Origin: Geosiphon pyriformis
Taxonomy: Eukaryota > Glomeromycota > Glomeromycetes > Archaeosporales > Geosiphonaceae
Length of the DNA stretch: 64,000 nucleotides
Direction: 5' to 3'
Assembly (NCBI GenBank): GCA_016748015.1
Contig: JAAOMT010000602.1
Coordinates: forward strand, 124,001 to 188,000
Made by a program: the position numbers and the translations under genes. The notes beneath the pieces were generated by a model that was not told the origin of the DNA, searched no databases, and saw only the letters and a program-made list of their open reading frames with translations. The first letter of the stretch is position 1, and every line of letters begins with the position of its first letter. This document shows, in pieces, positions 1-64,000 of the stretch.

Positions 1-1396
1 AATCCATTTAACCTATATTGAAAAATGTACAAATCTAATTGTGTTTATTTTGGAATTACAATTATATATTAATTCAAACTCATATTAAGCCAAGTTTTGA
101 TAAAACCATTCAAAATTTTTTTTATTATATCTTAACAAAGTGTGATCCTTCCAATATCTATTCAAGTTCCTACATAAATTTAAACTATAAGTTTGCATAA
201 TGCACTTTTTACATGTAACCCAGCCATCTAGACTTATGCTAAAACTACATTAGGTTATAGCATAAAAGGCAAAAGCCCAAATTTACTTATTTTACATATT
301 AGATAATTTAAATTCTTAACTTCCAAACAAATTGACTTACTCAAAATCTAGTTTTCTTAATATTAAAGATTTAACAACTTTCAAAAAGTAACCAAATGCT
401 TAAAATTAATATTATTTATATTAAAAAACTTTTTTATAACAAAAACTCCTTATTATCTATGTTATTACCAATAGAAAAACTCTTAAAATCTTTTGCAAAA
501 AAAGCTGAGTTTTTATTTTATTATTAAGTTTATTTCTAATAAACAGCAAAAATTTAACCAAAATTACCAAAAAGCCAATAGGCCTAATAATAGATTTAAC
601 CAAATTAAAAAAATTCTAAATTTAGGCTTTTAATAATATTAGTCTAAACTTATTATCAAATATAACTATATGAATAGCAATAAATATTAGAAAAACAATA
701 ATTTTAACATAGAATTTTAACTTAAATATAACAAAAACTTAAAAAAAGATTTTATAAAAAATTTTATAATTAAAAACAATATAATCTAAACTTTAACATT
801 TATAATAACATCAACATTTAAGAGTTTTTTACCAAATATTACTATTTTTTAAAATGCCAGTTTTAACAATAACAATAACATATTTTTATTAATAATTAAA
901 CTTAAAAGTTTAAAAGATAAAACAAATTTAATTATATATTTAAACAATTATATTACAAATCTTAAAAACAATATAACTCAATAAAAAATTAACTAATTAT
1001 CTTTTTTTAATTAATAAAAAAAGTATTTTAATATTGTTTTTCTTTATTAAAATTAACTAATAAGTAAAAATAGTTTTAAAAACTTTAAAAAGCTGAAATA
1101 ATTAATAATATATTGTTACAAATTATATAAAAACTAAAAAACAGTTTTAATATAAACTATTTTAAATTTTAGCAGTAGTATTAAATACAAAAGTAAAAAT
1201 TATTCATTCAAAAATATTTGATAATTAATAATTGCTCCAAAATACCATTAAAATAACAATATTTTTAAAAATTAAAAAAATTAAAAAAGCTTTAATTATT
1301 ATTTTATTAACTTAATTTTGGTAACTAAGTAATAAATACGTTAAAATATATTTGTTTTTAAAATTAATACTAATTCAAATTAAAAATGACAAGTAT

Positions 1397-1397
1397 A

Positions 1398-1430
<33 letters not shown>
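1397..1430. repeat. (TTA)n microsatellite
   Basis: About ten TTA triplets in a row. The small open frame running through it is a product of the repeat and not a gene. Confidence 0.8.
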
Positions 1431-1431
<1 letters not shown>

Positions 1432-3259
1432 AAATAAAAAAAAAGTTATTGTTTACAAAGAAAACAGAATTAAATATTATAATTAATACTAATACTATAA
1501 AATTAGTAAAAATTTTAAAAATTTTAAAAAAAGTTTATGTCTTATTTTTTACAAAAATTAAAACAGATTTTAATTTAAAAAAATTATTTTAAAAAACACT
1601 AAAAAAAATATTGAGGAACAATATTTCAAAAATATTAAGTATATTATTTTTAAAAGAGAAAAAAAGATTATTTTTAACTGTTTCTGTTTTTTTAAGCAAT
1701 TAAGTAGTAAAAAAAGATTAACAATAGAAAATAACTGCTTTTTATAAAACTTTTTACAATTATAACAATTATATTAGAATTGTTCTTAATAAATCACTTA
1801 AAATAAAACTTTAAAAAATTTATTTTTAATCAAAAACAAAAAAAGTGATAGTTGTTTTTTTGTTTTTTTCTTTAATTATAATTATAAAATACAAAAAAAT
1901 AAAAATTTTGCAATTATTTGCTATAATAAAGTATAGTTTTTCTATAGTTTAATTTAAGCATAACAAAAATAACTATAAATATAAATTATATGATTTGAAT
2001 ATTAACCAGTTATTTAAACTTATGTTAAAACAATATTAAGCTAAATTACTTAAATTTTCTATTTTATTAACAATTTATTTTTATTTTATTATAATGATTA
2101 AAAAATTTTAAATTCTTTAAAATAAGTAAATTAATATTTAATAAAAACAATTTTTTTAAATTAGTTTTATAATTATAATTTATTAAGTTTAAATTTTGAA
2201 AAATGTCTGTAAAAAAACAATTTTATTTTATAAATAAATATTAACAATAATAAAGTTAAAATATTAGTGCTTTTTATATATGTATTTGTTTTTATTAATT
2301 CAGCTTGTAGCTTTATATTAAATTTATTTAAGAAAAGTAAAATAAGTTGATAATAAACAAAAATATAGTTCATTCTACTTTTTGTAATTTATTTGTTTTT
2401 AAATACAATGACAAATTTTTGTGCATAAAAAATAACTAAAAAAAAATATATTGTTTGGTTATATAACTTACAAAACAATATTTATTATAATTTTTTATTA
2501 TAATATAGACTAATTGTTTAATATTTTTAAATTTAATAATTAAATTATATTTTTTAAAATGTTTTAAAATTAAACAGCAATTATTGTGTTTTATAGTTAA
2601 TTATAAAGTATTTATTTATAATTAAAGTAATATTTTTCTAAGCATATGCTTTATAAATACATATTTTTTCTATATGTATACTATAATATAGTTTCAAGTT
2701 TGGAACTTAAAGCTAAGTATACACTCTTCATATTCTGTGTGTACAAATAATTCTGAGTTTTTAGTATACTAATAAATACATATACATAATAATTGTATAA
2801 TAATAACCAATTAGAAATTTTTAATTGCTTGTTAAATAATCATAATATAGTATTAAATTTAATTTAAATTGATTAATTGGCTTGGTGACTAGTCATATGT
2901 AAAAAGTATATAGTTTATATTTACTATGAAATAATATTTATTTTATTATTAATTATTTTTTAAATATATATTCTTTTTAAGTAAATAAATATAGTTAGAA
3001 GTATTACTGTTATATATATAAAATTTAAAACTAATATTTTTATAATTTTTTGTATTTTTAATTATTATTAAATAAAATTTTTTTATATTAATTCAGTATT
3101 ATTACAATTAAGAAAAAAATTATTAGATAACAAATAAAATACATTTATCTAACATATTTTTTATTTACATATATGCAATATTTTTTTTATTTAACGAGTA
3201 CAGCCCAATCATTATTTAATACAATACAACATCAGAGTTTTCTAAATTAAACGCGACTT

Positions 3260-3283
3260 ACGCACTTTCTACGCGTGACCAGC
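3260..3283. repeat. CpG-bearing copy of a short repeat motif
   Basis: A GC-containing patch with several CpGs inside the AT block. It aligns with 200-224, where the same motif occurs with its C/G bases changed to T/A. See the finding on directional transitions. Confidence 0.55.
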
Positions 3284-3921
3284 TAATAAGCAATATAAAG
3301 TTATTTATGTTTTAATATATAATGGTTTTTATAACTATATTATTTTTTGATTAACATTAAACAAGTTTTGCTTGTTTAAAATAATAAAAAATATAATAAG
3401 TAAATGGTAGTTCAAGTTTTTATATATGATTAAAATAATTAAATTATATATATTTAAATGCAAATAAATTGTAAAATTTTATTTTAAGTATAGTTTAATA
3501 TAAAATAATTTTTTTATACGGTTAATTTTTCTTTAAACTTATATTACAAAAGTTTGAATTTATTTTTCAAAATTATATATTTTTTACTTACATATTTTAT
3601 ATATTATAATTTAAAAATTGTATTAAGTAAACCTAAAATATTAGAGAAAAACATTTTTACTTGCAATTTTTAAAAAACAAAAAACAAATAGAATTTAGAA
3701 TATAGTCAATATTTTATTATAAAACTTAAAAATAATAAATTAATATTTATATTAAGTTATTTAAAAACTTAGTTAATACCAAAAAAAATCCAAAAAGCCA
3801 ACACAATAAAAAATAACTGAAAACTTATTAGAATATTATATATACCAAATAAAAACTATTACTTGATTTTAGAACTTATAAACAGTATATTTATGCAATT
3901 ATTTTAATTTTTTAACAGCTT

Positions 3922-3960
3922 TAATAATGATAATAATAATGATAATAATAATGATAATAA
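3922..3960. repeat. (GATAATAAT)n microsatellite
   Basis: Nine-base unit made of GAT/AAT triplets, about four copies, imperfect. Confidence 0.75.
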
Positions 3961-6440
3961 AATAAAACAGTTAATACACCAATACTTTATTTATAGAAGT
4001 TTTGAAAAGAAAATTAAAAGGAAATAAATTGCATAATTAAAACATTAAAATTAAGCAAATTAGTCAGTTATTATATTTTATAAAATAGATAATTTTTTTT
4101 GCAATAATATTGAAATTTTTTACCGCAATTATGGTTTAAAAAATTTTTAAACTTAAAACTAAAACTAATATTTAAAATATTTTTACAATTATTACCACTT
4201 TTGTGCTTGATTTTTTTTATTTTTAACATTGTATTATACAATTAAGATAGATACTTTTGTAATTTTACTTAATTTTAACATTGAATATTCCTATTTACTT
4301 GTATGCACTTTTATTTAATTAGATTGAAGTAATATATATATATAATACCTTTTTTTATTAATTATTAAGTTTATTGTAATATACTATATAGCTTTATGTA
4401 TTAAATAAATATAAAAAATATATTATTAAGAAAAGTAGATTAATATGATTATAAAAAAATTTTGTCTGCTAAAAATTACTATTAAATTAAATACAAAAAA
4501 CAGACATTTTATATTGTACAATAACAAATATTTAGAATTATATTAATATATATAAATCCGAATAATTAATATACTAATGCTAATAAAAATTCAAAATAAA
4601 AATGTATTAAATAAGTCAAATTTTATCTATTATATTTTTAAAAGATTTGTTCATAAAAATAAATATTTTAATTTAAATTTTTAATTTAAACATATTAGAA
4701 TAAAAAATTACAATTTTTTTCCTTTTTTTTTCTTTATTTGTTTTATTATTATTCTTAGTGAAAGTATTTACAAATAAATAATTATTAAATAACAACTAAT
4801 ATCTTTTATTAAATTTTCTTCGAAAAATTAACAGCTGTAATTTTTATAAAACTGATTATATCAATTAAATTGCATTTTTATTCAAATTGTTTTTTTGATT
4901 AAAAATTTTCTTGATTATTTTCATTTTATATAATATCTGTTTTTTTTGTTATTTATTAGCATATTATTCTGACCTATAATAATATATCAAATAAAATATG
5001 AATAATTAATTGTTAACAAATTTATTATATATGATAATATCAAAAAAATTTGTAATATAAATTAGTTTAAAATATTGTTAATTTAGCATATAGAGAGTCA
5101 TATGAGTGAAGATTTTAAAATCAAAATTTTGCAAATTTTAAATATTTTCATAATAAAAACTATATATTAACAACTTTTAATAAAACAGTTAAAATCATAT
5201 AAATATATATATTTAATTTAATTTCACATGTTAAAAAATCTAAATTGTTTTAAGAATGCAAAATTTAAGTAGAAATTTTATTGGCTATAATAAAGCTTTT
5301 AGGCTTTTTAACACTATATTTTGAAAAAACTTAGTGTAATCAATTAGTAATATTTATAGTGAATAAATATCGGAATAAATATCGAAATAATATAAAAGCT
5401 AATTGGCTGAAATAGAGAATTATGATCTGTTGAACAATTTAGATTCAGTTTGATAGATTTTTATGGATTTATTAAGATAAAAATTTGAAAAAATTGGTGT
5501 TTTTTTTGGACATTAATATGTCTGTTCAAATAGATCTTGTTGTATAATAATTTCTTGATGTCTGATCAAGGTTTAAATTTACTTACTGCAACATAATGTA
5601 TTATTGACTTGTTATGTGTGAAAAATGCACAGTTTATGTTTATTTTAAAAATATATGGAGATTGTAAAAGAGCTTCACTCAAGAAAATAAAAAAATAGTA
5701 ATTATCAAAAGAATCAATAATCGTATTGATATTTTTAAACTTATTATTATTTTTCAAATACATAATTTCCATTTTTTAAATAAATTATTATTATATTTTT
5801 AACTTAAATTATTGTACTATTCTATTTACACTATAAATTATAATATTTGACATAATTTTCGTAATATGTTATAGTTATTCAAAATTTTATCAGTTTAGTT
5901 CAATAAAATTTAAATTAAATTCATTTTTGCTTTTTACAATTATTTATTTATTCTTATTACATTTTGTTCAGTTTTAATTTTTATTTTGAAGTGTTTATGT
6001 TTGAAATTGAGAGAAGTTAACTAATATTTAAATTTAAATTTTTTTGAAATCCAAAAGCTTTTTTAGCCGAAGACTTTTCAGTTAAAAATTTAATTTTTCC
6101 CAATACATAAATTCTTACGCATTAATCTTGGTTTAAAAACCAAATCCAATTCAAGCAAGTTTTGAAATGGAGAATTTTTTCAAATTTCAATTTTTTAAAT
6201 AAATCTAAATTTTCCAATTTAATTTTCAATAGTTACGTTAAAGATCCAATAATTAAAATAAAACGAGACAAGAATCCTTTAACAAGCATGTAATTCTCAA
6301 GGTTTTATTGGCAAAATCTTGTTTTTGTGCTGAAGTGAAATGTTTTTTATCAGGGGAAAAATTATTTGCCAATAGCTGCTTAATCAAGCATCTCCCAATG
6401 TTTTGAAAAGCAAAAGTTATAAAGCCAAGCACTACTGTGG

Positions 6441-6598
6441 GTTGCTGACTTATAGACCACCATATTTTTTATATTCTTTATTGATTTTTAGGTCCAAAAT
6501 TTGATTTATATCCGAGTACTTCACATAATATAATCCAAAGAGTTGTACCTAAAAATCAATAAAGGGCATAAATCATAAATCTACGAGTCAGCAACTTA
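6441..6598. mobile_element. MITE-like inverted-repeat element
   Basis: Two arms of about 50 bp face each other: 6441-6495 begins GTTGCTGACT and runs into TTTATTGATTTTTAGGT. The segment 6544-6598 read on the minus strand begins TAAGTTGCTGACT and runs into the same TTTATTGATTTTTAGGT. The middle of about 50 bp is unrelated. A further copy of the terminal motif (CAGTCAGCAACTTA) lies near 6729-6743. The size and paired termini fit a miniature inverted-repeat transposable element. No target duplication was established, so the class is inferred. Confidence 0.5.
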
Positions 6599-6599
6599 C

Positions 6600-8580
6600 G
6601 TTAGATCATGCTTACATTTGGAGAAATGAATTTTTAGCAATTTTTTTGCGTAGAACTCACCGAATATGCTCCCAATCAATACAGTACCCCGGATACTGGG
6701 GTGAATATTGGAAATACCCGGATACATCAGTCAGCAACTTATGGTATTCTACATAGATAAACGTTTGGACCGACCCACTCCAGAAAATAAATAACTGCTT
6801 GGCAGATTGTTCACCAGCAAGCTTTTTAACTTGAGAAAAGATCATGGATTGAAAATAAATAGTTATTTCTGATCGATTTGTCAAGAATTACAAAAAAGGG
6901 TTATCCAAAGTAAAAAATTCATGATCTGAATCGCCGAATTATTACTTCTTAAAGACTCTAATTTCTTTGCATTTTTTGACAACAACTAATTTTTACCGAT
7001 ATAAGAAATCTCATCTCATCGAATATTAAAACTCACTAGTGCTTTCACATTTCTTAAAGTTTTTGAAATATCGCCGGAGGAGGAAATCATTCATTTCGTT
7101 AATCCAATTGGCTTTTAAATAGCAAACATGATATGTATATTTTCAAGATTGAATGCTCACTGATAAGGTAAACCAGACGAAAATCTAGAGCAATAATCCT
7201 CATTTTTTCTTAAAATTTAACGATCTCTAATGACCTTTTTATAAATGTCAAAAAAAGATATATCAATTTCTTCTTTATAGAACAGCTCCAGCATCATGCT
7301 GCAAGGTGATGACAAATAAATTTAAAGGGTTTGGCTCCAAAACGTTTAACGAATATTTCATTAGGTCAGCATATCTCAGGCTAAAGATCGCCCTACAGTT
7401 TGTTAGTTTCAGTCCCAGTAGGCATTATACAGGTATTTGATCCAGAGCCTTTGTAATGCTAAAGACAATTACGAAAACTCGATTAACATTCCCAATATTT
7501 AAAATTTTGTAGATACTTGCCTAGTTTGCTTTCAGGGTTAGTTTACCAAAAAAAACCGATAAAAAAAGTTTTCCTTGTAATCAAGAAAGCTTGGCCATGG
7601 CTTCTAGACTCTTTCCTTGACCTCACATTAGAGCCTAAAGTCTTCATTTCTCGTCTACGTGAAAAAGGACAAAATAATAGGAATTTTCTATTTCTCATAT
7701 TTCGATGTTTGACCCCCATTAAAAGTAGACTTCTACGAAAGGCCATTAAAAAACGAATAAAGCCATGGTCCACGTGTAGTTTTCCTGAAATTATAGAAAA
7801 CTCAACAGCGAATTGACTTTATTAAAATGGTTGATAGTGACGTTCTCCTACGAGTCCCTCTTCGAAAATACACGACTTGAAATACGAAATACGAAATCCG
7901 GTTGTTACTCAATGAATTCTCGGTTCGATCATCCTCAATGCTGATTTAAATTCTTTTGTCAAGAATATTCGTTCAATTCACGATGCGCCGATTTTTAAAT
8001 TTTTCTTATTCGACTCTTATCCTTTCGATCTCAAAAACAATTTTTCCTTTATAAAAAATATTTTCCATTTTTACATTTGTTTTTAGCATTTTATGAAGAT
8101 TGGTTATGAAAAAAAATTATGTTATTTAAAACTATGTTTTCCCAAAGAAATTATTTTTTGGGCGCAATTATATGCCTTTCTTGATGAAGCCAAGCAAATT
8201 TGGTTTTGCAATAAATTTTAAAAATATGAATCTTGAAATTTTTTTAAATGAAACTTATGAATCTTGTTAATGACACAAACCAAGTGGAAGCCCACTCTCT
8301 AAATTACACAAACTTTTGCAAAGAAAAGAAAATTTTTTGAGGCCACAATTGACCTCAATTTAATATTAATATTTTGTTTTTAAGTGGTGATATTTATTTT
8401 CAAACTTCTGGATGCTGGAAACTAAACCAAATTTATTGCGGTAGAGGAAAAAGCAGCAAACTCGATTATTCAAACTCTCTTTTGAGTAAGATCATTATAA
8501 CAAAAATTTGTATTTTGTAAGGTCCCAAACCAAAACCAACCTAATTCGCGAAAATCTTCAAAGCAAAATGACGGAAAGTA
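6600..8580. other. Moderate-GC intergenic region, no recognised gene
   Basis: Base composition is closer to that of the genic islands than to the AT blocks, and short frames occur on both strands (a 99-codon plus frame at 7517-7816 and a minus shadow of it). No domain, signal peptide or convincing splice chain is visible. It could hold decayed coding sequence. Confidence 0.4.
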
Positions 8581-9919
8581 TATTTAAAAGTAAACAATGA
8601 AGTCAAAACCTCAAAATTGGAAATAATAATTTTGAAGCAGCTGTTATAAAGAATTTAAATTGTACAACAATAACAAAATAAAAAAGCATAATTTCTTCTT
8701 ATTAGGTTTGAATTTATAAAATTCTCTTTACTAGTAAATGGTCTTGACGAAATAAAAATCATTAGTTTTAAAATTATTACTTAATGATTCGAGAATAAGA
8801 AATAATTTGTAAATATTGACTTTAAATAACACAATTAAAATAAATTGATGTTTTAGCCAGTAACTTTTAAAGTTAATTCTATAAACTTTTTATTTTAGAA
8901 ATAGATAAAAATTATTTAATTTTATGCAGTAATTAATAAATTGAAATTTTATATTAAAAATTTATATTCATAAAAAAGGATATAAAAAAATCGAAATATT
9001 TTTGTGAATATTAAGAATATAACAATATTTAAAAATTGATATAAAATTCTATTCATTTAAAAAATTTATATTTATAATTTAATTAAAAATAAACAATGAG
9101 GCATTTATTCAAAGTTTTAAAAAAATCAAATAAAAAATTAATAATTTATAAAAAATAATGATAAAATAAAATAAAATCAAAAATTCTATATTTTTTGATT
9201 ATTTGCAAATTAATTTACAATTCTTTGATTCAAATATCTAAACTAAATTTTAATAAAAACATATTTTTCAAAATTAATAACTGGGAAAATAACAAACCTT
9301 ATCGTGTACAAAGATAAAGATCGCAAGATTTTATTCTCCAATCACGTCCATCAAAATTACTGCCGGATCTCCCCTCACATTAAAAAATTACTAAAATTAA
9401 ATTGTAAAAAGTGGTATGATTATTGGCAGTCATTTACATTTAACCTTTGAGTAGAATTGAAAGAATTTATTTTTTGTAATGTTATTTCTTTCACTGTGAG
9501 ACGGATACATGTGGGTGAAAATTCAAACTTTTAGGCTCAAAGTTTGTTTAAATTTCAGCAAAAAATTAGAATATAATTATATTAGAACAAAAATATGTAA
9601 TTTTCTAAGAAATACACAAAAATTCTAAATATTATCAAGCATAACTTGAAAACCAAAAAATTTTTCTTCCTGAATTTTAATAACTAGTTTTGAATATATG
9701 AATTTTTCTAGTTTTTTATTTTATAATTTTCTTAAGAGTTTGATTAATTATATTTTTGCAAAAATTTGATTAATATTTAAATCTTGTTAGAATTTTTTAA
9801 AAAATATTTTCAAAATTTTTTTAAATAAAAAAATAAAATAAACAAAATTTAATATTTTTATTAAAAATTATTTTAATTTTTTAATTATCTTTTCAATTAC
9901 ATTATTATTTTAATTACAC

Positions 9920-9998
<79 letters not shown>

Positions 9999-11040
9999 TA
10001 TTTTATTTATTTTATTTATTTTTCAGTTAATATCTATTTAATTAATTACTCTTTTAAATAATATTTATTATATTTACTTATGTAAATTTATAAATTGTAA
10101 TGCTTAGTATTACTTTTTATATGAAATAAAAAATTTTATAAAACAAAATTCGTATTAAAAATATACTATCTGAGATCTAACTAAAAACAAGATAAAACAA
10201 AATTAAGAAATAAAAATAAAGATTAATAATTAATATTAATTAAACTTAAAATTTTGTTAATAAAAACGAAGTTATATACATAATAATTAAAAAAGTATAC
10301 GAAATTAATATAGTAATTTTATTAATATAAAATTAATATATTGTTACAGTTGAAAATTTTATAAAATTAATTCTAAAAAATGCCAACTAAAAACATAGAA
10401 TTATGGTAGTTGTAATATTTTTTATTTGAATTATATTTGTTCAAATTGGAAAAAAATAATAGTTTTATATACAACAACTTTTTTTGTTAATTGTTTAGTT
10501 TTTTGTTACACTATACTTAAATAAATGTTTAAAATGTTAATAAATATAATAATAAGAAATCAATTATTATAATTAATTAAATTTTACTAATCTCTAAATT
10601 ACACATCATATAAAGCTTTATTTTCAAAATTGCTCATTGCGACAAATATGGCAATTACCAAAAAAATAGCTCTTAAAACTGCAACTACTAAAAAAATCAA
10701 AAAGTTCCAACATGAGTACAAAAATGAAAATTAAATAGAACGTTGCAGACAAGAAATTCAGTTTTTAATTGGAAAAAAGCTTTAAAATATTACCAATACA
10801 CCAAAAATATTAAAATAACAGTAGTAAAACAACACGTGGAAATTTTGAATGAAATTATCCAAAATAGATAAAGCTATCAATAAAAAATCATAGGAAGTAA
10901 TTATTGATGATGTATTATTCTAAAAAATATAAATTTTATAATTATTTCGAATAAATTTTGGTAATTAGATATTCATGATAGTTGGAATCAATTTTTTTAG
11001 AATAAGATGATTTTAAAGAATGAATCGAACGAAAATAAAT
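8581..11040. other. AT-rich intergenic block
   Basis: Very AT-rich sequence with no credible open frame. It contains the long ATT microsatellite listed separately. It ends just downstream of the stop of the minus-strand dioxygenase gene. Confidence 0.6.
9920..9998. repeat. (ATT)n microsatellite, about 26 units
   Basis: Uninterrupted ATT run of roughly 79 bp followed by a short TTTTA-type repeat to about 10020. It is the longest simple repeat in the window. Confidence 0.9.
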
Positions 11041-11048
11041 TTACATAA

Positions 11049-13307
11049 TTAATCGTCATCTAAGCTTGTTTCACTATCGTTATTACAATTTTCTTCCCTA
11101 TCACTATCATCTACATATGGGGCAACAGGGACTGCAAAAATTTTATAGTATTAGTTAAATTTAAATCCATAAGTTAAGATAAAACCATATTTGTTAATGT
11201 GTTACCATATTGACGTTTATCTAGGGGCACATAATTTTCCGGGTAAGTTGATTCATCGGAGTATGCCACAATAGAGTTTCTATCAGCTGGTACACCAGAA
11301 ATTTCATCACGAAGTTGCAAAGTTTCATGAAATAGCTGATACGCATTAAAAAGTACAAAATCACTCGGTTCTGCCCTCAATACAAGTCCAAGGTCCGGAA
11401 ATTGGATTTCACCACCTTTGAAGCGACCCAGCACCCAACAACCACACATTCCAAACTTAACATCATTGATATCCCGGTGAACATTGACACTACCAGAACG
11501 CTCTTTAGATTCTTGATTATCCTGAGCCGCCTGCTTAGAATTTGGATCACGTTTTTTCAAATTAAAATGAAAAACTTTCCATGGTGATGAGTGCCATTGG
11601 ATTTCAGGCGGAACTTGTAACATGGCGTATTTTTCATAAACATTCGGATACCAATGGTTGAAGAGGGCACCACCAATCGTATTCAACGCTTGTACTAAAG
11701 AATATATTGGGTTCGCGAGAAACTCGAGGTAACTTTTTGTCACTTTTGACCGGGTCAAACCAATGGAGAGAAACGGTAGGCGAGAAGATTTGGGCCAAAT
11801 TCCTACTGATGCTATTAATGTTCCTTTCACTCTTTTTGGCTTAAGGTGATGCATTTCAAAAGCTCTGCAAGTTATTTCAGCAGCTTGGTACGCATCAAGA
11901 TTCATAGCCTTCGTCATGTACCGTTTGAATAAGTGACCTAAAGTTACGAATTTATTATTAACAAAATGACCAAAGATGACATCTCGCTCCTGATCATCAC
12001 CAATAACACGAAATTTCTCCCTGGAGAAAGTTGGATGTGGATGACGGGAATGTTTTTCAATCTCCTCAATCAAGTTGCAAGGTGCTGCAAGTACAACTAA
12101 TTTACAAAAAAAAGGCATTAATTCACACGTGAAATCAAAAATATTTTTAAATACATAAATTCGTTTTTAAAAACTCGCTTGGTGGTTTGATCCATTCATC
12201 TTTTGCTTCATCCCCTATTTTATAATTAATAATTTCTGAAACACCCACATGTCCACTTTCAATTGTTGGCCATATCTCTTCGGGAACTTCGGATATGTGA
12301 ATTGCTCTTTCAAACTGACCCATTGCTAGTATTTCTCCTTTTGATAAATAGCGACAATTTTCACCGATAGGATGGGGTGGATCATAAATGTACACTGTTT
12401 TGCCGATATTTATTGCAGGGGCAGAGTCATCAATACTAAATCAGTAGAAAATCTTTAGCCATATTCTAATAGCGGTTGAAAGATACAAGTCTTTCAAAAA
12501 TATTTACGTAGGTAAATCACCGAACCAATCCATCCGATCTTCCTCTTTTAATATATTTACAAAGTCACGAGTGTTGGTTTTGACATTGGATTTTTTATTT
12601 GCATTGGTAGAACGTTTGGTATTTATGGCTGTAAGTTTGAGTCGTTTTGTGGGAGCTTCGGTGAGGCTACTTTCAACGGTGATTTCCTTGTTATTCATTG
12701 TAGGCTTGGAGCTTTCGTTGATAGCTATACTTTGAGTAACTTTTGGGGCAAATTCATCATTGCCTTTTATTGTCCTCTTGATGGCAGGTCTGCCTCTCTT
12801 CCCTTTATTAGACTGGAGGACAGGTTCATCATTGACCTTTGCCTTTCTATCGATGGGAGGTCTGCCTCTCTTCACTCTAGTAGACTGGAGGACAGGTTCA
12901 TCATTGCCCTTTGCCTTTCTATTGATAGGAGGTCTGCCTCTCTTCCCAGACTTATTTTTGATAGCCAGGAGGACAGATTCATGATAGTCTTTTGCCATAC
13001 TATTGGTGGGAGGTCTACTTCTCTTCGCAGGTTTACCTTCAGTAACCTGGAGGACAAATTTATCATCGCCCTTTGCCGTGCTATTGGTGGAACTCTTCGT
13101 AGTTTTACTTTTAGTAGCTTGTAGATCAAGTTCATTATTTATTTTTGTTACGTTCCTGGTGATATGTCTGTCTCTGTTGGCAGTTTCTCTTTTACTAGCT
13201 TCGGCAATAGGTTCAAGGTTGACTGTTGACAGGTTCTTTTTTGGAGGTCTGCCTCTTTTTTTTTTAACTTGAACTGTGGGCTCAGTATTAACATTTGGGA
13301 TTTTCAT
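11049..13307 (-). CDS. AT-hook array fused to TET/JBP-like 2OG-Fe(II) dioxygenase
   Basis: Four exons on the minus strand: 13307-12508, 12435-12155, 12096-11206, 11131-11049; all introns are GT-AG (72, 58 and 74 bp), phases agree and the total encodes 684 residues. Exon 1 starts at the first ATG of the open frame. It encodes a basic tail with about five AT-hook cores (KKKRGRPPKK at 15-24, then KRSRPP, two KRGRPPI-type cores and KRGRPAI), which bind the minor groove of AT-rich DNA. The C-terminal third shows a double-stranded beta-helix signature: H567-R-D569, the stretch GGEIQFPDLGLVL, FVLFNAYQLFH with H617 as second iron histidine, and R633 as likely 2-oxoglutarate contact. This HxD...GG..P.LG...F.A..L.H order fits fungal TET/JBP-type dioxygenases, which oxidise methylated bases in DNA. 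The last exon adds an acidic tail. The dioxygenase fold is well supported; the DNA substrate is inferred. Confidence 0.72.
12760..13060. repeat. Coding minisatellite of about 72-87 bp encoding AT-hook units
   Basis: Within exon 1 of the dioxygenase gene the unit AGGTCTGCCTCTCTTC (plus-strand reading) recurs three to four times, spaced by a conserved segment containing GGAGGACAGGTTCATCATTG. Each unit encodes one KRGRPP-type AT-hook plus a spacer with NDEPVLQ. The repeat gives long overlapping open frames on both strands that should not be annotated as genes. Confidence 0.8.
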
Positions 13308-13404
13308 TATTATGGATAGATCCCGTCATGTAGCTGTCAATCGGCGATGGTGCAGAGCATTAATACCCCATTTTGTGGGAAAATCCATTCACCAATGAAA
13401 ATAA

Positions 13405-14126
13405 TTGTTTATTTTTGCCCTCGAAAAAAAACGCCAAGTCTCAAGTTTTATTTCATTAATTTTTCCCTATCCAGCTTTTATTCGATCCCTTGATGTGGCA
13501 TATTTGAAAGAAATTCTAAATTTCTGGTGCTGGGTGAGGAAGCCATTGCAACAGGTTGACATCGAAAAATTTCATGAAAAAGCCAGAATTACTCACTTCG
13601 AAATCCAGTTTCTTTCAGAAGTTTATAATTGGAAAATCTTGGTTCGAATTTAAGGAGGATATTCTTGACTGGCTACGTACTGATGTGAAAACATGTTGCT
13701 TAAATTATAGCATGTGGTATTGAGAGGAATTGGATGTTGATAAATTTGGTAGTTTTTTTTAAAAAAAGATTATCTAAAAAAATTTTTATTTTCTTTTACG
13801 TTAGGTGAGCCTGGAAATTGACTTTGGTCCCTGGAATCCTCGAAATTTGTCAATTGAGAAGGTTTAAACTAAGTTGGGTCAGACTTTACGAAAGTGAACT
13901 TCTTGAAGGATTATCATTTAGTGCTGCCACCCTATCGACTTTTGAATTTTACCAAATCGATTTCTCTCATGCCAAGCCTTTACGTCTTTTACCAAGATTG
14001 AAAAGCATAAGATTTCTAAGCTGTATCAATTTGGAAGTAAAACATTTAAATCCAATTCCTCACGATCTTACCAAAATTTCACCTGAGTGGATATTTGCGG
14101 AATGTGATAGAGCTTTTGATTTTTAA
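13405..14126 (+). pseudogene. Decayed F-box/LRR-type gene, 5' truncated
   Basis: Two fragments match the intact F-box gene at 17151-18359. The first (13405-13653) has YPAFIRSLDV and EILNFWCWVRK, matching YPHFAQDLDL and EIILCWCYLK of the intact protein. After a probable intron ending at the AG at 13803-13804, the reading continues with SLEIDFGP (compare CLEIDMSI). It then meets a stop near 13864, and the homology resumes in another frame at 13866-14060 with LPRLKSIRFLSCINLEV (compare LPNLKRLTFIECQNLTV). The F-box itself is missing upstream. Lost N-terminus plus internal frameshift mark a pseudogene. Confidence 0.65.
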
Positions 14127-14808
14127 AGATTAGTACTTCGGAACATCTTGAGTTTTCAAGGATCTTCTTGCTTATCGATACACTATGCGAACAAATATAC
14201 TCTGGCTTTTCAATATATGTTAAAATTCTTCACTACTGCCATTCATTCAAAATCCAAAACTTTCATTTCAACAAATTTTGTAAATATAAAATTGACGTCT
14301 AATGTGCCACGATATGTCTTTTCAACTGTTAATTTCAAATCCAAGTCTTTCATTTTCTATTAACTTCAAGATTTGTTTCAAGATATGTAATCAGAGGCGT
14401 TATGTGGAATTTTTTAATCGATATGGCATAATCAATGGTATCCAAGGGTGGTGGGAGAGTAAAAGGATATATTTATCGGGGTTTCAGCAAAAAAAGTCTC
14501 ATTCTATTTCAATAATCCTTTCCGTTTATAATTTGAGCGCAAACTTTTTTCACCATTTTACACTATGGTGAACTTGTAAAATCTTACTTTCCAAGGACAT
14601 GTTGAAAATTGAAGCTTCTACTTAAAAGTATCCTTTCAACCTAGCAATTGTTCTTTTCCAATTTTTTAATCTTTCTGGAAGGAAAATTTGGACAGCAATT
14701 AATTACCTTATGGAGACATATAAGCCGAATATATCAACAAGTAAAATGGTTCGATCGCATTTTCATAACTATTTTAATGATAATCAGACTGGTTTTTTTC
14801 GTGAGTAA
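14127..14808. other. Intergenic region, no recognised gene
   Basis: Short overlapping frames (14148-14571) lie directly after the F-box relic and could be its eroded tail, but no motif is visible. Confidence 0.4.
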
Positions 14809-14810
14809 TA

Positions 14811-15875
14811 CAGTCAGTAGACAAAAAGATGGGGCATGCATGATTCTATTCGGTGTAGCACAATTCCAATTAAAGTTTTAGAAGAAATTTTATCATATTC
14901 TTCTTGTAATAAAATAATTAAAGTTTTATGTTGTTTTGTAATGGTTCCGTTTAAAAATGAGTCTTTCAAGTTTATTCTATAAGTGCTCGGTAGTATTAAG
15001 ATCGGGAGATTGGGATTGCCAGTTGGAAAGGATTTTGATTTTCTTTTCATTAATTCGATTTTTGGAGCATTATCATTCTGAAATAAATAAACTTTGCCAA
15101 AAAAATTTTGCAATAGGCTTTCTTCAAGAATTTTAATATTAACACCTATTCATTTTACCCTCAATTATAACTAATAGAAATATTTTTTTTCCTGAAAGTA
15201 ATTCCATACCATTACTCCATTACCACCATATTTCTCTTTGGTAAGAAATTTGTAATATTATAACGTTCACCAGAAATCGCTAAATACACTGAGAATCATC
15301 AGGACGAAGAATAGTAAATCGAGATTCATCGCTCCACGTAACAGTTGCCATTTTTTATAAACCAATTACCCAGTTTTATGCACCATTCCAATCGTTTTGA
15401 CGTTGAGTTTCATTTAAAGAGGTTTATTTGCACCAATTCGTGAATTCAGGCCGATTTCGTGTAAATTGCTTCGAATAGTTTTTGTTGATACATAAATGAC
15501 TTTCATTTCTTCAAAATGTTGTTGAATTTCGAAAGCAGTATTACGTGGATTACATCATAAGATTTCTTCAAGTATTATGGGTCAATATAGAAGGACGTCC
15601 ACTTTGTAAAAAATTTATTGTATTGTCATTTTTAAATATCGCTGAATTGTGTCATTAACAGTAGATTGAGAATTTGACTAGTTTTTCGCAGTCAGTAAGT
15701 TCATTTTACTAATTTATGTTTAATTATATAGCATACATTCTAGCAAAAACTTTTTACACCATGAATTTTAAAAATCATTAAAAATATAAATAAAACAAAT
15801 TTTTTTTAAATTTTATTTATTTATTTTAAATAATACCATTAAAATTTTTACCCAGTCATTTTTTTCTACCGACTG
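14811..15875 (-). mobile_element. Tc1/mariner DNA transposon relic (1.07 kb)
   Basis: Terminal inverted repeats begin CAGTCAGTAGACAAAAA on the left and CAGTCGGTAGAAAAAAA (minus strand) on the right. Both ends are flanked by TA, the target duplication of the IS630/Tc1/mariner group. The minus strand between them carries transposase pieces in several frames: VTWSDESRF near 15310-15350, KYGGNGVMVWNYF near 15190-15235, FQNDNAPK near 15065-15095 and a C-terminal EEYDKISSKT near 14890-14920. These are the usual D-containing blocks of Tc1 transposases. An in-frame stop follows WSDESRF, and other frameshifts separate the blocks, so the copy is inactive. Confidence 0.8.
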
Positions 15876-15877
15876 TA

Positions 15878-17150
15878 TGGTCACAAAACAATAATCTTGA
15901 GAAATGGGGGGGAGGGATCATGCTTTTAACACCATCCTTTATTTTTATACTATTCGAATAAGCATGTTTTGATTTCACCTAAATAGAGATGCTTTTGTTT
16001 TTATTGAGAAATCACATTTTCCGGGAATTAACTCTAATTAGAAACGTGACATACATTATTTTTAATATGATAAAATCCATTTTCTAAATCAATTATATGT
16101 ATACTTGATGATATTTTACTTCTTTTTGAAAATTTTCAAATTGCTTCAAAAATATCGATAAAATTTTTGACATTTATAGGATATCAATTTCAAAAAAAAA
16201 TGCTGCCGAGTTCATCCAATTTATGTGGTTACCACCAATTTGAATCTGTTAAAAGTACTCCACTGAATCATATTCTAGCTTTTCAAGCTTTAGATCACAG
16301 GTTTGATTAGGAATTCTTTCATCAGGCAATTTTGTGTTACTATAGCTTTAAAGTCAACAAAAATTTTTCTTTCCAAAATCTTCGTTTGAAGTTTTTACTT
16401 ACCCTCCACTATTTATAAATCTGGCTAAAATTCTAGGGGACAGTCATTCAGCTGAAAAACGATCTTTTGCTGAAATTTTCACGCCAAACAATGATTTTTG
16501 CCTTTTTACGCCCCGAGAAAACTCAATCTCATTCAACCACCTCGTGAGGAAAAAACAGAAAATATTGCAACTCTATCATTATATCGCGTAAAAGGACACT
16601 ATCCTCGTCGATCTCTAGGATGTTGATCAAGAACATCCTTTAGGACAGGATTTAAGAAGTTATAAATAGTTGTTGAATTCTGTTAACCAATTGATTAGTC
16701 ACGAAGCCCGAATTATTATTCCTTTTTATACATCCGGTATCATTCAGGATGAAGGGAACAATATTTCGTCGCCGAGGTGGGGTTTTTGGTTTCAGTATCA
16801 TTTCTATTATCCTCACTAAATTTTTTAGCATTGTCCTACAGATCTTCTCATTACATGAATGTTTTGTTTAATAAAAGACCCTTGTTAAAAACCAATCGGG
16901 GTACAAATGGCTGTCGTCCGACTTTTTACTGTTACTTTCGTTGTTGACGACTGGGTACACAGCAGATGGCATCTGAACAGAGTTACAATATAATCGATAA
17001 TTACCTTTTCTGTTATTTGCTGATCTCCTTTCCAGTTAGACCAGCATACGGCGGCAATTTATAATTGGTATCGGGACTCTTTAACTTTCATTTCACTTTG
17101 TAAATTTCTTTCTCATTATTTCAAATTTTAAACTTCTAACTTTAACTTCC
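15878..17150. other. Intergenic region upstream of F-box gene
   Basis: No credible gene seen. GC content rises toward 16400-17100, but all frames are broken. The promoter of the F-box gene must lie here; no clear TATA element was identified. Confidence 0.4.
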
Positions 17151-18359
17151 ATGGCAGCAGCAGCATCATTACCAGCTGAAATTTACGACCAAATCTTCCA
17201 AAACTTTCTTCCAACTCACACTCATGGTCCATTCTCAACACAAAACCTCTACTCTAGCGTACTGGTAAATAGTCGCTGGTGTGCGGCAGCGATTCCACAC
17301 CTATGGAGCCACCCGTTTAGCGCTCGTCATTCCATAAAACAACGAAGCAAAATTATCGATGTATACGTTTCTTTTCTTTCCAGGTCTGAAGGTCGTGATA
17401 TTTTTTCGTTTCCTAAAAAACTTACCTTGATGGTTCGCCAAATTTGTTCGACGAAAACCAAACCACCACTTTTCGATTATCCTCATTTCGCCCAAGATTT
17501 GGATTTGGACGGGTTTTTTGAAATTATATTATGCTGGTGTTATTTGAAATGTCGTCCTGATCGTGCTTGGAAGTTGGTTATTGCAATGATGAAGTTGTTC
17601 TATACCCATAAAGCGACGTTTGAGAGGGTGACCGGGTCCTTACATTTAGATAATTCCAGAGAATTTTTAAAGATTTTTATTGATACACCTGGGCTCTCAG
17701 AATGGATTTCATCGGTTCGAGAGTGTCGATTGGTATGCGAGGAAAGGATGAACGGAGTGGAAAATCAACCATCCCTTGCTGATTTATCTTGTAATTTGGT
17801 AAGCCATTTTTCGAGAGAGAGTCGAATATTGGAACTGATTTATTTTCAATATTGCATAAAGTTTTAAAAATATTATTATTTTGCCTTATTTTAGACCTGC
17901 CTAGAAATAGACATGTCAATCACAAACACGCAAGATCCATCTGCGAATGCCGAAATCATAACACGAACTTTGAAATACACCAAAGGACTTAAAACAATCA
18001 AGATAAAAGGCCAACCAGGCAACATAAATTCTATTTTACACGGTCTTTACACAAATGCTTCAACATTGACCGAGATCCAATTTATTAAGACAAACTTTGA
18101 TTTTGATGGTCCTTTACCTCATCTCAAAGAATTACCCAATTTGAAGCGATTGACGTTTATTGAGTGTCAGAATTTGACTGTTCAGCTTGTGGAACCTTTG
18201 TTTCTGGTAAATGAGCAGGATGAAGTGGATCATGAGGCACCTCGTGTTATGTTAGTTGGGTGTCATTTCGATGGAGAAAGGGGGAAAAGTGATTCCGGTT
18301 TCGTTTCTTGGCATGACAGTCTTACCAATAGTTGGAGTGTGGAAAAGGAACAAATTTAG
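17151..18359 (+). CDS. F-box protein with leucine-rich C-terminus
   Basis: Two exons, 17151-17798 and 17895-18359, with a 96 bp GT-AG intron in phase 0; 370 residues. Residues about 6-55 fit an F-box (SLPAEIYDQIFQNFLP, then SRWCAAAIPHLWSHPF), the domain that binds Skp1 in SCF ubiquitin ligases. The rest has weak leucine-rich repeats, seen around LPNLKRLTFIECQNLTV, and would choose the substrate. The layout (short F-box, a YP.F..DLD segment, then LRR-like part) resembles the expanded F-box families of mycorrhizal fungi. The start is the first ATG, in an alanine-rich leader. The gene ends inside the first copy of a 70 bp tandem duplication, so its C-terminus may be recently altered. The substrate is unknown. 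Confidence 0.8.
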
Positions 18360-18416
18360 TGAATCCTGTTTCGTTTCTTGGCATAAAGTCTTGCCAATAG
18401 TTGGATGTGGAAAAGT
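18289..18416. repeat. 70 bp tandem duplication at the F-box gene 3' end
   Basis: The segment starting GTGATTCCGGTTTCGTTTC at 18289 recurs at 18359 as GTGAATCCTGTTTCGTTTC. The copies share GTTTCGTTTCTTGGCAT and CCAATAGTTGGA and are about 58 bp each, offset by 70 bp. Copy 1 encodes the last residues of the F-box protein; copy 2 lies after the stop. Confidence 0.85.
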
Positions 18417-18444
18417 TGTAAATTTTTTTAATCAAAGGAAATAA

Positions 18445-21400
18445 GTTTTATAGTAAGCTTTTAGATCTTTCAAAAGAAAAATTGGTTCTTGTATTATATT
18501 TGCTTAGGATGTTTTAGTAATTTCTGAACAAAAAATTATATATTAATATTTTATTTCGAATTTTCCCAGATTCAAAGCGGATAGGTTATTTGGAAAATTT
18601 AATTTGTTGCCTATTAAATTAATTACATATCTTAAAGGCTAATATATATGGTTGCGATAATAATATGTAAATGTATTTGTAAAAATGACATTTTTTTTCG
18701 AAAATTTTTTTATTTCCTTGAATTAAGATAAATGAAAATTTCAATGCAAAATAATAATTCCTCAAAATTCAAACTTTTTACCCAAATTGTTTTAATAAAG
18801 AAACATTGCTTATTTGTTAAAGACTTGATTACAATCGAATCTAATGATATTGAAAACAATCAGAAAATTATTTCATGATTTATATGTCTGAGAAGTAATT
18901 ATTTCTTAAAATTCTTTCGAATAAACTTTGCACCCGATACTTGTGATAAAATTTTAAAGGCTACTGTTCATTCATCTGCCTTGTAAAGAAATTTCAGATG
19001 TACGATTAAAACGCAAAGAATCTCATATGGTAAGAAAAAAAATTCATTCTAACCTTTGTTAATATTAAAAGTTCAAGATTTTTCTAATAATCGTTTTTGG
19101 GATCTCATTAGCCCATGAAGTTAGTTAAAATTTCTATTAAAAACTCATTTTTTGACTGAATGAAGAAAATCTTTCTCAAAAATTAGTACATGCTTACATG
19201 AATTATTATTTATTGAATTGACTCGTTATTTTGAGTTTCAAGAATACAAAATGTATGAAAAACTTATTATGCAATACTCTGAAAGTTATACAACAGTTGC
19301 TAAAGGCAAAACGATTGGCATAAAAAGTAATTCAAGTCAATTCACAATTTGAAGTAACCTTGTTTTGGAATAGTTCTTTGCAAAATAGACTGAAACCTGA
19401 TGCTGAAACCATTTATGCAATTAATGACTAGTTACATGGTTTGGATCGTTACTAATAGTTATCATGTCTCATTTTGCTAAATAAGTTGCTGATAAATTAT
19501 TCAACCACTAAAGGGCAAGGAGAATGTTAAGACTATTCGAGAGTTACAATGGTTCACCAAACTGGGAAAATCAGATACCGCATGACCGAGTAATAATATT
19601 TCTATACTTTATCTTTCACACTTAAAACTATTGGTTCTATAAATTTTAGGCTATGACTAAGTAGATGATCGTTTTAATTTTTTCAGAATTGTAAATTTCC
19701 GAAAAAATATATATGTTATTCATTCATTAATAAGCACAAAATGGGTAAAATTATGAAGTTTATAAAGAGTATTGAGTCTTGGACTGAAATACTGATTGAT
19801 TTCGTCAAATTTATTGAATTAATAGAACAATTATATATATTATAATTTTGATTTTGTAAAGCATACAAGAAAAAATTCGACAACAGAGAATTGAGGAAAA
19901 TTGTTTAAAAATAATATTTTTAGGCAAAAGCATTAAATAACCAGTAATTTAACATATGAACTAAATAAGAAATTAACAATATTTATAATTTGGAAAACAG
20001 CTATTGAATTAAAAAGGTGTTTTTTTGTGTAATAATAATGCAAGGTGATGATTATTATTCGAGAATTTTTTATTGTGTGACATGCAATAAAAATTGACAA
20101 TCTAAAAAAGTTCTTTCAAGCCTAGAATTTCAATGGCAAAGTTAATTCAAAAAAATTAAAGCATCCAATTAAATCGTAAAATTTAATCATTTAATATCTT
20201 TAAAGATATAATTCTTTCATTCATTGCTTTACCAATCTCTCAAGAAAAAATGTTGTGAAAAATGGACTATTTATGATGTACTTGTAAATTAGGGTTTGCC
20301 CTTACTATAGATGGATAAATTAAATTGGATTTTGAATGAACTTTAAAGTTGGTAATATTCATTTATGGCACAAGGATGCACAGTATGGTAATAATAGGAC
20401 TCTAAATTCTGATGTGATCCATAGTTTCAGCTTAAACTTGTATAGAAAGGGAGGGGGAGGGGGAGGGGAAGGGGGAGGGGGGGTTTGAAGATAAACGAAA
20501 TTTCTTTCAGTGCTTTTATTTAAGGGGTGCGAATAATATCACACCCACGGTATTATTGAAATGAGCCGCTAATATGATTCCTTGTCAACGCTTTCAATAA
20601 AAGTATTAATCAGATAAAGTTTTCGCAACTATATGAACCCAATCTTTAGGTTTTCATCTATTTGGTCAAATCAAAGTTTTTTAAGATAATCTTATTAAGT
20701 AAAAAGGGTAGTTTAATTTGATTTTCGATAAAATATGAAAATAGTTGCCTGAACAAGAGAAACTTTCTAAGATAGTTTTATTCGGATATTCTTACCAGGG
20801 AAACTTATTTCAAGGTTTTTGGTTTGGTTATTGAATTCTTTAGGCAAAAATTAATTTTGATCGATCTTTTAAAATGGAAAACCTTTTTTTTTTTAAATTT
20901 TAAATGAATAACTTTTTTCTATATTCTTATTCTCAATATCAACAAATTCTTAACTTTTAAGCTTGATTCATTTTATTTAAAGAAATTTTTTATGTATGAA
21001 ATCCAAAGAAAATAATGGATTTTCTTCTGTAATTTTTCTTATTTTATCGATCAAAAAATTTTTCTAACAAGGGACAATGAATATTTATATAAACACCATT
21101 AAAAAACGAGATAAATATTTCAAGAATTGCTGCTTAAAAAACTTTATCTTATTATTACAATTTCGAGCAAACTGAAACTTTTTTGACTGATTTAAACTAC
21201 TCTTTTTTGACATTAGATTCCTAAACAGGAAGAGAATCGATGGTCACGAGATTTTCTCTGGTATATCAGCCTCATGCCTTGATGCCTTGATGCCATGAAT
21301 TTCAATATATTTTGCAAATTTCTCCAAGATATTTTTATTCGAAAATTGTTATTGAAGTTTCCCAGACGTCTGTAGGCTAGTTTTATATCGGATTCAATGG

Positions 21401-22244
21401 TAGTCTGCTTTTCGAAGAAAAGACTTTTTCACTTGGTTTATGAGGCTAAACCGTTTTTTCTTAATATGCGGCGTGATTTTTCTATTGCAAAATTAATTCC
21501 CTCGTCGATTCAAAGACTTGAGTGGCAGTTGAAGATTCATATCAACCTAAAAATGATTCTGGTTTATGCTCAAAGCTTCCCATCTCTTTTTTGATTTGCG
21601 TATTTGTACCATCAAAAATTGACCAAAATTTTTTAGGGAAAACTTTCCGAATTTTATAATTTACTTTGATATGATTATGTATACGGGATCTTGGATTTGC
21701 AAATTTTTCACTATTTTGTGTTGTGCCATGATGATAGCTTCTAATATATATTATAATTGACAACATACCTTCATTAGTTCTGAAGTCTTTTTTTGAATAA
21801 ATCTATCTTTGCCCTTGCAAGATGTCAAAGTAAAAAAAAAACGAATTTAACCAAGTAATCCTTTTCTTTCATGAGTTAATATAACTCTAAATTGCAAAAT
21901 GATTCATCTTTATAGGAGATACGCGTCTTTTGCTGTAATTAAATCCCGATATTTGATCTTATGTCAACAAATGATCCTCTGAGGAGTGTATTTTTTATTA
22001 TGATGTTTTGGGAGATTTTATCATCAGAAGTTATGCTTTTGGAAAATAAAAACCTCTTAAATAGTTAAGGTACCATTCTTGCATGCAGATAATTAAATAG
22101 ATTGAATTTTTTATAAATCAGTTTTCTCTTAAAATTTTTCAAAGACAATGGTTAAAAATGGCTAGTAGATTTTAAAACCTTTGATCAAATTGTCAATATT
22201 ACCCCTTTGGATTAATTCGCTATTTTCTTGAAACTCTCTTTTCA
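18445..22244. other. 3.8 kb intergenic region without recognised genes
   Basis: No domain or splice chain was found. It contains the G-rich tract at 20449-20483. Short frames near 21397-21766 on both strands carry no recognisable motif. Confidence 0.45.
20449..20483 (+). other. G-rich tract with G-quadruplex potential
   Basis: Thirty-five bases with no C or T, made of six G runs of 3-7 separated by single or paired A. It satisfies the G3+N1-7 quadruplex pattern and is strikingly out of place in DNA this AT-rich. Confidence 0.7.
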
Positions 22245-23102
22245 ATGTTTCAAAAAGTTTTATTTTGCTTGATTTCTCTTTGCGTCTATCTTATATGTGT
22301 GGCCGTCATTTCAGGGGATCAAAACCTTCCACCAATTAGTTTCAAATTAATTCCGGTTGAAGACCAAGATCCCTTACTAACAGATAAGGATGTGGTTAAG
22401 GTCAGCCTTGAAGATTTTCTCGAAAATTCTTCCAACATCCTTGGTCTTTCAAAAGGTCAAGTATCACAAGAATATATTCGAGAGGAGGTTGAGAAGTTAT
22501 TCAAAAGTATTAAAGGTCAGGAAAAAACGCAACAAACAATTCAAACAAAACCTCAAATTCTCCTTCCACAACAATGGCATCATAAAATTGCACATTTTCC
22601 ATCTCGCAAGAAATTTAATATGACGATTGCTCGTAAGGAACCTTGCTCTCATGGAAGGGTTTATCGATTCGGTTTAACTCATTTGGATGGAGAAAATGAC
22701 CCTTTAGATGTCGACTTTATTGTTCCTTTTAGTCAATATAAAAAGTATGGAAAAGATAAGGGAGTTCTCAAAAATGAAACTCAATACGAGCTGTTGAATT
22801 TTTTATTTGATCAATTGGGAGCGAGAAGATTTGTCAGTAATGATCAATTAGGTCATAAACTATTTAACCTTTTGTACAAAGCTTCAGAGGAAATCAAATC
22901 CCTTCTTTCAAGTAAGCAATCTAGCTTAATTTACGAATTCGCCCTCTTACCTTCAAAAGATCGATATACTATCAAGATCAACCATAGAAGTGATTCGTAT
23001 AAACATTGGGGCAATGTCTATGACATTTTTTTGAAAAGAAAAACCCAAGCACAGGGATACGAATTAGAATTTATGATTGTTAACCCTTTTCCTCATGTAT
23101 AA
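22245..23102 (+). CDS. Secreted protein with two related modules, paralogue of the 31863 gene
   Basis: Intronless, 285 residues. Residues 1-23 are a strongly hydrophobic signal peptide (FCLISLCVYLICVAV), so the product should enter the secretory path. Two related modules follow, about 112-166 and 228-282. The first has FPSRKKFNMTI, then HGRVYRFGLTHL and FIVPF; the second has LLPSKDRYTIKI, then GNVYDIFL and FMIVNPF. The same module pair occurs in the protein at 31863-32687. Between the modules the protein is charged and probably helical. I recognise no known domain. A small secreted, duplicated, fast-changing family in a plant-associated fungus could be effectors, but that is inference; cell-wall or apoplastic roles are equally possible. 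Confidence 0.75.
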   Translation: MFQKVLFCLISLCVYLICVAVISGDQNLPPISFKLIPVEDQDPLLTDKDVVKVSLEDFLENSSNILGLSKGQVSQEYIREEVEKLFKSIKGQEKTQQTIQTKPQILLPQQWHHKIAHFPSRKKFNMTIARKEPCSHGRVYRFGLTHLDGENDPLDVDFIVPFSQYKKYGKDKGVLKNETQYELLNFLFDQLGARRFVSNDQLGHKLFNLLYKASEEIKSLLSSKQSSLIYEFALLPSKDRYTIKINHRSDSYKHWGNVYDIFLKRKTQAQGYELEFMIVNPFPHV

Positions 23103-24623
23103 GAAATTATGATCCTGAACTAGATTAAAAAAAAGGAAAGCATATGATGAGATGAAAAATCTTATTTTTTACATTATTTTTGTTTTCCAAAAGAAACAAC
23201 CTTATTTTTTGATTACGTTGACATGGTTGAAAATTATTATTTTACAAATGATTAAATACCTAACTCAAAATATGGTTTTCATTAAACGAAAAAATGAGAA
23301 AGAAAGTAAAAATTTGTTTTATCAGTCATATAAGACGGGAGTGTAATTTCCGATATCAAGCACTGAATCATCTTTTAGAAAATCAATTTCTAAAACCGTA
23401 TAACAAAATGTCACGATATAATAAGCGATAATAATAATGATGATGATGATGATAATGATGATGATAATAATAATGTAATTCCCGAATTTCCTCAAAACTC
23501 AAAAAGCGAGTCTTTGGTTTTCTCACTACTCCTTTTAAATTTATTAAGCACTGGTACTAAAGCAGTGTCAAAAAAAACTGGTGTTTGACTAAGTGAGTTG
23601 GAATATTACATTTTTGGTTGAGCAATTTGACTCTTTTAATTTCTAAGCAAGTTTATTATTAAAAGCATATGCTAATGAAACAATTTCTTCGTTTAAAAAA
23701 GGATCTTGGTAAAATTAAAGCCTTTTCATAAAATTGCGAACACTCAACTTAATTGGTTCGTCCATCATTATTAAATTTATATGCTTAATATACAAATCTA
23801 CTTTCTTTTGTAAATCTCGATAAGAAAAAATATAAAGCACCAAAAACCAAATATAAAATTGAAAGGAGGATCTCTCTTATCAGGAAAAGTATGCCCGTTA
23901 CTTTAAACAAAATAGGTAAGAAATTGGTCAATTCCAAAAAAAAACCTTCTTTACTAAATTTATACCATAAGTAAAATTAAAATGGTTCAATTTTTCAGCC
24001 ATTATAAAATTACTGCTTTGATTTAGCCCAAGAAGCCATTTCTAGTTAGATGAATCTCTAAATTTTGTAAAGTTAAAAATTTTTATACATGTATCAGGGC
24101 TTATAGCAGTATTACCTATTTCCTGGATTAAATTCACATGAAATTTTCTTTTTTCAGAAGAATCTTGTATCTTTAACTTGAAAATTTCCCCTTTTTCTTT
24201 ACAAAATTAAAATTCAATAAATAGAATAAAATAAAAGTTTAAAAATTTATTTAATTAGCTTTTAAATACCGTTTTTTATGACCTATTTTACTGGTGTATT
24301 TTATTTTCAGTTTTTTACATAGGTTTATGCTACTTTTTTCCTCTCAAACTTTTTCTCCCATAATTTGAAAAGTGTGCTAGAAAAGATCAAACATCTTGCT
24401 ACTAATATTTATTTTGAAGTATATATAAAGATTTATTACTAAAAGGCATATATATTATGCCCATTTTTTTATATTATCATGTCATATATGATTAAATTTT
24501 TGGAAAAATGTAATTAATGCAATAGAAATTGAAATGCAAAATGAAATGAATTCGATGCAAAATTATGAAGTTAAAAAGATAAAATATCCGAAACAATAAT
24601 ATACAAACGTTTACAATAAAAAA
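23103..24623. other. Intergenic region between convergent genes
   Basis: Holds the 3' ends of the secreted-protein gene (plus) and the tail-anchored protein gene (minus). No other gene is seen. A GAT/AAT microsatellite lies at 23427-23475. Confidence 0.45.
23427..23475. repeat. (GAT/AAT)n microsatellite
   Basis: Interrupted run of GAT and AAT triplets, about 49 bp. Confidence 0.8.
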
Positions 24624-25274
24624 TTAACGCTTAATTGAATCATAAATTGACTTGCCAACAGCCCATCCTAGACCCATTAAAAGAGCAGAAAATAGAATCC
24701 ATTCAACCAAGTTCGCTGGCAAAATCTCATAGCATCCTGTAGGCTCTTCATCTGTGTCAACAAGCAAGTTATCTCCATCTTCCTGATCCGTAAAAGTTGA
24801 CCGAGACCCAACCGAATCATCTATGTTTATAGAAATATCATGGCTATGGTTGTTTGATTTAATTCTAGCAACAGCAGGTTTAGAAATTGAATTCTTTTCA
24901 ATATGATAATTTTCGATTGCTAAATCTAAATCTAAATAGCGTGCGTTTCTCCTTAATATCTTTCGCTTTCCATAATTTTTTTTCAAGAATTGTTCGACAA
25001 AAAATCGTAAAGGATCTAATAACTGTTTTGCCTCCTCTCTGTATGATTTCACTTCATCAGGTGTATTAGGTGAAAAACGGAATCTAACTCGATGAGAGTG
25101 TAAAAGGTTTGGTACGGTTTTTTTAAATGCTTCAAGAATTTCTTCGATACGAAATGCGTTGTTTGGTTTGATGATTATGGAGATTAGAATTGATTCAGGA
25201 GAGTCTGAATCTTTTGGTTCTAGCTCGACTTCACAGTTGAGTTGTTGGCTAAGAAAACTCGCTTCTTTTTCCAT
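24624..25274 (-). CDS. Unknown protein with C-terminal membrane anchor
   Basis: Intronless, 216 residues; the start is the first ATG after in-frame stops. Residues 1-110 are mixed alpha/beta in appearance and charged, the middle (about 130-180) is Ser/Asp/Glu-rich and likely disordered. Residues about 188-208 (LVEWILFSALLMGLGWAVG) form one hydrophobic segment ending in a short basic tail, KSIYDSIKR. No signal peptide is present. One membrane segment at the very end with a cytosolic bulk is the design of tail-anchored proteins, which insert into ER or outer mitochondrial membranes through GET-type machinery. The moderately hydrophobic anchor with basic end could suit mitochondria or peroxisomes, but the target organelle is not decidable. 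No family recognised. Confidence 0.65.
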   Translation of the reverse strand: MEKEASFLSQQLNCEVELEPKDSDSPESILISIIIKPNNAFRIEEILEAFKKTVPNLLHSHRVRFRFSPNTPDEVKSYREEAKQLLDPLRFFVEQFLKKNYGKRKILRRNARYLDLDLAIENYHIEKNSISKPAVARIKSNNHSHDISINIDDSVGSRSTFTDQEDGDNLLVDTDEEPTGCYEILPANLVEWILFSALLMGLGWAVGKSIYDSIKR

Positions 25275-26689
25275 TTAGTAAGGAGTTCAACTGTTATATT
25301 GGCTTCGTAATAAATTTTTTCGAAGTTAAAACTGAAAAGACTTGAATTTTTTTTTTCGAAATCAAATGTATTCATTTAAACCTTTTATGAGATGAAGAGT
25401 ATAGAAAAATTGCTAATCTGGAAAGTCTATGTTCGAACCCTTATAAAGAAAAATAGAGTTCAAACCAAATACCAAAAATCTTTTATTGTCTCATTTGCAC
25501 TTTCCAATTTAACAACATTGGACCTATAATTGGGTAGAAGAAAAACTTTTTATACCAATTTTCTTATACACTTTGAGTACCCGTCATTGTGATCTAAAAA
25601 GGCATGAACTGCATTGCCTTGCACTACCTCACTTTTTTTTTGATAATTTAATTGCCGTTCCTCACTCTTTTTTGATAATTTAATTACCGTTTTAGGATAA
25701 CAGGATTGACATCAGTGAATTTAAAAAAATTGGGAGGGAAACCTGTAATCAATTAGATCATTAATATCGAGGAACTGACACGTTTTACGAAAAATCAATC
25801 AATTAAAACTAATTAATCAAAAATTCCGTAAATAATTATTCGCAATTAAATAGAGTGGTGTATGAAATTAAAGAATCTTTCGTATTCTTATTACTCATCA
25901 ATTGAGAGCTCATTATTTAAAAATCTCAATTAAAAATATAGCCGAGGATCTGTGATTTGGTATTTTAATTCTGAAAAGCTTTGCTTGGAGCATTATTTTA
26001 CAAAAAATTGTGACTACGTTTTAATAAGGTTTTCCACATTTTAAAAATCGTTGAATTTGGAAAAGTACTATTTAGCTTCAATTCTCATCCAACTGATTAT
26101 AAAAAAGAATTGAAGACTGATCAAACGAATTTTACATTGGATATTAACTTAAAATATTCTTTTTAGCTTTTAATTAATGATAAAATATTTTTACGTGAAT
26201 CTTTAAAAACGTCATTTTAAAACTATTGCAACGGACAAGATCAATTTCTCATGCCATTTAACCTTTTTTTATAAAAATTCACTTTCACTTTTTTTTTAAA
26301 GAAAAAGTGAAAACAAGCCATTTTTTAAATTCCAAATGACGTTATAACTTCTGCTTACCTCTATCTCTTGTACTAATTCCTCAGTAATTGAATGGTGAGC
26401 AGTGATTATCTGTTCATTTTTGCAAAGTATAGACTCTTTTTCACATTTACTCTAATAAAATATTAAAATTTTAACACATATGTTACATGAAGTGATCTTT
26501 AATCAAAAATGAAGTCGTATAATCTATTTGTAATAAAATGAATTTATATATTTTTACCAATAATCAAAGAAAAAATCTTTTTAAAAAGAAACAGTTTATT
26601 AATTTTCCTTGTTTTCGTAAAACCAATAAAAATTATTATTTATTTCCATGATGAAATATTTTTTTGACCATTTAAATCAGATATAAATA

Positions 26690-26693
<4 letters not shown>

Positions 26694-26752
<59 letters not shown>
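26694..26752. repeat. (AAT)n microsatellite
   Basis: Nearly perfect AAT run of about 59 bp. Confidence 0.9.
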
Positions 26753-26753
<1 letters not shown>

Positions 26754-28149
26754 AGAAAATAGTAACCAATATTTTTTATTGTTGACATAATTTTAAATTT
26801 TAATAAAAATATATTCAAAAATATTAAATTAATTTTCATATTATGCATATATTTTTTAATTAATCGAAATGCAATATTTTTATAAAGAATTAAAGATTAT
26901 AATAACAAAAGTTTTTCAATATATATATATAATTAAATTGATTTGGTTTAAAATAATAAAAGATTGATTGGTTGAAAATAAATAAATAAAATAAAAAAAT
27001 TTTAAAAAATAGATATATTGACTTTTCATAATATAAAATTAGTTAAATAATTTAATTTTTTTTTAAAAAAAATATTCAATTATTTTTAATATATTAAAAC
27101 ATGATTAATCATTCATTAGTTTTCTTTAAAATGAAAAAAAAAATGAAAAAATTTTAAAAAATTAAGACATGATCAGATTTGCTTGATTATTTAATTCATT
27201 AAATTTTTATGATTTTTGCGTAAACATCAAATTAATTATGTTAATTTCTTTATTATCTTTATACTCCTTTGTCATTTTTTATTAAAGTAAAGAAAAGACA
27301 TCTTTTGGTTTAATATTCGTATTTATCCTATCAAAAAATATATATTTATATACGAAAAGAACTAACAAGATTAAACTAACAAAGTATAGGTGAATTCTGC
27401 ATAAGATTATTTTTCTATTACCTATTTTTGACATTTTATACAAGAGTCAAAATATTTGTAACATTAATGTTTCATCAACAAACAGAAATAAATACGGCAA
27501 TAATTATAATTAATAAAAAATTATATTATTAAAGATACAATCAAATGAAACTAATTAATTCATTCAATAAAGATGGTCAGCCGAAATCCGAGATTGGTTT
27601 TCGATTATGACAATTGTGTTTATATGAAAATTTTATTTTTTACCATTAAGCAAACATGTTACAATTTTAGTCATAAAAAACTTATTAAAAAAATAATTTT
27701 TTCAAAGACAAATCATTAAAATCAATATCTACTGATAACTGTTTAAATTGTACATTTTCATATTGATATTTAGATAGGAAACTGAGAAACATCTTTTCTT
27801 GCTCCCACTAAAAAATCAAAAGTGCTTTTTTTTTAAGATAAAATATGATTCTTATTGATAAGAGAGCATGACTTTACTTTATGCTTAGAGAAATATAATT
27901 TTCATTTTATGATTGAAGTTTCGGATTAAGTACTTCATAAAATTTTATATTAAATAAAAATTTTGGTGCCAAATTAATTATTTTCCATTTAAATAAAAGT
28001 TTTATAGGGAAGAGGGATAACAAAAATTTTTGAAATTAATTAAAATTTCCCGGTTTAGAAAATATCTGCCTTTTTAATAACGTTCCCAAAGATTATTAAT
28101 TTTATTTGGGAAAACATTTTCCGCGTCATGTTTCATTGAACTAATAATA

Positions 28150-28151
28150 AC

Positions 28152-28199
<48 letters not shown>
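28150..28199. repeat. (AAT)n microsatellite
   Basis: AAT run of about 50 bp with one CAA interruption at its left end, about 490 bp upstream of the dehydrogenase start. Confidence 0.9.
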
Positions 28200-28689
28200 T
28201 CTATCACCCCATTGACGATTGACCCATACTTGTTAAAAGAAACATGAATTTTTCTAAAATTAAAAACTATTTTCCCAGGTAAAAGCATAAGCATTTGATT
28301 TCATTGTCATTCATAATGGTTCAAATTTTTAGTAATTTAACCCTTTTTCAAGGCCTTTGCACCTATAAATAGCAAAATTATTATTATTATTATTATTGTA
28401 GACATCGGGAATACAATCACTCTTTTAAACGGTGATTAGGGTATGATTCGCTATTTTCCGACTTGTTCTGCTGTTTGAAGATCTCTTGGTAAATAGAGAT
28501 ACACAATGTATAATACGTGCGTTGCATAATCATAGAAGCGTGTGTGGTAGGCATTTAAAAAGCTCGGAGATGCAACAGCATATTTTTTTATTTAAGTCTT
28601 TCAGATTCTAAAAATATTCCAACTTTTAAATTTTGAAATAAAACCTTAAATTTTTCAAGCTCGTTATTAAAATTGTTCACAATTCAAAC

Positions 28690-30000
28690 ATGTGCCCATT
28701 CATTTGCCGACAAGATCCAATGGAAAGCCTCAAAGAAACTGACTTGACCGATAAAGTTATCATAATAACAGGAGCCAGTGATGGTATTAATCAGCTCAAA
28801 AAGGCTTCTTTACTCATTTCAAAGTACCCAAACTTCCATTCTTATATTTTCTATCTAATAAGGCATCGGAAAAACCTTAGCAAGATACATATCAACCTAC
28901 AATCCCAAACGACTCATACTTCCAGTTCGAGATCGAGCAAAGGGTGAACTCGCATTAGAATATATCACCCGAAAAACTGGAACAGAAATTGCAGAGTGCT
29001 GGGATATGGATTTAGCAGATTTAGAAAGCGTGAGAAAATTTGCAAGGAAAATTGTTGATGAGATTGGAGAGGTACATGTGTTGATAAATAATGCTGGTGA
29101 GTTTAACCTTAAAATTTTGTTAAAAATATATATAATTTGATTATGAGATTCAAAATTTATTGAAAATGAAAATTTTCTCAAACTTATCTTCCAAAGGATT
29201 TGCATCGGATGAGATTATAAAAACAAAAGATGAGTTTGAAACTCATTTCCAGGTAGAGAATCTAAATTTAAATATTTCTTGATTCTCAAAATTATCTTCA
29301 ATATTCTGATAATTTTTTTTTAAGGTCAACTATCTCAGTCACTTTCTCCTCACAAACCTCCTGCTACATACAATGAAAAAAGCCGGAACTCCACAATTTC
29401 CTTCTCGCATTATTCATATTACTTCAAGTCTACATCGATTTGGACATATTGACTTTGATAATTTACAAGCGAACACCACGAATTCAATTTTCGAAATGTA
29501 TTGTAATACAAAACTGATGGTATGGTGGTAAATTACTTTCAATAGAGACCTGCATTCGATTTGATATGATTTTGACTGATTTTCTTTTGAAATAGGTTAC
29601 ATTGTTTAGCAAAGAACTTAATTGTCGGTTAGCTGGAACAAGTATGAAAAAATTGTAATTGCCCACATTTCAAATATTTTTAACATAATACATTTTATTA
29701 AGATCTTTTTGTTTTTTTTTAGACTTAGTTTCTTTTGCAATCTGCCCAGGTTTCACCCCAACCAAAATGGGTCACTTCAAAGGTTGGAAGAAAATGATTA
29801 AAAAAATGATGTCTAAATTTGGCTATAATCGAATTGCAGCATTTCGAGTTTTGAATCCTACTTTCAATTCCCCGGATTTACGAAGAGTTGGAGGAAAGTA
29901 TTTTAGCAAGGGAAGACTGGCAAAACCAAATAAGATTTCTGATGATTTTGAATTTCGATTGGAACTTTGGGAAGTTTCTGAACGAATGTTGATTGCTTGA
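28690..30000 (+). CDS. Short-chain dehydrogenase/reductase, retinol dehydrogenase-like
   Basis: Six exons: 28690-28783, 28863-29096, 29197-29252, 29325-29519, 29596-29641, 29723-30000; all introns GT-AG, phases consistent, 300 residues. The Rossmann nucleotide-binding motif TGASDGIG is split by intron 1. Next come a WDMDLADLESV segment, the NNAG strand motif at the end of exon 2, ITSS with the catalytic-region serine, and YCNTK as the Tyr-xxx-Lys catalytic pair (end of exon 4). PGFTPTKM follows (the PG motif). Length and motif set fit classical NAD(P)H-dependent SDR enzymes of the RDH/WWOX-like group, which reduce or oxidise alcohol/carbonyl groups on lipids or small molecules. An in-frame ATG at 28720 is an alternative start and would remove ten residues. 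The substrate is not predictable. Confidence 0.9.
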
Positions 30001-31862
30001 AGAATCAATTTTTGGCCTGATTTGAAAACTTGTCAACTTTTGTTGAATTAGCGTTTAGAAATGATTGTCTTGAAAATAATAATGTAAATATAATTGTAGA
30101 ATAACTAAAAACATTAGATTCTATAGATTAGTTTTTTTATAGAACTTGTAACGCGATTTAAAAAGCTAAAAATTTCCAAATTCTAAGATTCTTTACAGAA
30201 CTTTTTTAATTTTGTTCTTGAGGTAGCTACATTAATTGAATTAGGAGAAAAGCTAAAGGATCCAATAATTTAGGTATACCTTTTACAGAAGTAGTAGTTA
30301 GCAAATTATTTCTGACGCTAAAGATTAACCTCATTGCTAAAGGACTAGTGATTTGGATTTTAACTTCTAGTCTCCAAGTCTATAAAGGAAAGGTTAGCAA
30401 GCATTGAAAAGCATACGTGTACAATTCTATATTCTCATGGAAAAATTATAAAACAAAAAGACCGATATTGTATGACAATCGATAATGGAATCTCTTTCCC
30501 CCCCCCCCCAAATCTAACATGTGATAATGTGGCCATTTCTGACTATTCTTAGCAAAGTGAGAAAAAGAGTTAAATCCCTTTGATTTAAAACACCCGTTCT
30601 AAAGTTTGAAGAGTCTCTATCATGATTGCTCTAACCTAAAATTTAGTGACAAGTTTTAAGCTACTGCCTCAAAAGTGATCGTTTCCTCGAAAGGGGCTAC
30701 CAGCGAGATTAAATTCTGATTTATAACGTTTATGAAAACTCCCATGCCGCATTTTTTTTTGAGATAAGTTTTTCCATGACAAAAGTTATTTCAATCAGCA
30801 TTACACAACAGTTTCATTATGTGCATGCAAACAAACCAGATAAATGACCTTTAAATAATGAGGTTTAATTTTAATTAATTAACCTTTGAAAGGATATGAG
30901 TTGCTGTGAAACCTTTTACATTTACATTAGCAAATGATTATCTCTGAGTAATTGAAAATTAACGTTTTAGGCTCGTTTGAATGGAAATATTTGAGTAAAT
31001 AACCAAATATATGAAGTAATATTTATTTAAGTATATATTACTAGTATTTACCGAATTCAAAGGGTAATTTTTGTATCTTTGTGTTTTTTAATTTTATGAT
31101 GCAATGAAATTTATAGTCTTTAAATTCCCCCAAACTTCAGAATGTAAAAGATTAAAATAAAACTGTTTGTTTATTTCTTGATCTATGACCAATCATGGAA
31201 ATATTTTTTGATTAAATTTAGCCTTAACCTAATTCAGATATACTATTGAAATTTTGTATAATATACCTTATTTAGAATATATTCAAATATTTGTCCTTTA
31301 CCTTCAAAATTTTTGGTTACGACGAAAGTAATCAATGTTATCGAGTAACAGCAATACCTTATTTTTCCTTGATAAGAGATACTCAGATGACAAATGTTCA
31401 AACCACTTTTTAGTCTCTAACCTTGTCCAAAAGTACCAATAATGATCGGAAATCTTGAAAGTTAAGCTTCCATGAATTTCTCTGCTTGCGTAACTGAGGA
31501 GATGTGCGTGGCCCGATCTTTATTCGATTATTAATCAGGTATCAATAAGAAACTAACACAATCAGCCTTATACAAGACTAACTGTTAATGGTAACTTGTA
31601 AACAAGTTACCATTAAGTGACGATAATTCAAATCTCGACTGCAAAAGTACCGATTTATCTAGTGTTGGCGTGGGAATATTAAGTGAAATCTTGGCTGGCC
31701 GTAATTTACCCTTTGGGTCTCAAAATGTTTTGCTGTAAACAGTGCACAATGGAAGCGTAGTTTTTTTTTAACTTACTTCGTGGAGGAACTTGGATTCATA
31801 AATACAGCAGGTCGACAACTTAGTCAACTAGGAAAAAACCATTTCAACCTCTGTTTATCAAT
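30001..31862. other. Intergenic region
   Basis: No gene recognised. It contains a 12-base C run at 30498-30509 and a perfect 14 bp hairpin at 31585-31616. An AT-rich CATAAATA box at 31798-31805 lies about 60 bp before the secreted-protein ATG and may be its TATA element. Confidence 0.4.
31585..31616. repeat. Perfect 14 bp inverted repeat with 4-base loop
   Basis: TTAATGGTAACTTG at 31585-31598 and its exact complement CAAGTTACCATTAA at 31603-31616, loop TAAA. It lies about 250 bp upstream of the secreted-protein start at 31863. It could be a dimeric transcription-factor site, a hairpin, or the trace of a small element. Confidence 0.7.
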
Positions 31863-32687
31863 ATGGCTCGTAGCAATATTTTTCTATTGACTCTCTTCAC
31901 CGCCATCTTGGCTGTTCTCTTCACGTCTACCCGAGCTTTGCCTCACTATACCAATCTTTCAAATTTATTTTCTGGGAAAAAGCCATCCGCCAAAGTATTT
32001 CTTGAAGCTCTCTCTGTTCACTTGGGCGATAATTCAGCTTCAATCAATGTTAATAATCACGAGAGCCTTTGGGAAAAATTTATCGACAGCTTGAATGATT
32101 CCCCAGTTGATATTCTAGTTGAAGATAAAAAGGTAAAGAGAGAATACGAAATTGAAGCGCTGCCATCCAAAAAACACTACAAAATCACTGTTGAGCGTCT
32201 AGAGGATAAAGAATATGGTCGAGCCTACCAACTCACCACTGAACACCTTAATAGTGATCATAAACCGTGGTCCTATGTAATTGTTGTCCCGTTTGAAAAA
32301 GATGGGGGCGAAGCTGCCGAATTTTTCGATCTTCTTTCCGATGAACAAAAAGAATCCAAGGAAAATGTCGACTTTGATTTTCCAGAATTGACCAAAGAAA
32401 TTGAGAATAAATTTTTTGAAGCCATTCAAGAATTGGACTTGTTTGAGATTGAAACGGTTTCCAACGAGAAACGAAGCCTCTTTGGTGGGGGCCATCACCA
32501 TAAAAAAGAATTCAGATTTGCCGTTCTGCCTGCTTACAAAATCTATAAGCTTATTGTTCAACGGCTGCCACCCAATATACATGGGCGTGTCTTCAAGCTC
32601 AATGTAATTCCCGAGGATGAAGAAGAAAAAGAGAGAGAATATACATTTATTGTTCCTTTCAACCAAAAGGATTGTGTTAGAGATTAA
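31863..32687 (+). CDS. Secreted protein with two related modules and KR sites
   Basis: Intronless, 274 residues. Signal peptide at 1-25 (FLLTLFTAILAVLFTSTRA). Two related modules: about 94-144 (ALPSKKHYKITVERL ... YGRAYQL ... VIVVPF) and 215-266 (VLPAYKIYKLIVQRL ... HGRVFKL ... FIVPF). The modules share a LPxxKxYKxxVxRL...GRxxxL...hIVPF pattern with each other and with the protein encoded at 22245-23102. A Lys-Arg pair stands before each module (92-93 and 203-204), as if Kex2-type processing could free them; a histidine cluster GGGHHHKK opens module 2. No known domain is recognised. A role as an apoplastic or effector-like protein is inference from secretion and family duplication. Confidence 0.78.
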   Translation: MARSNIFLLTLFTAILAVLFTSTRALPHYTNLSNLFSGKKPSAKVFLEALSVHLGDNSASINVNNHESLWEKFIDSLNDSPVDILVEDKKVKREYEIEALPSKKHYKITVERLEDKEYGRAYQLTTEHLNSDHKPWSYVIVVPFEKDGGEAAEFFDLLSDEQKESKENVDFDFPELTKEIENKFFEAIQELDLFEIETVSNEKRSLFGGGHHHKKEFRFAVLPAYKIYKLIVQRLPPNIHGRVFKLNVIPEDEEEKEREYTFIVPFNQKDCVRD

Positions 32688-33266
32688 GTGAAATGATTAT
32701 CGGGTTCATTATAGGGTTTCAATTTGGCTAAAAATAATTAGATGACGAATGTAACTTTTATTAATATATACAAAGAAACCACGAATTTTGAAATTGTATT
32801 TTTTTATCAATAGACCGGATTAAAGAATTCCTCTGATCTTTGCTTTCATCCTATCAAATAAAGTGATGAATTTCCCATTTGGGCTGAAACTAAATCGGTC
32901 CGTGATCTCAAAAAAGGCCTTCACATATCATTAAAGGTCTTGGTTTACCTTATAGTAAATTATTCTTTCAAAAATTAAAAGAATGTTGTACTTTCGCCCA
33001 ACCCTATAAAATTTATTTCGGGTTACCTTCTTCAGCTTGCATATCAATAAGGTTCTTAAAAAATAAAAGTTCAATTGCAGAATGATAAAAAAATCAAATT
33101 TTCTTTAATTTGATATAATGTTTGCACAAAAAACCAAAGGATAATCTGATTATAAAGTGATGGCTTTAGAACTTGACCTTAATTTAAAACTCAATTTTTA
33201 AAAACAACGAATAACAGTACTTCGAATAATACATATTGCAGGAATTAGCAAGTTCGTTTTCAAAAA
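32688..33266. other. Intergenic region between convergent genes
   Basis: No gene seen; contains the 3' ends of the secreted-protein gene and the BTB gene. Confidence 0.4.
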
Positions 33267-34712
33267 CTATAACGGTCTTCTTGTAAAATTCTTCAAACGA
33301 AATCTACCGAATTGTGTGAGCGATGCTGCCATATACACTTCAGCAGGCAATTCAGAAAAGCTTTGTAGAGCCAAGACATTATTTATTGAAAAGTGACACA
33401 CCCTGGCCTTCATATTAAGATAAAATGTAATCTCGTCACCCTTGGCGAATTCTTTATAGGTTTCGCTACTTATTTTTCCATTGTTGAATGTGGTTCTTCC
33501 TGACTCTCCTATCATCCAACAATTTTTTTGAAAATCCAATAAAGTTTCAAAATCCAAATTTTCAAGTCCACAAACACCAACGGAACCCCAAAAGCATTTT
33601 TCTTCGATTAAAACATTCCATTCATAGAGATAGTCTCCCGAAAAGAAATTAATTGTACGGATAGATTTATGGGCAGATATGCTGAGGTTTTTAGCTGTTA
33701 CAACCTTATTTGACTCTGTTATGGAAAGGCCAGCTCCACACGCTGTAGTATCCCAGATAAAATTCAAAGTTTCGTGAGGCTCACCACGTTGAAATTTGGG
33801 GTTACTCTCATCAAGCAAATGATATTGATAAACTTTCAGAAGAAAATTCACAGGAAGAACGTTCAGTGGTTGAATTATCACACCCAAAGCTTTTAAAGGT
33901 ATCATTCGAAAGTCAATCAAATAAATCAAAGGAAGAATTATTTTGGCTACTTTGGTTGCATTTTGTTGCGTCCGAGATTCATTTTGATAGTCAATTTGTT
34001 GCATTTTGGGAAGACTTTTTAAAAAATCTATGGATGAATCAAACGTAGGTAAAACCTTTGAAAATGCAGATAAAGTTTCTTCCGATATTTGATTTGCTGC
34101 CCACAAGATTATATAGCGTAGAATATCATACTCATTCGTAGCAAAGTATTGGTCGGTATTCAAAGTTGTAGTGAGAATTTTTTTTAACATCTCGAGATTC
34201 ATTTTATTGAATGGGAACGAATCAAGGGGTTTAGCGACAAGATGATTGCTAAGTAATGTATACAGCTGATTATCTTCCATTGTTCCCATTTTTGTGATTG
34301 CATTTGACAAAAAATCCCCGCTGGAGTCATTTTTCAAGCATTCCTCGACAAATGTAATAATAAGAGCTTCTAAATCTGGTAAAAGAAAATACTTGGCAGC
34401 ATGATAACCATCAATTGCAGTAGACGCTGTAATTGAACCTTTATCCAAACCACCCGTGTAAATAAATTCGAGGACAAGTTTCATACCCGCAGTAGAAATT
34501 TCAGGAAAAGTGATGGAATTGCCAAAAATCTCGTGCATTCCATTGAAAAGAAGTCTATCAAAAACTTCAGAACGAGCCGCCAAATGAATCCTAGATGCAT
34601 ACAGAAGTTCGCCCTCATTATCAACATCAGAGCATTTAATTTTAAGGTCACTATAACGAGAGTTGTTAACGAGAAATTTCAGGTCGACGACGAGCGAACT
34701 ACCACGGGTCAT
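33267..34712 (-). CDS. BTB-BACK-SPRY domain protein
   Basis: Single exon, 481 residues. Residues about 10-115 form a BTB/POZ domain: SRYSDLKIKCSD, then ASRIHLAARSEVFDRLL, ITFPEISTAGMKLVLEFIYTG and AAKYFLLPDLEALI. A BACK-like helical region follows (about 120-250). The C-terminal part (about 310-475) looks like a SPRY/B30.2 beta-sandwich: FIWDTTACGAGLSI, GDYLYEWNVLIEEKCFWGSVGV, GDEITFYLNMKARVCHFSINN, then LPAEVYMAASL. BTB-BACK proteins act as adaptors of CUL3 ubiquitin ligases, with the C-terminal sandwich choosing the partner. Mycorrhizal fungi hold large BTB families, more often with Kelch or TLDc ends. Substrate unknown. The start ATG follows in-frame stops. Confidence 0.82.
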   Translation of the reverse strand: MTRGSSLVVDLKFLVNNSRYSDLKIKCSDVDNEGELLYASRIHLAARSEVFDRLLFNGMHEIFGNSITFPEISTAGMKLVLEFIYTGGLDKGSITASTAIDGYHAAKYFLLPDLEALIITFVEECLKNDSSGDFLSNAITKMGTMEDNQLYTLLSNHLVAKPLDSFPFNKMNLEMLKKILTTTLNTDQYFATNEYDILRYIILWAANQISEETLSAFSKVLPTFDSSIDFLKSLPKMQQIDYQNESRTQQNATKVAKIILPLIYLIDFRMIPLKALGVIIQPLNVLPVNFLLKVYQYHLLDESNPKFQRGEPHETLNFIWDTTACGAGLSITESNKVVTAKNLSISAHKSIRTINFFSGDYLYEWNVLIEEKCFWGSVGVCGLENLDFETLLDFQKNCWMIGESGRTTFNNGKISSETYKEFAKGDEITFYLNMKARVCHFSINNVLALQSFSELPAEVYMAASLTQFGRFRLKNFTRRPL

Positions 34713-34865
34713 ATTCGATGTGAAAAGTTTAAGGGAAACCTATTGTTAATAAAAAACCATGAGAGGGCAGATATATACCTTATCCGATCAGCCTTTTTTG
34801 GATGCGCAGGCAAATCACGCGACGAATTCTTAATTATAATATTGGGGTAACTGAACAATCTAATG

Positions 34866-35759
34866 CACTAGACGGAAAAAAGTCATGAGACACTTTACAT
34901 TTTGTTATTTTGTGTCACAAAAAAATGATAAAATTTTATTTATAAATATAATTATCTATTATAATAGATTTTCAAATGTCCAAATTTAAACGAAAAGAAT
35001 TGATTACTTTTAGGCATATAAAGATTATTACTCTCTCAAAAGATGAAAAACCTGTATGTAAATATCAACGCAACTCAATTATCCTAAACCAATATACTTT
35101 CTTATTAAAAAAAAACTAATAATATTTAATCTGAAAAGTGGTATATCTTCTTTTATAAAACCATTTTCAAAAAATAATAAAAATGATCCAAAAAGTACTT
35201 TTAAAGAATTTATTAAAACTAAACTAGCACTTTTTTACACAAGATTGGAAAAAGTTATTAAAATGATGAATTAAGATTTTTTTTTTTTTTTTTGATAAAC
35301 TTCAAAGAATATGGAACAAGATTTAATAAGAAAAATTTAGTATCTACTGTAAAACATGGGTAAAAAAAGAATTATAATATGGAAATGTTTTTGTAAAACT
35401 GTATTGAGTTCTTTAGTTTTAATAGAAGGAATATTAAATCAGTTTGGATATATTAATCTATATATTGTCATGAATTCAATACAAATTTAATCATTAACAT
35501 TATTTTTTTCAACAAGATTTCTAAACTTGAATGACTCAAAACCATTTTCTTAAATGGCCAGCACAATCATCTAATCTTAAGTCCAAGAAGAATGAAAAAT
35601 AATTATACTGGATATCTACACAAAATTAATTAGCAGTATGATTGAACGTATTAAAGAATGTATTGAAAAGAAAAAAGGGCCAACTGATTATTAAATATTA
35701 ACTAAAATAGAAAGTTATCCAAGAATTGATAAAGTGTCCTATGACTTTTCTGCCTAGTG
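34866..35759 (+). mobile_element. Tc1/mariner DNA transposon relic (0.9 kb)
   Basis: Ends are inverted repeats of about 30 bp: CACTAGACGGAAAAAAGTCA on the left at 34866 and CACTAGGCAGAAAAGTCATA read from 35759 on the minus strand. Both continue into a shared ACACTTTA. The right end is flanked by TA and the left by TG, a decayed TA duplication. A plus-strand trace WPAQSSNLSP near 35552-35585 matches the WPxQSPDLNPIE block of Tc1 transposases. The remaining frames are full of stops. Its termini differ from those of the relic at 14811, so it is a separate family. Confidence 0.72.
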
Positions 35760-37498
35760 TATATGTTTTAATGTATTTTTATACTTAATTATTTAATCTT
35801 GTTTTTTTAATCGAAAATATGATTTATATTGTAAAAATGAGACGAGAGTATTAGAATTTACATTTAGAATAAACACATTTTCCAACTATTAGATCTTGCA
35901 AATGTTGTTTAATATTGAAAACCAATTTAAAAATTATATAAATTTTAAATAAAAATTATACTTTAAAGTTTCAAATTTGAATTATTACATTTAGGAATTT
36001 AAGGTATAAAAATTCATGATTATAAAAGTAATTAATAATGCTTTTCAATTAAGAAATATTCAAAGCACCAATTTTAAGATTAATTTTTAATGCTAAGATG
36101 TATAATGGAAACGAGATATGTTTGATTTTAATGTTTACATTTTTGAGGCGGACGATTTTTAATTTAATTAGGACCCAATTTTCAATGTTACGAGTGATGG
36201 TTTTAAACATGTAATTTTCACTCTATTGCCAGTTTTAACTGTTCATAATAAGAATTTGGTGCATTTGGATTAATGTAAGTTTAAAATGGCCATCAATTGT
36301 TTGAAACGTTTTCAAAGCAAAACTCTTTTGAGAAGAATGAAACACAAGTTTTTAAAAAAGCACTTCTAGTTATTATGGATAATGAAAATATTCCACAAAT
36401 GCAAAATAAGCTAAAGCGGGATAAAGTGATGAAAAAACTAAGTTGGTTGTACGAGTAAAATTTTTTCAAAACCTCAAAACGAGCAATAATATTTTTTTAG
36501 ACGACAAAAAACTTGTCTTCCTTAAATTTTAAAATGAATCCAAAGACTGTTTTATTTTATGTAATGTTTGAAGGACTTGGACGAATTAATCCTTAATAAC
36601 TTGCAGAAAAAATTCAAATTTCTAATATTTCAAAATAACCATTTTAATCATTCACATACCACCACCAACTCTTTGAATATTTTAGTCCTGAATTTAATTG
36701 AAGGATATACTTGGAAGATTTTAATTTGAAATTAAAAAAAAAAGACTGCTTCAATTCCTTATTTATCATGGGTAATACATTAAAATTCCACTTACAGCAT
36801 TTATCGTAAGTTAGTTGGGAAAAGGAATTTAAAATGTTGAAATTTAATAAAACCATCACCATTTTTGCAATATTTAACAATAAAATTATTTTTGGCAAGA
36901 GTGGGGGTAATAAACAAGGATTTCGTGTTCTAGCAAAAAAAAAAATCACTTTTTCTTAATCTCGAGTTTTGGTCCATAAATCACTTTAGAAGTAACCCTG
37001 ACCGATTAGTTTATATTCATTTCATATATATTCATTTCATGGGAGTGTTGCCCAACATAAAATATATCGAATTTTCGGAACATCAAAGAATTCTTTTGAA
37101 GAATGTTAAGAGAAATTTCGAAGTTGTAAACCAATTTCTTATATCGCATATGTCGCTGCTCTCTTCCCAATAATGGACGAATAGTTTGAGTGCAAAGTAA
37201 TTCGCAAATGAAAATGCACACCATTTGGCATTCAGCAGGTAAAGAATATGATTGCTAGGTCACATTCGTACCGGGTAGCACTACATACTACAGATGTGTC
37301 TAAATGATCAATTTAGGCGAACCAGAACTAATAAAATGCAAATATATAGTCCCAATTTCAGATTTACTATTAAAAGTTAGGAAAATTAATTCTAAATACC
37401 ATGCCCTTTGGCCGTCTTAACAAATTTCTAGACAGTTTTTTGACTTAATTCTATATATTTCCTGAAATTATTTTCCAAAAAGCAGACCGATCAAGAGA
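35760..37498. other. Intergenic region upstream of kinase gene
   Basis: No recognised gene. Minus-strand frames at 36644-36949 and 37006-37224 show no motif. Confidence 0.4.
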
Positions 37499-38873
37499 AT
37501 GGGGATAGCATTAAAAAGGCCAGAAATTGTTTCCATTGGATCAATTACAGCCAATTATTGCCCTACTCTTACCCCCGAAACTAGATATCGATTTTTTAAA
37601 AATTGTGTTCGATGTAAACAGCCAAATTCTTCCTATGGTTGGTGTCAATCTTGTGAATCTGCCAATTTTCGTAAAAATTTTTCTTCATGGACCAGTGGCA
37701 ACAATGAACTCGATCAATTAATTCGAAAATCACAAAGGAAAGCTATTACACCCAATGATTGTTTAGAATGGATACCTTTCAAACATCTTGAAAAAATTGA
37801 ATTGATTGCCTTTGGTGGATTTGGTGAGGTATCAAGAGCAATATGGGTTGAAGGACCAAGATTTAAATGGGATGAAAGATTGAAGCAAAGAATCAGAATC
37901 GGGCCGATAGAAGTTGCATTAAAGGAATTTTATAACTCAGAATATGTCAATGAAGAATTTCTTGATGATGTATGTCTTTGTTATTTTTGTTAACTGATTA
38001 TTTAATGAAATATCTATATTTAAATGACACGCTCAGAGTAAAAAATTTTCCCTTTAGTGGTATCTTGAGGATTCTAAACTATTTCAGAGAAGTAATATTC
38101 GGGGACATACTTCATCATGCTATGGAATATCCCAGAACCCAAATACCAAAAATTTCATTCTTGTAATGGAGGCTGGCTTGCCGTTCCATGAAAATTGCGT
38201 GAAAATAGCTCATGAAATTAGCTGGATGAAGAAACTTGAAATTCTGTATGAAATCGTGATTGCGTTATCAGCCCTTCATAGCGCAGGATTAATTCACGGC
38301 AATCTACACGAAGGAAACATACTTTTTAATCTAAAACATCCCAGTTATTTGTATTTAAATGATATTGGCTGTTTCTATCCTGTCAATGAATCTCAAAACG
38401 CAGGGCAAAATTTATTATACGGCGTTTTGCCATATCTTGCACCAGAACTTTTAATAGGAGGAACTAGATCTGCTGCAACCGATATTTACAGTTTTGGGAT
38501 GATTATGTATAGCGTAGCAACCGGAAAAAGGCCATTTTTCAATTGTACCCACGATGAAAAATTAGCCTCGAAGATTTGTCGCGGCACACGTCCTAAAGTT
38601 TCGAAGGATATTCCCGAGAGTTACGCGATGCTAATGAAACGTTGCCTTGATGAGGATTACAGAATTCGTCAAAAGGCATCAATAATCGCCGATATTATTG
38701 AAGATTGGATGGCACAATTAAAATTTGCAGTAGATGATAGGATTTCTAAAGAATTTAAAGAAGCTGAAGAAATTCGAAAAAAAAGGTTGAAATCAGGGGT
38801 GAAAATAGAAATTAAATCACATTCTGAAGCGGTTTACATTAGTAGACTTCTCGATTTTCCTAAGTTGAGATAA
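37499..38873 (+). CDS. TKL-type protein kinase homologue, probable pseudokinase
   Basis: Two exons, 37499-37969 and 38058-38873, with an 88 bp GT-AG intron in phase 0; 428 residues. An N-terminal ribbon C36-x2-C39...C49-x2-C52 and the following NFSSWTSGN segment are hallmarks of the large TKL kinase family in mycorrhizal fungi. The kinase fold follows: glycine loop AFGGFGEV (104-111), VALK with K142, CYGIS, and FILVMEAG as hinge. The catalytic loop reads IHGNLHEGN, with N239 where the catalytic aspartate of HRD stands; DIG (259-261) replaces DFG. LAPELL and DIYSFGMIMY follow as APE and alpha-F motifs. The usual GSLR stretch after the hinge is missing. With the catalytic Asp replaced, activity is doubtful; ATP binding may remain. 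A coiled, charged tail ends the protein. Confidence 0.85.
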
Positions 38874-40392
38874 AAAAAATTACAATCAATTGTGGGTTTC
38901 CTCTTGTAATTTTTTGATAAAGAATCTGTTAAATAGATACTTGATAAAAAATTTTCAAATAAAGTTTTATCTTGAATTTTTTAAAATGTGTGAGAGAATA
39001 TTGAACCATCAATTTTATTAAAGCATTTAATTGAATTAAGTAAGATTGAAATCTTAATATGCTAAAGATGTTGTTATCACAGAGGCTACTTTTTTATTGG
39101 AAATTAGCAACCTATAGCATTTTTGAAGCTTGATTTTTTTAATTTTTAAAGTCATAGTTTTTTCCAAGCACCTGACATACCAGGTTTGTTATACCTGCGA
39201 ATTAAATCCCAGCCAACCAAACAATAATAGCAGGTTTTGTTTTAACAAATTTTTTGCTTAAAAATATTCATGATTGTAAGATAGTCATGATTAAGACGTT
39301 TACAAAGATAATTAGACTTTTTGGGGGACAAAAAATGCTCATTTGATGTAATTCAATTAGAAATGCACTAATATCTTGAACATGTTATTTTACATAATTT
39401 CTCCCTTAAAAAGACTGAGAATGTTCCTTCTTTTCAAACAGATAATTTAAAGTTATCTGTTTGAAATATTTAAAAGCATATGAATTACATCAAAATAGAA
39501 TTTCAATCTAATCTATATTGTTTTGAAAAGTGGTCAATGCTACAAGGGTCACTATGGTGTTATTTCAATATCAAATTATTTTGGCATGTATTGGTTCTTA
39601 ATTGATATTTTTCTCGGCTTCAGAACTTGAATAAAGAATTATGAGTACTTAAGTGTCAATATTTACAAGTGAAATATTGAAAAATACAAAACTATGGAGA
39701 AATACAAAGCACCAATCGGTGATCCTTAACCTTAAACAATAATGTGCTATCTTCTCTTTATCAAAATTCGCCATACTTCAGAGCATACTAAAAAAAGTAT
39801 TTTTCATAACTTATTCTAAAGCCTTAAGAGAAAGACAGTTTCTTTCAAATAACTCTCGAAAGTTTTTTATTGGATCTCAATTGTTATTTTATCGAATATG
39901 AGCACTGGGTTCTGATTGAAAAAAATCATAACTTAATTGTAAAAGACCAATTGCATTTGCCCTCATATCAGAAAAGTAAACTTTCATGCAAAAAATTTCC
40001 CACATGACGCGAAAATGGTCTGCAGACTAATAATTATTTTTGAACGGTTTTTTTTTCAAAACAAACCTTGCAAATTTTGTCAGGCAGGTTCACAACCGGA
40101 AGCTTTAGCATAATTTAGAGTGATTAACGAATTAAAGATAATGATGCGGGATATTTGATTTGAAAAAATTTTCAAGGTTCTAGAATCTGTTCAATTATCG
40201 AAATAATTTGTTAATATGAAAGAAAAAGCTCAATAAATATCAACTATTTTTCCTTTCCTGAAATTGATGATCTCTGCTGGAAAATTAATTAATACGCAAT
40301 TCATTTCTTAAGGACTGAAACCTCGTCTTGATTATCGAAATTTATAAATAATTTTCACTTAGATCATCCATAAGCATAAATATAAATTAAAA
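38874..40392. other. Intergenic region
   Basis: No recognised gene or repeat in 1.5 kb between two plus-strand genes. Confidence 0.45.
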
Positions 40393-41520
40393 ATGTCCAA
40401 CGGTCCAAACAAACTCTCGCGTAAAGAATTAAAAGGAATTATCGACCTCGAAGAAGTGCCTTCTAATCGTTATGACTACCAAGTTGTCGTTTTAATCGCC
40501 CGAATCTTATATCGCGTACAATTGACTCTTTTCAATAAAAACACCCTTGAAGAGTGGGAAACAGAATCTATTATTCATCGTGAACTGAAGCAATATCATG
40601 GATCCAAAAATATAACATCTTCGAAATTGACAAATGACAGGCCAAAATGTTTGAATGAACAATTTACCGAAGAATTTTGTTTGCTCCTTGCGCATTCAAA
40701 ATATCCATTACAAAACATAGAAAGTATTTTAACTACACAGATAGCAACGTTTAAAAAATCGACAAAATATGAAAAAATTCGTCAAATATATTCCAACATG
40801 CGTACTTTAGCCAGAGATATAATTTCCACAATGAACTCACAACTTCCAAATGAAGATCTCCATTCCCTCGAGTTAAAAAATCCTAGCAACAATCGAAATA
40901 ACGATGGCTTAGGAAGTTTTGACCTCAAAAAACCATTCTCACAATTGATTACTTTTGCTGATGTTGAATGCCTTAATTTTGAAAGTAGTGGTTCAGACAT
41001 TTTACAACCCCCATTACCACTTTGCTGGCTCGGCATATTAACAAATGGTCAAATCTTTAGTAGAAGTGAAGTATCTTGCTTCAAATTGCGAAATAAGGAA
41101 GGAGATTCAAAAGGAACAATTTACAGAAGTCAATTAATTAGAATGAAACTTGTACAGACTATTTACAAAACCTCAAAAGGCATGTTGATAGAAAATAGAA
41201 AAAAAAGCAAGGGAAATGTTGCTGAAATTCCCGAAGATGAACCATCCGACCATAAAACCTCCTTTCCCGATTCAAATATTTCCTTGGAGCAGGATCTACA
41301 TGCTAACGTAAATCAATTCCCACTAAAGATTCTGATTCCTATCCCGATCTATCCTCCTAATTTTGCACGTCCCAATTTGAGGCACATTCAGGACCCTCCT
41401 CTTCCCAAATTGAGAGATCTTGGTCCTCCCGTTTATAATTTTAGCAAAGGTCAATTTTCAAATGACAATCAAACTAGTTGCTTTCGTCGTTTAAAAAGAT
41501 TTCACCCTTATGAAAATTAA
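40393..41520 (+). CDS. Unknown 375-residue protein
   Basis: Single long open frame, with base composition like the recognised genes. Residues 1-140 look folded and helical: an N-terminal IARILYRVQLTLFNK helix, then EEFCLLLAHSKYPLQNIESIL and a KYEKIRQIYSNMRTLARDI helix. The middle (145-200) is Asn/Ser-rich and probably disordered. The segment 205-260 contains PLPLCWLGILTNGQIF and basic patches. The C-terminus is proline-rich (IPIPIYPPNFARPNL, DPPLPKLRDLGPP) and basic at its end. No signal peptide, membrane segment or known domain. It could be a nuclear or scaffold protein, but nothing establishes a function. Being open over 1.1 kb in this AT-rich context supports a real gene. Confidence 0.65.
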   Translation: MSNGPNKLSRKELKGIIDLEEVPSNRYDYQVVVLIARILYRVQLTLFNKNTLEEWETESIIHRELKQYHGSKNITSSKLTNDRPKCLNEQFTEEFCLLLAHSKYPLQNIESILTTQIATFKKSTKYEKIRQIYSNMRTLARDIISTMNSQLPNEDLHSLELKNPSNNRNNDGLGSFDLKKPFSQLITFADVECLNFESSGSDILQPPLPLCWLGILTNGQIFSRSEVSCFKLRNKEGDSKGTIYRSQLIRMKLVQTIYKTSKGMLIENRKKSKGNVAEIPEDEPSDHKTSFPDSNISLEQDLHANVNQFPLKILIPIPIYPPNFARPNLRHIQDPPLPKLRDLGPPVYNFSKGQFSNDNQTSCFRRLKRFHPYEN

Positions 41521-42852
41521 GATTTTAAGCATTTTATCCAATCTTCAACGTAAATAACCTCTTTGTCTTTCTTTTTAAGCATCCAATCGAATCCTAGAAA
41601 TTTTCAGTGAAAAGGTGATCATTATAGCTTCTTCGTCTTGTAACTTTTTGTGCGACTGTAATTTTGTTTTATTCGGGGTCTTATGGTCAGCAGGAAATGT
41701 CATCGCAGCGTTATTGTTTCTTGACTTCAATCTGCCTAAACATTTTTAGAGATCTGTTTCTGAATTGAAAAATATTTCGATTAATATAAAATTGCATTTT
41801 ATGACATAAGAATGGGTTTAGTAAGATTTAATAAGAGTAATTTTGTAATGCTGATCTCGTGTACCAATTTTATAGTACCAAAGCTATTGAATGAGGAAAT
41901 TGAATTAAAAAGCAATAATTTTGCTTTGCAAAGGAACAATATAAGATAAATATATGTGGATACAAGAAGTGGGCACAATTCAAATTGCTTTACACAACTG
42001 GTCTTCAATACCAAAAATTTTATGACACTGATCATAAATTCAATTTTACTTTGATATGGTGAAAAAGTCTTTGACAATCATTCACAGATCGGGTACTTCA
42101 GAACCCATCATTTAATGATTCGCTACTCATATATGATTGGCGGGATATGGGATGATCGAATACTGACGCGTGCATGATTGTTTGTTGAGGCGTTAATCCA
42201 CTGGGGAGGTGCGTGGTTAAACAATGACATACCCTGAGGCTATTCCTTTTGCGAAATTCAATTCTCAATTTTGAAACCCCTCCAATCAAAATAGTAATCT
42301 TGTAGAACCTGTTTTTAAAATCTTGAAGGTTAGCGACCCTAAAAATATATTCATTAACCAATATCCAATCCGCGAAATCAAGGGTTTGTTTTCATTTTGA
42401 ACAAAATGCGGAAAAAAACTATTGCCCGCTGAATTTAATTGGATCTATCCATATTCAATCACTGGTAACATTGTTTCAGCTTTCATTGATTTCTTTTTTT
42501 AAAGTTGTCTATTGATGTTAAGAAAAGTCATGAAAATCTCAAAGGATTAAGAGTCATGCATTTCATATTAATTAAAACTCCATTGGCGAATCAAAATGAA
42601 AGGTTGTCCTTCGCCAATTGATGGGGCTTATTAACGGTTCCAGCAAATGCCCTAGCTGATCCACCATTGTCTGTCGAATCTATTGATCTATTTATCAAAC
42701 ACAATTCACCTGTCAAATTTGCATAAAATCTCAATCATTTGTGATCGCGTCCCGATATCTGTTAGAAATTCATTTCTTCATCGTTAGAATATCGCTTAAA
42801 TACTAGTATATCAATACTTTTTGCTAACTCATAACTCTCTTCATTTTAAAAG
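41521..42852. other. Intergenic region
   Basis: No recognised gene. Two minus-strand frames of about 90 codons (41799-42361) have no motif. Confidence 0.4.
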
Positions 42853-43643
42853 ATGATTGCTGAGCGGGAACCTATCAGAAAATTCTCATCCTCCTCACAT
42901 CAAACCCAAGCAGATAAAGATAAATATACTGATGAACTACACGCTGACCATTATTTCTTGAGAGAACTTTATGGAAATAACATTTATGCCTTCCCTTTGA
43001 AGAAAGAATTGAGAGTTGGTATTGATGTCTGTAATATTGGGTAACTTCATCTTTCCAAAAAAAAATTATCTGATCGATCAAAAATACATAATTCACCAAA
43101 ATTTATGTTGTAATTCTTTGAAGTTGTGGCGCAGGAACATGGATCTGTGAAATGGCAGCAAATTTTAGTCATTCACGTTTTCAAGGCCTAGACGACGCCG
43201 AATTTTATCCCATAGCGGTAAAGCCAAAAAATGCGGTCTTTGATTATGTACGAAAGCTTCATCATATCCCTATTCTCGACCAATCTTATGACTACGTGCG
43301 ATATTGCAATTATGCATCACGACTTTCGGGATCGCAGAAAGCATTCGAGCCAATCCTACATGAAATGGAACGTCTTACACGAAAATATGGTTGGATTGAG
43401 GTTATAGTCTCGAATAAGGAAGCGCTGGATTGCATAATTGAATGTGGTAAGTTGACAAAAGTAATGCTTAAAATGGCTTGAATATTCTACGTAATTTCAC
43501 GCTTAATTGCTTGCTTTATAGACAACTTCAAAAATATCCAGCATGAAAAACGAGAAATTCCTTTGAAAGGGCGTCGAGGTAAAAAGCAGAAAATATATAG
43601 GATATGGGCACAGAAAATCGGGATGCCGTGTGCAATGCTTTAA
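42853..43643 (+). pseudogene. Broken SAM-dependent methyltransferase gene
   Basis: Three coding segments are seen: 42853-43040, about 43135-43446 and 43522-43643. The second reads TWICEMAANFSHSRFQGLDDAEFYP, then VKPKNAVFD, YDYVRYCNY and a KYGWIEVIV strand. This matches the class I methyltransferase order (DIGCGxGTWxxEMA, GVD motif, KPKNVEF, LxPGGWIEL-like). The glycine loop that should bind S-adenosylmethionine lies at the first splice junction and is damaged: segment 1 ends IDVCNIG. Joining the only good donor (43041) to the only good acceptor (43133-43134) shifts the frame by one base into a stop. The junction between segments 2 and 3 is intact. I call it a pseudogene; a non-standard splice could rescue it. 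Confidence 0.6.
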
Positions 43644-44305
43644 TAGATATTCCTTTGCCATTAATATTTTTCTTGAATCTTCATTTGCTCAAAAATTTCT
43701 GTACATAAAAATAAAATGATAAAAGGTTGAGATCTTTGTTAATAGCAAAAATTCTCTGAATCATATGGGGCATGCTGCAAAAAAACCAGATAAAGTGAAC
43801 ATTTGACATCACAATGTTAAGTTTTTTTTTCAAGTATCATCGTTATCAACTACATGCGAAGATGATTAGGAAATCGAAATCTTTATTTGGGGTGCTAATA
43901 TTGTCAACTCATTTTTACGTGAGCGCAGGGTGCTTGACCTTCTTGGGTTTATGTGGCATGTCCAAAGTCTTGGAGACATATCCCATGGGCGAAGGCGGCG
44001 TTCAATTTCCCTCAAACGAAAAGTGCACCGATGACCGAAATAACTCCTCCAAGTTCCCCGCACTTTTGATTGGATAGCATTCATCTTAAGTATGCCTGTG
44101 TAAGCATAATTAGAGGATGCCGAGTCCCCACTTACAAGTTTAGATAGAGCCTATGAACATATCGAAGCTCATTTTGTAAAGGTGGAGTTGTGTGCAGAAC
44201 ACGTGCAGAAAGCCGATGAAGTTCTTGATGGATATCCTCAAGAGCCATATGGGTGAGTTACCTTAATGGTTAACACACAGAAGTTAAAAAAGTTTTTTTT
44301 TTTTT
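43644..44305. other. Intergenic region with a possible orphan plus-strand exon
   Basis: A plus-strand stretch at about 44114-44253 is open, begins after an AG and ends in a good donor (GG|GTGAGT), encoding LTSLDRAYEHIEAHF and a following acidic helix. It has no visible partner exon, since the next gene is on the other strand. It could be debris of a larger gene. Confidence 0.35.
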
Positions 44306-45775
44306 TCAAGATACTTCGTCGTCAAAAGCTACGAGCCAAGCTTCGACTTCATCGTTCATCTTGATCATTTCGATGCGCGCCGCCCTGCGTAGCTTTTTCC
44401 AGACTGTTGATGGAAATCGACTCTTGATAGAGCCACTTTCCCTCTCTTCGCTCAAATCTAGGATATCATAAAAGGCAGCTCTGTTTAAGAAAAATAGTGT
44501 AATCAGTAAAAGAAATGACATCCAGCTCAACAAACACAAAAAATTGAGTGCTAACTCATAATTATCCACTGCCTTCTGTTCTAGCAACTTCGTGACAACA
44601 TCAATCCCATCGACAATATAAGGGACGCAATCCTATACCAAGAAATCAACCTGAGTTGAAATTTATATGGAAGGTGAAGCCAAAAAAGAGATCAATCATA
44701 CCATCCCATTGATCATCTCCGGTTCCTCGCTAACTTCAACTGAAGTTTGCTCCTCACGATCCTCACCGCTATCGTCTCTTTGACGCTTCGTTGAGCTCTG
44801 GAAAACACGAAAAATGATTAAATTAAACAGAACAAGATCATAAGGTCGAATCCAGTAACATCGTGACAAGAGACAAAGTTATAAGTTGGATTGGAATATT
44901 CTTCGACCTGTTCGTCGGCTAATCTTCGCTTATGGTCCAAAGCAACGGAAGTTGATGCTACCATGACATTGCTCTCCTCATCCTCTTTGCTCAAGCTTTT
45001 ATTCTATAGATTTTATATTCTTATTCATTAATTGATTGAGATCACTTCTAAAGTCAGTATCATTCCACAAATTTCTCACCAAATTTTTCGCCGCCGCCTC
45101 ATCACTGTCATTTTGGTCCGCTGTAATAATGTTAAATCTCTTTTTGCCGATTGCATTCGCGTGACTGTTCAGCTCTTTACTTCGGTCTAGGACGTAGTTT
45201 ATCTAGCAGAAAACCGTTAGCTATAAGTTATATCACAAAATCAATTTGAGCAATGATTTAATTATATTACATTTTCTTCGTTAATCTGGGGAGCCTTTAG
45301 CTCACTCCGTAATTCGGTAAGTTTAATGCTACATTGCCGATCCAAAATTTTGTGATTGTTCCAAAATGCATCGACTTCTGAAGAGCATATCGTAGTCTAG
45401 AAGCTCATTAGGATAATGAGGTACAAATCGGGGGATGAAAAAGCAATTAAAACTAAGTTTGACGGCGAGGAAAGTGATATTAATAGTAACTGTATAACAT
45501 TGGGGACTTCGGGTACTAGTGTGTTGCAGCAATGGCTCCGGGCCTACCAAAGAACCCAATCGACTGTGGGTGGATTGTACCACCTTACAAACTCCGGGTT
45601 TTACTTCAAGGGAAGGAATCTTGGCCCATCAAAAGAACTGAAACTTGAAAATCACCTCCCAAATATCAAGCAACTCCTGCGCCTTCCGCACATGAGTATT
45701 ATCTTTGCTATTTTTGACAACGGTTTTGAGGAGTGTTTTGAATCTATTGTGTTCCTCTCTTGAATCTTGCTCCAT
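44306..45775 (-). CDS. Unknown seven-exon gene, charged nuclear-type protein
   Basis: Exons on the minus strand: 45775-45656, 45396-45271, 45202-45080, 45003-44860, 44797-44702, 44632-44538, 44480-44306; 292 residues. Exons 1-5 all end in phase 0 and the total is a multiple of three. The protein starts MEQDSREEHNRFKTLLKTVV with a helical, charged region, then SEVDAFWNNHKILDRQ and TELRSELK. A middle part rich in Asp/Glu/Ser follows, with basic patches (GKKRF, TKRQR) that could be nuclear localisation signals. The C-terminus is FYDILDLSEE, then a basic helix TVWKKLRRAARIEMIK. No domain is recognised. The donor of exon 4 (GTTACT) is weak. Exon 6 could instead end 19 bases later, since both choices keep the frame. 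Function unknown. Confidence 0.55.
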
Positions 45776-46249
45776 ATATAGAAAAGACGTCGCTTTGTCG
45801 ACCAAAGTGCGGTAACGAGAGTAAAAGTCAAGGATAGGACGCGTGAATGATATTTACACAGACGTTAGTGGCGTCATCATCCATTTGATATGCAAAGAAT
45901 TTTACAAAACCAAACAAGCAAATATAATATTTTTTATTAATCTGATTTTTTTTTGTACTATTTATTGTTTTAAGTGGATTATTAAAAAATTGTCTGTTTT
46001 AAATGCATTTTTGAAAATTTTAATAAACAATCACAATAATTTTTTTAATGTAAAAAAATCCTCAATAAAACCAAAATAATAATTAATATAAATATTACTA
46101 TTATTTTTTTATTTACAAAAAGATAAATTTAAATATAATATATTTTATAGATTGTAATAATAATATTATTAAATGTTAACAAGTATAATCCAAATTATAG
46201 CCTTTAATAAAAGCAGCTCATATATTTTTATATGTAACCAGTAATCCGA

Positions 46250-48000
46250 ATAAAACTAAATTATATTAAATATTACAAACAAATTTTTAGTATTTATCTT
46301 ATTAATAACAGAATTTAGATTTATACTACTTTTAATAAACTTACTTAATCTTTTTTTATTATATTTTATGTTATTATTTAAACAAATATTATCCAGTTTA
46401 TCCAATATTTTTATGTAAAAAAATTTAAGATCTCAACTTAATTTTTAATTTAAATCCAACAAAAAACAATTTTATTTTTATTTTTATTATTAAAATAATT
46501 TGTTTTTGACAAAACCAAAAAGCTAAACAACCAAAATACCAAAAAATTTGATTATTTAATTTATTAATTAATTAATTTAACAACTTAACTTTTAAAATAG
46601 TCAACTTAATATTAAAGTTATCATTAATAATATATAATATAAATTTTAATATTTTGGAAAAATAGTAAAATTTAAGAGTTTTTTTACTAAATATATTATT
46701 TTGCAAAGTATTAATTTTAATAATAGCTTTATTAAAAAGCTTTTTGCTTTAATATAATAATAAATTTTTAATAATATTCAAATTAAACTATTATAAAATA
46801 AAACAAGTTTAATCATTAATCTAAAGACATTATAACCAAAAAAATTAAATTAACTTGGTTTTATATGTATTATAAAAAAGGATAATTTTTTTTTAATTAA
46901 ACAATAATATACTGTCAAAAACCAGTTTAATACTAGATATTTTAAAAAAACATTATAAAAATAAGATCAAATTGAATTAATAAGTCCAATCTTAATAATA
47001 ATATTTAAAAAAACTTAAGATATAAACTTTATACAAAAAAACCTAACTTTATTTTTAAAATCCAATTTTATATTAATAAAATTATATACAAATTAAAATA
47101 TATTTTTAATAAAAGTTATTTTAATTTTAATAATATATTTAATAAGTTATTGTATTATCAATTATTAGAAAAATAGTATTTTTATTTATATTATTATTGC
47201 TTAAAATTAACAAATTTTTATACAAATTAATCCTAATTTTATCTAGATTTTTAATTTAAATTTCGAAAAAAGTATTAACAGATTTAATTACTTATAATAT
47301 TAAATAAGTTAATTTTAATATCTAAAACTTTGAAAATTTTATTTTAATATAACGTTTTTATTACAAAGATTAAAGTAAAACTTATTATTAAAAAACAATA
47401 ATAGTAAAAGCAAAAATAAAATTCAATATTACAATAACTTTAGCAATTTTAAAAGTAATAAAAAAATTAACAAGTTTAGTAATAGTATTTAATAAAACCT
47501 AATATTATTCTTGATAAACAACTTAATACCAATACATTTTTAATATAAATTATTTTTATTTAAGCAAAAATACCAAGAATTAAAGTAAAAATCATTTATT
47601 CAGCAAATTTTTAATAATTGGTAATTATTTTCATTGGACAATACAATTAAATATTATTTAAAAACAGAGTTAACAAATATATTATTATTATTGTTTAAAA
47701 CAAAAAAGAGCAATCAAAATAAAATTAAGTATTGTAATTAATATAAATAACATAAAACTGGTAAAAATATTAAAAAAAAAAAAACAGATCACAAACCATT
47801 AAAAGTGTTTTGAAAAACTTTTTAGTTTAAAAATATTTAAGCAAAATATTTTTAAAAAATGCTGTTTAACTGTTTTTATAACTAAAATAACTTTTAAATA
47901 ATAATACTTTTATTAATTACAGAAAAAATAGTAATTGTTTTTTTACTTTTTGTTTTAATTGTAATTATAAAAATATAAAAAAAAGAGATTTTCTTATATA
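46250..48000. repeat. Decayed AT-rich repeat, second copy
   Basis: Direct-orientation homology to 1-2000 is visible by eye at several ordered points. The stretch around 46672-46730 matches 825-880, 47580-47635 matches 1185-1240 and 47905-47985 matches 1821-1900. Coding content is lost and element type unknown. Confidence 0.5.
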
Positions 48001-49273
48001 ATTAAAAATAAACTAATTTATAATATTAAAAAAAAACAAAAAGTACATAATTTGTAAAAAATACCAGATTTAAATTTTGATTGTTAAAGTTTATAAAGCT
48101 ATTATTACTAAATAACATTTTTTTAATTTTTACAAAATAATTATATAAGAATAAATATTTTATTAGTATTTAAAGAAAATATTGTAAAAATTAATTTTTT
48201 AGAAATTTCTGTCAAAAAGTTATTTGAAACCAATCAATTATTTTATTTTTATATGCAAATAATGTTTAAATATAAAAAATATCAAAAATATCAAAAATAT
48301 CAAAAAAAATATTAAAACAACTAAAATATTGATTAATACTATTACATAAAAAATATAATACATAAGTTATTATAATCTTAAATTCAAATTAAGATAAAGT
48401 TATTGTTAAAAAAAGTAAAGTTATAATTAAGTTATATAATAATATAAAGTCTATTTATTCAACAATATTCAAGCCATTAATTTTAAAGCTTAAACAATTA
48501 TTGACTGTGAAAAGTTTTTTGCCAATGATAAATAATTTTTTTTTTTTAATAAAGCAAAAATTTGTTTTGTGACTGTTATTTTTACTATTAAAAGATCATG
48601 TAATTATAAATTGGCATAATATGTCTTTGTTTTTATATTGAAAAATACTCTAGATATGAAAATTTAAAAAATAGTATGAAATAAGATTTCTTTAATTTTA
48701 CCCAAGAAAAGAATAATTATTTTTAAAAATATTTCCCATTTTTTATTATTAAAAGATATCAGAAAAAAAACCTGCATTTTTAATTGCAGTCGCGTGTGAG
48801 TACAGCATGTTTGTTTATGTTGTGTCAACTTATTATTATACAGTTTTTTACATTGTCTCTATTACTCTGTCTGCCTTTCTTAAAAGAGCCCTTTCCAAAA
48901 AAAGGTTCCGAAATTCTTTGAATAAACCCGGAAATAGTTAATTTCTAGAAATTTTATGCTTAGAAATCAGTCAGTCTTTAAATGGATTAAAGAATTATTA
49001 GAGATCACACAACAATTACGATACGTTACTATATTTTTTAACATTCTCATTTCAAAAATAGCTTAGTTTCTTACTAATATGTAAATCATGAGAAGAATAC
49101 CATTTTCTCTATTGTTGCTAATAAGTCATTAATAGATTTTGTACTCTTAATTAATAAGCCTTTTGTTAATTAAATAAATTTAAAACTTTAAAAATTATAA
49201 ACAAATTATGAAAGATAGAAAAGGAAATATTTATATTGGAGTTTTATTGTTGCCGAGCTTTTATTCTTCAGAT

Positions 49274-49299
49274 TAATCAATCAATCAATCAATCAATCC
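49274..49299. repeat. (ATCA)n microsatellite
   Basis: About six tetranucleotide units. Confidence 0.8.
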
Positions 49300-51089
49300 A
49301 TTAAAAGATTAAGTTGCAAGATCTTTCTAATTAATGATTGCCTTACAACAAATTTCTTTTGAGCTCATCATAAATAATGTCAAAACTCAAAGGCTAAACA
49401 AATTGGATATATGTTTATAGAGGGGGTAGAATCTAACTAAAAATGTAAGCAAATTCTTGAGGAAAACTGTTGGTGAGTTGGGAAAAAATAAAAGTCTAAA
49501 TTTAATATCTTTTTCAAATTAGTGATTTTAAATTCGTTTAAATCTTCAAGTATCAAGATTAGGAAAAACATGGGACCGTAATAAAGATCAAATTTACAGT
49601 TGAAGTGATAAAAGAAAAATAAGTGAAAGTTAAAATACTCAACATAAATTTCATTAAAAATCAAGGAAAAATGCTTGGCTAAAAACTTGAAAATTCTCGC
49701 AAAAAGATTGATACCGTTCACCAACTTGATTTGGCCGAAATGAGGATCCCAAGGGCACCACATAAAATTATCTACAAAATTGATTTACTCCCAGAATCAA
49801 GAATGAACGAACAAAAGTTTATAATTTCACTTTATAAGGGAATGACTTGATATCTTCTCTTGAACTTTACGGAAATATTTTTACTTAAAGGTCATTTAAG
49901 TCATGCGGTATAACACCTCATGGTTCCCTGATTTTTTTTTGGCATAACCATCATTTTTACAAGGGAGCGTCGATCACAAGTTAGGGGAAATAACATGACA
50001 AATATGTGGTGGGTGTTTTGGTATTTCAAATTAAGAAAGTCAGACTTGAGAATTAAGTAGATCTAATTCGTTCCTTGTATTTTCCCGGACTAAGTAAAGT
50101 TCAAGAATTTCCATTTCGACAATTACTTTTTAAAGCAATACCCGTTGATTTCCCATCGCATGAAATCTGTGCATCAAGCATATCGACGAACACACACCCC
50201 CAAAGTTAAATTCGGATAAAAAAATTGCCAGACTATTAAAAGAGTACCTATTCATGCGTCGAAGTATATGTGCTAATTCGCAAATCTTACGTGCATAAAA
50301 CTTGAATGGTATCAAGGTTTTGAAATTTGTGCAGTCTTGTATTATTTTCTTAAAAGGCAATGGAGAACATAATTTTTAACATGGTCCAAATCCCATGACA
50401 AGGATTATTGATTTTTTCGTTAGTGGATGTTGCTAAATATAGATCAGGCTTCATCTCTTCGGGACATAAAACAATTTTTTTTTAAAATACACCGTTTGGT
50501 GGTTGATTGTTGATCTTAGTTTTTCCGCTTTGAAAATTCGACCTTGAACTGACAAATATAATTAAAAAAAAAAAGGAAAAAACAGAATTTTCTGAGTCAT
50601 TATAATTTTCAATTAAAAATAAAATTTTAATTGAAAATGAAGAAGAAAAAAGAAACCTTAAAACTTTAAATGAAAAAAAGGTATTGAAAATAGTTTGGAA
50701 AAAATAATTTTTACTTTTAAAAAGATTAAGATCGAATCAATCAACCCCTAAAAGTACCAATAAACGAACTCAAAATTTTTATTTCCTTCAAATAAGTTTT
50801 ATCTGTGTATAATAATAAAAAGTTCTTTGAATTTCCAAAATTATAAAAATTAAATACACAAAACTCTTGGAAAAAGAATTAAAAAGAATTTGATAATCGA
50901 AATTGCAAATTTTTTTTGAAACGCGTTGCTCGATTGCACATTTATGCTATTGAAAATCTCGAATGAACAAAAAAGGAATAGCTGGTATTGAATTTTCTTA
51001 CTTAAAAATACGCCCGTATCCCGGGTATCTAAACAAAGCTTCTGTGAAGTTTTGATTTTAGTTTTTGAAAATCCTTACCCATCTCAAAC

Positions 51090-52097
51090 ATGTCGTTTGA
51101 TTCCTTCCTTCAAGATCCTTTAATTCGTGAATATCTTAATACAATAAACTCTGAAGAGGATCCAGAAGAATTTCTTCATACCATGAAATTATTGTTAAAT
51201 CCTCCATATGCCTTAACTCTACCATTCAAACAATTAATAAAGCCATCATCAAACCCTCGACGACTGAATCCACCACCAAGGCCAGCCAATCCATTCTTGA
51301 TCTTTCGCAGGAATTTCATGGCCAAAATAAAATCTTCGATGAGCCCCACAGATATTCTACCACCCATTGGAAGGATTTCTCAACTTGCTTCAGAAAGTTG
51401 GAAACAGCAACCGCTTGACGTGATTGATTACTTTTATAGTTTGGCAAACCTAGCAAAAAAGGAACACTTGAGACTTTACCCAGATTATATATTTAATCCT
51501 AAAATACGCCGCGGTCCACCACCAATGCGAACGTATAAATACGCTATAAAGGATACTTATATCGATTCAATAGAAAATTCTCAATTAAAATCAAATAGTA
51601 CAGTTCAAAATACTGTAAATGAGAAAGTACCAGATCTCATTCTTGAATCTCAAAAAAAAACTTCCCATATGGATTCTATATTAGATGAAGAAGAAACAAA
51701 CAATCCCAATCTTCACATTCACACTCACACTCACACTCCTTACCCTCATTTCACCAATTCACCAACTCACCAAACGTGTAATGTTGAAAGGGAAATTTTT
51801 AATGAAAATTTGACAGAAAAATCGGTTTCAGAAACTTATGACTCTTTCAATACCGATGGCTTTCAAATGGCTTTCGATTCTGGTGAAATTGATCAGAGAG
51901 TAGAAAAGTCCTCGATCTTGAGTAATAATGTTGATGAAATTGATTTTAATACTCCAGAGTTTGATCATTCACTAAAAAACCCCTTTATTCCTATAAAGAA
52001 TGATCAAAATCAAAATCAGAATTTAGAAGAAAATACCCTTGGGTCCCTATACATTTTCTCCCAATTAGAATACGCTCTATATTACATTTCTCAATAA
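51090..52097 (+). CDS. MATA-HMG box protein
   Basis: Single exon, 335 residues. Residues about 63-141 form an HMG box of the mating-type MATA class. It opens RPANPFLIFRRNFMAK (compare the RPxNAFILYRR start of the family), followed by ISQLASESWKQQP, then a YSLANLAKKEHLRLYPDY segment and a basic end NPKIRR. This three-helix domain bends DNA at its minor groove; fungal members control mating and development. Mycorrhizal fungi, long thought asexual, hold many MATA-HMG genes, so this copy need not be a mating-locus gene. The N-terminus is acidic. The C-terminal half is low-complexity, with an HTHTHTHT run from a CACACT repeat at 51710-51740 and Asn/Gln-rich parts, as in transcription regulators. 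The start is the first ATG after in-frame stops. Confidence 0.85.
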   Translation: MSFDSFLQDPLIREYLNTINSEEDPEEFLHTMKLLLNPPYALTLPFKQLIKPSSNPRRLNPPPRPANPFLIFRRNFMAKIKSSMSPTDILPPIGRISQLASESWKQQPLDVIDYFYSLANLAKKEHLRLYPDYIFNPKIRRGPPPMRTYKYAIKDTYIDSIENSQLKSNSTVQNTVNEKVPDLILESQKKTSHMDSILDEEETNNPNLHIHTHTHTPYPHFTNSPTHQTCNVEREIFNENLTEKSVSETYDSFNTDGFQMAFDSGEIDQRVEKSSILSNNVDEIDFNTPEFDHSLKNPFIPIKNDQNQNQNLEENTLGSLYIFSQLEYALYYISQ

Positions 52098-55027
52098 GGA
52101 TTTCTAATATGTCATGTTGATCTAACTATATATATGCGTTGAATTACTTTTTTTACTCTTTTTATGTTAATTAAGCATTAAGTCAAAAATATTCTTGGTT
52201 AATTTTTATGAAATTTTTTTTTAAGCTCAAAATATTCTAAAACATGATCACTTTGTTAAGAACACTTTATTTCAAAAGAAATCTTTTCGTATCAAGTCTT
52301 TGTTTTTTTCTACCTTTTAATTATGCCTCTAGTCTTTTCATTTTTTAATATATTCTTTCTTAATTAGGCCCAGAAATAAAATATTTTTTCTCATGCATTT
52401 TTATTTGAGCTGTACAAGTTTAACGACAAATTTATTGGATAAAGTATCAAGACTGGTTCATAAGGAATGGGCAATAAAGTCATACGATTTCTTGTATTCC
52501 ATAAGCGGAAAAACTCTCGATCCATACATCAAGTGGTTTAATTTTAAAATTTTCAAGTAAAAAATCATAATATAAAGGAAGAAAAAGGTTTCTATTTTAA
52601 AACATGAAATTCGATGGTTTTATTCTTGCCAAAATTTTTAATATGCATTATTGCTTAAAAAAGCTTGAAAGAACTTTTTGAAGGAGTCTAAGCAGCCGAC
52701 AAACTTGTGGAATTTCTGAACTCACGAAACTTTTTCTAGAAAATCAAGCTATTTTACTTTCAGGATTTTTAAGGTCATCGAAATCCCAAAAAGAATTATT
52801 TAGCAATTAAGGCCATTTCTAATACGCAAACAACTTTGTTGTTCTTTTGTGTAAAATGATTTTCTTCCCATTTGGTAAAATTAGTTTCAAAAGTACTGAA
52901 ATGTTGTATAGGTCGTAAAACCTTAATCTAACATAAATTAAACAAGCATGATCGATATGCTTTTCAATAAAGATAAAAAGGATAGAATAATTTCTTAACT
53001 CATTTTGGCTCTAAATTTCATTTTCTCACCTGCTCAAGTTGCTCAGATTGTTAGAAATTATGCTCCTGAAGTTTTTTGAAATGTGAATATTAAAAAGTTA
53101 TATCACCTGAAATTATGACTGTCAAGTCAATATGATTTAAAATATTACTTTTCAAAAAGTATTTTTATGAATAATGTCATTTTTAATTTTTAAAAAAAAA
53201 ATTAACATCATTTTTGGGGGATAAAACTTTTGAATGATTGCATATCATATATTTTATATAACATTGTTTTAGTTTCAAATATCATTTAAAATATTTTGTT
53301 AAATTTTAAACATATTTAGATCAAAAATTATCTCCATCTTTGAATGGGTAAAATTTTTTATAATTGATATATCAATTACATCTTTATGGTGTGTCTAATA
53401 ATTAAACCCTCAATTATATTTGGGAATTTTTGATGGAACAAACTTTTCTCTATATGACTTTTATTTCTTTTTGTTTTTTGTTAATTAATAAATTTATCTT
53501 TATTTTTGCGAAATAAAATAAAATTATGTTTTATCCAGTTAAAAAATTAAAGTTTTACTTGAGAGAATAATGTGTAGTGTCACAATTAATTAGCCGATTT
53601 CACAGCATTTTTATTCATCCTCCCAATTGGGAAACGTTTAAATAAATTTTAAACGGTTAGATTTTTGTGAAAATTTTTCTGGTGCAGGTCAAAACTTGAA
53701 TTTATTCATTTGAAAAAGAATTGTATACACGACTTTCATAAACAATTATCATTGACTGGTTACAAACTTGAAAAACTGTTATATTGATTTCCATTCATTA
53801 TTGCTGAACCGGATATGTCAGGTTTCTAAATCAGTTGTCGTTAATCTCTTCGGCTTTGGAAAACCTTGAACGCAACCAGTATTAAATTCAGCAAAATTTC
53901 TCCACTGTTTCTCATTACCTTTTATTGTCTTTTTTTCAGATAATATTTTTGCTTTGATAATCTTATTTCTTGAAAAAATGTTCATATGTATGGGTTAAAA
54001 ATCAACCGGCTAAAACTTTAAATTTACGGAATAATAATTCATATAATATTTATTATATATTTCTATTTTTTAAAGTTAATTCCTTTCTTTCATATATAAA
54101 AAACCCATGATTAAAAAGGTTTTCTGCTAAACATTTTAAATTGATTGAAATAACTCTTTATTCTATTTGCCATATGATGATTATAAAACTAGGCTTAATA
54201 GTTATATTGGAACTTAAAAATAAATTTTTAAGAGTACAAATATTATTCCCCAAAATTGAACCAGATTTTTCGAGTTTCAACAATAAAAATTCTGGAATTA
54301 TTGGGGTTCCCTTTTGAAAATTACATAAAAGGATATTCCTCCGTGATAGCCGAACTCTCTTGATCTTAAAAGTTCAATGTTTGTACATCACCAAAAATAA
54401 TGTTCAACACACATTACACACGGATATATCAATTATAAGCCTCAGTTTATTTCTTGTTCAAACATCCCTTTTTAGAATTGGACTTGGAAAACTGGTTTAT
54501 TCCATTACAATTGTAAAAAAATCAATCATGACTTTCAGCCAATTAGACAAACTTTTCAAAATCTTTGCAAAAAACCTTTTTTTTTGGGGGGGGAGGAGGT
54601 TTATCTATAATAGAGTTTTTGCTCGAGAATTCCAAATGTCTAAGGTAAGAGATCAAAGGGAATATTCTCTTCTTGTCATATTCAGCGTGAAATAAAGAGC
54701 TCTCTTTTGAAACTTTGCCTGAAAAAACTATAACAACTAAACAACTAAATTTTCATTTGAAAATTATGCCGCTTTCAAGCATAATTGACCTACGCTTTCT
54801 TTGTTTTAATTACAAAGGGCTTTAGTGTGTAAGGAATTCTTATCGAAATAAATCTATCGTGGATTATTTGCCTCTTATCCCTTCGTTTAGGACTTTAAAT
54901 GTCTGAAATAAATAGATGTTGCTTGAAATCAAAAAATTAAACATTCCTTAGTAGTATGATGCTTTATTTAGAAAGGTTAGACAAGGATAAAGAGGAATGA
55001 TTATCAATTGCCTTCATTATTGTGGTA
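52098..55027. other. 2.9 kb intergenic region
   Basis: No recognised gene. A plus-strand frame at 54360-54695 lacks any motif. It holds the 3' ends of the HMG gene (plus) and the channel gene (minus). Confidence 0.45.
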
Positions 55028-57001
55028 TTACAGATTTTCGACTATGTTTGGCTGATTATCATAGACCATCGATAATTCTAACTCATCTTGAGGTTTTTGA
55101 TGTTTACGCTTTTCTTTTCGATTTTGGTCGAAATCTTGTGTCGTCTCAAACTTCCATTCTTCGTAATCTTTCTTCTCTGGCAAGAGTTGTAACATTAATA
55201 TCTCGACGATTAGAGTAGCTAATGACTAAATTCAACGGATTTTGGAAAAATTTGGAGTCAATACACATGTCTTCGTTTTTTACGTTTTATTCTGTTCAAA
55301 ATACTTACAAATAACGCGAAGCCTGCCACAATATTTTGAAGAAGTGTGATAAAATCAAAAACGCCGATCGAACCATATTGTTGGAATACCAAACGAATGC
55401 TACCACAAAGATTACATAAGAAATTGTATTAAATGAAACCAGAAATGAGCAAAGGACAAACACCTACCCGTGTCTTTCTTTTAAAATATAAGATTTATCA
55501 CCACCATATATACTTTCAACCGTTTTATACTCATTGCCATCAATCATTTGGGGATAATAAGTGTAGGTAATAACATTATCCTGAATGGATTATTGGGACT
55601 CGTAAAAATCAAAACAAACCATTTATAAAATTCATAATAAACCTTTATATTTCAATAAGATTACCTTGAACGGAACGTTTATATACTCGATTACAACGAC
55701 AATAACCAGACCAGATGATCGATAAGTTTCTCTGGAATCAGCACCAGGGGCCGATGAAATAGCTAAAGTGATAAATTTCACAAAAAAATTTCAACTTTCA
55801 AGTCGGTTTCGGTTGCGGAAATTATTTTTAAGGCTCGTATTACCATCCAAATCAGCCCCAGCTGCATCTAATATCTGCCGAATAGTAAGAATATCTCCAT
55901 CTGCTTTAGGATTATCGGCTGTCTAATATCAAAGAAAACTCTTTTCTCAGTGAAATTTTTGATTTATTTAATTTTGGAATTTTGGGAATCATGGCCAACA
56001 CTAACCCGAGTCGCGTTTGTCCAAGATTTGAGAACTTTGCCTTTATGGTTTACCAGCTTACCATCCATCAAGCCGTTACGTAATCCAATAGAGGTTGCTT
56101 TTCCTCGGATTGAATGCTCAATCATAATCTAAAAATCAAGGAATAAAGTTTTAAATCAATATTTTTTGCAAACATCCGTTATATATACAGCCAAAAAATT
56201 TTAAAGTTACTGTGTAATCTTCAATATGGCCGATATAAGATTTATTGACAATTAATTCGTAAGGCGTGGACTTCGGATCAAAAAAACATGATTGATTATT
56301 CGGTTGGCTCGCTGTCAGAAAGTTACAGTCATTTGGGGGGTATTTTTTCACAACTGCTCTTGTGGTAAAAAATGCTACGCCTGGGCCATCATTCGGATAG
56401 TAAACTGTAAAAGTTATAGCATGAATACCATGATAAGTTCTCATTATTTCATAGTAAAGTCCTGGTAAGAACTAAGAGAATGGAAAAATCCCTACTCTCG
56501 TTTGCTCCCCAATAAACACAAGATATATCCGAATTACAATATTCTGGATTTGTAAAATTATCCAGAGCTTTTTCGAAATCCGGAGCTTTTAATGATAGTC
56601 TTACGGCACCTGGTACAGGAGGTTCCTAAAGAATTGAATTTGTAACCTTTTCAAGAAAATCATCGTGCGAGACACGAAGATAAAACTTTTACCTACTTTT
56701 TTTAGGTATCCTAGATTTTTGATGATTGAATAAATTATATAGGCAAATATTCCTATTTGAAACGTGCGATATATAACCCCTAGACGTTTGCTATGTAATA
56801 GGAGTAAAAAAGGTTAAATTTTTCATCATACCCCAAGGAAAAAAACAGAAACCACTCACTCTTGAACCTTGACAATTTTGAAGGTTTCGTAGCTAGAAAT
56901 ATTCAATAAGAAACGAAGCACATCAGTCACAACCCTTTGGTAATTTTTTTGACAGATGAATACCTAAAAAAACCGTCTATCAATCCTTTAATATCTGGCA
57001 T
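55028..57001 (-). CDS. P2X-like ATP-gated cation channel
   Basis: Eleven exons: 57001-56964, 56892-56860, 56790-56697, 56625-56496, 56461-56211, 56128-56006, 55922-55844, 55762-55665, 55580-55468, 55399-55309, 55225-55028; 415 residues. The N-terminus reads FFSYETFKIVK, with the Y-x-T-x-K motif (T16, K18) found in all P2X subunits. KRLGVIYRTFQIGIFAYIIY follows as membrane segment 1 (about 29-47). The ectodomain has two glycosylation sequons (N78, N220), DYTIMIEHSIRG like the P2X (N)FTxLIKxSI strand, and LTIRQILDAAGADL like the P2X GDIVxxAG block. It closes with K316 and HGIRL before segment 2 (about 335-362), matching the K-x-YGIR end of the P2X ectodomain. P2X receptors are trimeric cation channels opened by ATP. 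The NFR ligand motif and WDCDLD cysteine block are absent, so ligand response may differ. Intron 4 (34 bp) is unusually short. Confidence 0.82.
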
Positions 57002-57671
57002 CTTTTAGAATTCTATCAATTTGGGCAATGAAGAGAATATTTATTCAATGATTAATACGTCATGTGTTTTGTTTACGTTGATGTTTGGTTTTTACTTATC
57101 ACGGTAGTGGCCGAGAAAAGTTTGAAATCAGTCCTTTAATCCCTGATAGAAAACATAGCCCCTGTTAATCATTTTAATTTACTTGGGGAAAACAGTAAAA
57201 TCAAATGGTAATCAGCTTTATTTTTTTAAAATGGGTTTGATAAAAGAAATCCTATACTAATCGATGAGCATATGAGCTTCGCAGCTTTTGAACATTGAGT
57301 TGTGAAATTAAAACCTGATATTTTTGCTCATACTTGCAAATTGGTGGGGTCATGTTTAGGCAAACAAAAATGAATTGAATGTTTATCGTGTATAGAATCA
57401 CATGGCTGAATTTTTGGGCGGTGAAGATTACGGCTTCCAGCTTTTGTGGCTTGGATGCAATTTTTCCAATATAATTGGCTGACTTGTCATTGTTACTTTA
57501 AGTATCCGAATTAAGTCTGCTATAACAAAGAGCTATATCACTGTGTTCTTGAATACATGTACTTTGTTGAAAAGGAATATTTGTTTTGGGTAAAAATACC
57601 ATAGCCACGCAAAATACTTAAGAATTTTTTGATGTTTTTAATCACAAAAAATCATTAAAAATAGACTCCAC
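57002..57671. other. Intergenic region between channel gene and epimerase relic
   Basis: No firm gene. A minus-strand stretch near 57400-57480 is open (containing YIGKIASKPQKLEAV) and might be the eroded C-terminal exon of the epimerase, but the match is too weak to call. Confidence 0.35.
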
Positions 57672-58140
57672 CTGAGATTCGGGAACCAAAGTCCAGCTAA
57701 GGAACCAGATTTCCCATAAATAATTCCTCGGCAAATCACAATTCCATTGAAATTGGAAGATGAAATGACCTTTTGTTCAATGGGGACTCTCCATGATAGA
57801 AAAGGTGGTATATTGTTTAGTGGAGTATTCTCCGTCACAATTTCTGAAATATTGTCTCCATGAATCTGTATTTTAGGGAAGCGAAGATGAAAATAAGCTT
57901 TTAGGAAAAAAGAGTTTTTGTGATAAAGAGTTAATTTCAAATATGAAATATTGAGTTATTACCCAAAGGCCGGAAGTATAAATATAAGTCAACTTTTGTT
58001 GATTATTGACTGCACGTCTTTTTGAAAAGGTTTCAATTGTAGCGATAATATGTTCGGTATCTACAGTTCCGTTTTCATAGTTCACCGTAGTGTCAATTAC
58101 TACGTCAACCTTTTCAGCGATTGCGGACCGGCGAAAACTT
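57672..58140 (-). pseudogene. Truncated NAD-dependent epimerase/dehydratase gene
   Basis: Two minus-strand coding pieces, about 58140-57963 and 57865-57672, separated by a 97 bp GT-AG intron. The first reads VDVVIDTTVNYEN and TYIYTSGLW, which fits the central Rossmann part of extended SDR enzymes (the VVIHTA and IYTSG strands). The second reads IHGDNISEIVTENTP, PFLSWRVPIEQKVI, GIVICRGIIYGKSGSLAGLWF, which fits the following part including the E..VL helix and RPGxVYG motif. The nucleotide-binding GxxGxxG N-terminus is missing: homology stops at about 58140, precisely where the AT-extreme block begins. No C-terminal exon is found. It is a fragment, probably non-functional. Confidence 0.6.
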
Positions 58141-58149
58141 CGTATCCCA

Positions 58150-61100
58150 TGTTTGAAAAAAAAACTTTAATATATATTATTTATTTCATTGCCAAATTAT
58201 TTAGCAAAATAAATGAATAATTTGCTTCAATTAAATTATCTGCTGGATTTTTCGAAAAATTTCTTCAATTTGTATATTTTATTAACTTGTTTTATTCGAA
58301 AAAACTTTCTTATTTTTTAATATTATAGCTGAAAATTTTTGTTAATGTAATTTTTAGGTTTAATAGACTTGATTTTTTGCTTCTTTTAAAAGCCAAATTT
58401 TAAAATTAATTGACTCTTTTAATTCTTTTAAGATATGTAAAACTTTGTCTTGTTTAAATATCAATATATTATAAATTAGTTTTATATTTCTTAATAAAAT
58501 GACTATCAAAATCAAAAAATTTTTCTTAAAATTTATTGATTTAGGAAAAATAATATCAATTGATAATAGGTTTGAACGTATTAAATTATTTTTCAATACT
58601 TTTTTAAAGTTTTAAAATCTTTTGCTTAAATAGTTAATAAAAAATAAATAACAAATTAACAACTAAGTCAATTATTTAATCAATAATCATATTAATATTT
58701 AAGTTAATTCTAAAAATAAGAATAAATAAATATTTAACATTAATAATTATTATAATAATAAATTTTATTCTTTAAACATTTTATGTTGTAATAATTTTAT
58801 TAAATTATCTGTACAATTAATTTGTTTTTTATATAAAACTCTTTTTTGACACTTTTATCAAATTATTGTATTAAATTTTGTAAATGTAATCTTTTGAATT
58901 GTTTAAATAAATTATTGTTATCAAATCTTAAAAATTAAAAATTAATACTTTATTAATATTAAATTTAAATACATAAACAAATTTATTTTTATAAATAATT
59001 CTAACTATCCAAAATTTTGATCATTTCTCCTTAATTTTAGCATCACATCCTTTAAAATTTTAAAAAGCTTTAATTTTGCTGTTTAAAAAACTATATTCTA
59101 TGACAATTTATGTAATATATCTTTGCTTTTCCAGTTTTATACTTATTTTTTTTATTACTACCAATAAACCTTAAAATTCAATTATTTTTAATAGTCTACT
59201 ATTATTTTTTTAAAAGAATTAATATAAAAAAATTTGTAACAACTCCGATTAGTCATTATGATATAATATTAATTATAATATTTTTTTGGTTAAAATAATA
59301 TCACATAGATAATAATACGTTATAAATTACAATATATATTGTAATTATTCAAATTTTGTCACGTAACTTCTAATTTTTTACTTCAAAACAGTTTTCAAGA
59401 CTTTAAAAAAACGCGTGTTTTATGAAAATAAATATAGAACTATGTATACAAGGTATAAATTATATTTTTTAATATTATAATTAATAGTATGAATAATTTT
59501 TATATTAAACTGGTTCATATATTATATTAAATCAAATATTTGATATAAATTAGCACAAGAAGAAATAATTAAGTTGCCTTTAGAAGAAGATATGTATAAA
59601 AATAATACAAGTTTATATGTTAAAATTATTCTTATTCTAATTTTTAATTTAAAAAATTTGTAAAATTGCCTTATCAAGTACTTTAAACATAATATAAATG
59701 AAAATATGACCAAATCAAGTAATTAAAGTTCTATAAATTATTGTAATTTTGGTTATATTTACTTTAAGTTTCTTATTTTTCTTTTATTTAGTTATAAATA
59801 AAGATATAATTGAATTAAATAATCAAAACTTTATAAATGAAGATAAAATTATTAAAAATAACTTATTAATAATTGGATTGCTTATTAAAAAAGTAAAAAA
59901 TACCAAAATAGATTATTATATTAAAGAAGTCAGACATTAAATATTACCAACTGCTACTATTTGAATTTTTGTTTATTATACAAAAAACTTAACTATTAAA
60001 ATTTTTAAATTTACTAAAACTTTTAGATTTAATAATTAAATTACAGTATTAACTTATAAACTAATAAGATATATATTTACTAATATTATTATTCTTTGTA
60101 TTGTAACATTAATAAATATTTGATTTGCTTAAACTTGTTTTTTTTATGGTATTATTAACGTAATCATTATTTGTACTAAAATATTAAATGTTTTTTTGTA
60201 TTAGTTTATAAAATTTTTTAATTATAGTATCATTTTAGTATCATTTTAGTATAATTATTATTTTTAATAGCAAGTTGAGTTGTTTGTTATATAAATATTT
60301 ATATCTTATTATATTTAAGTTTTTTTTGTGCTGTATAATAGTTATTTAATAGAAGTATTTTATTTAAATAATTTTTTATAATTTTTTAATTCATAAAATG
60401 ATAAGACTTGCTAATAATATTATTGTTTTTTTGTTTATTAATATACCATCATAAGAGTATTATTTAAATATAAAATTTTGTGACTTTTGAATATGTTATT
60501 ACTTAAAAATAGTGATAACAAATGATATATTAAACATAAATAAAATTGAATCAATTATTATTATAAAATATAAATTTTTGCTATTATCAAACCAAATATC
60601 AATAATTTTTTATACTTCTTAAATGTTTTATTTATTAATTTTAGTGATCATTAATTTTAACATAATTTGTTTAGTATTATATAAATTTTTAATAAATTTG
60701 TTTGTTATATGAAAACTAATTATTAGAAATAATTTTAAACATACTTAATTTATTTCATTATAAATATTAATAGTATTTAATTGTATTTGATTTATAATAA
60801 AGTATAAACTTATGCTATTTTAGTATATTTAACAAATAAAATATAAAATATAAAATTCTAATCATTTGTTTGTTAATATTAGGAAAAAATCATAACTAAT
60901 TAATATAATTTTTTTTTACAAAATAATAGAGTATAATACTTAAAAACAATTCTATTTTGCTTTAGCTTGAAGTTTTAAATCTAATATATTAATAAAATTA
61001 TACAAAGTATTATTTATTGTAAATATATATTTGATAATATTATTAAAACTTTTAATATAAGTAGTAATTTAAATGTCTGCAATAAATATTTTTGATATAA

Positions 61101-64000
61101 AAACATAAGTTCATGTTTGTTAGCGAGAATAAATAGCTTTCATAAAATAGTTTTTGATATTACTGTATTTTTCTATAAGTTTTATTCATTATTTATAAAA
61201 AAAATTTTACATAAACTGTTATAATACAAGAAAAAATCATGCACAAAACTTTTATATTAATTATAAAGCTTTAATTTAAGATTTTTTGGCAAATTTTTAC
61301 TAATGTAAAAAATACAATAAATTAGATAAGTTGTTTTATATATTTGATTAATTGTTGCATTTATTGTGAAATTTGTATTAGTAATGAAGATTAATAATTT
61401 AATTATTGTAGCTTTTTTTGTATATTTTAAGATCTATATACAAGATTTAGTTGTTTTATCTAATACAAAAGTTTGTACAACAAGATATAATTATGTATTA
61501 TTGTTTACAATAAAAAAAAGTAAAAGTGGTATTTGATAATAATTTGTTTTGATATTATTGTTATTTAAAATAATACTATAATATTTTAACCAAAGTATAA
61601 CTTTTGCTAATAATATTCAAAATAGATAAGTAAGCCAATTTTTATTATTTAGTTCAAATTTTATAGCCAATTTAAGATAATGTGCCTTTCAATTAAAAAA
61701 TATTATAAACAAACAAAATATATTTTGTATTTTATTATGATAATTTTTAAATTTTATATTGTATTTGTAAGATCACAATTGTTAATAAATGTTGTTAAAA
61801 ATTTTTATTTAAAATTATTTTTTGAATAGTAATTGATAAATTTTTTTAAGAATGTCTTTAGAAATGATTTAATATATTGAGACATATTTTTTAGTATTTT
61901 GGTATAATGAATAGTTGTGTATATCATTAAGAATTGTAAGAGTTATTTGGTAAGTATTTTTAAAGTAGTTAATATTAGCATACTATTCATATCTTTGGCA
62001 CTTTAATTTATAATTTTGATAATTGTGAATATTAACTTGTTTTTTTGGTTTATAATAATCACCAAATTCATATCTGGAACTATAATGTTTAATATTGCCA
62101 TCTGGGATGTAATTCGAGCCTTTTTCGAATAATCCAAATCCTTGTTGTCTGCTATAGATTTTTATAATTATATCAATTTCTTTCTATAATATAAAAACAT
62201 AACCAGTACAAAAACTTATAACTAAATAAAAAAAGATAAAAAATCTAATATAAATGTAAAATTACAACTATGTTTACATTTGCATTTTTATTAGATTATC
62301 TTTAATATTATAATTTTAACACTTTTTTTAATCAATTAGTTTAAACAACAAAACAAAAAAATAAATAAAAATAACTAAAATAATAATAAAAAAGTTATTA
62401 TTTTGTTAATAGTTATAATTAAAAGTTATTATTTTAATATTGTTAAATTTTTTAGATAAATACTATTAATATTAATTATTTTAACAAGCTAAGTATTAGA
62501 AGTAGATAAATTCAATAAAATAAATAATAATAACCAAAATTAAATGTGAATAATTATTGTAAGTTTTATTTTTTAAAAAAAAATTTGCTTTAAGTGCTAA
62601 ATTATTAATTTTTAAATTAAATTAATAGATTAATTAATGTTTTTTTGCTTTTAATACTATTGCTATATATACATAAATTTTTATAATACAAGATTCTTAA
62701 AAATTTTAATTTTTTTTATATTTTTTTGAGTTATTATTAGAATTTTTGGTATTTTTGCTAATATTTTTTGAATTCTTGATATTATATTATCTAATAATTT
62801 CTAATATATAATTGGCTAATTTATGCTATATTAATTATTAATTATTTTTTTCTATTATTTTATAAATAATAATAATTAAAACCAAACATTATAAATTAAC
62901 AACAGAAAAAAAAACTATATCAAAATATATTTGTAGTATATATAATTAATTAAAAAATAATAATATAAAATATTAAAATTATTAGATATAATTTTTTTTT
63001 ATATTTAATAAATAAGATCTAAACTTAATTTAATACAATATATTAAACTAAATAATTTAAACTAAGTGTAAATTATGTAGTTTTTATATGTAATTAATTA
63101 TTCAAACCAGTCAAAACAATACTATATTAAAACAGAAAAAGCTAAAAATAAATTCAGTTTACAAATTTTCCTAATAATACTATTTAAATTTCTAGAATTG
63201 AAAATAAATTCACTAAAAAATAATCTAATTGCCTTAATATTATTTCTGGTTTTAATACTTAATATGTATCATAAAACAATAATATATTTAACAATATTTT
63301 TATTCAAAAAAAAATTTTATAATCAATATTTTATTATAGTTTATTCTATTAAAGTATACTTTAAACTTAAAATATATAATGTTTTTAAAAACACCAACTA
63401 AAAAATTAAAAAAATTATTACTAACATATTTCATTGTAAGCAGATTTTTTTTTATTTAAAAAGTCTTGTTATTATGTTTATTTAAAAAAGTGATAACCAA
63501 AGTAATTAAAAAACTAATAAACTTAATAACAAATTTTATTAAAATAGCCAAACTTAAGATTTAAAATTCCAAAAAATTCAACCTAGATTTGGTAATAAAA
63601 TCAATAGCAGACAATATTAAAATAACAGCAAAAAAAAAAGACAAAAAAAATTTTAGCATAAAACTTTCTACTAATAAAAAAACACAAAAAGTTTAAAGCC
63701 AACAGCAAACTTAACAAATAACTTAAAAGATAAAAATAGTAATATTTTATAATTTTTAAACAAATAATCCAAACTTTAACACTTATAACAGCAATAATAT
63801 TTAGAAGTTTTTTATCAAATATATTATTTATACAAAGTATTAATTTTAGTCACAATAAGCTTTAATATTTTACAAGATCTAAAAATAATAACAACAAAAT
63901 ATTGACAACAAAAAAAATAGCAAAATAAAAAATAAAGCAAATATAACTACCAACCTAAAAAACTATATTATTAATTTTAAAAACAGCATAATTAAAAAAA
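58150..64000. repeat. Extremely AT-rich block without genes
   Basis: Nearly pure A/T to the window edge; only stop-bounded low-complexity frames. Its last 600 bp (about 63400-64000) resembles 1-900: the stretch 63758-63850 matches 775-870. One less AT-rich patch at 62060-62160 stands out but has no gene. The block is likely a mass of eroded repeats. Confidence 0.55.

Follow-up and report, generated by a model that had tools for sequence, protein, structure and literature searches.

A spliced P2X-family gene of Geosiphon pyriformis with a rearranged set of basic residues at its putative ligand site

According to PMC3853471, the Dictyostelium receptors P2XA-E are mostly activated by ATP, and the Dictyostelium P2X receptors reside on the contractile vacuole with their ATP site toward the lumen. 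The same paper cites the P2X homologues of basal fungi reported in 2012 (Cai). In PMC10620158 (2023), fungal P2X (Allomyces), Dictyostelium and algal proteins form one branch apart from the human receptors. A Gigaspora margarita P2X appears as an alignment row in a 2025 sponge paper (PMC11883242), which also uses the motif names KxKG, NFR and YxxxK adopted here. Our literature search, mostly at the level of titles and abstracts and covering few subscription journals, turned up no functional work on P2X proteins from Glomeromycotina. Arbuscular mycorrhizal fungi and their relatives live as obligate symbionts, and we know of hardly any ligand-gated channels tested in them.

Here we describe a P2X-family gene of Geosiphon pyriformis, whose lineage belongs to the Archaeosporales within Glomeromycotina. 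A preliminary description made from the letters alone had spoken of a probable mycorrhizal fungus. That fits the subphylum, which is that of the arbuscular mycorrhizal fungi; G. pyriformis itself is not known to form mycorrhiza and hosts Nostoc cyanobacteria.

Gene model and correction of intron 4

The gene lies on the minus strand of the window, the whole stretch of 64,000 nucleotides that was analysed, and runs from an ATG at 57001 to a stop codon ending at 55028. The preliminary description had recognized a P2X gene in eleven short exons bounded by GT-AG sites, and this architecture stands: eleven exons join into one intact frame of 396 codons plus stop, and all introns are GT-AG, with 68 to 91 bases each. 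The features in order of transcription are:

56964..57001, minus strand, exon 1: start codon and predicted cytosolic N-terminus, MPDIKGLIDGFF
56860..56892, minus strand, exon 2: YETFK (YxTxK motif)
56697..56790, minus strand, exon 3: membrane segment 1
56496..56625, minus strand, exon 4: R64 and K68 on the first strand of the ectodomain; cysteines 85 and 91
56405..56495, minus strand, intron 4: 91 bases, corrected; 34 bases in the 415-residue model
56211..56404, minus strand, exon 5: TTR; cysteines 125 and 138; extends to T163
56006..56128, minus strand, exon 6: ectodomain (IMIEHSIRG); sequon N201
55844..55922, minus strand, exon 7: ectodomain
55665..55762, minus strand, exon 8: ectodomain
55468..55580, minus strand, exon 9: E280-Y281-K282 (aligned to NFR), K297, E298, R299, H300
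55309..55399, minus strand, exon 10: IR of GIR (the G is split with exon 9); start of membrane segment 2
55028..55225, minus strand, exon 11: remainder of membrane segment 2; YEEWK (YxxxK); charged tail; stop codon

The protein had first been given 415 residues. This length is reproduced with an intron 4 of 34 bases, which adds 19 residues to the 91-base model, and we corrected it to 396 residues by placing the acceptor end at 56405 instead of 56462. We inspected 21 frame-keeping donor-acceptor pairs for intron 4, allowing GT or GC donors. The 91-base intron yields CVYWGANEIYYPNDGPGVAFFTTR, which matches the public model P0001 of the locus. The resulting 396-residue protein scores 74.3 bits against PF00864, compared with 71.0 bits for the 415-residue protein. 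The stretch from W93 to T112 comprises 20 residues with the 91-base intron, and 20 also in 55 of the 64 homologues that span it; seven others have 14 to 21 residues, and two Jimgerdemannia models are longer (35 residues in P0055 and 34 in P0056). The 91-base intron was kept because it fits the length of this stretch in the relatives as well as the second Geosiphon copy described below. The 34-base intron and the 19 further pairs, including one of 46 bases, were set aside in its favour.

Exon 4 carries an 18-base insertion at 56563-56580, which encodes the six residues D71-L76. In one alignment, these columns are empty in all 70 homologues; another alignment placed three residues of P0020 there. 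The insertion adjoins the near-repeats AAAGCTCCGGAT and AAAGCTCTGGAT, and looks like a tandem duplication. Elsewhere in the window, an HMG box (PF00505, 26.9 bits) is encoded on the plus strand (51090-52097), in an open frame that comprises one exon and 335 residues.

Family membership, second copy and descent

Membership of the P2X family is well supported. The spliced protein exceeds the curated PF00864 cut-off of 27 bits with the above-mentioned 74.3 bits. The P2X plan of the preliminary description, namely YxTxK, two membrane segments, a glycosylatable ectodomain, GIR and a charged tail, is borne out by motifs, predicted model and alignment. The N-terminal YxTxK/R motif is YETFK at residues 14-18, GIR is at 301-303, and the tail motif YxxxK is formed by Y352 and K356. 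Two membrane segments flank a large ectodomain, as judged from the model helices and the alignment to P2X4. Membrane segment 2 is strongly hydrophobic, with 19-residue Kyte-Doolittle windows above 1.6 within residues 312-348. No Kyte-Doolittle window reaches 1.6 in membrane segment 1, which is a helix at residues 25-48 in the model (144-167 of P0001) and aligns to the first membrane segment of P2X4. The ectodomain has four N-glycosylation sequons (N78, N135, N152, and N201) and four cysteines; cysteines 85 and 91 recur in 61 of 62 homologues, and cysteines 125 and 138 in all 64. The predicted structure, a monomer with an overall pLDDT of 70.7 and a pTM of 0.62, has the P2X subunit fold, with moderate Foldseek TM-scores (0.35-0.42 by query, rmsd 7.5-11.8). 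As the model is monomeric, with these confidence values and TM-scores, the pocket between subunits is not visible in it.

A search of the Geosiphon assembly with the protein as query gave at least 18 matches on two contigs, the present one and a second (C136). A PF00864 search of the same genome and 14 control genomes gave no match in any of them, probably because the exons are short and the family may be absent from the controls. Residues 1-380 of the public model P0058 map exactly to contig C136. In that model the second P2X copy (C136, region 34500-39500) is fused to a segment that matches BTB, BACK, and TLD. Read from the DNA, the last exon of the second copy runs to its own stop, giving 406 residues. 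Read along P0058, the copy has ten introns, and all ten share position and phase with those of the present gene once the six extra residues of exon 4 are taken into account; its intron 4 is at the same place and in the same phase as the corrected 91-base intron. Since P0058 is itself a public gene model, the shared introns represent agreement between models rather than transcript evidence.

The two Geosiphon proteins agree at 279 of 389 aligned residues (71.7% identity). Among the 389 codons, third positions changed in 198, first in 76, and second in 53. The NG86 method gives a dN of 0.19 and a dS of 1.78, and LWL85 gives 0.18 and 1.20, respectively. The ratio dN/dS is about 0.11, an approximate value because a dS near 1.8 is close to saturation. 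The pair is under purifying selection.

The public model P0001 (G. pyriformis, G9A89_010231) covers 97% of the query at 100% identity. It fuses exons of an upstream gene (about residues 1-118; about 57672-58150, minus strand) to the P2X gene, and a Pfam scan of P0001 gave no match in this upstream part. If P0001 were correct, the P2X protein would be the C-terminal part of a 515-residue fusion. Although P0001 is the annotated record of the locus, it lacks exon 1 and in its place translates the tail of intron 1, whereas the second copy begins with MPDIKGFMEGLLEYETFK, the counterpart of exon 1. Its residues 1-22 and 32-115 moreover have pLDDT values below 50, and we consider the fusion very improbable. 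That the gene is a decaying or non-functional copy is suggested by the 18-base insertion, which none of the 70 homologues has in the first alignment, but is hardly credible in view of the intact spliced frame, the low dN/dS, and the retention of the near-fixed residues described in the next section.

Protein database searches place the gene in a wide set of relatives. The P2X search gave 57 matches, of which 53 are named; 49 of these come from genera that we take to belong to Glomeromycotina and four from Jimgerdemannia. All named matches listed in a profile search for distant relatives are likewise from these two groups. A Jimgerdemannia query added at least two sequences of Syncephalis, one each of Basidiobolus, Paraphysoderma, and Nowakowskiella, and one further sequence. 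The Nowakowskiella protein P0070 matches PF00864 at 60.7 bits; its public name, cytochrome c oxidase subunit 1, is likely a misannotation. Among the matches listed in these word-based searches there is no named Mortierella, Mucorales or Dikarya sequence. The Rhizophagus proteins P0047, P0050, P0051, P0052, and P0053 are a divergent set in which membrane segment 2 is altered.

The midpoint-rooted tree comprises 28 rows: the Geosiphon protein, 25 hand-picked of 71 database proteins (with P0058 trimmed after residue 395), and two chains of animal P2X4. The Geosiphon pair is joined at 98/95 and then joins an Ambispora pair at 100/99, a grouping that fits descent within Archaeosporales. Of the 25 inner branches, eight are open; the two Acaulospora copies do not group together, two rows sit on long branches, and the deep order is tentative. 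A P2X gene in Geosiphon is unsurprising, as the family occurs in many Glomeromycotina and other early-diverging fungi and is partly annotated there. The gene is soundly described as a corrected member of a known family that is already partly annotated in relatives.

The putative ligand site

We take K67, K69, R295, and K313 of human P2X4, together with N293, to be ATP contacts. Site residues were counted over 70 homologues excluding P0001, with fragments included and gaps set aside, so that the counts refer to related and not independent sequences; the register was taken from animal P2X4 chains only and is numbered by human P2X4. Instead of KxKG, the Geosiphon protein has S66-L-K68-A, with only the second lysine. 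The claim that K68 is the sole lysine at the first pair agrees with the alignment, in which it pairs with K69. At the K67 position, 59 of 61 homologues have T or S; at that of K69, 38 of 62 have Q and 13 of 62 have K.

The NFR string, which had been called missing, is indeed absent from the protein; N293, F294, and R295 align with E280-Y281-K282, a replacement that is conservative at F and R only and keeps a basic third residue. HHalign and two MAFFT modes agree on this register. The homologues have E at the N293 position in 57 of 63, Y at the F294 position in 61 of 63, and K at the R295 position in all 63. The Geosiphon protein has E298 at the position of K313, where 58 of 59 homologues have D, N or E and the remaining one has R. 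T186 has its counterpart in T163, and this position is T in 61 of 63 homologues.

Other residues of the Geosiphon protein are nearly fixed. R64 is R in 59 of 61 homologues and R299 in 59 of 59, the register to P2X4 near both being of weak similarity and liable to shift by a residue or two (HHalign pairs R64 with T65); R114 is R in 63 of 64 and H168 is H in 64 of 66. By alignment, the fungal P2X proteins have a near-fixed but rearranged set of basic residues at the putative ligand site. Because the NFR position is E-Y-K and K68 is poorly conserved, the meaning of the missing NFR and of K68 changes. The altered ligand chemistry proposed in the preliminary description is supported by the alignment, but the telling residues are mostly others than those it named.

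Proposed function and comparison with known systems

We propose, with a probability of roughly 0.7, that this P2X-family protein is a trimeric cation channel gated by ATP or a closely similar polyphosphate, likely through a basic pocket rearranged in fungi. The computed support consists of the spliced frame, the match to the family profile, the fold of the model, the shared introns, purifying selection, and the near-fixed residues; we infer trimer formation, the ligand, and permeation of Ca2+/Na+. If it works as P2X receptors do, the pore would be built from three subunits, and a ligand bound between them would draw the second membrane helices apart, opening a path for cations. The ectodomain would face either the cell exterior or a vacuole lumen.

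A P2X-fold channel that has lost its response to ATP, and is instead opened by another anionic ligand such as the polyphosphate stored in fungal vacuoles, is unlikely, yet has several residues in its favour. Among the positions of K67, K69, R295, and K313, only that of R295 is basic in all homologues (63 of 63), the Geosiphon protein retains two of the four basic contacts (K68 and K282), and R64, K282, R299, R114, and H168 hardly vary among the fungal proteins. ATP gating is favoured by the retained T163 and the basic residue at the R295 position, and by Dictyostelium P2XA, which is ATP-activated despite the absence of equivalent ectodomain cysteines and a very low identity to mammalian receptors, as stated in PMC3853471. 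Where an ATP-gated channel would reside is a matter of nearly balanced odds. Confinement to internal membranes, with the channel sensing ATP of the vacuole lumen as on the contractile vacuole of Dictyostelium with its lumenal ATP site (PMC3853471), falls a little short of an even chance, and is compatible with the gating proposed above, so that the two are not exclusive. The YxxxK motif (Y352, K356) speaks against such confinement, given that it promotes membrane retention in mammals (PMC3853471), but is indecisive because PMC11883242 reports the trafficking motif in both D. discoideum and Gigaspora. More doubtful still is a broader reading, in which early-diverging fungi would have their own P2X branch with a rebuilt pocket, R64, K282, and R299 replacing K67/K69, R295, and K313, that reads polyphosphate or nucleotides of the vacuole lumen into a Ca2+ signal. 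If true, Ca2+ signalling in AM-type fungi would be tied to their phosphate stores.

A conserved and often multi-copy P2X family in these symbionts opens the question of whether ATP or polyphosphate controls the entry of Ca2+ during symbiosis. The basic residues, rearranged yet nearly fixed, also offer a natural test of the contacts that P2X channels need.

The closest systems are the proteins of Rhizophagus irregularis (P0012, 57% identity), Gigaspora margarita (P0015, 'P2X purinoceptor 4', 59%), and Paraglomus occultum (P0002, 67%), all alike in motifs and site residues. The Geosiphon copy differs from the three in its six-residue exon 4 insertion and in K at position 68, where they have Q. 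The Paraphysoderma and Nowakowskiella proteins have E-x-K and R-H-G in common with the Geosiphon protein, but are more divergent (37% identity to P0001). The P2X homologues of the basal fungi Allomyces, Spizellomyces, and Batrachochytrium belong to the same family by citation (Cai 2012, in PMC3853471). The animal receptors human P2X4 and P2X3 are alike in topology, YxTxK/R, GIR, YxxxK, the acid in membrane segment 2, and predicted fold. Unlike them, the Geosiphon protein lacks KxKG, has EYK at the NFR position and an acidic residue at that of K313, and has a head region that is much shorter than that of P2X4 in the alignment. It has four cysteines in place of the ten conserved in animal P2X (PMC3853471). 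By the description given there, Dictyostelium P2XA-E are alike in being non-animal P2X proteins with few of the animal ectodomain features.
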